Of a DNA stretch of 64,000 bases, positions 1-64,000 are shown piece after piece. The stretch lies in contig KN832902.1 in the NCBI GenBank assembly GCA_000827325.1, positions 1-64,000 of the forward strand. Reading direction: 5' to 3'. This stretch comes from Oidiodendron maius Zn. Lineage: Eukaryota; Ascomycota; Leotiomycetes; Myxotrichaceae. The notes beneath the pieces were generated by a model. It saw only the letters and a list, made by a program, of their open reading frames with translations, had not been told where the DNA came from and did not search any database. The position numbers and the translations under genes were made by a program. Within the stretch, counting starts at the first letter, position 1. Each line of letters starts with the position of its first letter.

Positions 1-2
1 GT

Positions 3-635
3 CAGTCTTCCATGCCTTCTGCAAGCTGGCCTACTCCTGGCCAACCCGTGAGAGGCTCCCGAATACCCCCCCCTGGTATAGTCCGGATCCGCTGGGTCCC
101 TGGCCATACGCAAGTCCCTGGAAATGAGGCTGCTGACCAGGCAGCTAAGGAGGGTGCTGCCCTCCCCCCTCCTAACTCCCTACCTCTCTCCCTAGCCACC
201 CTGAAAAGACAAGCTAAGGATAAAGGACCTGCGGCAGCAGGCACGCTCTGGCGTACAGTAGCCCCAAAGTCCTACCAGGAACTAGAGATAACAACCTCCC
301 CCCTCCCACCAGATGAGCTGAAGCTTAGACGCCATATACTAGGCCGAATCCTAGCCGCTAGGTCGGGCCACGGTGACTTCGCTGATTACCACGAGCGCTT
401 CAGCCATGAGGACGCCTACCTGCTATGCAGCTGCGGGACCCGTAAAGGACGACTGCACTTCTTCTTTTGCCGTAGGGCTAAGAGACGCAGCCCTCGGCCC
501 CCTGGGGCCCCCTCGCTAGTCCTTCCCACCTTACTTGGCACCCCTAGGGGTGTCAGAGAACTGGCTTCCTGGCTAGACAAGACCCGCTTCTTCGAGGATA
601 TTTGCCCTCGGTACCCCCTTCCTAGCAGAGGCTAG
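3..635 (+). mobile_element. 3' end of a Tad/I-like LINE ORF2 (RNase H and C-terminal zinc motif)
   Basis: The frame is open from the left window edge to a stop at 633-635, so this is the C-terminal ~210 residues of a longer protein. It carries the last RNase H block (WVPGHTQVPGNEAADQAAKE), with the His and Asp expected of a LINE-encoded RNase H, followed by a basic helical stretch and a terminal Cys/His cluster (CSCGTRKGRLHFFFC). This order, RNase H then a late zinc motif, is typical of fungal Tad1-type non-LTR elements, which copy themselves by target-primed reverse transcription. The reverse transcriptase would lie left of the window. The visible part has no stop or frame change. Non-coding DNA after the stop, to about 950, is probably 3' UTR; a (CA)n run lies at about 925-943. 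Confidence 0.8.
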
Positions 636-1684
636 CTGTATAACAACCTCTCTTTTGTTCTATAATATTATTAGTATATCCCTGATGTAGGGCGGAGGTT
701 AGGAGCGCTGAAGGACCTACTGCAGCTGGCAGACACACTTAACCCTGACATAGTGCAGGCTACCCTTCTGACTATAGTGATATGGAACACGCACTACAAG
801 TCACGTCATGTATTATTAGTCTTCTTAGATACTGAAACCCAGGACTTAACTCCTGGCGGCCTTTGCCCTCTATAGGGATTGGCAGGACCGCGTGCTAGTC
901 ACGAGCCTGCGGCCGTTAAATAGCAACACACACACACACACACGCTAACTTAAAGTATATAAGTATGAATATAACTAATACTATCTCCTTATAGTGCGAT
1001 ATTACTTACTTATTGCCTACAGAGTAATTTTATACTAATAAATAAAAGACTATATATTGTTACGGGTTGGACCCGTGAGATGTCTTGGTGCCTAGGGCAC
1101 CTGCAATTCCTTTCTGAATTATCGTACGATCAATACGTTGCCTAGGCAACATATCGGAATATTTGTATTTATACTAGAGTAGTAGAGAATTCTTCTCTCT
1201 TTAGTTTTCTTCTCCTTGTTAATATAGAGGTTCATTGTTGACCGCAGACATCCATTGCAACCCCTCACATATATTATAAATTTATTACGTGCTTTAGGAG
1301 ACAAGTATACATTATATGGTAACTAATTTAGGCAGTAAAGGCATTAAATAGTGAGTTTTATAGGGAGGTTAGTAAGAGAGCGCTATAAAATTAGTGAGTA
1401 TGCCCTATAAATTTAGTGAGTGCTCACTAAATCTAGATGATGACTAATATCCACATACTATTTGGCCGAAAATGGTAATTGATCTGCTGGTATGTGGATG
1501 TATCACGACCCTCATACGAGCCGGGATATAAGCTAGGCTGTATCGATACTAGTATTGAAAGTATAGATACCTTACGATACTGGCATCGATATCGCGTATC
1601 GATACGAGCCTGCTAAGCTCCACCGGTTTCTGCCCTTCTCCCCCTCATTCATCCTCTCCTCCTTTTTAGGCATGGACCTCAGTC
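636..1684. other. Intergenic, AT-rich; no gene seen
   Basis: The first ~300 bases are probably LINE 3' UTR, ending near a CA microsatellite. The rest is AT-rich with short palindromes, for example a TTTAGTGAG/CTCACTAAA hairpin near 1417-1436 and a GTATCGATAC-type cluster at 1540-1612. No reading frame resembling a known protein was found. The last part probably holds the promoter of the HET gene. Confidence 0.5.
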
Positions 1685-3937
1685 ATGGCGCAAACACTCC
1701 ACTCTGAATTCAGTACCAGTTCCGAGATGTCAACAGATATGTGTGATGAATGCAGACAAATCGGAAGTACCGTAGCCTCACGCATGATCTTCGGGTCATT
1801 GAAGAATTCCTGTATGACGCTCATCAGAATACGTTCAAGCTTCAAAAGCATGATCGCAACGGCAGGAAATGGTTGCCCGTCTTGCAAATTCTTCCTGGCA
1901 CAATTTGAAAGAGGCCCAGATTCAAGTCCTCCCTGGGAAAGGGGCCACACAGAACTCCCGGTATTCCTACGCTTGAGACACCTATATAACTCTCGACGGT
2001 ACTTCTGCGATGCATATCTAGAAGTTCTAAACCTACAAGCGAATTTAATTAGAGTTGTTCCAAGCCCCTGGTTGCATATATGTGCTCAACCTGGTATTTG
2101 TCCTAGCTACCTTTAAAAGGAGGCTACTCACCAGCCTAGATGATCCTCTGGCTGCCAATATCTCCGGTAGATATCCAAGTAGCACGCCTATTGACGAGAC
2201 ATGTTTGTCTACTATCACTCAGTGGGTTGACACTTGCGTTGTGAATCATCCATCGTGTACGCCTGAAGCTTCAAAGGATTGGAATATGCCAACTCGGGTT
2301 ATCGATGTTGGACTTCCTACATCATCTTCCAATGTGCGCCTTATTGCCACTTCAGAAGACCAAATCGAACCATGGATTGCATTGAGTTACTGCTGGGGTA
2401 CGGATACCGAGTTCTTCAAGACAACGATGGCCAATGTGGACGACTTGCAAGGATCCATTGACTTTGGAAGCCTTCCTCGAACAGTTCAGGACGCAATAAA
2501 AGTCACTCGCCGCTTGAACTACCGATACTTGTGTAAGCTCTCCTGGCCACCTCTTTCGTGTTGGCGCAGCTTATAATCATTTAGGGGTCGATGCCTTATG
2601 TATAATACAAGACGATCCATCGGACAAATTGCGTGAAATAGACAACATGCGCAACATTTACCGAAATGCAACTCTTACCATTGCTGCAGACAATTCCGGA
2701 TCAGTGAATGATGGTTTTCTCAGAGATCGTCAATTCAGCTTTCCGGCGTTCGCCTCCTTCCGTTACTCAGACGCCGAGGGCAATTCCCTGGGTTGCTTCA
2801 TGTTGTCCGAACCCTTCCATGACAGAAATTATGGCTCTGCCCTGGATCACCGAGGATGGGCGCTTCAAGAACTTATCATTTCCCCGAGGACTTCACATTT
2901 CGGAAGGCAGCAGCTTTTCTGGAACTGCCAGACCAGATTTTGCTCCGAGGCTGAGCCTACCTTGGCCCATACTATGCATACAGAACGGAAGCCGTCGTTG
3001 TATCCAAACATCAAGTCTTTTTTCCTGGGCGCCTACGCCAGGGACAATTACATTACTACGTCCTTGAGAGTTTCTCCGGTTCATCGATCAAACTGGATGC
3101 TGGAGCGTTGGTACAGTATTGTGGAAGATTATGAAAAGCGATTGTTATCGGATGGTGATGACCTATTTCCCGCAATTGCGGGACTCGCCGAAGAAATTGA
3201 ACGACAGACAGGTCTCACTTATTTGGCCGGGTTGTGGGAGGAAGACATTCACCAAGGACTCTTATGGATTTCTTTTAGAGCAGTCAACGCCCCAATGCTG
3301 TATCGAGCACCTTCTTGGAGCTGGGCCGCAGCTCCACGGCTTGAATCACACAAGCCAGAGGAGTCAGGCTCCTATCTTCGGGTTACCGAAGAGTCGAAGC
3401 ATAGAGGATCTTCTCCCCCCCCCTTATCTTCACTGCAAACTCATTGAAGTCTGCATCCAACACAAGGGTGACAAGATCTTCAGTCAACCACGTGTAGGGT
3501 CTTTCATCACGATCCGAAGCATGTGGACATTGGCAGATCAATGGCAAAACCGTCAGGCTCCCTTTTTCAACAGACCTGATACTGGTTCATGGGACCCTGT
3601 GAAAGCCTCTACATGGAGGCAATTTAAAGATATTCCAGAGCCGCTCCCATTTCCAGGACAGATCGTCTGCGACCTCGATTCCATGTACAACCCCACCGAA
3701 GACCCTGACCCTCCCTTCCCTCCAAGCACGGGGTTTTTGCTCATCTCGGAATATCCAATCAGGGGAGAATACTTCGACAAGCGCCTTTTCCTTCCATCAA
3801 TCCTTTGGTGTCTTGTTCTGGAGTCTCGACCACACGGACAAGGGGGATTTGTTCGGAAAGGAGTCGTGCGGATTCCGAGAAAGGAAACCTACCCTCCAGA
3901 ACCTGTGTGGATTGAGAAAACGGTCGAAATATTCTGA
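1685..3937 (+). CDS. HET-domain (heterokaryon incompatibility) protein, frame changes near its 3' end
   Basis: HET proteins trigger programmed cell death when unlike fungal strains fuse. HET blocks are clear: the ALSYCWG motif, then RTVQDAI, then, across an intron, RYLWVDALCIIQD and the REIDNMRNIYRNATLTIAAD block, with RAPSWSWAA further on. An intron at 2533-2584 (GTAAGC..TTTAG) restores TGG-GTC-GAT exactly. An upstream intron at 1961-2054 (branch CTAAAC) would join the N-terminal exon, which carries a C-x2-C pair, in frame; this one is less certain. Past 3400 the homologous frame moves by one base at a run of nine C (3415-3423): the frame ending at 3447 gives way to one that continues (KLIEVC onwards) to a stop at 3937. 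The shift could be a real indel or a homopolymer sequencing error. Without it the protein would lack its last ~170 residues. Confidence 0.72.
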
Positions 3938-4308
3938 ATTATATCAGATTTTGAAATTAGACATCAACTTGGCGTTCTGCGACACCGTGGATGGGTTCAC
4001 CTACAGGCCTCGAAAGCACTGGTGCTTCTTAGCCGAAATTATTGATATCGAAAATTCATCGTTCGGGATATGGCAAATGCTAAGGTGCAAGTCACCTTTT
4101 ACACTAATGGCTGAGGCTTAGAGTTTGCGCCCTCTCAGCTGCGACCAGATATACTGTAGCAACCCTGTATGCACAGCAGCATGACTTTCTTGATTTCACG
4201 ACCGGGATTCGCCAGGAAGAATATTGTGGAATAAAAGTAGGACTTACGGCACCGTCGTAGTTCGGAATTCTAAATTCTTCTCAGTTCTTTCCCGCAGCCC
4301 TGGATGAG

Positions 4309-4907
4309 TTGCTCAGATTGAGCGACCGAGTCCATCAATACTCCACGGAACTCGACGGCAAGAGGATCTGTCACGGCTGCGATGAGAAGAAGACGTCCTT
4401 CCAGAAGTGCGCCAAATACTCACTGTTTTGGTACTGGAACAAGGTAAGAGTCACAGGCCGGATATTCGCGCCAAGTTCTAGCGATGTCAGTCTTGCCAGG
4501 CCAATGGCTGGAATGGTAGAGGCCACAAGCATGATTGTAAGCTCGTCAGGGATAATGACGTGTACGCAATGTTTCTCATGGACTAGGACCATTTCGAAGA
4601 CTTTGTCAAGTTTCCTCTCCATGACACGTCAACTGAAGTCGTAACCCTGGAAGCGGACAGAGCTGATCCAGCTATGTGTGGTGACGATTACTCCGCTGGG
4701 AGTGGAGTTGAAGCTATGAAGACAACTATAGACAATAAGCAGGGGAAGGAGGGAAATTACTCTCTAGAATTAGAGGATCTCCTCAAAGATATCGATTTCA
4801 ATTCCACGACTGACTCAGGACCAACACGCCAGATACAGGACTTGAAGAATTGGCCCTTTGTGGGCAAGACGCCGGTACCTTCCTTGGTAGGGCCGTGCAC
4901 TTCTTGA
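4309..4907 (+). pseudogene. MYND-type zinc-finger gene relic
   Basis: Exon 1 encodes RICHGCDEKKTSFQKCAKY followed by SLFWYWNK. After an intron at 4444-4490 (GTAAGA..TGTCAG) the frame continues SCQANGWNGRGHKHDCKL, giving the C-x2-C...C-x2-C...C-x3-C/H-x3-C layout of a MYND finger (protein interaction). Two finger positions that should be Cys are Tyr and Trp. An in-frame TAG interrupts exon 2 at 4584-4586, after which the same frame runs on (DHFEDFVKFP...) to a stop at 4907. The family normally has an intact finger and no such stop, so this looks like a decayed host gene. The Cys-to-Tyr change would fit a G-to-A transition of the RIP type, but one site proves nothing. The start is not firmly located. 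Confidence 0.6.
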
Positions 4908-5051
4908 GCCACACTAAACGTCAGCGTGTTGATCGCTTCTGAAATATCATCGGAGGAGCAGACTAAGAGTAAACTACTCAGTAACACACCATGAATGCCA
5001 AGTGCCAGCATCAATCGGTAACCCCACCTTCTACAATCTCTACTACCGCTA

Positions 5052-5487
5052 ACGTACTTCATAAGCGAGCTGCGCATATATGCGAGCTGCGCACCTGATT
5101 TTACACCAATATTATCAAAATTGCATATTTATATATCAACAACAGCAGAACCTATTACTTACATAATATACCTATATATTAATCTATAGTCTAGAAATAT
5201 CAGGTTTAATTTATAGGCAATAAAAATAGATAAATTGCTTACAAAGTTAGAAAATCTCTAAAAATCCCGCTTTTTAACCCCTAATTTTAATATATAAGCA
5301 TTTCTAGCTATTTAAGATCTTTAAACTTAGCTTATGATTATTATAGTAGATAAAAAGCTTCAAATCTCAGTTTTGAAGCCTATATGTATTGTTGTTGTTA
5401 ATATTACAGAAGTCAATTTTCGATGATTTTGGTGTAAAATCGGGGTGCGCAGCTCGCATATATGCGCAGCTCGCTTATGAAGTACGT
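5052..5487. mobile_element. 436-bp MITE with 44-bp perfect terminal inverted repeats, TA target sites
   Basis: The left end starts ACGTACTTCATAAGCGAGCT and the right end is its reverse complement. The match is perfect over 44 bp and continues with a few differences for ~20 bp more. TA flanks both ends (5050-5051 and 5488-5489), as for Tc1/mariner/pogo-class insertion; fungal Fot1/pogo elements commonly begin ACGT. The interior is very AT-rich and has no ORF, so the element is non-autonomous. Each TIR itself contains two copies of GCGAGCTGCGCA. The near-perfect TIRs suggest fairly recent insertion. Confidence 0.85.
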
Positions 5488-5794
5488 TACCCAAGAGAGA
5501 CCCTTGTCTTCCAAGTCCAGTTTGGCTCTCTCGCAGCATCTATCACCTGGCGACTCCCTAATGCCGCCCATCCCGGGTCCACACTCTCGATACAAGAATT
5601 CCGTTATAGGTAGCCGCTTCAGCAGAGACCATACTCTTGGTGCGGCAACACTGATTTCCCAGCATGGCGATACGAACCGCCCTTGGGTACCCCGCATCTG
5701 TTTTGACCTTCGTGCTGACTGTGTCGGATGCCAGGGAGCCATGACCCTCCAGCGCCAAGCTACTGCCGTCCCGGGGACCTTATCCTAATTCCTG

Positions 5795-5977
5795 ATGACC
5801 CTCTCTCATTTCTTCTGCTCTTACAATTCAACCGACATGGCAAAGGAGATGCACAGGATATTCAGCGCGACAAGGGTTGTCCTTCACGATCCAGGCGGAA
5901 TCGGCAAGATACGATTAATATTGCCTATGAAACACGTAGTACACACTATGAACTCCAGAACCCTTCATACCTGCTAA
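5795..5977 (+). pseudogene. NB-ARC/P-loop scrap of a STAND/NLR gene
   Basis: A short frame contains RVVLHDPGGIGKIRLIL, resembling the P-loop start of fungal NB-ARC proteins (VLHGLGGIGKTQLA). The P-loop Thr after Lys is Ile here. No other NB-ARC motif (RNBS, GLPL, MHD) is found around it, and the frame stops at 5977. It also abuts the convergent gene ending at 5974. It may be a fragment of a destroyed NLR; the match is short, so confidence is low. Confidence 0.35.
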
Positions 5978-7770
5978 AAAGAGTCATCATCCGAATCAAA
6001 ATAGTAGTCAGGCTCTTCTTCGGTAGTCACATCCATCTCATCGTCAGCATTTCCCCCCTTCTCCCACTGATCAAGTTTCGGTCTTTGCTTGAGCGTTAGC
6101 CCGAATTGCTCCTCGTACGCAACACGGATCATCCGTTTTGTACGGTACTTAAACGTCCCTGGATGAGATACCACGAACATTACTGCATTGAAAAGTTTCA
6201 TTTTGTCCTTTGTCTCGTCTCCATACTGAGGGTACAATATCAGATGTAAGAGCTGGAAAGCTGTATCGCGGGCCAAGCTCTTGTTTCCGGAAATTCGTTG
6301 TCTTTCTTCAGGGTCGTAGTCTGCTTTACCAGCTTTGAGATTGGCAATTACCTGGTCGATAGACAGGTTGCTAAGAACATTAACGTTGAGGAATTTGTAC
6401 GTTTGGAAGAGAGTACGGTAGTGGGAGAGGTCAGAAGGCAGAATCGAAAACATTGGCGGTAGCCGGATTCAACTCCTTTGAGGGCCACATCGAAGAGATT
6501 GATCGGCCCGTGAATGATCTCAGCTGCTTGCGGCTGAGAAGCCTTTTCGTGTCGAACATAGGATTCCAAGTAAGGCATCTTAGACATATCAATGCTGTAA
6601 TTTATGCCTCCGATTCTGATTGTAGCTTTATGACTATCTCCCGTGGTTCTTATCTGCAAAGCCTCTGCGTCAGCGCTATAGTCACAATCGCGAAAGTATC
6701 TTACCGTAGATATGGTCTTTTGCCCTGTTTGAGCAATCTCGGGTTCTTGTGCAGAGCCATCTTGCGTTCCAACCCCCTTGTCAAGATTATACACGTCATC
6801 CCATTTCGAATACAGGTCTTTTGGCAGCATTTCTTTCCTTGTAGCCTTAGAGAGCATCAACCTATCTCTCTCTGCATTATACCTAAGGACAACATTACCA
6901 TCACACTCTTTCCCAAAAGTGATGATCTTCTTTATCAGTGCGGCTAGTTTCCTTAGGTCGTTCTGCTTGCGTGCTTCCCAAGTTTTAATTGTAGCGGCGA
7001 TATCTTCCACCACTGGCTTCTGAAAGGTACCTTTCTGGTGGTATGCTCGCACAAGCTTAGGGGTTTGAGATACCCAGAGCTGTGGGGCGATCTCTTGAAT
7101 GTCAAGCGGCTTATGTGAAACTCGAGTTTTGATTTCAAGAGTTGATTCCAGCGGTACCACCTTTCCATCCTCTTTAATTATTAACTTGGACCCAGTAGGA
7201 GAGGTAATGGGGTCGTTCTCGGCTGAAGATAGAGATAATGCCCCTAACATGCTTGAGACGTCGTCGTGTGCGGGGCTTTTTGCCTTGGAAGAGGTCATTC
7301 TCGTGTCAATGTTGATATAACCGTCTGTCTCGTGGCGGACAATAAAATTCAAGTCACTGAAGCGGTATGAGATGATTCTGTGATGTCCAGTGCTGCCGCG
7401 GACTTGGGTGACAGTATAGGCTTTCTCAAATTCATGACCGTAGCCCCTAAACTCGTGCGGCCCGATATATTCCATAGTCTTGGCCTCGTCACGGCAGAAT
7501 ATTGCCGTATTCTTTGTTACCTCAATGTTGATGGCGAGCTGCATTCTGAGCGATATAGATGAGGCCAGAGTCCTTTTTCAGATGTGGAGAAACTCCCTCA
7601 GCCGACCAAAGAGCAGGGCTGCCAGGGACAGCAATTGTAGGCTTGTCCTGAGGTGCCTCAAGCCAATTGTAAGAGGACAGGTGCTCTACATCAGTGATTG
7701 AAGCCGACGCTGGGGTACCGACTTCTTGGAGATCCATGCGAGAGATCTCGAATATGGTAATAGGGCCCAT
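5974..7770 (-). pseudogene. Damaged gene of the fungal family often labelled 'geranylgeranyl pyrophosphate synthetase'
   Basis: Reading leftwards from 7770, the protein begins MGPITIFEISRMDLQEV and contains HLSSYNWLEAP, TIAVPGSPALWS and GLIYIAQNAARH. It resumes INIEVTKNTAIFC, then FRGYGHEFEKAY, STGHHRIISYRF, QLWVSQTPKLVRAYH and a C-terminal half ending TTEEEPDYYFDSD. These are hallmarks, recalled from the family, of a large Pezizomycotina protein group. No DDxxD prenyltransferase motif is visible, so the common name is doubtful. Two lesions are visible. About 50 family residues are missing between NAARH and INIEV (near 7525-7550) with a change of frame. A second frame change lies near 6450, between GVESGYR and the MFSILPSDLSHYRTLF segment. 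The central ORF could still be translated from an internal ATG at 7544. Function unknown. Confidence 0.65.
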
Positions 7771-8369
7771 GATTGAAACTTGTTGTGAACAAGGTTGATC
7801 TAGAGACCATGGTGTGGCATGCGAAAATCAAGAGTAAAAATTTTGCTGCAGGCTGTGTCAGTCTCCTCTTTTCAACTCGTCGAGCGATCGACGTTGCACA
7901 ACATACTGTACTCCTGTACCACCAATCAGGCTCTAAGGAGGCGGGTCAATAAAGCCAAACATTCTGTCATCATGAGATAAGTCAAAGATAGCCGCTCGAG
8001 CTGGAAGGTTAATCCAAATACGGGGAGTATGATGAACATGCTCCAAGATCAATGGGCGCCATACGATAAGGATTGTGGGTGGAGTGGGCATTGCGCCGAT
8101 GGAGGTGGGTACGAGGCTCTTTCCTTCGGACAAGCTGTATCAATTCTGGCAAGGGAAGGACCTGACAGTTCTAGAACAATTAACGAGACTCAGTTATGTA
8201 TTCCATTTATCTAGCATATCCGTGTAGCCACTTGATCCCACTGGACTCTTGCGTGTCCGACTAAATCATGCTAGAAAGATCCAGCGTCACATAGCCTTAC
8301 GACGACAGCTCCGTGAAACAAAGCTGCGCGCGATCTGATCGTTGAACAGACTCATATCCGCAGTCATCC

Positions 8370-8795
8370 TGCGATATGGTACCGGACTACCGATGTTTGA
8401 GTGTTGACATCAGCACCACTTTGGATCAGAGCCTCCACAATCACAAGGTGTCCTTGTCACGAGGCCAAGTGGAGCGCCGTAGCGCCCGTGGCGCGCTTAT
8501 TCTCTAACGTTGCCTGAAGGTTTACTCCTAAGTGGAGGAACTTTAGAACCGTATTGGCAAGTCCGTGATATGGAGCCCAAGGGAGGGCAGAATGATTGCT
8601 TGTCTGCACATAATATTGGTATAAGTACTCGTCCAGCAAACAATAGAGCCGAAGATTAGTGCAAGCAAACGCATTGATGGCACTTCCGCATCCCAAATTG
8701 CTTGCTACAGACAGGAGCTCATTTGGAAGGGCGAGTAGAGACATCATAACAATAGGCGTAGGTGTGGTGCAGTTTGTTCTCGGCAGGTGTCGCAT
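8370..8795 (-). pseudogene. F-box-ankyrin protein, stopped early in the first ankyrin repeat
   Basis: The frame starts near the ATG before MSLLALPNELLSVASNL, a typical N-terminal F-box of fungal F-box-ankyrin proteins, followed by INAFACTNLRLYCLLDEYLY. The ankyrin part begins GATALHLAS and hits TGA at 8457-8459. Beyond the stop the same frame reads RQGHLVIVEALIQSGADVNT, the rest of a good ankyrin repeat, so the TGA probably replaces CGA, a C-to-T change. The frame then ends near 8370 and no further repeats follow. Full-length relatives have many repeats, so the gene is both interrupted and truncated. F-box proteins recruit substrates to SCF ubiquitin ligases. Confidence 0.6.
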
Positions 8796-9197
8796 TGAGG
8801 TTGTCTGTCTTGGTTATTAACGTCCTCCAATTCATTGTCACATCGTGCGGAACATATTTCGTAGACTAGGTGTAATTATGAAACCGCTTGATAGAGCGCT
8901 AGGGACGGAATTGTCTCGGTAGTGGTCTCGGGTGATAAAACGTCCAGATGGGTCTCTCTGGACCATAACAACGAACTAAGCAATCGAGACAACCGAGTAG
9001 ATCTGTTGGCCGCTGTGAGACAGGTTTACTCACTAGAATGAGTAGTATTGTTATGCAGAGCCGGTTATTCGGTCAAGCATTTTCGGCGATATGCAGATAG
9101 AGATGCAGCTTCCCGGGCGGTGAAAAGAACACAGTTTTCTTTGCTACGACACACTCGCAACACTCTGTCATCACAAGCGCATATGTGGTAGCAACTT

Positions 9198-10007
9198 ATG
9201 GCTGAACTAAAGGACAATACTTTGACCAGCGACCCTTATGGAGATAGTCATCCAAAACGCCGAGCGTGGGCAGAGCCGGACATCTTTGGGAGCGGGGGCC
9301 AGATCATGAAAAGATGCAAGATACCAGCCGTAACAAATCCAGTCAATACACTAAATGCCACCCCTGCCACCCTGGGCAGTCGCAAATCATCTGTCCTGGC
9401 AATACCCCATTCCACTGATACTATTCACCAACTCAGCTCGAAATTAACAGCAATAGTAGAAGTGATCGTTGCGGGCAAAAGCATCGCTGTGGCTACAGCA
9501 TTCTCAGCGGCCCCAGTACAAGAAAGAAGCGCATCTAGGGCAGCTGAAGCTCAGATGACTCCAATGGAAAAGGTAGCTTGGACGGCATTCATAGAAGGAA
9601 CCTGGCGCCTTCCTGAAATCGATTGGGACGATAGTCTTGCGCCTGCGCCCACATCTTCGAAGTCCCTCAAAATCGCACAACGCCGTACAGAAGCTTTAAA
9701 TCAACTATACAAAACTGACCGGGCACATGAAGGACACATTGTCTGGATAATACAAAACCGGATTGAATTATTACCTCTTATCAAGGCTATGGCTCGTGTG
9801 ATCGGATCAGAAAGAAATCTTGTTGGTGGGCGTGTTGAATGGAGCCCAACTGAGTTTGCAGATCTGCAATCAATCAACAAGATACTGTCTACGTCGGAAC
9901 AGATCTGTCAAGGACGTGGTAAAATGGTGCTCTCATCTAATATTCCTGGGGCTATTAATGCCCTGCAAATCAAACGGCGCCATCTTAAAGCATCGATATC
10001 AAAATAA
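9198..10007 (+). CDS. Hypothetical protein, 269 aa, single exon
   Basis: An uninterrupted ATG-to-stop frame of 269 codons that I do not recognise. The first ~100 residues are polar and low in order (PKRRAW, KRCK basic patches); residues ~120-265 look mostly helical and contain EKVAWTAFIEGTWRLPEIDW and a HIVWIIQNRIELLPLIKAMA segment. No signal peptide or clear membrane segment is seen. It lies alone between the F-box-ankyrin relic and the NLR. Codon use looks coding, and the length of the open frame in otherwise stop-rich DNA supports a real gene. It could be lineage-specific. No function is proposed. Confidence 0.5.
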   Translation: MAELKDNTLTSDPYGDSHPKRRAWAEPDIFGSGGQIMKRCKIPAVTNPVNTLNATPATLGSRKSSVLAIPHSTDTIHQLSSKLTAIVEVIVAGKSIAVATAFSAAPVQERSASRAAEAQMTPMEKVAWTAFIEGTWRLPEIDWDDSLAPAPTSSKSLKIAQRRTEALNQLYKTDRAHEGHIVWIIQNRIELLPLIKAMARVIGSERNLVGGRVEWSPTEFADLQSINKILSTSEQICQGRGKMVLSSNIPGAINALQIKRRHLKASISK

Positions 10008-12044
10008 TCAACATCTTTCATAGGACGAACTTTTAGGGACATATTAGGATAGAAAATGTTCCGCAAGGAATAATGCGGCTGCTTTCCGTACCCAGTGATC
10101 TCCGAAGCGGAATCTGAGCTGAGGCTCATCATCAAACCCCCTTAGGTGACGGGTTAAAATGGTCGTCTTGTGTGCCGTTCTACGCAACCACTTAGTTCTG
10201 CGCACAGCAAGCTGTGGTTAGCCCCTTCTCTGTGCTTCCGCCATACACAGTCGTTCGGTGGAAACTCTGCTCATTTTATTCATGGCCTGTACGAAACGTA
10301 GCCAAGTCCAATTGCCGTTACTCATCTCTGACCGCTCAATACTCACTTGGCCGATGTCCACTTGGAGACCTGCGGACGTAATTGCGGATGGCAAGAATGT
10401 AGGTATATTTGTGGAGTTTTTAAGCTGGTTGTAACAGAAGCGTCGCAACCTCAACCAAACACAATTTAATTCGTCTAGTCTCTATATCGGATCTACGATA
10501 CAAACACAGTCGCCTCAGTCATACTACTTCTGGCAGACGAGCGAGTATACCCCAGCCTCTTCACCTATGGGGTTGAATCTGATGTTGCACATCGCTGCCA
10601 CCACCCCAATGTTCTCAGCAGACATTTGTCCTATAATCACCACGGACCTTCTTCCAGCTACCGAAGCTAATATAAGAACCTTGAACTCTGTAACATTTAT
10701 TTCTTTTCATTTCTATTTTATAGAGGGTTAAGGGAGTCTCTGCTTTTATTCTAACTTAGCACTAGATATCTGGTACCCCTGCGACAATTATATACTAGAA
10801 GTAAGGAGAATTACACCAAGTAAACTACGTACAGTAAAACTGTTCCCTCCAAATCTGTTATTTTCATTCTCATTAGCCCCAAGGTCTCACTTTGTTGATG
10901 ACATTGGCTGGTTCTCATAGCAAGGGTCTCGACGAACTTAATCGTATCTGGTCAATTGATCCGAACATCCTGGTCACAACTGAGTTCAAGATTCCATGCG
11001 AAGGGGAAGCTGTTTTTGTGTAACGTTATGTCAAACTCTTAGTTTGAGATCTGATGGTTCCAGGTCGGATTGCGAACACGGGTAAGCTTAATCAGATAAT
11101 GCAAACCGATTAAAGGTTATTTTATATTTTAGAGTAAGGTCCATCCCTGCGTGCCGGAAAACCTTCCGTGCCGAAAAAAATGACAGGTACTTTGACTTTA
11201 AGCAACTCAAAATCTATGTATACCTCAATACCTCAATACCTCTTATAGTGTTTTATAAATTATATCCTATAGTCACCCCCGGACACCCTAAACCCCTCCC
11301 ACTAGAAAATTATGCCTGTATCGTCGCCCTCCTGCCTGATTCGTACAGAGTCTCCATTTGTAATAAAAATATTTCTTCCTCTATAGCTCCACCATGGAGC
11401 TCTTACTATCTCTAATATATATAAAGGGGTTGTATCCAAGCTGTAAGACCTCACAACTATGCAGGAGATCGTCCTCAGCCTTATGGCTACTGTGGCGTGC
11501 AAATTTATATAAGGTCGCTATGCTGATAAGTACCTCTAATAGGAAAACTAGCTATCTCCGGTTAGTGCAAGATTACCCTAGCTTGTTTATACTATAATAT
11601 TTTTGGTAAGATACGACGTAATTCAGCTTATATAATCATTGCCAAGCTTTGATCGTTTAACTGTGGCTGACACGTAGCTAAACGTACCCCGCGCGGCTTG
11701 ACATAGAGCTGACACGTGCGCGCCAGATCAGCCCCCAACACCAGATCAGCACCAGCATTTAATAATGCTACAGCACTCGAGCGCAGCCTGTCGAGAGCCA
11801 ACGAGATGCACAGTGCTAGAGGCAAATCCTTTTCAAGATTTTGGTCACCTAGCAGCGCTGGAGGTCTAATTTGTGGTAAAGGTCTGCCGAGTTTGCTACA
11901 AAAGATCCGGACCAGATCTGCGTGCTAGTTTATAGGCAGGTCTGGTGAGTGCCTTGTCTCGCAGGGGGCCTTCTATGCTAACCGTTGTAATTTCACATCT
12001 ACGAGCTCCTTCGATGGTTCGATACTGAGCTTATCATTTCCCAA
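10008..12044. other. 2-kb stretch without a recognisable gene
   Basis: Only short frames occur. One on the minus strand (11628-11825) contains VALLNAGADLVLGADLA, which resembles a lone ankyrin half-repeat and may be a scrap. A small direct repeat of CAATACCT lies near 11222-11242. The part just before 12045 must contain the NLR promoter. Confidence 0.4.
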
Positions 12045-15000
12045 ATGGATCCCCTCAGCGCAACCGCAAGCGTCATCGCTGTCCTTCAGCTGTCCTCCGA
12101 AGTCATCAAATACATCAACTCGGCCAGTGGCGCAACGAAAGAGAGAAAACGCCTTCGCGAGGAGCTGCGAGCGTGCGAAAATATCCTCCAACAACTCAAA
12201 GACGAGGCCGATGATTCAGAAGGGGGCAAGCTGTGGTCGGAGACTATCAAAGCCCTCGAGGCTCCAGAGGCACCACTGGGTCGACTTTGGATTGCCTTAC
12301 GCAAGATCGAGGCTAGGCTCCAGTCTAAAGATGGAATAAGGAAGACATTGGGTAGCGTAGAATGGCCTTTTCACGAGAAAGGGATAAAAGAGATCTATAC
12401 AACAATTGAGCGCGAAAAGTCTCTGCTGGAGCTAGCTTTGGCCAACAACTCCCGAAAGCTGCTCCAAGAGATTAAGAGGACTTCGGACGAGAATAAGAGG
12501 CAGCTTGTGAAGCTGATCCAGGTGATCAAGAGAAGTTCAAATGAAAGTGAGGGCCAATTTTCGGAGCTAAAATATGACCTAGCGATCCTTCAGGATTCGC
12601 AAGCAGGCCTGCACAATGGCCTAGATCGACTTAATCGCCGCCAAGAAAATCGAAATCTCCTTGAGCAGCGATTGACTATTCTCAATTGGCTGACGCCAAT
12701 CGATTACGTCGCACAACAAAGCGACTTCATCAATCGGAGACAGGCAGGAACTGGTCAATGGCTCCTGGACTCGCTGGAGTTCAAGACATGGGTGGAGGCT
12801 GAAAAGCAGACATTATTCTGCCCAGGCATACCCGGAGCCGGAAAGACAATCATCACGTCCATTGTGATTGAAGAGCTCCTCTCTCACGTCGAAAACAACC
12901 AGAGCATGGGTGTCGCATACCTCTACTGCGACTTCCGGCGGCAAGATGAACAGAAGGCCGAAGATCTTCTCGTGAGTCTACTAAAACAGCTGACTCAAGA
13001 TTGGCCTTCGCTACCGAAGTCCGTGAAATCTCTCTACGACAATCACCAAAAAAGACATACGCGACCATCGTTTAATGAAATCTCGAGAACTCTCCAATCC
13101 ATAGCCTCCTTATATTCTCGAATCTTCATTATAGTCGACGCGCTTGATGAATGCCAACTAGCCGGCGGCTGTCGAGCAAAATTTTTGTCAGAAATCTTCA
13201 ACCTTCAGGCCGAGTGTGGACTCAGCCTCTTTACAACTTCGAGATTCATCCCAGAGATCATGGAGAGATTTAAAAAGAGCCTATCATTAGAGATCCGGGC
13301 CAGTGAACAAGACGTGCGAAGATATGTAGACGGCCATATATCGCACTTACCCTCTTTTATCGGACGCTGCCCGGATCTGCAAGAGGAAGTCAAGACTGGG
13401 ATCGTCAAGGTTGTTGATGGCATGTATGCGGCTCTTGTGAATTAACGGAAATGTACTGACCGTTTTAGGTTTTTGCTTGCACAGCTCCATCTTGAGTCCT
13501 TGGTTGGGAAGAGATCCGTTAAAGCAGTTCGAGCTGCTTTGACAAGACTGCCTACTGGTTCCAAAGCGTACGACCGTGCATACAACGACGCAATGGAGCG
13601 AATCGAAGGCCAGGTTACTGATCAGGAAGAGCTTGCCAAGCAGGTCCTGTCATGGATCACCCGTGCAAAGAGGCAATTGACTACGTCGGAACTTCATCAC
13701 GCGCTTGCTGTGGAAGCCGGCGAACAAGAGCTTGACGAAGACAACCTTCCATATATCGAAGACATGATCTCGTTGTGTGCTGGATTGGTTACCGTTGACA
13801 AGGAAAGCGGTGTGATAAGGCTAGTCCACTACACGACGCAGGACTTCTTTATGCGAACGTGGAAACAGTGGTTCCCGAATTCAGAGACCGATATCACGAT
13901 GATCTGCAGTACGTACCTTTCATTTAAGGTATTTCAAAATGGACCATGCAAAACGGACAAGGAGTTTGAAGAGCGGTTACGATCTAATCGGCTATATAAC
14001 TACGCGGCACAAAACTGGGGATTACACGCTCAACAAGTTCAAAAGCCTTGCCAAGAAGTTATTAACTTCTTAAAGTCCGGTGGTAACGTCGAAGCGTCAA
14101 GTCAAGCATTATTTGTAAACAAACAAGTAATAATAGCTGGTGAGGGCTACAATGCAGGGTTTCCAAGGCATATGACAGGACTTCACTTAGCAGCATACTT
14201 TGGAGTCGACTACGCTGCGCAACTCTTACTCGATAATATTAGCCCGAATATGAAGGATGGATATGGTCGAACACCGCTCTCCTATGCTGCTGACAAAGGG
14301 CATTATGCCTTTATCCAAATACTACTGGAAGCGCGAGCGGACACGGAGCTGAAGGACAGAGATTATCGGACGCCGGTATCTTATTCTGCCTCAAATGGCC
14401 ATGAAGATGCCATGAAGCTGCTGCTTGAGAAGGGCAGGGTTGATATCGACTCGAGCGATATCCGGGGGCGAACCCCACTAGCGTGGGCTGCCATGAATGG
14501 GCATGAAGCAATCGTAAAACTGCTGCTTGAGACGGGCAAAGTTGATTTTGACTCAAAGGATGAGGAAGGGCGAACCCCACTAGCATGGGCTGCCATGAAC
14601 GGCCACGAAACAGTCGTGGAGTTATTGTTGGCAACCAAAAAAGTGGATGCTGACTCAGTAACGACCAATTATTACCAAGGTGAGATGCCATTATCTCTTG
14701 ACCTGAAAGAGCAATGGAGCTTACATGAAGTTGTTATTAGCGATGGGTCGGCCATGGGTCATTGGTGGCATTGATTCATTTCGGACGCCACTATCGTGGG
14801 CTGCTGAGAACGGCCATAGGATTATTGTAAAGCTCCTGCTTAAGACGGGCAAGGTGGATGTTGACTCGAGGGATGAATACGGGCGAACGCCACTATCGTG
14901 GGCCGCCGAGAAAGGTCATGGAGCGGTCGTGAAGCTACTTTTGGAGACTGGTAAGGTTGACGCCGACTCGAAATCCACTGGTAGGTTTAGCGCAGGTCGG

Positions 15001-15522
15001 ACACCCCTATCATTCGCTGCTGGAAATGGCCATGAAGCAGTCGTACGTCAGCTACTGAAGACGGGTAAAGTTGATGCCGACTCGAAGAATACTGGTGTAT
15101 ATCTTCCTGGTCGGACGCCCCTATCATGGGCTGCTGAAAATGGAGAAGAAGCAGTAGTAAAGATATTGCTAGAAATAGGACATGTCAATGTCGACTCGAT
15201 GTCAACTGGCGAGTATGTGCCTGATTTAGCTCCCTTATATTGGCTTGGGGAGGGCCATAGAGCAGTCGTTGAGTCTGAGACCACTGGAGAGTATTTCGTG
15301 GGCCGGACGCCGCTATCGTGGGCTGCTGAACGTGGGCACGAGCCTATCGTCCAACTATTGCTTAATAAGGGAGCCAATGCCGACTCGAAGGATAAGGATG
15401 GCTGGACACCACTGTCTTGGGCAACCAGGAATGGGCATGAGGCTGTCATCAAGCTGCTGCTCGCAACACCAGCATCGAGGCTGACTGAAAGACTACTAGG
15501 TGAACATGCGGGTCCGACCTAA
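12045..15522 (+). CDS. NLR-type STAND protein: Helo_like_N, NACHT, about 12 ankyrin repeats
   Basis: The N-terminus ([20 protein letters not shown]) matches the Helo-like N-terminal domain of fungal STAND proteins. A coiled helical region follows, then a NACHT with P-loop GIPGAGKT at 12829-12852 and Walker [11 protein letters not shown]. An intron at 13424-13468 (GTATGC..TTTTAG, branch TACTGAC) joins DG-M to FLLAQLHL exactly. The second half is an array of ~33-residue ankyrin repeats ([20 protein letters not shown] type) from ~14180 to 15480, several nearly alike. Between ~14680 and 14740 the frame changes by one: either a 61-nt intron (14680-14740, GTGAGA..ATTAG), which fits the frame, or an indel in one repeat, since [13 protein letters not shown] in the new frame begins before that acceptor. 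Such proteins are thought to sense non-self through the repeats and act through the N-terminal domain. Frame-dependent readings at the repeat array need cDNA support. Confidence 0.8.
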
Positions 15523-15774
15523 TGTTTGCATTAGCTGTTAAAAGCTAAAGTCAAAGTTTAATTTATTTGCTATTTTAATTATCAGAATGGGTAGAGAATT
15601 GAAGGATTGTAAGACTTTTAATTATATATAGAATTCTATGATAGTGCTGACAAGCAGCGAAATAGAGTAAGTTATGGATTTTCTTTTTTTTTAATCAAAA
15701 ATGGCGCGAAGCCGATTTAGATTCTACTATAGAAACAAAACATTATATACATGTAGAGCATAACCATACCTTAC

Positions 15775-16719
15775 TTACCCTTCGTACCTTGGGGATGGGG
15801 ACTGGAACGACTGAGCGGCAGCTCTGTCCCAAGCTCGACACGGGCTGTTCTGGAAACTTCTACATGCGACGCCACCCCATGCCGCGCCACACCACACTTC
15901 TTTGCGCCACACTTTCCCGTGACATAAAAAGTGATAATAAACTACGATTAGCGTGGTATAAAAGGCTAAAGGGAGAACATGATCCTCTGCATCAATCCCA
16001 ACTGCAATAAGAAGCGTAAGGTTATATCGAGATCGAGTATGAGTACCATCAAAGGCATAAAAGGGTCGTAGAGTCTGGATTCCTGTATTAATCGGTCCAA
16101 ATACCACAAAAAGGGCCTCAAAATTCCCCTCTTCAGATGCCTGCCATGTAGCATAAGAGCTATCCCCTTGAGCTATCTTAACTTGCTCAATCCAAGAGGG
16201 TATTAGCTTAAAGCTAGCACCTTCATCACCATCAAGGGTATCCCAAAGTCGCTCTCTTGCCCTCCATGCCGAGATATATGGCACACCTGGAAGTTTATGA
16301 TATATTGCAGCTCGTTGACGTAGCTCTTTTGGTTTGATATGTCGATTAATCGTAACATCTCGTTCAATAAGGCTTGCAAGATACCAAGAAGAGTGCCGCT
16401 GCTTAAATCCACTATGAGTAGAAGGAGGGCAGTCATGGGGAGTATATATAATAATGCCGAAAAATCCATCCTTTTGCCGTGCAATTCGAATATAGAAGGA
16501 GCAGGTCTTTGAAAGGCAGTGGAGGTGAAGTCGTGTCTTATTATTATGTGTAGAAGGAGCCCAAGACTCGCCGCGATCAAGGATCCAGGTCTTTACTGCT
16601 TTCTTTGCATCAGTAATACTAGCCCAAGACTTAGACGTAATATCACTAGCAGCTGGAAAGGACCACTGCTCTTCAATTGACTCCATACTGTAGAAAAGGT
16701 GGTGCAAAAGGTGTTGCAA
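15775..16719 (-). mobile_element. Truncated MULE transposase (N-terminal part)
   Basis: The frame runs leftwards from 16719. It has a FAR1/WRKY-GCM1-like DNA-binding region (WASITDAKKAVKTWILDRGE, then LHCLSKTCSFYIRIARQKDG), a linker typical of fungal MULEs (IKPKELRQRAAIYHKLPG), and the start of the MULE catalytic domain (FYAFDGTHTRSRYNLTLLIA, with the first catalytic Asp). After EDHVLPLAFYT similarity stops and a short unrelated tail runs to the stop. About 310 residues remain, where full transposases have 600 or more, and the second and third catalytic acids are missing, so it cannot transpose on its own. It lies just after the NLR, in the opposite orientation. Confidence 0.75.
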
Positions 16720-16855
16720 AAGGTGGCGATAATAGTCTAAAAATCATAAGTAAATAACGCGACGCGTTGTTTATGTAGGGGTACTTAAGTTTATACTAAC
16801 TATATAGGTAATTAGAGAGTATATAGGCATACCTTAGATACCACAGAGTTGGCCT

Positions 16856-16955
16856 AGAATACCCTGAAAGTGCGGTTCTAGTAATTAAGTGATATGTGGG
16901 TGCGGTTTCAGTAATTTACGGAAATGTGAGTGCGGTATTAGTAATTTGCCGAATA
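16856..16955 (+). repeat. Three degenerate ~32-bp direct repeats (TGCGGT..AGTAATT)
   Basis: The core TGCGGTTcTAGTAATT recurs three times at spacings of ~31-33 bp (near 16870, 16901 and 16932) with intervening GGAAATGTGAG-like sequence. They sit just upstream of the MULE start and may be its subterminal repeats. A similar motif (GTATCTAGTAAAAAGCCG, CATCCAGTAAATTGCCG) appears at 54543-54613. Confidence 0.5.
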
Positions 16956-17066
16956 AATAAAGGTAAGTTGGCCACAACTTCTGGACGCCTCCATCGATGC
17001 AGGCGACAGGACAATGGTTGCTAGATGACCACTCCCTTAATCCGCACCTGCTAAATTACTTAGTTA

Positions 17067-17857
17067 GTGTCTATCAATGAGAACATTCAATTAGACGACC
17101 TCTTTCCTCAATTCTCAAAGCTGGCACCCAAGCTACGCCTCCTCGTTTGGACACATACCTGGCCAGCACCCCGAATGATCGAGGCAGCCCTCTGTGAACA
17201 TGAAATAGCCCCCGATGAATATAGAGACATTATAATATTACGTTTTGCAGACCCATTATCGGTGGTGCTGGATGACGATGGTTTCTGTCGAAAGCTGTCG
17301 GAGAGGGTCCGTTGGTGCACTGTCGTCCCCCCGTGTCTCTTCAAGTTTGTCGTGGGTCTCGGATGCATACATTGAGCAAGTACTGTCGAATAGAACATAC
17401 AGCAGCCAAAGAAGGCTCTTTTTACTTCAACCCATATCGCGATGTACTCTGGTTGAGCACGGACTTTACTGAGTATCTTCAACAGCTGACGCAATGTTAT
17501 GGAGAGCAGCTGAACGGTATTAAGACATTGCTCGTCGGGGAGGCTCGGTGGGACGAGACTACACCGGCTGAATTCACTTCTTCGTACCTGGAGCCATTTG
17601 GGGGCCTTAAAGTCATTCTGCTTCTGCTTTATACTGACGATGAAGACGGTTATGAAGGCACCGAAGACGGGGAAGATGCGGATGGCGAGAATGGTGGTGG
17701 AGTAGGCGGACTTGGCAGCGACAAAGGAGAAATCAAGGCTGGAGAGCTCTATGCGCGTGCTGACAAGTTTAAAGCTGAGTACGCGGAGTTCTTAGAACAT
17801 CATAATCGGCCAGCAAAGAGCTTCCGGTGCGTGGACTGCAGTTCAACATTCTACTAA
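17067..17857 (+). CDS. 2EXR-domain protein, frame changes once
   Basis: The N-terminal part has FPQFSKLAPKLRLLVWTHTW, a fungal 2EXR domain (named from EXR motifs, function unknown), followed by RMIEAALCEHE and LSVVLDDDGFC. Near 17310-17330 the homologous frame shifts: the first frame ends at 17375, while VSLQVCRGSRMHTLSKY, characteristic of the same family, lies in a second frame that continues FYFNPYRDVLWLSTDF to a stop at 17857. No convincing intron bridges the two; a CCCCCC run lies at the switch, so a one-base indel or sequencing error is likely. The C-terminal third is acidic and Gly/Asp-rich, then ends CVDCSSTFY. 2EXR genes often lie among HET/NLR genes in accessory fungal DNA, as here. 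Confidence 0.65.
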
Positions 17858-18328
17858 ACCGCGAGCGCCATCTCATCCCTCTCTACATCCGAATCCTCCC
17901 ATGCTCATACCAGTTGCATAATCTGTTGGTCTGCTGCCTCAGAGACGAGCACATCCTTTACTACGAAGACAAACCCAGTCGCTCGTAAGATCACAGCAGG
18001 CTTTCTAGAATTCATCCGCCCGACACTCCTGCCCACTTCAGTATCAACGCCTTGCAACGAGGTTATATCCACTTCTGTCGTCTCGAAATATCGTACAAGA
18101 ATACCAGAGTCGCACTGGCAACGCCGACCAACAGACGATCCAGGAACGAAGCTCAACTATCATTCATGACCAGCACGAAGGTTGCCTCTCAGATCCTCCA
18201 CCCCAAGGCACGTCGGCCGTTGAACAGGGAGCTGGATGGAGGCCGATAATACCAAGCATGCTGTAAGGACACAGACTTCAGGAGGATGCTTACGGCTAAT
18301 GCGCACGCAATTTGTCAATTTTTGCATG
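17858..18328. other. No gene recognised
   Basis: Short open frames exist on both strands (for example 17905-18156 minus) but none resembles a known protein or shows clear exon structure. Confidence 0.35.
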
Positions 18329-18819
18329 CTATAGCTCCTCGTCTTCGAAATCCAATTCTACTTTGTACAACATCCCCTTCCGCCTCTGCTGAATTTTCTC
18401 TTTCCATCTCTCTTTCCATCTCACTTTCCATCTCTCTTTCCATCTCTCTATCCAGAGCTGCTTTAGTTCCGGCTCCTCATCAGCCTGCGTTCGGATACTG
18501 ACAGCGCCATCCTGCGGCAGAGGCTGCTGCAAGATCATGCCCCAACCCTGACGACTCGTCTACTTGTGGTAGAGCCGCGCCGAGGAACTCCGTCACGCAG
18601 GACTCGATAGGTATGTTCATGTCGAAGGAGTAGTCCATTTTCAAGCACGCGGGGTTGTTCGCTAGCTGGCACAAAGGCTACCTGTAAGAGACAGAAAAAA
18701 GGTGGGCTGGTAGAGAGGTGCATACTACTGTCTACTCTCATCGCGCGGAGGGTGAAATACGCAACTAGCGCACTGAAGATGCCGGTGATGGAGCTAAGGA
18801 GGCCGAAAACAAGAGCCAT
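18329..18819 (-). pseudogene. Copy A of a repeated tail family: membrane N-terminus plus WKER-repeat tail
   Basis: Exon 1 (18736-18819) encodes a hydrophobic segment, MALVFGLLSSITGIFSALVA, consistent with one membrane helix. A 54-nt intron (18682-18735, GTAGAC..TTACAG, in-frame length) leads to VAFVPASEQPRVLENGLLL. Near 18535 the frame must shift to continue as PQDGAVSIRTQADEEPELKQ, then four WK(E/V)(R/K) units and the tail QQRRKGMLYKVELDFEDEEL. The tail matches those of 24246-26131 (QRRRGMLHKVELDFEEEL) and 23930-24140. Family unrecognised. The frame slip makes this copy probably non-functional unless an unseen intron covers it. Confidence 0.5.
18398..18452 (-). repeat. 12-bp minisatellite coding WKER units
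   Basis: On the plus strand CTCTTTCCATCT repeats about 4.5 times with one variant unit. Read on the minus strand it codes (W-K-E/V-R), giving a strongly charged, probably helical stretch. The related copies near 24090-24110 and 24455-24480 have only one unit, so the expansion is specific to copy A. Confidence 0.7.
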
Positions 18820-19157
18820 TATCGTATCTGAGGAAGCTAGGAGAGCTGGTTAGTTTATTGCGGGAGTCTATTCAGAGATAACTGATACTCGTACCCATCT
18901 TCATAAAACGCCTCCAGGTAAAGGTACTTCCGTCGCTGTGTAGGGGCCTCTGTTCCAACGTATAAACTGAACTCAAAGATCTAAAGAGTTGTTCTTAAGA
19001 TATTTCCAATTCGCTTTCATGTTGAGGAAAACTTATAAAGTTTTTGTGTTAGCCATGGAGTCGAGAGGTTTGGTGGTGAAGGGGCAGCGATTAAATGTAT
19101 GTCGGGCGGGGCGGAATAGGGACGCCAAGCGTGGTTTCGTCAAGGGTATACAAATCC
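18820..19157. other. No gene seen
   Basis: The 338 bases upstream of copy A contain no recognisable coding segment; they probably hold its former promoter. Confidence 0.35.
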
Positions 19158-19714
19158 TGGGTATTGATACGTTCCCCCACCCCCATTTGTTAAACACCAG
19201 CACAATTTAAGCCTATTTGGGACTAGATAAAGGCGGTCAGACTAAATCCCTATATTTGGTAGGGATCACCACTAAAAAAAGTACCTTTGATGCTAAGTGT
19301 ATGTGTATCGCAATATATGGTAACTCAACCACTACAGCTGAATTGCTACGCTGCTCCTACCACCTTGCATATGAGATACTTTAATTTGTTAGTAAGTTCC
19401 TGCAAAATCCAGGTACCTTAACAGATCCCTTACCTAGCAAATGGCCTCAATTGTAAATCAGCCTTCTCAGGCATGGCCGGTATCTCAGCAGTCTGATATT
19501 AGCCCTGGAACTCAGTCGGATTGGATACCAGGCACTCAATACACCATACACCACTTTCAGTAGTTAGATAATATCTCGGTTCTCAGCAATATTACAAAGT
19601 GACATCTTTTACTATACAAAAAAGGAGTGTTAGGAGGTACCGGCAGAAATTCCCAAATAGGCTTAAATGGTGGTGGTGTTTAACAAAGGGGGTGGTGGAA
19701 CGTATCGATACCTC
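19158..19714. mobile_element. Inverted-repeat DNA element (~557 bp, ~60-bp TIRs)
   Basis: The left arm 19158-19222 (GGTATTGATACG.. to ..TTTAAGCCTATTTGGG) and the right arm 19653-19714 are inverted copies with roughly 85-90% identity by eye. The interior has a short ATG frame (MASIVNQPSQAWPVSQQSD...) ending after ~40 codons, so no transposase is present. Target-site duplication is not clear. A related right-arm sequence occurs alone at 33815-33890. Class unknown; plausibly a non-autonomous DNA transposon. Confidence 0.7.
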
Positions 19715-19798
19715 GCCCCACACTCGTGATTCTGAGAGGGACCAGCTCACTGATCTGACCAGCTTACTGATCAACTACGTTAAAGTAATAGCACTAGG

Positions 19799-19918
19799 GG
19801 GTGCTTACGCTTACCTTAATAAAGTAGTACACAACAAACATCGATTTTACGCACCCTATAGTTATCGCGTTTCTAATGTTTGTTGTATACTGCTTCATTA
19901 GGGTAAGCGTAAGCACCC
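19799..19918. mobile_element. 120-bp fold-back MITE
   Basis: The arms GGGTGCTTACGCTTACC... and its reverse complement at the right end pair over ~44 bp with a few mismatches, leaving a ~30-bp loop, so the whole unit folds into one hairpin. There is no coding capacity. It directly abuts the next element at 19919. Confidence 0.75.
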
Positions 19919-20260
19919 ACCCGATTTTACCGCAAAAATCACGATTTTAAAATTATAATAACTTAACCATTTCTCAATATGTTAATGTAAAATTAAAAAT
20001 CCCAGTTATTTACCTATATGCAATTAATATTTATACTCAGCTTATTTATCCATTAAGTATTTATTAAGTTATATAGGTTAAGGTTAAATTTAAGGGCCAA
20101 AATTTAATACCTTAAAAGTTTATAGATTTATCTCCTTTAAATTCCTAAATATTAGTTATATATAGGTAAAAAGCCAGGAATTTTAATTTTATATTAAAAT
20201 ATTAAGAAATGGTTAAGTTATTGCAGTTTTAAAATCGTGGTTTTTGCGGCAAAATTGGGT
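19919..20260. mobile_element. 342-bp AT-rich MITE
   Basis: The ends ACCCGATTTTACCGCAAAAA and its inverted counterpart (..GCGGCAAAATTGGGT) pair over ~60 bp with scattered, mostly C/T and G/A, differences. The interior is extremely AT-rich and has no ORF. The right end touches the second 43-bp direct repeat exactly. Confidence 0.75.
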
Positions 20261-20303
20261 GACCAGCTCACTGATCTGACCAGCTTACTGATCAACTACG
20301 TTA

Positions 20304-21341
20304 CTTCACCGCTGTACCTCCGTAGGTAAGCATAGTGTGAGCACGTGACACACGCAGGGCAGAACGTAAGCAAGGGCAGAATGCACGAATGTACTGCTGT
20401 CAATAAATGGCATAAAGCAGGTGCAGAACTTTTGAGCAAGTGATGACATAAGAAGCATGAAGGTAAGTTAGAGGCTGTTGGTCTCACGTGATATTTAGTG
20501 GCGCCGCCTTCCTGAAACTGCAATCGATTTTATCAGCCAACAGATGTGGCTGCAGACGCATGTACAAAGCCACGTGCATAGAGTACACGGAACTGTCTCC
20601 TAGCGCCTCGACGGCCCACAAATTGAAGAAGTCGGCGACGAAGCCACGACCTGCGGGGACCGCTGATAGACTCGTGGACTTCTTGAATCACACTGCCGGT
20701 CAGCATGGGCCGACCCTCTGGCGCAGGATAGCGGTTGGGCATGACAAAACAGCCTTTCATGTCTTTGTTAAGTGTCTTCTTAAACTACTACTTTATTCAT
20801 AAATTTGTTTTGTGTTTTAGAGGCTATGGAAGTAATAGAAGCAACAAAGGAGCCGGAAAACCCGTCTCGGTGAGGATAATGGATTTGTTTGCAACGCATT
20901 TGATTAATTGAAGGGTTGGCCTTCGAGATTAAGAGATGGCATTGTGTATCCTTGTTGGCTTACTGTTTTATTTTTATTCCTATTGTCCGTTGAGGCGCGT
21001 AGACATCGCAAACGGGTACAGTACAAAGAGCGTCTAGGATTGCCTTCGAGTATTCTCCATCCCATGTCTATCGGTCTTTGCGACGTGCAACAAAAGCTTT
21101 GACCCCAGCCGTGATTGGTCTGCTCGGACGGTATTAAATGCCGCCATTATTTCCTGCTTCGCAACAAAGATATCTGACACCATTGGCCCAGTACGTGTTG
21201 GTAGTTCATGAAAAGGAAATTTAAACTGACGTGGTACCATATCTCTTGAGTAATCTCGTTTACGCCTTCCTATGTGCCTGCCTTCAGCTTGTTTTTAGAG
21301 CTAGCTTCTTGGCTAATAACAATTCATATTATTGGATATTA
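20304..21341. other. No gene recognised
   Basis: The longest frame (20488-20802, plus) gives a 104-residue protein without recognisable motifs or similarity to its surroundings. The remainder is stop-rich. Confidence 0.35.
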
Positions 21342-21343
21342 TA

Positions 21344-21585
21344 CGGAGGTCGCGGTCAAAAGTCCTGAGACGCTAGTTACACCGCCTTTTGTACAGTACT
21401 CCGCCAAGGTTCGCTTAGCAGTCGCCTAGCAACCAGATCTCACTGTAAAATTAGTGGGCTACAGGCTTATATTCCCTAATTTTATAGCTCTATAGCCTAT
21501 AGTGACTACTAAATAGCCCCCATAGCTTGAATTCTGCCGTATTGTGGCGTTTTTAGCGTCTCAGGACTTTTGACCGCGACCTCCG
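21344..21585. mobile_element. 242-bp MITE with perfect 32-bp TIRs, TA target sites
   Basis: The left end CGGAGGTCGCGGTCAAAAGT continues CCTGAGACGCTA, and the right end is its exact reverse complement over 32 bp. Both ends are flanked by TA (21342-21343 and 21586-21587), consistent with a Tc1/mariner-class non-autonomous element. Interior ~180 bp without ORF. Perfect TIRs suggest it is young. Confidence 0.85.
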
Positions 21586-21587
21586 TA

Positions 21588-22107
21588 TATGATATCGCAT
21601 TTGAACGGTCCTGCTTCAGGGGCGAGAGTCTAATGATTCCCGAATCACTATACGGCGCTTCACGACATCATCGGACCTAACCGCTGCACCTGGCCCAGCA
21701 AATAAATTGTATTCCGGGGTGTCAGCTCACACGCGCCTCTGATTCTATCTATCTATCTATGGCATCGCACTGATCAATCCGCCAGTTGTCCCCGCACCAG
21801 GCAGCGTCGATGCAGAAGTTGCGTTAAGACCGGATTGTGTTCTTTTCATCAGCTTCCTGGACTTGTCAAGTTTGGAGCAGGGATACACGTGGGTCTGCAG
21901 GTCGCGTTAAGGGTTGAGACGCGTACGCGTGTGGAAGATCTCGTAAATTCGCGTAAAATGGTCTAGTGTGCCGCTCCTGGGCTTAGCACGTCTTCGACTT
22001 GTGTTGGAGCCGGAGTTGCGTAAAGAACACATCATCAGTAACTGATCGTCGGTGTGATATACAATATACTCAATTGACCGGACTCATTTCACTTGTCACT
22101 CATTACA
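21588..22107. other. Upstream region of the orphan gene
   Basis: No coding segment. It contains a short TATC microsatellite near 21745-21760 and a CACGTG E-box-like palindrome near 21886. It is likely to include the promoter of the gene starting at 22108. Confidence 0.4.
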
Positions 22108-23048
22108 ATGCTATCGAACTGTAGCCGTTGGAACCCGGGTCAGTGAGTATCCGCCTTCTCATAGGGCTTGCACCTCTGCTCACCACCCTTCAGGCAAGAG
22201 GGTTCTCAAGCAGCGTCTCCCAGCCGCAAGCGACCGCGAAACATAGGCCCAGATAACGATCTGCCACGAGTGGCTGCATGCGAACAGGATAGATCGAAGC
22301 CTTGTGCCAGGGATATAAGAGCGAAGAACAAGCTAGACATCGACGGCTCATGGGAAGTCTCCGAACGTGCCACAACGAGTTTAAAGCAAGTAGAAAAGGT
22401 GAGAGTCGTTCCATCTCCGTAGTTCTTTTGGAGAATATGCTCGTCTGGATTCTACGCCTGACTAGAGACAGGCGGCTTTGAGATGTATAGGGGCAGGTGC
22501 AGTTATAGCGCTGACATTCTATCTAGCACCTCGCCATATTGTATGGTGCCGCGTATCTGACCGAACAGCAATATGAAAGTATCTCCGCTATTCTCAAGAA
22601 AGATGGCCCCTCTTTGGCCAACAATGGTTCACCTTATTCGCTTGCTCATAGTCAACACGCAGCCCAAGCGATTCCGGGCCACCATGATCCTGGACCTGAC
22701 CAATACCCTTGGCTTCCCACCGCCGGACTTGCAAGTTCTGTTCATCTGCCACTATCGCCAGCTATATCCAAGAGGTCAGAGGATAGCATGGGAACATCTT
22801 CCGCAGCAACTGTAACGGACGGTAGAGCCTCTTCACGCCTGGAAAGCACGTGCGAACCAGAAGGCAAACGACAGCCTCCTACACGCCTAGAGGCTGTCAA
22901 GGTCGAGCTGAAACCAGATATTTCTGGGGCTATCGATGCTCTCTTAGCTGAGACTTCCAGTGCAGCTGATAACCATGGCCCCTTACTGGTGGGAATGGCC
23001 GATCCAGTCCCCATACTAGTTTCCAACAATATAAACTTGGTAAATTAA
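22108..23048 (+). CDS. Hypothetical protein, 253 aa, three exons
   Basis: ATG at 22108. Exon 1 is 22108-22142, intron 22143-22193 (GTGAGT..CTTCAG), exon 2 22194-22398, intron 22399-22526 (GTGAGA..ATCTAG with a CTGAC branch site), exon 3 22527-23048. All phases agree and give an uninterrupted 253-residue protein. It has an early basic run SPSRKRPR that could be a nuclear localisation signal, a helical stretch across the second intron (SLKQVEKHLAILYGAAYLTE, YESISAILKK), then a Ser/Pro-rich, probably disordered region and a C-terminal SGAIDALLAETSSAAD. I do not recognise the family. Clean splice signals in a region full of transposons make it a good candidate for a real lineage-specific gene. 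Confidence 0.6.
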
Positions 23049-23929
23049 TACAAATTGCGTATCTCATGGCTATATGTGCTAACTCGGTGGGTTAGGCGCG
23101 ATCTGGGGGTGATTTAGAAGACCATTATTTTTGGCCAACGCGACCAGCGAGTTATAAATCACTTACTTGCTACTACTGGTTTAGAGGGACATGTCGAAAA
23201 AGCTCAAAAGAGTGCAGATTCGCACATGAGAATACGGGTCGGATTGCTAGACCGCCTAAACGGCAATATGCTAGTCTTTGCTAACATGTGGTATCGGTGA
23301 CGTCCTCCAAATTATGCTCGGTATCTTGCTCTTTTGGCCGGCTATATCCATACCATTTATATAACGGTAATAAGAAAATGACGTGAAAGAAGTCAATTAT
23401 TGCCCGCGGGCGGAAGGGGACATGATGGAAGGCGACGGCTATTCTCAAGAATGAATAGATACTAGGTATTCCGCGAAATAAGACTGTGTGGGTAGGTAAG
23501 ACACACGCAATAGAATGGATGGCTGAAAAGAAGTCGCACCCGTTGTAGCATCAAAGTCTGTCAGCTCCCATACGATTGCCTCTCTCACTAAGGTACCTCG
23601 ACACGAAGGATGCCCTTCCCCTAATGGGCGCCCGTGCTCTCAGTCGGAGAAAAGACTGGCTTATTTTGGTACGCGAAAACACCAAAAAGTCCGCCACTCA
23701 ATCCGGTATCTCTCGCCCTCCCACAATTCAAATTTAATACCGCTTTCAGCTTTACTTCTCAAGAAGCTGCTAAACCGGAATATTAAAAATATTATTATTT
23801 GTCAATTGTTTGTTGGTAATAACTTGGATTTATCGGAGCCGTGGAGTTGAAGACATCCCGATGACATAACTTCACGTGATCCATAAGTTAACGAGTTCTC
23901 GGTTTCGTCCTTCCAATTCTATAGCTCCT
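23049..23929. other. No gene seen
   Basis: Stop-rich DNA between the orphan gene and the tail-family relics; no inverted-repeat element was noticed. Confidence 0.4.
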
Positions 23930-24140
23930 CGTCTACAAAATCTAATTCTATCTTGTGCAACATTCCTCTACGCCTCTGCTGAATCTCCTCGGGTGTTAAC
24001 TTGCTCTTCTTTCGCTGTTCCGACTTCTCCAAAGCCTACTAGCTTGCGGCCGCGGCCTTTGACCTTCAGCTTCCTTTTGTCGCCTCCCTCTTTCCATCTC
24101 TCTATCCACAGCTGCTTTAGCCCACTACCATGCGAGATGA
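23930..24140 (-). pseudogene. Copy B of the tail family: C-terminal scrap
   Basis: On the minus strand the segment reads LTPEEIQQRRRGMLHKIELD then FVDEEL, and in a shifted frame GLKQLWIERWKEGG further upstream. These match the tails of copies A and C. No N-terminal part is found and the frames do not join, so this is a decayed fragment lying ~100 bp from copy C in the same orientation. Confidence 0.55.
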
Positions 24141-24245
24141 CTACTCATGAAGTTGGAGTTACAGCGTGGTCACTACTTTAGTATAGTGGTTTGTTACTGA
24201 AATTGGCTCTTCACGACTAATTGCCGTCAGCGTCGCCATCCTCTC

Positions 24246-26131
24246 CTACAGTTCCTCTTCGAAATCCAATTCTACCTTGTGCAACATTCCCCTCCTCCTC
24301 TGAGCCAACTCCTCTGGTGTTAATTGGCTTGCCCTTCGTTGTTTCGCCTTCTCTAAAATCCCCACTCGCTTATGATGTCGTTTAGCCTTTACCTTCCCCC
24401 CCACAGCCTTCTTTTGCTCCACCATCTTGGTCTGCCCGAGCACCTCTAACTCTCTTTCCATGCGTTGCTGCCTCCATTTCTCTCCAATCCCTACTAATGT
24501 GCGCCGTCGACTCGGTAGCCGAAACCCCCCTACCATCCTCTTCTTCCCCGTCTCCTGTCTCACTGCCTTTTCTGGCGCCGTATTCATTCTCTTCAAACTC
24601 GGCTCCTGGACCACCTGCTTTCGAATTTGAATAGTATCTTCATTTTGTAAGAGTCCTTCCCTCAATATACCACCACTTCTTTTCATTCGCTTCATGTCTG
24701 GCTCATTATCCTCCGGCATTCGTATAAAAACAGTATCCTCGCGTTCTAGAGGCCGTTTCTTTGGCTGAGCTGCCTGAACGTGGAATGGCTCCCCACTTCG
24801 CCCCTGGTTCATATCTCCATCTAAGACTATGTCGGGGTCCTCGACCCCCGCTCCATTTATAGGAGATAAATCTGGTTGGTAGACCGCGTCATTGACAGGG
24901 GTTTCCGATGGAGCGGAATGGACTAAGCTAAGTTCTCTGGCAGGAGCGATAAAGTCTCGAGTCGAATCTTGTGAAGAAGCCACTTTCGAACCCGGCGATA
25001 CCGATAAGCCCTCTTCTGCAGTCTGGTCTTCTATGATCTTAGCATCAATACCGGACACCTCTGGAGTATCGACTGAATTCGAAGTGCCATTCTCCAATAG
25101 TAATGTGGTGATATATACCTATGGTGGTCTTTATGTTGAGCATCAATGGTAAGCTGCTCGTTCTCTTGGTGTCCTGTAAAACGAGCCACTGTCAATGCTG
25201 AGTTGTGGTATACTTGATCGGAATCAGAGCTAGGCATTAGCCCCTCATCAAGGGAGTCACTATCAAAAAGCTCTTCGTATCCGGGAGAGTCCCCAGCATC
25301 AGGTGGAGCGGGATCCATTAGACCAGGAGAAGCTCTCATTGATATGAGTTTCCTCCCTTTCTGATCTTCCGTCCACTGAGCTCTAAAGCTGTCGAGCTGG
25401 CTCTTCGGCACGACCCAAACAGCCATATCTTCTGCGGCTTTCCAAGCTGTTCCCAGACCAACCTCGCTCATTTTATGGGTCGCAATTATGAAGTTAAAGC
25501 CATAGGACATAAACTGTCCCTCTTCCTCTGACAGGGTGTGCTGAGTCTGGTAGACAAGAACTTTTCGGTCGGTATGATCCCCGTACAGTAAGAAACAAGC
25601 CTGCGAACTCTCCAGCACCCCCCAGCTTGGGGTTTGCTGCTCTCTTTCACACTCAGCTAGGCTGTATGTTTTGTCAAGTGTTTTCTCCTTTTCTATCCAG
25701 CTTGCAGATAATATCCATTCAGTAGCGCTGTCTAGCGAGGCACCTTTAACCAGAGCTTGCTGTATTTGGTCCGAAGAGGCAGTCTGGGCAATAAGAAATC
25801 TTTCTTTGTTTTGCTTCCCCTTGCCTTTTATAGCACCACGCTGGGACCAATGCTGGCTGCGGCCTTGCAAAAAGGTTTCCACAACCTTCCCATGCATGCC
25901 ACGCCTCCGTACAGAGGCTTCGCCAACTCTTATGGTTGCATTGCTTCTCCTTTTAAGATGGGATTGCATAACAGCTGCACCGTTCTCCATCCACCAAATC
26001 CCTTTATCTCTCGGCATAACGCAATATTCAGCGTTGAAGGATTTGGTAAGATAATCAATAATCTTGTCCTCTCGGACGGTTCGAAACATATACCCATCTT
26101 TCCTAACCCAGACCCAGCCTTTCCGACCCAT
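24246..26131 (-). CDS. Copy C of the tail family: longest member, ~630 aa, one frame change
   Basis: Starts MGRKGWVWVRKDGYMF at 26131 and is open for 366 codons. Features: NAEYCVMPRDKGIWWMENG, a basic region (SHLKRRSNATIRVGEASVRRR), WILSASWIEKEKTLD, and a possible compact domain with SSQACFLLYGDHTDRKVLVY, FNFIIATHKMSEVGLG and DMAVWVVPKSQLDSFRAQW. An acidic stretch (ELFDSDSLDEG) follows. Near 25100 the frame shifts by one base to LENGTSNSVDTPEVS and continues with SPGSKVASSQDS, repeated R/K-rich blocks (EDTVFIRMPEDNEPDMKRMK, EDTIQIRKQVVQEPSLKRMN), and the tail TPEELAQRRRGMLHKVELDF ending EEEL at 24246. No intron bridging the shift was found. I do not recognise the family; presence of several copies suggests a multicopy or mobile origin. 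Confidence 0.55.
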
Positions 26132-26143
26132 CAGATATTCTTC

Positions 26144-26262
26144 CTAGAGAACTGTAGGAAGACTTTAAATACAAGCCCCTTTCTAGTGATGGGCCCTAGA
26201 GGTCCTTCTCCTCTGCCAGCCTTCTCCCTGTCGTAGATGAAGAGGAAGAGTTATAATAATAG
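26144..26262 (-). repeat. 5' leader of copy C, repeated at 40146-40263
   Basis: Beginning ~12 bases upstream of the ATG at 26131, about 120 bases (minus strand TATTATTATAACTCTTCCTC.. to ..CTACAGTTCTCTAG) recur almost unchanged at 40146-40263. The segment includes a TATTTAAA-like box, so it may be promoter and 5' UTR of the family. Confidence 0.75.
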
Positions 26263-26399
26263 TAGTTTATAATTCAACTTAAGGTAACGTCCCTCCCTAA
26301 GTAGCGAGCGGGCACTAAAGAAATGGGTAAAGAAGGCGAAGAGACACTTCAAGGCAAGAGCAGGAGGGCCGATAGTCCTCCCACTGGTGACAGTACACC

Positions 26400-26605
26400 C
26401 CCACTCCCAACGCAACAGCCTACGACTACACATACGTGTGTAGTCATAAGGGCTTACGCATGTTGCCACCTGCGTAGTGTATATAATTAGTGTTGTGTGT
26501 CCTGTACGCTAATCTAATCCCCTTAGTTGTCTTTGCCATGCTCATATAGTTAATACACTGAGTTTCACCTTGATTCACGACTACGACCTGTGCATTACCT
26601 GACCT
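26400..26605 (+). mobile_element. Solo-LTR-like fossil
   Basis: About 155 bp (from GGCTTACGCATGTTGCCACC near 26450 to CCTGTGCATTACC near 26600) resembles 30330-30480. Composition and layout look like an LTR-retrotransposon LTR; no retroviral-type coding region is attached. Old and degraded. A 9-bp-arm palindrome (GACTACACA/TGTGTAGTC) lies at 26422-26444. Assignment as an LTR is tentative. Confidence 0.4.
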
Positions 26606-26727
26606 TCTGTACAAGATACTTTATAGACTACTATAGTTACTACTAGTTCTATAGAAGGTATCACCAGTTAATTAAGTCAAATTTATGATTGAACTAGTAA
26701 TAAAGGTTATAACTCTATTTGCGCCTC

Positions 26728-27870
26728 CTATTTCTGGTAGCTGATGCCATGCACCAATGTTCCCACTTGCCCAATGGTGATCTCTACTGTGTCACCAGGC
26801 TCCAGGAACTGAGGCGGCTTCATTCGGGAGCCGACCCCAGACGGCGTGCCAGTCAGGAGTATACTTCCAGCCTGCAGTGTCGTGCCCTGGCTGAGGAACT
26901 GGATCAGCTGCGGTATGCTGAAAATAAGCTTCGAAGTGTTACTACTTTGTCGAACCTTGCCGTTGACTTTGGTGGTGAGTGACATCACATGCGGGTCTGG
27001 GATGAGCTAGAAGCGAGTGCCAGCGACGTCAGCAGTTACGGTCTGGATTTACTCGATCCCATAGGGCGGATGAAGAGAGTCCTCACTGTAGCAGAAACAA
27101 TGCAAGGCCCTAGCGGGCAGAACTTGTCGAAGCTTTTCGAAAAGCTGGCTTGCGGTGGCGGCTTCACTCCCACCAGAGCCGGATCGGTTTGCCATTTTCT
27201 GTAAACCAATCAGTCTACACCTCAGCAGCATTGCAAATAATTATCCGATTGCTCACCTCGCAGAAACGTCGTCGGCTACGGTGTAGCCGAGTACATATTG
27301 CATTGCGTTCTCTTGGGTGGCGTCTTTGCAGTCTCGGCCAATAACTACCACTAGCTCACCTTCGTAGTCTGCTTGGTTGTCCTGTGCGATCTTGGGGATC
27401 TCCACATCGTCGCCGTAGTTCGCGATTGTATTCGGTGTCTTCGGAAACATGACTGGAAATCGCGAAGAAGGTGATTTGGTCTCCTGCTCTTTACGGTGGC
27501 CGCGTTATTATCACGGGACGAGACTGACGAACACTAGACCCGCCGGAGGTCGGACGTATTGGGAAGAGGGGAGGGAGGAGGGGGACTTGCGGTGTTCTGC
27601 ATAATTCAGGCCGATGCAACGTACGGCGGGGACCATCAATGGTGTCAAAGGTCCTAGAAGCCGCTTTACTTGTACGATCTCATCGTGCAACACTTCATAG
27701 TTGGCCGATAGAGGGTCCCCCCGGATGAGTTTTGCTCTCAGCTCACGCTGGTTGGCAGTTATGCCTATGTCGAAGTCGTGCGAAGGCACCACGGCGTCTC
27801 CAAAGTGGGTTTGATTGTCGTGGGCGCTGACAAAGCGGATCAGTCGAGACCAAGGCGTAGCGACCGGCAT
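26728..27870 (-). CDS. Fumarylacetoacetate hydrolase (FAH) family protein, 305 aa, four exons
   Basis: Exons on the minus strand are 27540-27870, 27257-27452, 27087-27198 and 26728-27006, with introns of 87, 58 and 80 nt; every phase fits and gives 305 residues. FAH hallmarks: VRCIGLNYAEH, DYEGELVVVIGRDC and GYTVADDVSARKWQ (metal-binding acids), SFSKSFDKFCPLGPCIVSA, and LLTGTPSGVG near the C-terminus. The size fits the short two-domain group (acylpyruvate hydrolase/ring-fission-product hydrolase type), not the ~420-residue true fumarylacetoacetase. These enzymes cut C-C bonds of diketo acids in the cytosol. It is divergent from the VOC gene at 28313 with 442 bp between starts, which suggests co-regulation. 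Exact substrate unknown. Confidence 0.85.
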
Positions 27871-28312
27871 GACTGATGAGGACAGAGACAGAGGTAGAGA
27901 TGGATGATGGTCTTAGATCCGTCGTCCATGGCCCTTCGTTTATATGACATTCAAGGACATGGCTCGGCCGAACCGTGGCACGTGATCTACCCCTAAGTGC
28001 CCGAAGATCACACCTTTCTGCCTTGTACCTGGTGCGGAGCAATGCCGTGCCAAGCAATCCTCTCCAACACATGCTATGCCGTCTTTTGCCGCCCCGACTT
28101 TCCAGTCGTCCCTTTTCTCTTTCTGTATGGTATATTCGGACGCGTGACTCCATGCTATAGATTCCCTATAAAGCCTGTTGTTGAACAGGCCTAGGTCACA
28201 TCGTTTCGCCTTGTTCGCATACATCTTTACCGTCGACGTCTACTTATCGTACAACGCGACCTTCGTGATTAAAGACGAGTGGATCCCGCAGTGAGAGCAG
28301 CACTCTGATATC
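27871..28312. promoter_or_regulatory. Divergent promoter of the FAH and VOC genes
   Basis: 442 bases separate the two start codons, with no open frame of note. Both genes are intact and of compatible function, so the segment is likely a shared bidirectional control region. No specific operator was identified; a CACGTG palindrome lies near 27979. Confidence 0.6.
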
Positions 28313-28909
28313 ATGAAAGCTACAACTAATACCATTGCTGCAGTCATGCAGAGCCCAAGAGTCGTCAGTCCAAAGAAACTGGCTCATGTTGTCTTCCGGA
28401 CAGCGAAATTCCGTGCCATGATCGACTTCTACAAGACCTTTCTAGGCGCCTCGGTGGCGTTCGAGAGCGACCAAGCCGCCTTCCTTGCATATGACGAGGA
28501 ACACCACCGTATTGGCATCCTAGCCTTCAACAACCTAAAGGCATCGGACTTCCCTGTGCCAGGTCTAGAGCATGTTGCCTTCACCTTCGAATCGCTAGAC
28601 GACCTGACGGATGCATATGAGCAGCGCAAAGCCCATGGCATTCTGCCCGAGTGGTGTGTTAACCACGGGCCGACCACGAGCTTATATTACCTTGACCCTG
28701 ACGGCAACCGGGTCGAGACGCAGGTTGATAATTTCGAATCACCCGAAGAAGGATTTGCCTTTACTAGGTCACAGGCCTTCCTCGACAATCCCATTGGTAC
28801 TGATTTCGACCCGGAAGATTTGCTACGCCGTGTGAGATCTGGTGAGGATCATCGCTCTATCAAGCGACGGATAGAGACTGGGCCCAGGAAATTTCCGGGG
28901 GCGGCCTAG
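28313..28909 (+). CDS. VOC-superfamily (glyoxalase/extradiol dioxygenase-like) protein, 198 aa
   Basis: Single-exon ORF from ATG 28313. It shows the paired beta-alpha-beta modules of the vicinal oxygen chelate fold: KKLAHVVFRT (His25), PGLEHVAFTF (His87) and YYLDPDGNRVETQVDNF (Glu135), together the His-His-Glu metal set of type I extradiol dioxygenases. The FAFTRSQAFLDNPIGTDFDP tail is typical of fungal proteins annotated as biphenyl-2,3-diol dioxygenase-like. One domain pair is shorter than classical two-module ring-cleavage dioxygenases, so a ring-cleaving or an isomerase-type role are both possible. Divergent partner of the FAH hydrolase, which could process its product. A second ATG at 28346 could also start translation. 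Confidence 0.82.
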   Translation: MKATTNTIAAVMQSPRVVSPKKLAHVVFRTAKFRAMIDFYKTFLGASVAFESDQAAFLAYDEEHHRIGILAFNNLKASDFPVPGLEHVAFTFESLDDLTDAYEQRKAHGILPEWCVNHGPTTSLYYLDPDGNRVETQVDNFESPEEGFAFTRSQAFLDNPIGTDFDPEDLLRRVRSGEDHRSIKRRIETGPRKFPGAA

Positions 28910-30329
28910 TGATTATGGCCAATATCATAGAGAATCTAAACTGATAGGCAAGGACTATAATAGGGACAAATACACATAAGATTCTTTGCTACAATTGTCG
29001 AGTTGAATGTTATTAGACTGATCAAAACTGATAACTTTGAGACGGAGGAGGATCATCACTGAAGTAGCATTATTGTTCTGTGATGTACTATCCCATTCTG
29101 ATAGGCACTGGTCAAGATGATAATGTTCTTAAACAACTATCAGCAAAGCGCTAAGCCTATTCTAGCAATGTCCAAACTCGGTTCCAAGCCCTCACACAAC
29201 TAGGAACGCACGTTCTGTACGCCAAGGCCCTGAAACATCAGGTGGCTAGGTAAAGGGGGAAGGCGAGCATCAGAGAGTAAAGCCCAAGAATCAACCTCAT
29301 TACCTGAGATATAGGGACTGAATCTGACGGGTTGTTGGCGTGGCCATCCACGTGATTTATGGCTAAGGATGTAATTTTAAGCCTAGTGTTGCCCAGTAAC
29401 TAGCTTGTACCGCGCAGCTAATCATTTAACTAATGCTCTAGCTGTATTTCGCCGCTAAAGAATCTCGAAACAAAAGATCATTTTACTCAATTGCTCCCCC
29501 ACCATAGAGTACGATAACTAAAGATAACGGGGCAAAAGAGAAGTTTTTGATACGCAGAAAGAGCCTTTCCTTACCTGTTAGGATAGGCCAAGATTTGCTT
29601 ACTCTCGAGGCGAGCGAGAAAAGTACTTCCTATAGCAACTATAATAAAATGCTAGGGTTCTGATTTGTCCAAAATTGCCGGGTAGCTAGTATCCCTGCTT
29701 AATCCATCCTAAACCGGGTTCTGATCAGTCCAACATTCCCAGCCATTCCAGGCAGTCCTGGAGGAGAGTCTGAGAGCACGAGAGCACGATTATGCTTGAA
29801 GCACCAGGTCGTGGTCGGAACAGTCGGAAATTCGTGCGTCCGAAGTAAGCTGATACCAGATTTGGTTCTTGTTACAATTGTTCGGTTAGCTCAATCTAGT
29901 CGGTATCAGTCATATCTGCGTTACATCACAATCGGGATAGCGACACTCAAAAGACGTAAATTCAAGTTGATAGCGTTGATGGTTCATTGTCGATATTGGC
30001 TTAATTAACTTTCTTTGCTAGACATAATAACGCATAGCAGCGAGACCAAACTTAGGAGCCTCTGGAGCATGCTCCGGCATATGACTCATTCTCGTGGCTA
30101 GTGGAGGAGTACAAGAGCCATTCTTATGTTCGCGAGCACATTGAGTGTACGAATTTAGTTAGTCCAATTCATGAAACCCTCGTACTGAACACTATACTAT
30201 ATATCGCAAAAGCCGTATCAGTAGGAGAGGTATTATCGATAGCTTTGAATTTGTTGACTGGTATGAGGGCTTTAGGCACATATGTCACGCAACCACCTAA
30301 CGTACACTTAGTACGTACGATACAGGTAA
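28910..30329. other. 1.4-kb intergenic stretch without a recognisable gene
   Basis: Only short frames, including one at 30101-30403 that I cannot assign. A ~30-bp imperfect direct repeat (GGGTTCTGATTTGTCCAAAA / GGGTTCTGATCAGTCCAACA) occurs at ~29654 and ~29716. Confidence 0.4.
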
Positions 30330-30485
30330 GAGCTTACGTATGTTGTCACCTGAGTAGGTATATAGTGGGCGTTATGTCCTGTACTCTGGTCTTATCCCAT
30401 TAGTTGTCTCTGCGTTACTCAGATAGTTAATATAATACTCAGTGTTTTTACCTTGATATCTGACTACAACCTGTATACACACCCA
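30330..30485 (+). mobile_element. Second solo-LTR-like fossil
   Basis: Diverged relative of 26450-26600 in the same orientation, sharing CTTACG.ATGTTG.CACCTG, GTCCTGTAC, TTAGTTGTCT and ACTAC.ACCTGT blocks. The low identity suggests an old insertion. No internal region seen. LTR assignment is tentative. Confidence 0.4.
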
Positions 30486-30855
30486 TTTAACCTCCAATTA
30501 ACAGAATTTGAAAATATTATGCACATTAATAACCCTAAATTTTATCTTGCGACGCAAGTCACGGGTTACACAGCTGGTTGTCGAAATCGGCGAATACTCA
30601 GTAATATTGTCTAGAGTAAGGATAAAAGAGAGTGTGAGACATTTTGACCTCTTGACCCTCGTTGCAAGCCCTCACCCTACATGGCACACGTGACTAGCAT
30701 GTGACACCTTTGTGCCTGCGGCCTCGACACAGTCAAGATCTTATATTCCCACCTATAACTAGAGGATAACTTGAGATTTATTATCTAATATAGTTAGCAC
30801 AGAGGAGCCCTGAGTTCAATATACAGAACATACTCAGAACTTAAGTACTCTATAA

Positions 30856-31371
30856 CTATAGCTTCCTCAGTTGCAAGACTGGTCGCACAATCTTTCCCTG
30901 TAAATCTATTAGCAAGCGATCAAGAATACATAACGTAACATAAGATAGTGTTACTGCAAGGGAGACAGGATCAGCTGGGCTTAATATTAGAATATCGCCT
31001 TCAATTTTTGCCACACGTTCTTGCGTATCTCCTATCCAATTTGGAAAGGACGAAACCTGCATGCCGTGGAGTAGACGAGGATGTCCATCAAGGCCACGGT
31101 ATACGCTGAACTTGCCAGAATACGCCATATAGGTCCTCAGGCCATCAGCAAGCTCTTTTTCCGTACCAGCTAGCCGGTCTGAGGTATGGAAAGGGACTCG
31201 TCCAGGTGCCATCAATTGGGCGGACAGGTACCCATCGTACGAGTAGATAACAATGCCCTGGGCATTCTTTGTGAACGGATAAATAGGTTCATCACCATTC
31301 ACAGGCTCAGCGCGATAGCTGAGTAACTGCCAGGCGCCAAGAATCTTTTCGCGGAACTCTTCTACTGACAT
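30856..31371 (-). CDS. Lipocalin-like domain protein (Lipocalin_5 type), 152 aa, two exons
   Basis: Starts MSVEEFREKILGAWQLLSYR; family marks include EPIYPFTKNAQGIVIYSYDG, YLSAQLMAPGR and TYMAYSGKFSVY, and FPNWIGDTQERVAKIEGD. Exon 1 is 30955-31371 and the intron 30898-30954 (GTAACA..TTTACAG, branch GCTAAT). Exon 2 gives GKIVRPVLQLRKL, as expected for the last strand; reading through the intron gives a non-family tail, so splicing is favoured. These small beta-barrel proteins are common in fungi and bacteria, often beside oxidoreductases or biosynthetic genes; ligand unknown. It shares an upstream region of 644 bp with the divergent GST. Confidence 0.8.
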   Translation of the reverse strand: MSVEEFREKILGAWQLLSYRAEPVNGDEPIYPFTKNAQGIVIYSYDGYLSAQLMAPGRVPFHTSDRLAGTEKELADGLRTYMAYSGKFSVYRGLDGHPRLLHGMQVSSFPNWIGDTQERVAKIEGDILILSPADPVSLAVTLSYVTLCILDRLLIDLQGKIVRPVLQLRKL

Positions 31372-32015
31372 TGTTGTCGGTTGCGAGACGGTGCTAGGTT
31401 AGGGAGTTGATTCACAACAATGTATTTTGATGTTTTGATAGTGGATTGGCAGATATTTCCGGATGAATGACAGAAGTCGCAACTTGGGTTATATAGGAGC
31501 ATGAGTTCCGATCCAATAGTGTTTGTCATAATCCCCACGGCTACTCAAATCATTAACAGTATCATATGAGTGAACGATGCACCATAATCAGGGGAGCGGG
31601 TAGAGATGAGAAAGACAGCCGTTCGTGGCTGACGGTGACCCACAGCCCTGCTCACAGTAGTTTGACATGGGTAAGATAGCTTCTAAAACGTCCCCACCTA
31701 ATCGTCGGACTTAAGCGGGGTCCTCTTTGCGTAGGGACCCTGATTAAATCCGGCGACTACGACTGACATGCAAACTTCAATCTAAGGCAAATGCCGTTTC
31801 CAACCACACATTCCTCTGGGTTCCTTCGGAACGCATCCGCACAGCGGCTTTCCTCGGCTTTCCTCGGACTAAGACGATTGTCTAACAATGATTTGCCGAG
31901 TTGCATCGCCTGCCAGCAGACAAATATTATCTGAATGTTCTATCTGCCCAGAACTATATAGTCATATCATTGGCTTTCAACAAACTTCTAGCATCTTTTC
32001 ATCGCATCTGATTCA
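31372..32015. promoter_or_regulatory. Divergent upstream region of the lipocalin-like and GST genes
   Basis: 644 bases between the two start codons without a gene. It contains a tandem GGCTTTCCTC duplication near 31849-31868. Probably holds both promoters; no factor site can be named. Confidence 0.45.
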
Positions 32016-33001
32016 ATGGCGGCAACTAAATCGGTGTTGAAGCTGATTGGCGTGCCGCAATCAACGTGCACGACACGCCTCCTTATTGTCTTCGCCGAGA
32101 AGGACCTCGAATTTAGTCTATACCAGCCAGACCTGGCCAACGGAGAACAAAAGGTGCAAGAAAAAGCTTTCACAGAGAGGTGGAATCCGCTCTAGTTTCA
32201 TTGCCCTTTGTTACCGACCTTGGACAGTGGTTACTAACCTCCAGTATTATAGAGGAAGCCACATACAGATAAACATCCATTCGGTGTGATTCCTGTTCTT
32301 GAGGATGGAGATTTTAGGATTTTCGGTCAGTAAAGCTGACACTAGGCGGCTGCTCTCATCTTAATGCAAACCCAACACAGCAATGCCAAGCTAACGGACG
32401 GCACTTGTTCCGAATGACACAGAATCCCGAGCAATTGCGCGTTATCTAGCAGTAAAGTACCATGATCGTGGTTCACCTTTGGTACCTCCTGTAGGAGACA
32501 CCAAGGCCTGGGCACTATTTGAGCAGTGGGCGTCAGTGGAGCTTTCACACTTTGACCCATTTGCTTCGGTGACTTACGTTCAGAAATTTATTAATCCGTA
32601 CGCTAAGTAACCCTCCACACCCATATCTATCAACATGCATACCTGGAGACCCGGGCCACATTGTCACGCACCCACCAACTTCCCCTTATCCCTAGGCATT
32701 ACTGATGTTACGATGCAGGAAGAATGGGACCCCGAGCGATGAATCGGCAGTGACGACCGCAATCAAGATTCTAGGGCAGAAACTCGATGTAATGGATGGA
32801 ATTCTTAACAAGCAAGCGTACATGGGAGGCGAAACATTCTCCCTCGTTGATGTCTTCTATATGCCAACGATGAACGGCCTATTCCTGGCGGGAGAGGGCC
32901 ACCTGATTACGAGTCGAATACACCTAGATGATTGGTGGAAGCGCCTGACGGCAAGGCCTTCGTGGAAAAAGGTCCTGGATGCGTATACGCAGCAGAAATA
33001 A
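32016..33001 (+). CDS. Glutathione S-transferase, 225 aa, four exons
   Basis: Exons 32016-32153, 32253-32325, 32423-32606 and 32719-33001, all with GT..AG and consistent phase. The thioredoxin-like half has IGVPQSTCTTRLLIVFAEKD, then KHPFGVIPVLEDGD with the cis-Pro, then FRIFESRAIARYLAVKYHD (Glu-Ser that contacts glutathione). The helical half has MGGETFSLVDVFYMP, the usual N-cap motif region, and WWKRLTARPSWKKVL. This is the phi-like fungal GST class, not a zeta class maleylacetoacetate isomerase. It conjugates glutathione to electrophiles in the cytosol. Reading the genome without splicing gives several stops, so all three introns are needed. Confidence 0.88.
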
Positions 33002-34159
33002 TATCAGGTCAATCAGTCTAAACCCCAAGCAAGAGCAGGGACAAGGTTTGTCCGTGCAAGAAGTGATATAGGGATATAGTGTGGTATTCCGACTTCCTTG
33101 ATAGTTTCTGCATAGCTTAATATATCAAGTGTTCCACAAAAATAAATACTAGTCGTAAAGTGTTTACTGTAGACTAGTCATTGCTCCGAGACACTCCAAT
33201 ATACAGTGGGGCGCCTCAGCCGGCCTGGGGATTTATAATTCGCAAAGGCCTCGACCATTTGAAAAAGAACTAAAACTTCATAGCCGCTTTGGTTCCACCT
33301 CGATAGTGTTAACCCCTAGTTGGTGTATCTCTACCGCGTCCGTAGTAACCGGTGGTTCTCAACATGGCAGTTCTGGGTTACATGTTCAGCCGATCCACAC
33401 ACTTAGCATCCACTACGTACCCCACCTAAGCCAGTCTGGAATGGGGCTTTAGAACGAACGAGCAACGTTAGTTAGGTCCTCCAGAAATCAGCACGGAACA
33501 CAGCCGCTCCCAAGTCGGATTTGCAGGCACAGTCTTCGGGCGTTCGGGGTTTAAATTTCTGGGCTCGGGGGCTTGCGGTTCCGATAGCGGCGGGCATGTT
33601 TAGCAGGGGTTCCCGGGGCTAGTGATAAGGTTACATTGGCGCCACCTCCTTACATCGACGCAGAGGTGACGACATACGCCTCCATCTCCCCTATCGATAT
33701 GTGCCATTAGACCGCCTTCACCCGCGAGGAGGCTTACATCATTACCTAACGGGCCACAGTTTGATTATTAATTATAGGACATTTCAATGCTGAAATGTAT
33801 GGTTTACGAAGTACTCTGGCAGAATGCCGAATTAGGCTTAAAGGGTAGTGGTAGGCAGCAACAAGAGGGAGGGGAAGGTATCATCACCCCATACTTCCTC
33901 CAACTTGCTTTCCTCTAGTCACAAATTAAAATGTCCTTTGTCCCTTCACATTAGGTGTGTCAACAATATCTTTATTTACAACCTTTAATAACTGAAAAAT
34001 ATTTGGCTTCAAATACCTGCCCTACTATAAACCACACCTTCATAATGCCTATCCTGCTATTCTCTCGAATCTTCGTAGTTCTTCCCTTCAATTCTTGAGC
34101 CGCTTTTCCAATTTATAGCGTCAAAATATACACTCAGGACCCCTGCAACCAGTATTTAC
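33002..34159. other. Intergenic; contains a solitary element arm at 33815-33890
   Basis: No gene recognised. The segment GGCAGAATGCCGAATTAGGC through GGAAGGTATC is a diverged copy of the right arm of the inverted-repeat element at 19653-19714; no opposite arm was found nearby, so it is probably an element remnant. Confidence 0.5.
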
Positions 34160-34609
34160 CTAGAAGAATGGATGGCTGCTGACGGCATCTGATGGAAGGG
34201 ATTCGTGAACGTTCCAATGTTCCTGAATACATGTGCCGTTGAGGCGAAATATATCGACAATTGCGGTGAGTACGGTGCCTGGAGCCTTTTCATACACCAC
34301 AGCACGGTTGCCATCAAAAATGAGTTGCTCGACAGTAGGGACACCCGAAGCGATAAGAGGAGTGAGGCCTGCAATAGCAGCATCGCGTCCGTCCAGGTAC
34401 CTAGGGTCGTGCTGGATATAGTCCTCAGCTACGTACGTGTTGAACGCCTTGCTGACATTCCGCTCGTTGTAAAATATATAAAGGAAGTCTGTAAAGATAG
34501 CTTTTTGCATTGCAGGTGAGGCTGGCTGAGGCGGGCAGTATTGGGTTGTCGCGATGGTGGGTAATATCAGCGATAAAACTGCACACAGAAGGGTTCGTGT
34601 CCAAAGCAT
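34160..34609 (-). CDS. Secreted SnoaL-like (NTF2-fold) protein, 149 aa
   Basis: Single exon from ATG at 34609. A signal peptide is clear (MLWTRTLLCAVLSLILPTIA). The mature part has the SnoaL-like pattern: FLYIFYNERNVSKAFNTYVA, EDYIQHDPRYLDGRDAAIAG, then TAIVDIFRLNGTCIQEHWNV and a SHPFF end. SnoaL-type cone-shaped folds include polyketide cyclases and many small hydrolases or binding proteins; a secreted one has no defined reaction. Length is normal and no break is seen. Its neighbours (GST, SDR) suggest a detoxification or secondary-metabolism setting. Confidence 0.8.
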   Translation of the reverse strand: MLWTRTLLCAVLSLILPTIATTQYCPPQPASPAMQKAIFTDFLYIFYNERNVSKAFNTYVAEDYIQHDPRYLDGRDAAIAGLTPLIASGVPTVEQLIFDGNRAVVYEKAPGTVLTAIVDIFRLNGTCIQEHWNVHESLPSDAVSSHPFF

Positions 34610-35461
34610 AACGTCTTCTTTGTCTAATATAGGAAGTCAAATACGTCAGGATAACAGAGAGACGACCTAGAAGTGTTTCCTGAACTTACGTATCAGTGAG
34701 TTTATGAACTCCTGTATTGTCTTATATATACCTCTTTAAAGTCTAAGACTTTCCCTCATTCAGTAACTGCTTTAGTAGAGATGACGATAACATGTAATGG
34801 CTTACGGAATTTAGTCTACGTCTTTACAAAACTACACGCCTATATTACAAATGTAATAGATATAGCGTCATCATTGTCCAGGGCTACAGCGTATACGGAG
34901 TGGAGACTCGTACAAAGCGGGACCTGGTGTGGAACTGCTCGTCGGTAAAATTTCCTCTTATCTGCCACAACGTCACTGAACGACTTTGTTCTAACCGCTT
35001 CTAGCACACTTACCAAGACACCTGCTATAAAAAAATATGTTATAGAAAAACTAGTCGCATAAATTGCCTAAACCAGCCGAGATCAGTCAGGACGGCAAGC
35101 TGTACGGTGAGACCACGCCTTGCACCGCCCCAATCTAGTCTGCAAGTTGCAGGCGCAAGGGAGCATAGCCAAAATGTAAAATTAAGCAAGTACGTCGATC
35201 TAGGGTAGGTTCTCAGTTTACTGCTATTCCACATCTTCTAACAAGGGTCTTCAGATACTTCCCATTAAGTGGTCTCGGCGCCAAGTTTCTTCGTCTAAGC
35301 CTGTCAGCAGCCAACGTACCTAGAACTCCTGACGTTGGAGAATCTCACCTTTTCCGCTCCAGCCAGAGACCCTTACCAAAATTGGGAGGTCCGTGATATT
35401 GTCAGTCGGAAAATAGTCAATGGGGTGAACATTACTTAGTGGACTGGACGCCGACAGCGTT
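34610..35461. other. Intergenic; no gene seen
   Basis: Stop-rich DNA with only short frames (for example 35040-35234 minus). Confidence 0.4.
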
Positions 35462-35496
35462 GCCCAAATCTGTCACAGTCTGTGACAGATTTGGGC
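35462..35496. repeat. Perfect 17-bp-arm palindrome with 1-nt spacer
   Basis: GCCCAAATCTGTCACAG is followed by one T and then its exact reverse complement. It coincides with the C-terminal end of the gene remnant at 35473-36151. Confidence 0.9.
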
Positions 35497-36151
35497 GGTC
35501 TGTAAAACCGACAGACGGAGAATGGCCGATGGTACAGTACAACGCTTGGCGTATTGGGAATCGATGTGGATGCCTGAATCCGAGCCGACCACACACTCTC
35601 TAGCGGGTGGATCCAATAGCAATTTTTGGCGCTTTTGAAGTTTGGCTTGATGGCCTGCGAACCAATTTTCGATGTTTCTATCGTGCTCCGGTAGCAGAAG
35701 GGCAAGAGTACGGATTGTCTCATCCACGAACGCAGGCGGATATATACTACAAGTTCGGGTTTGGGCTATTGGGCTCTGCCTTCCCAGCAGTTGAGTACAG
35801 CTGTTGCCCCATAAGCACACGTATTTAATAGTATATGTTTGGCCAATACCGGTTTTGATGAAATCGTAGAAAGGACGCATAATGGAAGATCTCCACAGCG
35901 TTGTCATCATCCTTCATGCGTAATTGGTCGGCGATGTTGCAAGTCCATCTAATCTCAATTCTAGCGATGCGCTCAAGATTTCTTGCGTTGAAAACCATTT
36001 CTAGCTTAAGCTTCTCTTTTGTGGGTTCTTGGCGTGCAACCTCGTTATTTACGAGATCTTGGACAGTCCCATCTTTCCAATGAAGTTTTGTTTCTCCCGA
36101 GACCGTGATCGTTCGCTCTGCAGGCAAAAGCCTTTCAGTAGACATCATCAA
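35473..36151 (-). pseudogene. C-terminally truncated fungal hypothetical protein (LPEHD family)
   Basis: Exon 1 (35850-36151) starts MMMSTERLLPAERTITVSGE and carries EMVFNARNLERIARIEIRWT, CNIADQLRMKDDD and EIFHYASFLRFHQN. An intron at 35747-35849 (GTATTG..CTTGTAG) joins IYPPAFVDETIRTLALLLPE, then HDRNIENWFAGHQAKLQKRQ and DPPARECV. These are marks of a widespread Pezizomycotina family of unknown function that often lies near HET/NLR genes. After REC the family continues with a conserved block (recalled as EERQI..F.FWHDRL); here it is replaced by unrelated residues that stop inside the 35-nt palindrome. So the 3' part is lost, apparently at a rearrangement. Confidence 0.6.
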
Positions 36152-36326
36152 CGTAGTCTACGCCTGGCACCAGTGGGCAGTGTAATAGGCACCCGTGTAT
36201 CGCACGTGTAGTATGTACTTGAAGCCATAGGACTCAGTCAATAACTTTTATAATATTTTGAAGTACGCCTTAGAAAGCTAAGAAACACTGGGGACAAGGG
36301 ATAGACAGAAGAGGAAGAAACTAACA

Positions 36327-37458
36327 TTACTTCTTCTCTGCCTCGATAAACCGCAAGTACTGCTTAACTAGCTCCCTTACTGTCTCCTCAAAGGATACAG
36401 GCTTCCAGCCAAACGCCTCCTCCGTCTCTGTAGTATCTAACCTCCAGGGTCTCAATGTCATACTGCCTTCCAACTTGAAGATCCCTTTCTCCACGGCTTC
36501 CGGAAAGTTCCTCTTGACAGCATTCTCCGCGTCTTCCCAGCAGATCCCCTCCGGAACATCCGAGCTCAAAATATACTCTCTATTCCCCGGGACAGATGAT
36601 TTCAAGCCGTCGATATGCGCCCTCGCCACATCGTCCACATGCACCGTTGCTCCAACCATCTCAGGCGCTTTGACGTCCATGAGTGCGCTCAGCACTACTC
36701 TGCGAGAGCTTGTCATCAATTCCTGAATATTGGTAGCCAGTTCATCTGGCCCGAAAACTATTGTGGGCAAGAGGTTCACGACTTCAAAACTTGGCTTCTC
36801 TTTCTCCATGAATTCCTTTGTGGCGATGCGCGCGAGAGTTTTGGATGCGAAATAAGCTTCCATTGCCGAGGAAGCTTTCGCAGGTTTGGAGTCGATGTCG
36901 GCTGCGGTGAAGAGTGTAAGGTCTGGGGTGGGAGGGGCAGGACCGAACATCCAGGCGAAGGAAACGAGGGTGACAGCTGAGGAGGTAATGACTACTCGTT
37001 TGACAGAGGGGGCACGGTGAGCGGCGTTGAGGACTGCGAGGGTCGATTTTATGGCAGGTGAGATGATGTCGCGGTCGTAATCATCGGTCTGGAACAAGTT
37101 AGTTTATGTTTGATGGGTGCATGACAGAGATTTACCTCATTCGCAAGTGGAGACGCCACGTGTAGAATTCCAGTGACACCATCCTTAAGGTAAGGATCGA
37201 AAGAGTCTGTTTTTGAAAGATCTGGAATGATGACCCATTGGAGATTCTTGGTATGAGGTGCGACACGACCGTGGGACTCGAGCTTTTTCGCCTGTTCAGC
37301 CTTCCGGATAACAGCACGTACTTTTAATCCACGTTCGAGAGCCAGAACTAGTGTCTTAAATCCAATGTATCCAGATACACCGGTGATCTGGGAAATGTGA
37401 GCAATTATTCTTAACGCCGCTTGACAGGGAGGCCTACGAGAATGAGATCTCCTGCCAT
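36327..37458 (-). CDS. Extended SDR, NAD(P)-dependent reductase (cinnamoyl-CoA/Gre2-like), 344 aa
   Basis: Three exons on the minus strand: 37438-37458 (MAGDLIL), 37136-37387 and 36327-37088, with introns of 50 and 47 nt; phases all agree. The Rossmann motif is split by intron 1: ITGVSGYIGFKTLVLALERG. Further marks are LHVASPLANE, VKRVVITSSAVTLVSF (active-site Ser), YFASKTLA (Tyr and Lys of YxxxK), FEVVNLLPTIVFGPD and a C-terminal AFGWKPVSFEETVRELVKQY. It probably reduces an aldehyde or ketone with NADPH in the cytosol. The first exon is only 21 nt and easily missed. Part of the 26.7-37.5 kb metabolic set. Confidence 0.87.
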
Positions 37459-38250
37459 AATAAACTGTGATGAAGAAATATCGATGATATTTTTCAAAAG
37501 CTAAGATGAGCTTGGTAGGAATAAGATGAATGGAATTCGTGGTATTGGTGAATGATGATATTCATTGAGTGATGAAGTGAATGAGAGAAGGGAGGTTTGA
37601 ATGTCATCTTAAATACACTTGCAAGGGCATTTGAACAAGACAAAATTATCCGCGGATTAAACAATAATGATGCAATAAAATTCTAATTTCACTGAAAAAT
37701 AGTGAAGTTTGGGGAACTTCACCGTCGGAAGTGCATGTTGGTGGAAAAGCGACACGGAAAATCGACAAATCGCCACAGGGAGAATCGGAGATCACGCCTC
37801 TGAATCGACGGCTTAGAGCTACTTGCCACATCGCATCGAAATATTGGAATAAATAAATAAAATAAAATTTTTTTTTTTGGAAAAAGGAACCAACTTGTCT
37901 AAGACGATTGAAGCTGGATTCAAGTCGACGAGATGAGATCTTGGTGAGATTGTAGAAGAAAGAAGTTGTGGGGGCCTCAGCAGACTTCAAGTCTGACTAA
38001 TCAATCTAACCGAAAGAAGTATGGCATATTGCACCAAAGAAGGTCTAGCCTCTCAACGAGTATCACCACGGCCACCCGGAACACTTCCGAAATTTCCTGG
38101 TCTTCATAGTCCCGTGCATTTCGTCTCAGGCCGTTATTTACCGCAACGGAGCACAAAGGAAGGGGTCGATATCGGTCTGTATTTGTTGTCTGGCGGAGGT
38201 GAATGTGGAGCATCACTGCTCCTTCACCCCTGTCTCCCAATTTATGAAAC
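37459..38250. other. Divergent upstream region of the SDR and F-box genes
   Basis: 792 bases with no recognised gene; contains a T9-10 run near 37867-37880. Presumably carries both promoters. Confidence 0.4.
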
Positions 38251-40158
38251 ATGTCAAATCCACTCTTGCTCCCGGAAATTGTTGGATTGGTCGTCGACAA
38301 TGTTCACATGGTCCCGGACCTTTTGAGCTGTGCCTGTGTGAACAGCACTTGGAGCGTGGCAGCTTTAAAAAGGCTCTACAATGGCTCCTTGAACGACATG
38401 CAGTTCCGAACGCCTGACATCGGATCACTCAATTGCCTCTTCGTGGCATCACGAGAGCGCTTCACCCGAAATATGGGCTTTGTGAAGCATCTTCTCCTTT
38501 CTCCAGAGAGTCCCGCAATTGATGAAGTAGCGCTGCCGAATACTTCTAGGCTTATATGCATCGAGAAGTGTCGCGCGATGCGCCACCGTCAGTCTGCTGA
38601 GCTCCTTCTGCAGCCGCAAGGAGAGGGTCTTGCAAGTTTCACAATCCCCTTCGAGATCGAGGGCCAAGATTGGTCGCTCATTTCTGACCTCCTTCTCACT
38701 CGAACGGTTGAGTTTTTGGCTATTGATGATTTCTACTGCGGGCTTTTGATGGCCGGCTCCAATTATTCTCAAGGACTGGCCACCCCTGCTGTGAGTTTTA
38801 TCCGCTCCACGTTCCCAATAAGCCATGTCTGACCCCGATAGGTTAAGTTCTCAAACCTCAAAGCGCTCACAATCTACAAATCAGGAAGTGGCCAAGATAT
38901 TGATAAGCTTTGTCGATTGCTTAAATGTTGTGATTTGCAATTTTTCCACCTTGAAGAACCGAGTGGAAGTGGTAGCCTAACCCAATCCGACACTATGAAG
39001 CTCTTATCGTGCCTTCGACAACAAGAAAACCTCGTGGCGTTGGCGCTGATCATCCCCCGTTGTATCCCTCTCGTAGGATCGGCTTCTACGACGTTGACGT
39101 GCGAGGAACAAGGGGGCCCATGGCCGATGCTAATGGCATTGTACCTTGGGGTCTGGGACCAACACTGGTTGGAGCAACTCCCAAAGTTCGAGAAGCTTCA
39201 GATCCTCAGCCTGCAAAAGTTCACGCCCAACACACCCAGTATCAACCAGGACGCAATTGAAAAGATTGCGAAGTGCCAATATCTGCGGGTCATCGATATT
39301 GTTTTCCAAGAGCTTGAAGACGTGGAATCGCTCCTTGATATCACCCGTAGCTGCCCGCTTTTACAAAAGTTTAGCGTCAAGCTCTCAGGCTTCAGGGGGG
39401 AACCGGAGCGCGCGGAAGCCCTTTGTATTGGTCTGTTGCGTGCCCTACCTCGCCTGGAGCACTTTGAACTTGACTTGAGGTTCCGGATGGACGGTGCAAG
39501 ACTTCAGGACCTCGCACGTCGCTGCCCAAGACTAACCGTTCTTGCGCTGCCTCGGACTCGATTATGCCTGTCTCTCGCGCTGTTGACCAAAGCTCATCGT
39601 TTCTGGCAGTTAGAGACCATGCACTTCGCAGAAATATTCTTCGAGGATCCACGGCGCTTGATGCAATGGGACAAAATCCGAGGCCTTGCAGAGGAGTGGC
39701 GCAGGATATTCCCAAAGCTTCGAGGGATGCCATGTCCAGCGGATGTCTACTCTCGGTATATGCAGGAAGATGACTTGACCGAAGAATGGGAAAGAGACGG
39801 GCCCAGTGGAAGCGCTGAAGGCGAGATGTCAGATTTTGGCGAAGAATCAGAAGGAGACATGGTCAGTGTGAGTACTGATGAAGAGATGTCACTAAGTGAA
39901 CCCGGGCTTGACTTTGACGAGAACGAGTCTGACTGGTTTATTTTGCGGACAAAACTCTGGAAGATTCTTGGTTACCAAAAACACCTGCTCATCCGTGATA
40001 GCATCCAAAATATGTGGCAAACGAATCTGGAAATTGAGACAATTGGTTGGCCTGTAGTGCCTTTGATGGCGTTTTCCGACCCGGACGCGCACTCCACAAC
40101 CGCTAAATCCCACTGCGGATACCTGTACGACCCTGTTTATATCTCTAGAGAACTGTAG
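38251..40158 (+). CDS. F-box/LRR-like protein, 618 aa, two exons, end supplied by an inserted repeat
   Basis: Exon 1 38251-38790, intron 38791-38841 (GTGAGT..CGATAG, branch CTGAC), exon 2 38842-40158. The N-terminus (LLLPEIVGLVVDNVHMVPDL, LSCACVNSTWSVAALKRLY) is an F-box. The middle has leucine-rich spacing (LEKLQILSLQKF-like, LRVIDIVFQELEDVESLLDI, LPRLEHFELDLRF, CPRLTVLALPRTRL), consistent with an irregular LRR fold. The C-terminal ~130 residues are acidic (EGEMSDFGEESEGDM) and end YDPVYISREL. The last four codons and the TAG lie in the dispersed repeat that starts at 40146, so the native C-terminus has been replaced. Likely an SCF substrate adaptor. Confidence 0.75.
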
Positions 40159-40263
40159 GAAGACTTTTAAATACAACCCCCCTTCTAGTGATGGGCTTTA
40201 GAGGTCCTTCTCCTCTGCCAGCCTTCTCCCTGTCGTAGATGAAGAGGAAGAGTTATAATAATA
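40146..40263 (-). repeat. Second copy of the tail-family 5' leader
   Basis: Near-identical to 26144-26262 in the same orientation, from CTAGAGAACTGTAGGAAGAC to GAGTTATAATAATA, with a few substitutions and a one-base indel. The ORF that follows this leader at 26 kb is absent here. It lies across the 3' end of the F-box gene. Confidence 0.8.
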
Positions 40264-41188
40264 ACGTCTGTCCCTACGGGAATGAACAGATGTTGTTCGC
40301 TTAACTGACGGCTTGATATAGTATGTGTGAACAATCATGTAAGAGAGCAGGTTCGAGAGGTTGTGAGGCAGATGTTGGACAAGGACATCGACTTGAAGGA
40401 GTTGCCATTCTACCTATTGTAATTCCACCGGCCTATGGGAGACTTTCGCCTAGAAGTGTGCAGCGGAATTGTCCCCCGGGCACCGAGAGTGTCCTGGCGC
40501 TCGTGCATTATGAAACTCCACACCACGTGATCTTATCTTGAGATCATCTTGCAGGTTTGGGATCGGCGTACCGTGCCTGCGCAATGCCAGGGTATAAAGG
40601 CGCATTCAACACTATTACAGCTCACAAACCACAGTAGATGCTGTCATGATTTATGCGGGATAGCTTACCTTCTTTTCCTTTTTTTTTCTTTTAAAATTTT
40701 TCTCGCGGCCATGAGAGGTGGGCATTACTCAGTTTCAGCTGTGTCTTCACACCTGTCTCTCGGGGCGATCCCGCGCCAATGGAATCACCTGGGTAGGAAT
40801 ACAATATATTGACATATCGCATCACAACCTAACTCTTCCCCTGGCAACTGAAAGTTGCAGCTGCGTTTATTTCTAGGTGTACAGGGGTGGTTCGCATTGA
40901 GCAACGCGTGAACCTAGCGCGGGAAACGTGTTCCCTACCGGGCACTGAATATGCGCGGCACTAAGCTTGACTTGGTTGCGATTCTCCCGTCTGTCCTCGT
41001 TCCCCAATTCCTCCCAGTGTGCCTTCCTTTATATCGACGACAACACCTTGGCGTTACGCAGAGGTTCTCTATTGCATAAGTCGCTACACCACCACCTATC
41101 TACGAGGACGCGATCGACCCCGCCACAAAACCATGTAGATTCAAGTAAAAACACTGTGGTTTCGATATCATTGAGGTACATTTTGATC
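40264..41188. other. Upstream region of the methyltransferase gene
   Basis: No recognised coding sequence; a pyrimidine-rich tract (CTTTTCCTTTTTTTTTCTTT) lies near 40672-40693. Probably contains the promoter and 5' UTR of the gene at 41189. Confidence 0.4.
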
Positions 41189-42642
41189 ATGGTGGCGATT
41201 CGCCCCCAGAGTCTCGGAGTCGATGACAGGGCCGGGCTATCGTCTGGCGACTTCACACGAGCGGGATGGCAACATAGGAGCCTATCCATAGCTGCCCGAC
41301 TGGCGGGGGATGACGACGCTGGTCTAGCAAGCCGTGGCTCCTTGAGCAGCCCAATTAGCCCAGAAGACGCCGAATCGGGGGTGGGGGAAGATTCTGTAGT
41401 AAGCTGCAGTCCAATTCAGTCAAGACCCGACGCTATAGGAGCTGATGTCGTGCCAGTCCTCGAGTAGAGATACGGATTCCGCAGTCGATGTCGGAGTGGA
41501 GTGAGGTTCCTCGCCTGGAATTAATACGTTGATGTGACTTAACTAACCTATCCGCTTCCTAGGAGCTCCACTGTCTCGCTCCAGGACGGTATCTTTATGC
41601 ATGTGAAGGAAAATGGCCGGACTTATCATGCTTTCAATGAAGGAAGTAAGCCGTGTGCACTTTCCCAACCCTGCTATGATTAATGACACCGCCTCTAGAA
41701 TATGTGTTACCGAACGATGAGAAGGAGCAGGAACGATTAGGTGCGAGTTATGAAGCTTTCGACTTGGATAAGCTAACACTTTGCCTAGATCTCCAACATC
41801 ACCTCTTCCTCTTGACGCACCATCGCCTGCATGTTGCTCCTCTACCACGGTCCGTTCATAATGTGCTTGATATTGGAACAGGGACTGGTCTTTGGGCGGT
41901 CGAATTCGGTACCAAATCCCTAGCATCTCCCTCGCATCTCCCTCTAGAGCTAACAATGAGTTCTACAGCACAAGAGTATCCCATGGCAAACGTGGTAGGG
42001 TCCGATCTCAGCCCCATCCAAACACTATAGTAGGCTTGAGCACAAGCACTTCATTCACTTGGCCTAGACTTACACGTCATTAGTGTGCCCCCCAACTGCA
42101 GTTTCGAGGTCTCCGACGCTGAGGAATCTTGGACCTACCACCAAAGGTTCGATTATATCCACGGCCGAGATCTTTCTTTCTGTTTTCGCGACCCCGCCCG
42201 GGTCATTATCGAAGCCTACAACGCCTTGGCTCCCGGAGGCACCCTTGAGATGGAAGATCCGCAGATGCCCATCGCCTGCGCTGACGACTCGATGGACGGG
42301 CACCCGCTAGCCGATTGGGCGGCGACCATTTGCTACGCGGCAGACCAACATGGTCGTCCGGCAACGAACTCGCGCCACTACGGGCGTTGGATGCGGGACG
42401 CGGGATTTATTGACGTGGTCGAGAGGCACTTCTATTGGCCCCTAAACACATGGCCGCGTGACAAGAAGAACAAGCTCATAGGGGTGTGGGCGCAGCAGAA
42501 TATGCTGGAAGGCGTCGAAGGTATAAGCATGGCGCTACTGACACGCGAGCTGAAGTGGTCGAAGGCCCAGGTCGAGGTACTGCTGGCGGAAGTTAGGAAT
42601 GACTTGAAGAACCGCGCCGTGCATGCATATGTGGATGTGTAA
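41189..42642 (+). CDS. LaeA-like SAM-dependent methyltransferase (TAM domain), 379 aa, six exons
   Basis: Exons 41189-41463, 41563-41645, 41699-41740, 41789-41908, 41969-42029 and 42084-42642; every junction is GT..AG and in phase. After a disordered N-terminus, family marks run across exons: GRTYHAFNEG-KYVLPNDEKEQERL, then DLQHHLFLL, LDIGTGTGLWAVEF (SAM loop), YPMANVVGSDLSPIQ, VPPNCSFEVSDAEE, FDYIHGRDL and YNALAPGGTLEMEDPQ. Members resemble LaeA, a nuclear regulator of secondary metabolism, but most act on unknown substrates. Intron 3 (41741-41788) is 48 nt and stop-free, so retaining it would add 16 residues without changing frame. The gene is intact. Confidence 0.87.
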
Positions 42643-42998
42643 GTCCTCGTCGGCCTACAAGCCGTATGAAGCTCTGCTGACTGTCTACGTAGTGTGGTAC
42701 TCTACGGCCGTAAGCCCGGGTCACCTCAGACCGCTGGACCTGGTTAAAGAGGGCAATATAAGTTTGGTGAATTACGGTCGGCCTTGTCATTTTTACCCTG
42801 TAGATCTCTCCTTCACCATTGACAGAGGGTGGTGCATCTGAGGCCACCTTTCGCTGTTGTGTCGTCGCTACAACAATTGTCCGTTAGGATTTTCAGAAGA
42901 AAGCGAGAATACTGTAAATACAAGAGCAAGATTCGTTCCAATATATGCCAGTAGGTATTGAGCAAACATGCTAGCATTCCTGAATCTCCTTCTCGTAG
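42643..42998. other. Convergent intergenic spacer
   Basis: 356 bases between the 3' ends of the methyltransferase and MARVEL genes; no coding sequence recognised. Expected to hold both polyadenylation regions. Confidence 0.4.
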
Positions 42999-43739
42999 TC
43001 AAACAGAGGCGAATAGTGGCTCGGGCGGTTCTGTCGGCTGGCCAGCCTCATGTGGTTCAGCTTGTGTCTTGCCCACGTCCGAGTTAGGCATACAGTGTCC
43101 GCTAGCCTTGCGATGCTTATGGAGCCCAATGCTAGTAAATACAAGGGTTGTGACGAAAAGGCCACTACGAATCATTAGCGGAGTGCTTTCGGGTGGAAGA
43201 CGTAAAGCACCTACAATTCTAGGCCACCAAGACCCGCTGCCGCAGCCAAGGCGTTACGATATGTGCCAAGACTGAAGATGCGCTTGGCAAGGCCAAGACC
43301 ACGTTTGTTCCTAACGCAGAATCCGTAGACGTAGTATATGCAGTTGGGAGTCGTTACAGAGGGGTAAGTGACGGCATTGAAAGGGGCGACTTCGGAGGCG
43401 AGGAGGGCAAAGGCGACGATCCAGAAGATAACGGCGAAGATATCGAGGCCTAGTATAGCCCAGTAATTATACGCCACTGGCGTCGCTGTGCTAGAAACAA
43501 TGATATATACCGTAATGATGATTGTCGCGATGGCCTTTCGATGTTAGTGAGGCAATCGGAGTGGAGTGCGGAGCTATGTATACCGTGAAGAGCATCAGGC
43601 CATCGCCGTCAAAAGAGTAATAATTCTCGCCATAAGCCGCGAGGCCGAGAATAGCGACAGCAGTAGCGAGTTGAAGACTTCTAAAGACCAGAAGGAACGT
43701 TGGAGCGATTTTCAAAACGTGGTCCCTACTTGTGTTCAT
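42999..43739 (-). CDS. MARVEL-domain membrane protein, 213 aa, three exons
   Basis: Exons on the minus strand: 43584-43739, 43215-43534 and 42999-43164, with introns of 49 (branch CACTAAC) and 50 nt (branch GCTAAT). The protein starts MNTSRDHVLKIAPTFLLVFR and has four hydrophobic stretches: LQLATAVAILGLAAYGE, TAIATIIITVYIIVSS, YWAILGLDIFAVIFWIVAFA and, across the second intron, ALAAAAGLGGLEF-GLFVTTLVF. That is the four-helix MARVEL layout. The C-terminus is hydrophilic (EPHEAGQPTEPPEP) and cytosolic. Such proteins organise membranes. Head-to-head with the NmrA gene, only 66 bp between start codons. Confidence 0.8.
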
Positions 43740-43805
43740 TTTGGTGCGGATCTCGACACACTGGAAAATCGGTCCTTATATATTCATCAACTTAGAAATC
43801 TGATT
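43740..43805. promoter_or_regulatory. 66-bp bidirectional interval between MARVEL and NmrA start codons
   Basis: Contains a TATATA-like box (43776-43783, TTATATAT) on the NmrA side. It is so short that the 5' UTRs or promoters must overlap the opposite gene unless the NmrA start is upstream. Confidence 0.5.
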
Positions 43806-44840
43806 ATGTCTCCTCTCAAATACTTGATTACAGGCGCAACTGGTGGGCTCGGTGGTGGGGTCATTGGCCATTTCCGACGCCAAGGCGTCTCTATTAGCGA
43901 CTTTGCTGCCGCATCTTCTAAGTCTTCAAACGCAAAGAAATTTGAGGACCAGGGAATTAATTTTCGACACGTCGATTATGCTGATCCTGCAAGCTTGGAA
44001 GCCGCATTTGAAAATGTTCAAAACCTGTTTTTCGTCAGCAGCACGGCACTAGACAACGAGCTCAGAGAGAAACAGCATCGTAATGTTATCGAAGCAGCTG
44101 TAAAGAAGGGTGTTTCCCATGTAATATTCGTGCACCCCACTATGTAATAATAGCTGACGATTTTCCATAGGTTTGGTACACGTCTCTTGCTTGGGGGGGT
44201 CATACCTCGAATTCGAAAATTGATGTCCAGCAAGCCCATCTTGCTACCGAACGTGTGCTTGAGGAGTGAGTTTATTCACAACGCTTATGGATAAATTTGT
44301 TTCTCACCGAAGATTAGATCTGGAATTACCTTCACAAGTATTCGAGAGGGAATATACGCCGATGCCTTCCCAATTCTCATAAATTACTACCCTCAATCAG
44401 AGATCATTCGACTTCCAAGTGACGGTCCTATCGGATTTGCGTCACGAGCAGAATTAGCTGAAGCAAATGCAAAGATGCTCTTGACGGGCGGCTATGAAAA
44501 TCAGACAGTGCTCCTTACTGGGCCGCGGGCCGTCCTACTGCAAGATCTAATTAGCGCAGTTAATGATGTTACAGGAAAGGACATAACAATCAACCGGGTG
44601 TCATCGGAAGATTATGTTATCCTGAACGCAGAAAATGATATCGGTGGAAAGCCCGAAGCATTCTTCAGAAGGAAGATATCCTGGTTTGAAGGAGTCTCGC
44701 AAGGAGATGGGGCGAAAATCGATCCAGCGCTTGGGGAAATTTTAGGGCGACGCCCTAAGGACGGTGTAGAAGTAGTCCGAGAACTCCTTGAAAGAGATCC
44801 CGGTTACGATTGGAAGCAAAACTACATCAATGGGCGGTAG
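43806..44840 (+). CDS. NmrA-like NAD(P)-binding protein, 310 aa, three exons
   Basis: Exons 43806-44120, 44171-44265 and 44318-44840. The Rossmann start is LKYLITGATGGLGGGV, then INFRHVDYADPASLEAAFEN. Splicing out 44121-44170 (GTAATA..CCATAG, branch GCTGACG) gives KKGVSHVWYTSLAWGG, as in the family, whereas reading through meets a stop. Exon 2 ends ATERVLEE and exon 3 begins SGITFTSIREGIYADAF. The C-terminal part is GRRPKDGVEVVRELLE. NmrA-like proteins bind NAD(P) as redox sensors or act as quinone/ketone reductases; this one resembles the QOR/azoreductase-like group. Intact. Confidence 0.85.
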
Positions 44841-45565
44841 ATTGGCATTAGCTCTACTGTTAAAAGGTCATGTGGCACTGCGATGCGCACTTAGATGCCA
44901 AATTCCATAAACAAACATTTGTTATGGAGAAAAATATTGTCAGCAGGCTTTATTTTGTAAGGGCCATGAAGGTTCCGAGTTTCCAATTGGTGTACCATAG
45001 CTACCCCATATTCGCGGTGCTGCGATCGTGTCATGCCAGAACAGGATTCTAAGCCCATCTCCTATGTCAAGCCTGAGATCGATGATCTAATCCGGAAGGC
45101 GTTGCTCGGCTGCTTGTTTCATCTTCCGTTCCGTTAAATCATACAAGGTCCTTAACTTGCAGCTTCCAGGACTGCCATGTAGTGTGAGGGAAGAAGATTC
45201 TCTGACCGGATATAGCGTGGGTACTGAGATGAACATGATCAAGTGGGAGGAGATCTTCGAGCCGTAGTACTTGATCCTTGGTCGCGCAAGATAGAAGTTA
45301 GGAATACGACGCCCTGCGATGAACATTTCTTTGCACCAAGACTGGGCCATTAAGAGGCTTTACCCCCTTGGACTATAGAGCAAGATCGACGGCTCCGTCC
45401 AGCGTGGTGTATAAGTCCTGCCCGTTCCTTAGCTCCTCCTCAGCCCTCCCAGCGATGTCTCGGAGACGACCAAAAGGGTTAAGTTTGATGCCGGCACTGC
45501 CGAACTAACCTTAATGATCAAACTGTTGTGTACTCACTTTGGGCGTAGCCCTAGTAGGGTACAGG
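44841..45565. other. No gene recognised
   Basis: A minus-strand frame 45087-45350 and a short open stretch near 45396-45480 (PFGRLRDIAGRAEEELR) cannot be assigned and do not join. Confidence 0.35.
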
Positions 45566-46180
45566 ATGCAAGGTGATCACCTAGACAATAACCATATTGA
45601 CTTTCACCATGGCAAATCGAAGCAGAGACGGGAACGAGCAGTGGATACAATCAGAGACTGCAGTAAAAGGTTATTGGAATGGTTCGTGGCCAACGAGCAC
45701 TATGTTATGACTGTTACGGATGAGCCACCCACATCAATACAAGCAGCCATGAACTCAACATACTCCGAGGCAGTTAAGACTCTTCACCAAGATAACTGGG
45801 AAGGGCAACTGGAATGGAACATTTTTGAGTCATCCAAACAAATGCTAGAGTGGTTTATGCAGGGAGATTCGTGCACCCAAGGAACAATGACGATCGTGCG
45901 CGCTGATTGTGTCGGACCAGGCGCGTGTCCCGTACGGGTGACTAAGATTCCGAATTCAGGTATTCGACTTGAAAAAGAGGGAGGCTCGACTTTATTTACC
46001 CCTCAAACACTATCCGTGAGCGTCCATGTTGATCAGATCGACGACTACCTTGATGGAAATATTTCCAATATAGATCCATGGTCGTACAGTTGGAGCTCTG
46101 ACAACCAACCCACTGGGATGGCAGCTCAGTTGCAGGATATTCTGTTTATGTTTGAGTCCGTGGATATCCCAAGACGATAG
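45566..46180 (+). CDS. Hypothetical protein, ~204 aa, single exon
   Basis: The open frame extends upstream to 45539 but the first ATG is at 45566 (MQGDHLDNNHIDFHHG). The protein has two similar segments, KRLLEWFVANEHYVM and KQMLEWFMQGDSCTQG, about 75 residues apart, which may reflect an internal duplication or paired helices. The C-terminal half is rich in polar residues and ends VDIPRR. No signal peptide, membrane helix or known motif is recognised. It lies between the NmrA and MFS genes in the same direction. Confidence 0.45.
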   Translation: MQGDHLDNNHIDFHHGKSKQRRERAVDTIRDCSKRLLEWFVANEHYVMTVTDEPPTSIQAAMNSTYSEAVKTLHQDNWEGQLEWNIFESSKQMLEWFMQGDSCTQGTMTIVRADCVGPGACPVRVTKIPNSGIRLEKEGGSTLFTPQTLSVSVHVDQIDDYLDGNISNIDPWSYSWSSDNQPTGMAAQLQDILFMFESVDIPRR

Positions 46181-46996
46181 AAGCTTAAACAATATCACCA
46201 GCCACGGGAGGTAGAGTTACCAATGCCTGACCAATATCTGGGGTTCATGGTAGAGAGCGTAAAGAATATAGAAAAAGTGAGTAGGTAGAAAAGTTCTGCG
46301 CAGACAGGGGCATTAATTGTAGATGAGACATATCCGATCACGACCTTTTCAAGCTAAATCAATAAGACCAGGCTTCAGAATGGTGCGGAACATAGGTATT
46401 TGAGCTCACTAAAGTACCGATTTCTAACATGAAAGAAACGCTTCTGATCAAGAGGTCCTAATGATGAATAGAATCAACGACTTCTTCTGGAAGGCTAACG
46501 GCTCCGTGATAAAGCAAGCGGTCCATTGAAGCACAGCACCTTGCCCTCTAACTGCCAACTCCTCTTCACCTACCACGGACATTTTACAACGCCAGAAGAC
46601 TGCAATAGTCAATCTGTAACATCCTGACTAGCAGCAGTGAATTCCGGCACGGAAAGTGCACATGACCTTTTTCGCACCCTTGTCATCCCCCCAACTCCAA
46701 GCCGTCCACCAGTCCGCCGGAGATAGAAAGTGCGGGGTCCAGTCGTACAAACTTGGAAAGTGAACCGTATCGAGGACGGCTTGTACACCGGACAAGTTGG
46801 TAGATCGGAAACTAACTTTCTGAAGTTAGCTGCCGTAAGCAACTCCTCAGACTCAACCGGAACTAGAGCCGCTCTTTTGAAATATGAGATATATGATAGT
46901 TTGTCTCTCCACAACTAACTCTTCTTTTGCTAATTAAACAGGCCAACAATTAAAAGTTACCTGCACCCTGTTCTCTCTTGTCACAATTACCAGACA
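46181..46996. other. Upstream region of the MFS gene
   Basis: 816 bases with only short unassigned frames on both strands; likely includes the MFS promoter. Confidence 0.4.
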
Positions 46997-48845
46997 ATGT
47001 CTGCTCTCACTTCTGGGCCTAATATTCGGATAGAGACCCAGATAGTGGGGCCTAGCGATAAAGAAATAGGTGTAATTGAAGGGCAGTTTACCGCGGTTTC
47101 AAGCCAAGATCACACTGATATCGCACATGTCCTCTACAAGGAGTCTCTTGAGATGGACCCCATGGAGAGGGAAATCATTGCTAAACGGGTACTTCGAAAA
47201 CTAGATTTTGTCGTTCTGCCCATGGTTGGTGATCCTACCCAACCGCGTTTAATTAACTAATGGCGTTCAGATGTGTTTTGTTTATTTCCTAAGCTTCTTG
47301 GACAAGAGTACGCTCAACTATGCCAATGCCTATGGACTGCAGACAGATCTACATCTCGTTGGACGTAATTACTGTGCGTTGCCACACTCTGAAACAACGG
47401 TATTTCGTTACATGCTTATTAGACCCATCCAGCTTGGATTGCCTCAATCACGAATTTCGGGTATCTCGCATTTGCTTTTCCTATGACAGTTGCTCTGCAA
47501 AAGCTTCCTATAGGAAAGGTCATCGGTACAATGCTAACACTATGGGGGGTCGTTCTCATCGGTACTGTGGGCGCTAAGAACTTTGCTGATATGATGGTTC
47601 TCCGCTTTATCCTTGGTAAGTCCTATGACAATTAAAGTAATAAAACTAATAACTACTGTGCAGGGGGCCTTGAGTCCGGGATTGGCCCTGCCTGGATGCT
47701 TCTAACAACTATGTTCTGGACTAAAAAAGAGGCACCACTACGGATGTCCTTCTGGCTTGGATGCAACGGCCTCTCACAGATCATAGGTTCCGGACTATCA
47801 TGGGGTCTAGGTCACACACACAGTCATCTTAGTCCATGGAAATTAATCTTCTTGGTTTGTATTATTTTCTTCTATTTATTAGCACTGTACTTATACTGAC
47901 TGCTATCCACCTAGGTCATAGGGCTATTCAGTTTCTGTTTCGGTGCTATCTGTATCGTCCTTCTTCCTTCATCACCGAAAGACTGCGTTTTCTTCTCTCA
48001 TAAAGAAGCGCTTGTAGCAGTCTGGAGAGTCTCAAAAAACCGTACTGGAGTTAAGCATTCAAAGATTCTGTGGTATCAGGTCTTAGAAGCATTGAAAGAC
48101 CCGAAGATATACCTAATTGCGGCCTCGGCATTATGTCTAGGCATCCTAAACGGCGCTATTTCGAACTTTTTAACAACATTGCTTCAAAGCTTTGGATATA
48201 ATGCTCTGAAAAGTGTCTTATACCAAATGCCAGGTGGTAGATCTCCCCGCGGTTGTACTATAGCAAGTTGCTGCTGATTATCTCCTAGGTGGTTTTCAGT
48301 TCATCTTCACAGTCCTAGGTGGTCTATTAGCAAGCAAGGTTCCGAATACTCTTGCTCTTACCGTGATCCTAGGATATATCCCCGGCCTCGTAGGTGTTAT
48401 CGGGATTCTCACTCTCCCGCTTTCTAAGCAACTTAATCTCGCTGCCTGCGCTTGGATGCTGCCTATCACCGGCTTAGCCATAATCATTACCTGGAACATG
48501 GTCGCCGCTAATATTGCCGGGCATACAAAGCGAACCTTTACAAACGGGCAGGTAATATCATAGGCCCATTCTTGTTCATGCCAGCAGAAAAACCACGATA
48601 TCCAACTGCCATTAAGGCATTATGCGGGGTTTATTCGGCCGGTATGTTTTTGACTGTTATCCTCAGCTTGTATATGTGGAGACAGAATGTTTCCCGGAAC
48701 GGGGAAGCAATTGCACAGGATGTGGGAGATGAAGCAGGGTATGTAGGCATTCTACCTCTAATGCTGTCCACAAAACGTCCCTGACACACCTAGATTCAAT
48801 GATTACACAGATATTGAGAACAAAGGATTTTGTTACCGACTCTAA
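46997..48845 (+). CDS. MFS transporter, allantoate permease (Dal5/anion:cation symporter) family, damaged late
   Basis: Exons begin 46997-47224, 47271-47364, 47433-47615, 47664-47854, 47915-48233 and 48289 onward, with a last intron 48739-48793 and stop at 48845. Marks: KRVLRKLDFVVLPM-MCFVYF, FLSFLDKSTLNYANAYGLQT, NFGYLAFAFPM, GGLESGIGPAWMLLT, WKLIFL-VIGLFSFCF and a C-terminal GFNDYTDIENKGFCYRL. These fit ~12 membrane helices importing small organic anions. At ~48549 the frame ending RTFTNGQVIS stops, while GNIIGPFLFMPAEKPRYPTA lies one frame away. Relatives have about 8 more residues (a helix such as IIFISYCV) at this place, so about 25 bases seem lost together with the frame. The gene is therefore probably non-functional beyond helix 10. 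Confidence 0.75.
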
Positions 48846-49998
48846 AAGTACATTCTCTACCATATAAATTAAAGTTAACCCTTATTTATTGCTTTGCACC
48901 AAGTGGAGAGGTGCTGCATTATATCAACGAAGCACCTGCGTAACCCGATAATCCTACCATCATCCGGCCACATGAAGACACCTCTTCTTCATAAGCAACT
49001 TATAGCATAGGTGCGCGTCTGTAAACGGTGGGACCACGTGACTCTCATATATTTGTATATTTGTGAAGCTATGCACAACTTTGTACAGAGCTCCTTACAT
49101 ACCAATATCTTCTCTCCTTGTAATCAATCAATTTAATCAAGCCTCGATTGTGTACGACCATGCACCTGTTCTGTGACAAGTAGCTATAGATTGAAGGAAC
49201 TCTCTTGGTCCAGAATATGTTTGTTGCTGATGACGCTAGCTCGGATTCCAATTGCCAAGAGTTTTTAAATTGGACTCTTGACGCATTTCTGCCAATTTAT
49301 TGCCATGGGGACATGTGGTTTCCGTTGCTTCTGATTCTGTCCGACTCCAGCTCACTCTTTGTACATGATGCAATAATAATCCAAGGCAACACACTCGAGA
49401 AGACTCTCCGCAAAGCTGACCTGTTTCAAATTGGACTCGGCTTAAAATTTTTGCCTGCCTTACTTCTGGACTGATACACAGTCATGGTTCGACTATTTAA
49501 CTTCCCAAAGTTAACCTTAACTGGCACTGAATCAGACCCAGTTGAAATTGGTGCGTGCCTGGCAAGATTGTTTAGGTTCGGAAAAATTCGTCTGGGCTGA
49601 GGGGAAACGGGGCCAGGGGCGTTGCTCCAGGGCTAGAAGAAGAACCATGACTCCTACTGTTACCCTACACCTGTATACCGTGACTTAAAAGGGAAATCTT
49701 TGCGGATGACCAAGCGAAACTCTCAGCCGTCGATTTTAACCACAGTTGTCTAAAGCCTAACGAAAATTAGATTAGATTGTTATATCGAATGAACCAATGA
49801 ACTCCGTATAATTCTAGCTACTCCAATCCGTTCAACCCGGAATCATCCGCCAAGTATCCAGGCAAAACTGTGTCTTATTTATCTCAATAGTTTTATCTCT
49901 GGCTGTGTATCCCGCTCTTGTCCCTGTTGTTATACTCTCCAAAGAAGAGTCCGCATTCCACTGAGATATTGAACTCCAGTTACATTTGAAGACTGGCC
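48846..49998. other. No gene recognised
   Basis: One open frame (49205-49474, plus) is hydrophobic but matches nothing known. The remainder is AT-rich; the end contains the carboxylesterase promoter. Confidence 0.4.
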
Positions 49999-50944
49999 AT
50001 GAGATTCCCCATTGCCTTGATTACGGCATTGCCAGCATTCCCATCTTTCTGCCTTGCTCATAATCATGTACTTCCTACAATCGACCTGGGCTACGAGATT
50101 CACCAAGCCATCTCTTTCAATGTGAGTGCATATGACTACTAAAGGTGATAGGATGGACTGATGGTGATAGGAAGCTGGCACCTTTTACAACCAAGAGGCT
50201 CGCCAACTCCCATACGGAAATCTTGTAGCTGCCAACACGAAATTGGTCACACCAGCCAATTACGGACAATTCACATTCTCAGCCACAGTGGATGGTTCTT
50301 TCGTTCCAGGCTTGCCTGGTCAGCTCCTTCAGGAAGGAGAGTTTGATAAAGATGTAAGGATCATCGTTGGGCACAATTCGAACGAGGCCTTATTCTTCAT
50401 CAACCCAAACACCACCAGCCCGACTGATTTCACAAACTCTCTCAAGTCCGCTTTCTTGACAATCCCCAACTCGGTTGTGAATTACATCTCAAACGTCCTG
50501 TATCCGTACCCCAATAGTTCGAATGTCGATGAAACTGCAGCAATTGGGTACACCACACCCAGCAGCCTATTCGTGCTAACGCTAAGTGATGTATCAATCA
50601 ACTGCAACGCCTACTTCCTAGCGAGGGCATTTTCAGCAATTCAACCCGATACATATGCCTATGAGTTTAGTGTTCCTCCCGGATACCATGGAGAAGACGT
50701 TGCATACCTCTATTACAATGGCCCTTCACCTTTAGTTATCAATGAGACCATCGCTCTTGCTATGCAGACTTATTACACCCGGTTTGCTATTACAGGCTCA
50801 CCAGACAACGACCAGTATCCGATCTTCCATAAATACACGAATAATTCGAGCTTATTAAGCATGAATATTACTGGAATCAGCATGAAGCAAGATCTTGCTG
50901 ACAATTCGCGGTGTCGGTGGTGGCAGCAGGCACTGTATTTCTAG
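49999..50944 (+). CDS. Type-B carboxylesterase with an in-frame loss of the catalytic middle, 298 aa
   Basis: Exon 1 (49999-50121) encodes a signal peptide MRFPIALITALPAFPSFCLA and the family N-terminus TIDLGYEIHQAISFN. A 49-nt intron (50122-50170) leads to EAGTFYNQEARQLPYGNL. Relatives have ~300 residues between QFYN and the RQLPY-like helix, including the oxyanion loop and the GESAG serine elbow; all of that is missing. The C-terminal half is normal: FSATVDGSFVPGLPGQLLQE, IVGHNSNEALFF (acid region) and PPGYHGEDVAYLYY (catalytic His). The frame is intact to the stop, so a short secreted protein could still be made, but without the nucleophile it should not be an esterase. Confidence 0.78.
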
Positions 50945-52469
50945 TCCAAGGGATAAATACGCAGCAAGTTCTGCCACCTCGATCATTCATGCAACAGTAT
51001 TAATCGTTGGAAGGGAAGTCTTTGGAGGGAAAGTCTTTGGAGGAAATTTGTGGTAGGAGGAAACTCAGTGCTTGAATCAGTCATGTTGAGATGGATAACA
51101 GTTGATTGTCGCTTTGCTGAGAGCCCGACAGTAATGCAAATTCAGTCATACTACTATTAACAAAGTCCTTCTTGCCTCCTGTCTACCTGCAAAAAGAAGA
51201 GAACAACGGAGTAACAATGGATTCCAAGAGACAGACCATATTTTTCCTGTTTTGATTGTGGTTATAGATGAAACGCAATCTTACCACCCTCCAGGAGAGT
51301 GCCACGGAGGCTACTCGATTTAGTTAATGAAGCATTTCATCCGTCAGGGGCATGCCCCGCTACCGAACCACCTCCGCTTTCTCCGCACTTTCTGGGCGTC
51401 TAATAAATCTGTGCACATCAGTGCATCGCACAACGTATCACGATAGCCCATCGCTAGTCTACGGGGCAACAAAAGCGCCGTTGATCCTGCAGGTGTGTTT
51501 GCTATTGGCATTTGCCGTTCTATAAGCGAAGCCTTGTCCTACAACCTGTTATTTCTATAAGGGGCCAGCAACTAAACTTCTTGAACATGCCCTGGTGTGT
51601 GTCTGTGCGCATTAGATACTCTACGGTTCCATCATTGGGTAGGATTGTTGTCCGGGCCGATCCCAGGATCCGCCTTTACGATAAGTATTCTGTCTCTAGG
51701 GAGGTCGGTCCTACTGTTATCCCGTACATACCGTACACACCCGGCATGGCCGCGAGTCTCCCAAATCAAGCTCATCCCTTGAGATTCTAACTCAAATGAG
51801 CATGTTGAGCGGATGAGATTGCAGCGACTCGCCTGCGGATAAAAGAAGAAGGAGGAGAGCTAGCAAGCTGTACAGGCATAAGGGAAGATTGCTCTATAGT
51901 GAGTCGTATACCTTCTTTCAATCAGTCGCGTCATCTATATTAATGAACTAAAGGCCCTGGCGGATTAATATTCTGATGAAGAGGTAATTTAGCTTAATAT
52001 ATTAAAGGACCCCCCTGAAAAAAGGTGCTCATTGGAGGATACGGTTTGCGTATTGGGTGGCAAAACACGGGATCCTTCACGGACGCCGTTCATCCCGGTT
52101 GGGTATATTTCATTGAACTATGAAAACGAGACGCCTGGTGCAGAAGAGAAGATAGACAGATGAAACTGGTTAGCTACATTTTATATCTCGAAAGCGCTGC
52201 AAGGAGTGGTGCTCGGACGGACAACAATGGATTTGGTGGAGGACATTGTAGCCAGTCAGCCGTTGGACGCTAGACATCGGCATTGAGTACGGAGGCCAAT
52301 GAATACAAGGTTAAGGCCGAAAGGTAGAACGTACATGGCGTGGAGGGCCGAAAGACACATTAGATGCCATCTGAGGTGAAAGAAAATGAATAACTAAGGA
52401 CCGGTGATGTAGACTTCGATCTCTGCCTCAGATTATGCAGTTGCCTCTTTCCTAGTAATCCCTCTCCTC
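50945..52469. other. 1.5-kb intergenic; T7-promoter-like 16-mer at 51894-51909
   Basis: No gene recognised. GAAGTCTTTGGAGG occurs twice in tandem at ~51015-51045. The minus strand at 51894-51909 reads ATACGACTCACTATAG, the core of the phage T7 promoter. Confidence 0.5.
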
Positions 52470-53323
52470 CTACTGTCTTAATGTCATCTCTTGTGTGTTA
52501 TATGGACAAACACCCGCGATCATTTCAGCTAAACTCGGCAACGCCTTCCTCGCCTCCTTTATTGTGGTAGGTATGTCGCCTTTAACTAATGCTTCCGGCC
52601 GGTTAAAATTCTGATTGGATAGTAACATATGTCTGGGGCTGGTTCCGGTTGCCCCCTTAATTGGCTTAGCGCAATATTTTTTAGAGCCTCTAGGGTTGAT
52701 GCTTGTTGCTCTGCTATATGGCGGGCTGGTCTCTCCGCAGAACCAAATCCTACTTGGCTTATATATGTTGATGTTGGCAGACCTTGAGCGGCTATTTAAG
52801 ACCCTGCGAGCTGGCATGCGGCGGTCTCCCATCGGTGGTACTAACTCTCTTGAGGCCTCTTGTAGGAGTAGAGGAGTGACGCTGGCACGTTGTGCCATAT
52901 CTACCTGGCCAAGCTGCCAGTGCATTGCTTCGGCTGCTCGCCAGGGAATTCCCGTTTCTCGTGCCACTTTTGACCACATATCTAGCTTGAATCTTGTAAG
53001 AGAATGTCAGCTGGTCCGAATACGGAAGGAGTTTGACACACAGAGTTCTAACTGGTTTTAATCAAATTTGAAGGGGACAGGTACCTCTCATATACTTTTG
53101 CAAGTACATCCTTACGATCTTCGTTCCACACACTACGTCTCTCGAGATAATTCTGATAGTGGAGGCGGCAACTAAGAGGACTGCGTCCAGGCAGCCTCTC
53201 CGAAATAGCCGCCCACTTCGCTCCATTACCTCGCAAGTCGATGAGCAAGGTGTCTTCTTCTGGTGACCACTTTCTTTTGTTCTTCGATAGCGACTTTGTA
53301 TGTTCGAGAGGCATACTTTTCAT
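52470..53323 (-). CDS. Myb/SANT DNA-binding protein, 253 aa, two exons
   Basis: The first ATG in the frame is at 53323 (MKSMPLEHTKSL). Exon 1 is 53085-53323; the intron 52993-53084 ends TTACAAG and rejoins YER-FKLDMWSKVARE in phase. The first SANT repeat is KWSPEEDTLLIDLRGNGAKW..AISERLPGRSPLSCRLHYQNYL and a second, more diverged one is WNEDRKDVLAKVYER..MWSKVARETGIPWRAAEAMH. Downstream is MPARRVLNSRSRS, a variable Pro/Ser-containing linker, and a conserved short end LPSLAEMIAGVCPYNTQ. Probably a nuclear transcription or chromatin factor; targets unknown. Intact. Confidence 0.78.
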
Positions 53324-55155
53324 GGAACAGATACAGAAAGGGGTTTGTTGCTTTGCAGGCCAAGATGCACATGTCAAGGACAGTCAACGAAATTCTACCT
53401 CCGTGCTTTAAAGTACTTATACTTCATGTCTCTGTCTCATTCTGAATGTCCTGCAGATTCTTAGGCTTATAGGAGGTCCATCTGTCTCGGGACGTTTAAG
53501 CTGCTATTCTTCCGTAACGAAGCCCTAGTAACCCTGTACCCTCTAAAACGTTACCAATATAATATATAATTTCAGGGGTGTCCTGAACTCCATATACTCT
53601 ACGTGGAGGGAAGTCATGCCAAATACAGCGAATCTGGCAGGTGCGATCCAGGATTAAGTGGAAAACAACATATAAATGTTACCGCATACAATTAGCCAGT
53701 GTATCAGCCTCGACGCAGGTCGGTGGCGAGCTTCGAGCTTCTGGCCATCCGGTAGATATCTGTGGGACTAGGGTTTAATGTAGGGATGGCAGATGCTATC
53801 CAATTAGTCCTGCAGAAGTGACTCTGTCACTGACCAGCACGACACGCAATGCAGTGGTACGTAAGGTGGACTGCGTTCAGCAAAGAGCACACCACATACA
53901 GGCCACGGTATGCCTCACACTACTATGGAATACGGCCCACTACATGATGAATGATACGGCGAATGCAGCTCGTACGGCATTGCAGGAGTTTGAAGCTTGC
54001 GGAATCAGGAGCGGAGCAGGGGCTTTGAGCCATCTGAGGAGCAGGGAAGGTACTGCATCAATGCCGGCCATTCTAGCTAGACCTACGGGTTAGATGTAAA
54101 TGCCCCATATCGCTGAAAGATCCAGAGTGCGGTGTTCATCAACAGAAGGCATGAGGCCCTGTTGTCAGAGCCTGGACACGGACCTTCATGTCTAGAGAAG
54201 GCACTAGCATTCCTGATCCTCTGGCTTATATAAATAGTAATGGAAGTAGAGCGGGGACATCCTTCTCATGATTGCAGCTGTCTATTCAGACTTCTCATAG
54301 AGATGTGTAGCTTACTTTCTAGCGCAAGGAGCATCCGATATGCAGCAACCCTTCTTTTGGCGAGACAACTGCCGGAAGGAATTGCATCGTTCCGGGGTTC
54401 CCTTCCCGATTCTTTCCGATAATGCAGCACTCCATCTCTGAAGAGGGGTGTTTGAGCGGGCGGCAAAGCAATAGCGCCGTCAATGGCTGGCTGTGGTGGA
54501 AGGAAACGGATACCTGGGTCAGGTGGGACGAGCTGCATGGGGCTGTATCTAGTAAAAAGCCGTTTTAGTAATTAGTCAATATGTGGGGTTGCATCCAGTA
54601 AATTGCCGTAATCAAAACTAACTCCCTGTTAGTCCTCTTGTGTTGGAACGAGTATGGCCTCTCACGATCACGCGGACTGAGTAATGTAGACAATATATTT
54701 GAAGTGGAGTTGACGACTTGATTCTTAAAACTAGAGAGGGAGGAGCTACCCTATATATATCCGAGGGTCGCATAAGCAACGTGGCTGTGCTGTACAGTGT
54801 TGCGTATATTGTCGCACTATAATCCTTCCTAGACAACACTCAACAAGTAATATAGGCCTGTTTGTAGATAAGCGAGCCAATAAAGAGCTGGATCCGCGAA
54901 CTGTGTTGTCGATGCGAACGAGACCACACAATAAACCAAACTTAACTTAGGTTTGTTCCACTTTTGACATCACCCGAGATTTCTCAATCTCATCATAAGC
55001 ATCATGAAGTTACTGGGAGAAAAGCCTTTTATTCCATAAAATAGCACTGCAAGATCAAGCAAAGTCCCTATAATTTTGTAGCTTGTAAGTTCCACCCGAA
55101 GCCCACAGCGATATAAACGTAAACCAACGATGCAAAAGAGACCTCTGCTCGGAGC
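53324..55155. other. 1.8-kb intergenic without a recognised gene
   Basis: Short frames only. Two copies of a (G)CATC/TATCcAGTAAA..GCCG motif near 54543-54613 resemble the repeats at 16856-16955 and may be a remnant of the same element class. Confidence 0.4.
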
Positions 55156-58100
55156 TCATGTACCGAGCGACTTTTGTTTAGTAGCAGTCGATGCCATTCT
55201 CTTCGACATACTATAATTTGTTAGCACTAAGCTTATAAGAAAACGAGAGAAGCAGATGAGAGACTTACAAATCAAAGAAGGCGTATTGACTTGGACTACA
55301 TCCGAACTCGTACACAAATCTGGAGGCAAGGTAGCTGCCGAAGATAGCTCTGAGGTAGTTTTTCGGAACCTGTAAAGAGTATTATGGAGCTAGTCTTATC
55401 AGCGAATATAACAGGCATACCCTCTTACAAATCAGATCCAGTCCAATCTTCTCCAACAGCAACTTTGGCAACGCATCCGAAAGCACTGACCGCCTAAGCT
55501 GCTGGTTGTGCCATAGCTGCGACTTTTGAAGCTCCTCATTTAGTTTGGTGATCGCCACACTCAACATATCGCTTATTGTAGACCTCGGAATACCCGTATA
55601 TTCATGTTCGCGCCAAATTGCTTCGAATTCTAGTGTGGCATTTTGCTTGATCACCTCCTGGACATATTTAACGTATGCCTCGTAGAACTCCGGTACCTTG
55701 CTGTCATGGCCGACGCACATGTTCTCAACAAAGCCTTGATCGTCGAAGGACAATGATGCAAGGACTTCGAGGGAGGAAGAAGTCACGCCGCCTTTGTTAG
55801 TTGAAGCGTCTTTGAAGAGGATACAGCCTGATTTCTCGAGACAAAGTTTGGCGTCTTGGGTAATGAAGAGATTAGCGCCTTCAACAATATAGGGTATAGT
55901 GCTTTTGCCATCTTTGATGAGCTTGTTGACATTTACAAGGTCAACTGACTCAGGTCGGCCACCACAAGGCACAAAGGAGTCTACTAAACCGGTGTTCCGA
56001 AGATGGAAGGTGTTGCGGAAGGTCATACCGTTATGAATGAGCTCGCCGTTTGGAAGCTTGACATTAATATCGTCGACTAGAACACGATAGCCGTCTTTAG
56101 AGAGCTTCGAAGTATCGAATTCTGAGATCGTAACACGTCTTTTGGCGAGATGGATAAGTTCTTCATAGTTGATGCCATTTGGGTCAACAAGAACGCCGGC
56201 TCCATCAATAATAGCTGTGTACTTCTCTTTGCTTAGAAGGATCTCATTTGAACCAAGATCTCCATCAGGTCCACCAGTCTGCATCTTCCTCACCCTCGAT
56301 GGGTCCAAATTAAGCTTCCGATAGATACCCGTTACATACTCCCGAATGGACAACGTTGTCATGCCGTAAGTGTCATGAGGAATTCCCCCAAGTTTAGGAC
56401 TCTTCCCAGTAAAGAATGACTTCCACCATGCCGCTCCTCGCTTGTAGGCATGCTTAGTTGCCCAATCCACAAGATCAGCAGTGTTCTCATCCGGGCCCAT
56501 AAAGAGCATCTCTGGCTTGCCGTAAAAGTCAACAATAGGATCTTTAATACCTGGGCTTGCAGGGGGAAGTAGAAGGTCCATGATGCTATCGATGTACTTT
56601 TCGAAAGCTAACCTGCCCTTGTCCTGATGTTCAGCGTCAAGGAGAATGACACCTTTCGAGCCACCTTCTGGGATATCTTTGTTTTTGAATTGCTGGGTAT
56701 GGGCAAGACCATAGCTCTCATCAAACATAGAGCGTACGTTTATTGAATATGCCTCGTGATTTCGAGACTTGATGATCCTAATGCCACCTCGCGCAATATC
56801 TCGAAAACGAAGATGAAAGCCTCGAGATTCTGAGGTAATTACTAAGAACATCCCATATAACGGCTGGGGGTATTCAATCACCGGAAGAAACATTGGGTCT
56901 AGACGGAAGCTCAAAGCTACCTTCGTTGGGGTGTAGAAATTCGTCTTCAGGACGGCAGAATTAAATAGTCGAAATACTCCCCAAATCATCGCATCGTGCT
57001 CGTTGCTAACGACCCTTGAAACCTGCTCCTTGAGTTGGGAATCTGGAAGGACTTTGGATAATAGTGAAGGGACGACGTTGTTATCTTCGTGCTCGGAAAT
57101 TGGGGTCAAGTAAATGTCTGCGAAATTCGAGTAAAATAATCGAACAAGTTCAGGATATTGACTAATAACGTCACGAATATAGTCCGCTGTGAATGTTTCG
57201 GTGCGTAGGCGACGTTTGATGTTTGATAGAATCTCAGCATGCAGGCTTATATTTGCATCTAATGCAGAGACTAGTGAAGCATACTCGGTCCCTGTAAAGT
57301 TTTAGTAATAGCTATTTGTTTTAGCTAGTTGGGAAATACCTAGCCTATTAATGAAATGCTGAACGAATACCCAGACGCAATGTCCATAGACGGTCTCCTG
57401 TAGACTTAGGCGGCCGCTTGCAAATAGGAACTGGAACTTGTTCTGGGGGATGCAATAGAGCAGAGAGATCTCCTTAGCAATCTGGTGAATCGACTGCTCA
57501 ATTGAAGGAAATTTGGTGTTGAGAGTTTGACTAAAGATAGGCTTTAGGTAGATTGATATGATCGTAATCCTGTTGGCGAATTGCTCGACGTATTTTCTTG
57601 AGCTTGTGAGTCCATAATAATGATAAAGATCACTGAGTGCACCAAATATACCCAGGGCAGTACATTGACGGAATGCTACCACAACTCTCTTCTCGTGTGA
57701 AGCCCCAATGTCAAAGACCTCAATGACAGGCCCTGTTCTGGTAGTTGCCAAGTCAAGGATTTCCTGATATATTTGCATCGTATTCTTACTGGCTTTTGCG
57801 AGAAACATCTTGTCCCCAATTACCTGCAGTCTGGTTTCGTGAGGGCTAGGATTCGGTTCGACAAATTTGCATTGATATACGAAATTGCAACGCAGGGTTG
57901 CTTTAGAAGTCGGAGTGCCAATCAGGTTGCTAAGAGATCTGAATGTCTCAACGCGGAAGCATTTATTGGTATCCGGTCCGTCAAGATACTTTGCCTCGAG
58001 TCTCTGCTCGTATCTTGGGCCCTCACTGTAGCTTACTCCTGGTTCGCTAGTGTCGATATATATGGCATGATCAGCGGCCTCCATATCAAGTCTGATCTCT

Positions 58101-58712
58101 CCGCATTTGTCTTCTCGTGAGACCGCTGCGATTTTAGCCGCATAGAGGGATATTATGTGGCTCGAGATTGCCTTGGTGGACTCTAACTGGAAATACATGT
58201 CGTCGATGCCAAGTTCGGTGTAGAACCACTCAATTTGACGGTCGACTCTGTCGTCAGGGATCCATTTTTCTTTCATGATCATCTGTTTGACTAGATAATG
58301 TCAGTGATTAACGCTAACAGAGTCTTAGCATAGAAGCTAGAGCATTCATCGGTAGTTGGAGTTTAGCTATGTGATTAGTCCTCAAGCAAAGCTTTGCGGG
58401 ACTTCGCTCTGTATCTAAGCTCCAAACCACTGACAGAGGATACTGAAACGGTATCTAGTATAATAACTCGACGTAGGAGCTGAACTTCTATCTAATAATT
58501 CCTTTACACTGACCTTCTACCATTTGTGCCGTCTTTCCCTCGAATTTTGGTGCAATATATCCGATTGTCGAAGACCGCCAGATCTTGTGTCTATTATGGC
58601 CCCTCTGGTCATTATGGCTGGGTACACTGAGGTGTGGAAGTTGTGTAGGATTTGTGCCCAGTGTCATGATGTCCTGGTCCACCAACTTATTACAGAGTCT
58701 AGCATCCTCCAT
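55156..58712 (-). CDS. NAD-specific glutamate dehydrogenase, 1053 aa, five exons
   Basis: Exons on the minus strand: 58521-58712, 57340-58282, 55421-57291, 55269-55369 and 55156-55210; introns 238, 48, 51 and 58 nt, with all phases consistent. The first exon has LPHLSVPSHNDQRGHNRHK, RSSTIGYIAPKFEGK; exon 2 WFYTELGIDDMYFQLES; exon 3 RFRDIARGGIRIIKSRN, IPEGGSKGVILLD, KPEMLFMGPDENTADLVDWA, TGGPDGDLGSNEILL and YIVEGANLFITQDA; the end is FVYEFGCSPSQYAFFDF-MSKRMA. These are hallmarks of the large fungal NAD-GDH (yeast Gdh2, Aspergillus GdhB), which oxidises glutamate to 2-oxoglutarate and ammonium for use as carbon source. Length is close to the ~1040-1050 usual. The N-terminus is short, so this could be a second paralogue. 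Neighbours are not nitrogen genes. Confidence 0.92.
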
Positions 58713-59587
58713 GTAGGCAAAGATTTCGTCGAAGGAATCGACGTAAGCACAGAAGACTGTAAATATTGTGGCAGTCTGGACTGGAAAAAACTTTATAGCA
58801 ATAGAAGTCTCGTGGGTTAATGAGGGAGTTATGAGCCTTTAAGCATGTGGGTCTACATATAATCCCTCAGCAAGGGCCAGGGAAATATTCACTCTAAGAC
58901 AAGACACAATAGGAAATTATGGCGAGATTTCCGTCAGGCAAACCGAAAGTCTCCTATTCCTTGCATTGTACCGAATCTCCTCCAGTTAGGTTGGCGCGGT
59001 CCTTTAGGTAGTGGAGGAGTTAATGCATATAGCGTCGTCAAATGCTATTATCCGAATGATTTTGAACAATTGTACACAGGGATCGGCTATTTGGCATGAT
59101 AACTCGCCCCTTGGCGTTAGCATAGATGTAATACGGCACATGGAGGCCTCGGATACATAAAACTTTTTTTCCGGCTTATTGATTCACTTGATTCAGGCTC
59201 AAATATAACGTTTTTGCCTCGCTAACTCAAAAGTATAAAATAATTTATGCTAATTAATACGGTACATTACGTTATATTAACTGGCTAGCTGTGTTTCGTA
59301 GAGTCAGTAGTCAGTTGAATGGCAATTAATAGCCAGATGCCTCTTATTCTCCGCTCCTGACACTGCATATTCTTGACTAAAACCCTACAACCTGGGTCTG
59401 ATACGGCCTTTAAGCCTATAATACCCATTATAAAACTCCTCGTTGATGCTTCATAGTTTTATCTGCCTACGAATAATCTCGCCGCTGGATGCAGATCGCA
59501 GTTAGTGAGACCTGGAGCAAACCTTTCGGCGATCCAAGGATGCTGAGCTAGTGTTTTACCTGGGATTCATCTACAAACAAGGAAACT
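58713..59587. other. No gene recognised
   Basis: AT-rich DNA upstream of the dehydrogenase; a polyT run at 59164-59170. It contains the GDH promoter on its left side. Confidence 0.4.
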
Positions 59588-59972
59588 ATGGTGGAGAAGC
59601 CGAAAAATGATTTGGCACAGGTCCTGCTGGGGAAGCTGTCCATGGAGTTACTCGGTAAGTGATACTATTATGTCTCCGTCCGGGAAAGTTAGCAAAAATC
59701 AGTCGTGTAATTTTCTGGTCAATCTATAGGCAACATAATCGATCAGCTAGTTACTGACATACTACCAAATGGATTTCGGTCACGGACATTGACCTTATGT
59801 CGCTCCTCTTAACGTCACGTGCCCTGCATTCAGCGACGCTGGCAACCCTTTATAGCCAGGTCACCATCTCCCACTCCGAGGTTTTTTCACAAATTCATAA
59901 ACCATGTTGCTGCAAATCCAGCTTTGGGGATGATGGTTCGAATAAACTCGTGCGGGAGAGGTACAACGGATA
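59588..59972 (+). pseudogene. F-box protein N-terminal scrap
   Basis: ATG at 59588, MVEKPKNDLAQVLLGKLSME, with an intron 59655-59729 (GTAAGT..CTATAG) leading to GNIIDQLVTDIL. One frame over, DIDLMSLLLTSRALHSATLA, TLYSQVTISHSEVFSQIHK continues the pattern of fungal F-box proteins (LLSLSLTSRALH..TLPLLY..VTI). The frames do not join without a one-base shift, and nothing recognisable follows, so this is a decayed fragment. Confidence 0.45.
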
Positions 59973-60774
59973 GATGGTACAGAACAAAGAATACTTAACA
60001 TCCTTTCTCACAATGCCACACTGCCGTCATGCAGACACCTAGCTAAAAGTTCAAGGGCATTCCTCGAGGTGCCTTCCCCGCTCCAGGAAATTCGGACACG
60101 GCAATTAAGCTAATGAGAAACTAAGATTCTTCGGCAAATAGTGGAGTTCAAGAGGAGACTGAGAAATCTTGTGGGTGCAGTAGAGGAAATTCGGCACTTG
60201 TCGGGTTTATCCTACCCCGGCACTACGATGCCGTATGATTGGAAAGATAATATGTTATGCTTAGTAATCACGCTAACTCTAACCAGGAATTCGCTGCACT
60301 TGCGTGTGCGACTACGCCCGTGGGGTCGAATCTGTGCATATAAATTAAATTTCGCCTATTGGTTGGTCTTAAGGAACCGAAGCAGAATCTGCCCTTACCA
60401 CCGGCTGAACTGTCAGAAAATAATCCCTCCTTCATACAGTCGATCAATTCTACAACAAGACGGTCCGATGCATCCGCTTTTGGTTCTCGGGATAATTTTT
60501 TGAACTTAAATCGAGCCGAAAATAAAGTCGAAAAGAAGGGCCGGATGTTCTAGGGCCGTTTCCATAGCCATGCACGGGGGTCAATTTATTCCTTATGCAA
60601 GACGGCGCATCTGGCCATGCAGCAAGAGACTGTAATTAGCACTGGAAATATGCTATAGCCGTTTTAGTTTTGCTCCCGCTTTACCGAGGCCTAGTAATAC
60701 AGTTGTCTCTCTAGTATTATCTTCAACACTATTTGATGATCTTGTTCTTAATACTCTCATGTGGTGGCGATAAT
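59973..60774. other. No gene recognised
   Basis: Short frames (60141-60503, 60359-60553) without recognisable motifs; the end includes the promoter of the acyl-CoA dehydrogenase gene. Confidence 0.35.
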
Positions 60775-62334
60775 ATGGCAAATCCAACATCAATCCCGGA
60801 GGTTTTTGGTTCTTCCGCACCTTACGCAGAGCCCCCGTGGTATTTTAACAATAGCAGCGCTTACTACAGCACTTCTCACCACAATTTACGTGAAGTTGTA
60901 CGAAAGTATGTTGATTACGAGCTCCGAGATCATGCGTGCGAATGGGAAGAAAAAGGCGAGGTCCCTATGCAGGTTAGGAGTAAATTGTTATTTTCTCATA
61001 TAGCATTTTAAATCTTTCTGTTACTGATATAACATCTAGGTTTACAAGAGGCATGCAAATCTGGGGTATCTGGTAACTCTGCCTCCAGATAAAAAATATA
61101 TGGGATCAGCCAGGCTACCAGGAGATGTCGATCCAAACGACTGGGACGAATTTCATTCTCTCATCGTAGTAGATGAGCTTTCTAGGTAAGAGTGATCCTC
61201 CACAGGAGCAGCGTACGAAGCTGAAAATATTTTGTTTAGAATTGGATATTGGGGGGTGTGTTTGTGCCTTGGACAAGTCAATGCATTGGCATGCCTGGTA
61301 ATTCTGAGATGTGGAACTGAAGAACAGAAAATGTACTACTTGCGAAAAGTTGCCACTGGGGACATACGGCTTTACTATGCTGTAACGGAGCCAAATGGTT
61401 CGTAAAAATATCACCTTTGTGTAGATAAGACGTACTAAGTCAAGTGATTTCTCTAAAGCTGGGTCAGATGTTGCAAATATTCAAACAACTGCGAGAAAGG
61501 AGGGCAGCTTTTATATACTAGATGGAATCAAAAAGTGGGTTACTGGCGGTATATTTGCACAATTCTGTGTTTCTGCTGTCCGCACAGGCGGCAAAGGCCG
61601 AGGAGGGATTTCCCTACTCATTGTTCCATTGAATAGTCCAGGGATCACAATGAAGCGGATGGAGAACTCAGGGGTTAAAGCAAGTGGTGAGCATCACATT
61701 ACAATATATGGATAACGGAAACTCACAGATGGCGGTAGGTTCCACACTCATCGAATTTGATTCAGTCCGCGTACCAGTAAGGAATCTAATCGGGAAAGAA
61801 AACGCAGGATTTGCAATGATGATGTCCAACTTCAACCAGGAGCGCTTGATACTTGCTTGTGCAGCACTGCGTCTTAGCCGCGTTTGCTCGGAAGATGCCT
61901 ACAACCATAGCATTGTGAGAGAGACATTTGGGCAGAAACTTATCTCACATGCATTAATTCAAGCTAAAATTACTCAGTTTGGGATGGATATTGAGCCGGC
62001 CTTCAGTTTGTTAGAGCAACTTACCCTTACAATCAAGCGTGCCCGTATGCATCCGGCGCAAGAAGAGAGCATAGGTGGGATGACAGCGTTGCTAAAAGTC
62101 GTGAGCATGCGAACATTGGAACGATGTGTGAGGGAGGCACAGCAGATAATGGGGGGCATTGGGTATTCGAGGGGGCGGCGAGGTGGGCGGGTAGAGCAAA
62201 TCAGTCGGGATGTTCGAATGCTTGTGATCGGCGGAGGTAGTGAAGAGATAATGGTCGGCCTCGCTCTGCGACAACACCTTCGCGACTTACAAAGCTTAAA
62301 GAAACGCTCAATGCTAGTTCCGACAAAGTTGTAG
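60775..62334 (+). CDS. Acyl-CoA dehydrogenase, 441 aa, five exons
   Basis: Exons 60775-60972, 61040-61185, 61240-61397, 61459-61686 and 61739-62334, all in phase. Start MANPTSIPEVFGSSAPYAEP was chosen because the upstream in-frame ATGs precede a non-family stretch. Marks: LREVVRKYVDYELRDHA, YYAVTEPNAGSDVANIQTTA (flavin/substrate loop, formed across an intron), FYILDGIKKWVTGG, GGISLLIVPL, FNQERLILACAALRLSRVC, and AQQIMGGIGYSRG then GGGSEEIM, with the Glu at the catalytic-base position of the short/medium-chain type. It removes two hydrogens from an acyl-CoA using FAD. The adjacent thioesterase points to acyl-CoA or aryl-CoA catabolism. The final residues (SMLVPTKL) do not end in a clear peroxisomal SKL. 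Confidence 0.88.
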
Positions 62335-62469
62335 AGTAAAACCTGTAATTTAGATGTTTGAGTTGGGTGCTTGAGGCTGAGTCGGGCCGCTGTCAAGAGC
62401 CAAATGGAACAATCTAACTACTACATAGAACCACCATTTAAAAGTACGGAAACCCCTACAAAGCGGGCC

Positions 62470-63018
62470 TCAGATTTTAGCTTCCTTGAATTTTATAAGG
62501 AGCATCCGTGCATGAGCACAAGTCACACCTGGGTCGGATCCCTCCACGACTCCCGTAATCCACAACTTTCGCTCCTCTACAGAGCTAACTTTGGCAATGA
62601 TAACCGCAAAATCATCTACAAGCACTGGTCTTAGATATTCAACATCTAGCTTGGCTGTGAAAGCAGATGCATTGCCTAGTACGCTTAAACTTGCTTTCCC
62701 CATCACCTCGTCGAGAAGCATAGCAATAAGGCCACCATGGGCGATTCCAGGGTACCCAGCTAGGTCATTCCCTAGCGAAAAGGCTGCGAATACTGTTTGT
62801 TGAGAATTGTCCACGATGACGATAGGTGCTGTACGGAGCAAGTGTGGCCCTCGTAGGACACCTTCTGTGACATTAAGTTTTGCAATATGCTTAGGAATAG
62901 CGAAGACTTCGTTAAGCACTATAGAAGTTGGCGATGAAGAGAGTTCCATTGCAGCTGGATGCCTTTTAACGAAGTCTCGAAGCGAAGAGTCTAATTCTGC
63001 TTGTGTCGGTAGGGCCAT
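62470..63018 (-). CDS. Hot-dog-fold (4HBT/PaaI-like) thioesterase, 182 aa
   Basis: Single exon from ATG at 63018. Marks: GPHLLRTAPIVIVD, FSLGNDLAGYPGIAHGGLIA (the HGG helix start), MLLDEVMGKASL (general-base Asp/Glu on the hot-dog helix), FTAKLDVEYLRPVLVDD and a final strand HARMLLIKF. The family hydrolyses acyl-CoA thioesters in cytosol, mitochondria or peroxisome. It ends 135 bp from the end of the acyl-CoA dehydrogenase gene, tail to tail. Length and motifs are normal; no intron needed. Confidence 0.85.
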   Translation of the reverse strand: MALPTQAELDSSLRDFVKRHPAAMELSSSPTSIVLNEVFAIPKHIAKLNVTEGVLRGPHLLRTAPIVIVDNSQQTVFAAFSLGNDLAGYPGIAHGGLIAMLLDEVMGKASLSVLGNASAFTAKLDVEYLRPVLVDDFAVIIAKVSSVEERKLWITGVVEGSDPGVTCAHARMLLIKFKEAKI

Positions 63019-64000
63019 GGCTGCATTTGCATAACTTGCCGACGAAATTAGTTCCTAGAATACTAGGGGAGAGTTGACTTCTAGGCTCTCATGCAATTAA
63101 GGAACATACAGTAGTGTTGCAACAATTTGACCTGGAGTTGACGATTTAAATTGCCAGCACGATCGGAGAAGCCTGTATTAAATACATAAGCAGTGCCATG
63201 TGTACTAATATGCCAGCGAATATTGAGTCCTGGCACTCCAACACGCCCTTTACGTAGTATAGAGCCGACTCTTGGCCGCCACTCCCCCCCCAAAGACCGA
63301 CAGGACTATAAACCAGGGCATAACCGTAGCCAAGAACCAACGATCAGATAATAAATCATAGCCCATGTCTTATGCAATGGGATCATATTGTGCGCCCTCG
63401 CTTGCTCCGTTACGGATATACTGACTATCCGAATATCCTTCACACGTTCAGATTATGTGCTCAGCGAATGCAAAGGTTGCTTCCCCTTATGTCTATTCTG
63501 GCTAGCAAGCGCTTCATTCCGGCGAGGTTAATAATGTGCACGCTAGATTAATCTCCGTGGTTGCCTGCTTTGTATTCTGACAATCCTGTTTTCGAGACAC
63601 TCGCACTTTGGCTGTTAAATGGTTGCTAAGGCAAATACCTTTCCACATATCTATTGACCGTTAGAGTTTCTCCCAACATCACATCTTCATGTTTTATATA
63701 TACGATCTAATACTTATCCAACAAGCTTTTTTTTGGGAAGTACGTGCAGGTAAAGAATGATTAATAGGCCAAAGCTACTAATGATATTGCCTGCCAATCT
63801 ATCATCTGGTGATCTCTAACTTGCTGCAGAGGAGTTGTATGATGTGAAGAAAATATCGAACCCCGTTATCTTATCCGCAGCCTGATCACCCATATGCGGA
63901 TCATATCATCCTTCAACCCGGAGTCCTTTGGAGAGAAGGTGAGGTTCATGAACCTGATATGTGGTCTTGGTATTCCTCTGGGTTGGTTTACGCACTAGAA
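63019..64000. other. No gene recognised to the right edge
   Basis: The first part is the thioesterase upstream region. Short minus-strand frames (63081-63340) have no recognisable motifs; a T8 run lies at 63727-63734. Confidence 0.4.

Follow-up and report, generated by a model that had tools for sequence, protein, structure and literature searches.

How do three neighbouring gene copies come to end in nearly the same peptide with different sequences in front of it? The window, a stretch of 64,000 nucleotides (C33:1-64000) from a 45.9-Mb genome of 58 contigs, carries three such tails on its minus strand, namely A (about 18329-18406), B (23919-24032), and C (24246-24356). The first-pass annotation took them for an unrecognised multicopy gene family, whose tail, joined to different N-termini, would be modular and perhaps mobile. 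It is probable that they belong to a small, old, and fast-evolving fungal gene family that is being lost, in which copy C looks intact, the rest are remnants, and the tail is the slowest part (Table 1).

Table 1. Features of the three copies and their surroundings (positions in the window).
Feature	Position	Strand	Remarks
Copy A, family remnant: motif 18452-18538, expanded WKER repeat 18397-18454, tail	18329..18538	-	
Leader repeat MALVFGLLSS..., adjoins copy A, not related to the family	18539..19100	-	Copies on C14 and C16
Copy B: tail 23919-24032 and WKER-like stretch 24085-24120, with stops between	23919..24120	-	
Copy C, conserved tail, predicted helix	24252..24317	-	Tail search, substitution pattern, structure model
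Copy C, predicted long basic helix	24327..24488	-	Single-sequence model, mean pLDDT 74.4, pTM 0.27
Copy C, repeat motif, EDTVFIR...KRMK and EDTIQIR...KRMN	24582..24755	-	Similar pieces in C12, C5, C22, and copy A
Copy C, exon 2, 290 codons and stop: linker, motif, basic stretch, tail	24246..25118	-	
Copy C, predicted intron, 95 nt, phase 0, GTATAC...CATAG	25119..25213	-	Inferred from sequence
Copy C, exon 1, 306 codons: Trp-rich body and start of acidic linker	25214..26131	-	Open run of 370 codons; remnant of exon 1 at C1:6550216
Duplicated segment, 12 bp upstream of the ATG of copy C	26144..26261	+	96% identical to 40145-40263

The 37-residue tail of copy B was searched against the whole genome at E values up to 10, and the resulting counts are lower bounds. 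At least seven matches were obtained: B itself (9.2e-18), C (2.9e-11), and A (6.0e-6) in the window, and C21 (5.0e-10), C12 (4.6e-5), C5:1348665 (0.0225), and C5:924913 (0.0419) elsewhere, the last two being backed by DNA similarity among a small pre-selected set of loci. The near-identity of the three same-strand tails is thus real and non-random. A search with the C12 piece brought in three more, namely C12:37380 (E 4.2e-7), which lies in a duplicate of 219 bp with 96% identity, C5:2256879 (0.015), and C22:89122 (0.42), which also has DNA similarity to copy A and to the C5 piece. The body of copy C added C1:6550216 (E 6.4e-8), which is 28% identical to exon 1 over 117 columns and contains two TAG codons. 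These four pieces are not tails. In total, eleven pieces were found on six contigs (three each on C33 and C5, two on C12, and one each on C21, C22, and C1), which bears out a multicopy family. Stops or frameshifts are found in B, C12:54700, C12:37380, C1, C5:1348665, C5:2256879, and C22; A, C21, and C5:924913 are remnants without a stop inside the matched piece.

The similarity between the copies extends beyond the tail. Pieces of the repeat motif that precedes the tail occur in C, C12, A, C5, and C22, so that the likeness of A and C is not confined to the tail, and the motif PLPxEDxVxIRxQAxEEPExKR is common to copies A, C, and C12, in all of which the motif is followed by the tail. The KRMK/KRMN blocks of copy C align to the matching region of C12 (E 8.9e-5). 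Outside the tail, divergence has been fast: over 214 columns of exon 2, the identity between C and C12 is 24%, and that of C to the C1 remnant is the 28% given above. Residues 1-171 of copy C have no other match in the genome.

The tail is the slowest-evolving part of the family protein and is under constraint at the protein level. In the 21 pairs formed by seven tails, pN/pS was 0-0.43 at pS of 0.47-1.18, in comparisons that cover 9-32 codons, are non-independent, include pseudogenes, and have synonymous sites near saturation. Pairwise differences in the tail core were distributed over the three codon positions as 63/22/115; the aligned rows end at DF, and the letters of C12 before its frameshift were left out. 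DNA similarity among the seven aligned copies ceases at or just before the stop codon, a TAG that is kept in five of the seven tails, C12 reading TGG and C21 also being without TAG. Since the substitution pattern is that of a selected protein and the similarity ends at the stop, the seven tail pieces resemble gene ends whose divergence took place under selection on the protein and preceded their breakage. Being the part that evolves most slowly and stands last in the protein, the tail is still recognisable, and it would resemble a shared module for this reason.

A mobile or modular tail, i.e. a short C-terminal cassette or a transposable element's 3' end copied onto different N-termini, with the copies as 5'-truncated insertions, appears quite unlikely. 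It would account for the seven tails being alike in their 3' part only, with a similarity that stops sharply at the stop codon, and short duplications of high identity do occur nearby (118-119 bp at 96%, the leader repeat, and, on C12, 219 bp at 96%); however, neutral insertions would not show the substitutions of a selected protein, and the four pieces that are not tails do not fit such a scheme. Six pairs of inverted repeats lie around one or more copies, all of them short (21-26 nt, 74-86% complementary) and off the copy borders, where no terminal repeats were found; neither poly-A nor a common 3' flank was seen by eye at the copies, and no transposase or reverse transcriptase domain was found in either exon of copy C with Pfam up to E 10. 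The proposal of modularity and mobility is not supported, as the N-terminus of A comes from a different repeat and is read in a different frame, B is truncated, and A, C, and C12 keep the same order of motif and tail. Elsewhere in the window, a perfect 36-bp inverted repeat is present at 21340-21375/21554-21589, and longer ones lie at 19160-20303, away from the tails. A subtelomeric placement was considered, as the pieces on C33, C12, and C1 and one of those on C5 lie less than 60 kb from contig ends; it was dropped since the assembly has no exact TTAGGGx4 and its contig ends cannot be read as telomeres.

Copy C had been described as a body of about 370 residues plus the tail. Its two open reading frames, 26131-25031 (366 aa) and 25097-24246 (283 aa), are in different frames, and a 95-nt candidate intron with GT...AG ends joins them in phase 0, giving 306 + 290 = 596 codons. 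Therefore, they need not be a body and a separate tail frame, and the best reading of copy C is a single gene with two exons for 596 amino acids on the minus strand (26131-24246), with an intron that is modelled from the sequence and has a branch-like GCTCAAC near its end. The body of the earlier description corresponds to exon 1, and its KRMK/KRMN blocks and the tail belong to exon 2.

That copy C is itself a pseudogene or a chance pair of open reading frames, every family member in this genome being dead, is rather improbable. The change of frame between its two open reading frames, the duplicated segment 12 bp before its ATG, and the low codon score of exon 1 in its first half (0.070, no better than the intergenic controls) are in keeping with a dead copy. 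Yet its open runs, 370 and 290 codons long, are longer than any obtained in 300 base shuffles of its own 1886 bases (longest run: median 118, maximum 270), the predicted intron has canonical ends and the right phase, and both exons have relatives elsewhere in the genome. As to codon score, the reading frame was the best of six for both exon 1 (0.111) and exon 2 (0.117), compared with best-frame scores of 0.085, 0.063, and 0.079 for three intergenic controls. Among the pieces found, copy C alone looks intact, and presumably it is expressed. Since the 118-bp duplicate ends so close to the ATG, rearrangements touch the family, and the authentic 5' end of the copy may be gone; simple splice rules revealed no further 5' exon.

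In copy A, the tail was thought to be joined to a membrane N-terminus, which is not the case within one reading frame. The leader frame (18819-18535) and the tail frame (ATG at 18538) are different and overlap by ATGA only, and the former stops at the TGA at 18537-18535, out of frame with the latter. The leader belongs to a separate repeat of about 560 bp, with copies at C14:465013-465570 (87%) and C16:351950-352515 (86%), where the whole-genome tail search gave no match; its hydrophobic stretch MALVFGLLSSITGIFSALVAYFTLRAMR has one residue changed in each of these two copies. Similarity of copy A to the C5 and C22 pieces reaches positions 18531 and 18536, and that of the leader begins at 18539, so that the family and leader similarities are 3 bp apart. 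On its own side of this junction, copy A retains the motif ILQQPLPQDGAVSIRTQADEEPELKQL, which matches C5 (60%, E 0.0019) and C12 (54%, E 0.021), and the WKER stretch noted earlier is a tandem repeat with a 12-bp unit in 4.8 copies. Copy B holds about two units of the same repeat and, as first described, is the tail alone; its alignment to copy C contains one TGA and two TAG codons, and it is a stop-ridden, truncated 3' remnant. It is highly improbable that all three copies are working genes whose different bodies carry the same C-terminal signal (e.g. a nuclear or docking peptide), for although the tail is constrained at the protein level and both the tail and leader frames of copy A are open, stops lie directly upstream of the tail of B, and the leader of A is in another frame and is present elsewhere without the tail.

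With respect to known families, no Pfam family was found for either exon of copy C up to E 10. The best E value against PDB sequences was 0.71 (ribosomal S11), or 1.5 with a profile of C and C1, and those against PHROGs were 0.079 (exon 2) and 0.34 (exon 1 frame). Among relatives sought for the 366-aa frame, three stretches in viral contigs and thirty-five in prokaryotic genome contigs fitted the pattern, and none was confirmed. Hits of one piece to zf_C2H2_10 (E 0.041), of the first 102 residues to Endonuc_subdom (0.059), and of a C12 piece to FRG1 (0.35) fell below the cut-off and were taken as chance. So was the weak hit of one 111-aa piece of the body to DUF7941 (PF25613), with E 0.31 and 10.9 bits against a cut-off of 27 bits; longer body pieces and the whole exon gave no match. 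In the searchable part of the literature, the name of this family led to a paper on bacterial symbionts. The string QRRRGMLHK was not found in the searchable part of the literature. The family is therefore unrecognised with respect to Pfam, PDB, and PHROGs, and the tail is not a low-complexity motif of unrelated genes. Structure prediction of 24246-26131 gave an unusable single-sequence model for exon 1 (mean pLDDT 33.6) and two helices for the last 134 residues, in which the tail would form a helix after a long basic one.

The stretch before the tail contains 32% K+R and the linker 19% D+E, a composition that fits a nuclear protein. Only tentatively may the protein be proposed to act as a factor that is basic and probably nuclear, with its last helix in a conserved contact. 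A more specific and more doubtful suggestion makes copy C the last member still at work in a fungal protein family that would be undescribed and have a body of unrecognised fold; its C-terminal helix TPEELAQRRRGMLHKVELDFEEEL would then be the conserved part by which a basic nuclear factor docks, strongly constrained while the rest diverges.

Two RIP-like indices, TA/AT and (CA+TG)/(AC+GT), were calculated for the copies. In the remnants on C1 (1.18/1.06) and at C5:1348665 (1.44/0.94), the first index is higher and the second lower than in their flanks (0.87/1.23 and 0.79/1.23, respectively); values of 1.33/1.22 in B and 1.15/1.07 in C12 are without a flank control, and the signal is absent in A (0.47/2.50), C (0.78/1.35), and C5:924913 (0.86/1.26). 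The degradation of duplicated fungal genes by repeat-induced point mutation is a known phenomenon (e.g. PMC3017866). Like such duplicates, the family copies are dispersed, diverged, and stop-ridden, and some remnants have a raised TpA/ApT; unlike them, the indices are mild or, in A, C, and C5:924913, without signal, and one member looks intact. The domains found in the window include HET, NACHT/ankyrin, FAA hydrolase, glyoxalase, and NAD-glutamate dehydrogenase, which, taken together with the intron-like breaks, would suggest a filamentous fungus. NACHT/ankyrin and HET genes, which are also fast-evolving in fungi, are neighbours of the copies at 12045-14774 and 2055-2576, respectively; copy C has none of their domains.

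The decay of the gene family probably ran as follows, although the order of events is reconstructed. The intact member would encode a 596-residue protein in which a Trp-rich body and an acidic linker are followed by the repeated EDxVxIR...KR motif and then by two helices, one basic and one short and C-terminal. The remaining ten pieces, A and B among them, would be truncated or stop-ridden remnants of the family, and a rearrangement may have put the remnant of copy A beside the unrelated leader repeat. Two errors of automated annotation are avoidable here, namely the splitting of copy C and the fusion of the leader and the tail of copy A. A slowly evolving C-terminus can give decayed gene copies the appearance of a mobile module; otherwise the family would be small and ordinary, consisting of an orphan gene that is apparently intact and of its decayed relatives.

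A segment of 118-119 bp beside copy C, the apparently intact family member, was found by a genome search at two sites in total, both in the window, and the two sequences are 96% identical. One lies 12 bp upstream of the copy C ATG, and the other overlaps an LRR-like ORF and extends across its stop codon; no terminal inverted repeat of the duplicated segment is apparent. On contig C12 of the same genome, a 219-bp segment is likewise present in two copies (96% identical), which are spaced about 17 kb apart and derive from the interior of a family remnant.

Coordinates of repeats and neighbouring features
Feature	Sequence	Positions
NACHT/NPHP3_N + ankyrin gene	window	12045-15522
MULE transposase similarity	window	15775-16719
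43-bp direct repeats	window	19740-19782; 20261-20303
Possible composite element	window	19740-20303
MITE-like inverted repeat	window	21340-21589
118-119-bp segment	window	26144-26261; 40145-40263
LRR-like ORF	window	38917-40158
219-bp segment	C12, L013	4555-4773
219-bp segment	C12, L031	3235-3453
Leader repeat	C14, L048	4920-5578
Leader repeat	C16, L049	2444-3112

The NACHT/NPHP3_N and ankyrin gene is divided among several ORFs, and weak similarity to a MULE transposase is seen nearby (E 0.0088, 16.9 bits versus a cut-off of 27.6). Two identical 43-bp direct repeats flank inverted repeats, together possibly forming a small composite element. Separately, a perfect 36-bp inverted repeat with arms 178 bp apart is MITE-like.

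The leader repeat copies on contigs C14 and C16 are about 94 bp longer than the one beside copy A, a family remnant. Since the splice acceptor needed to keep a putative second exon open varies among copies, the leader repeat is at most putatively coding.
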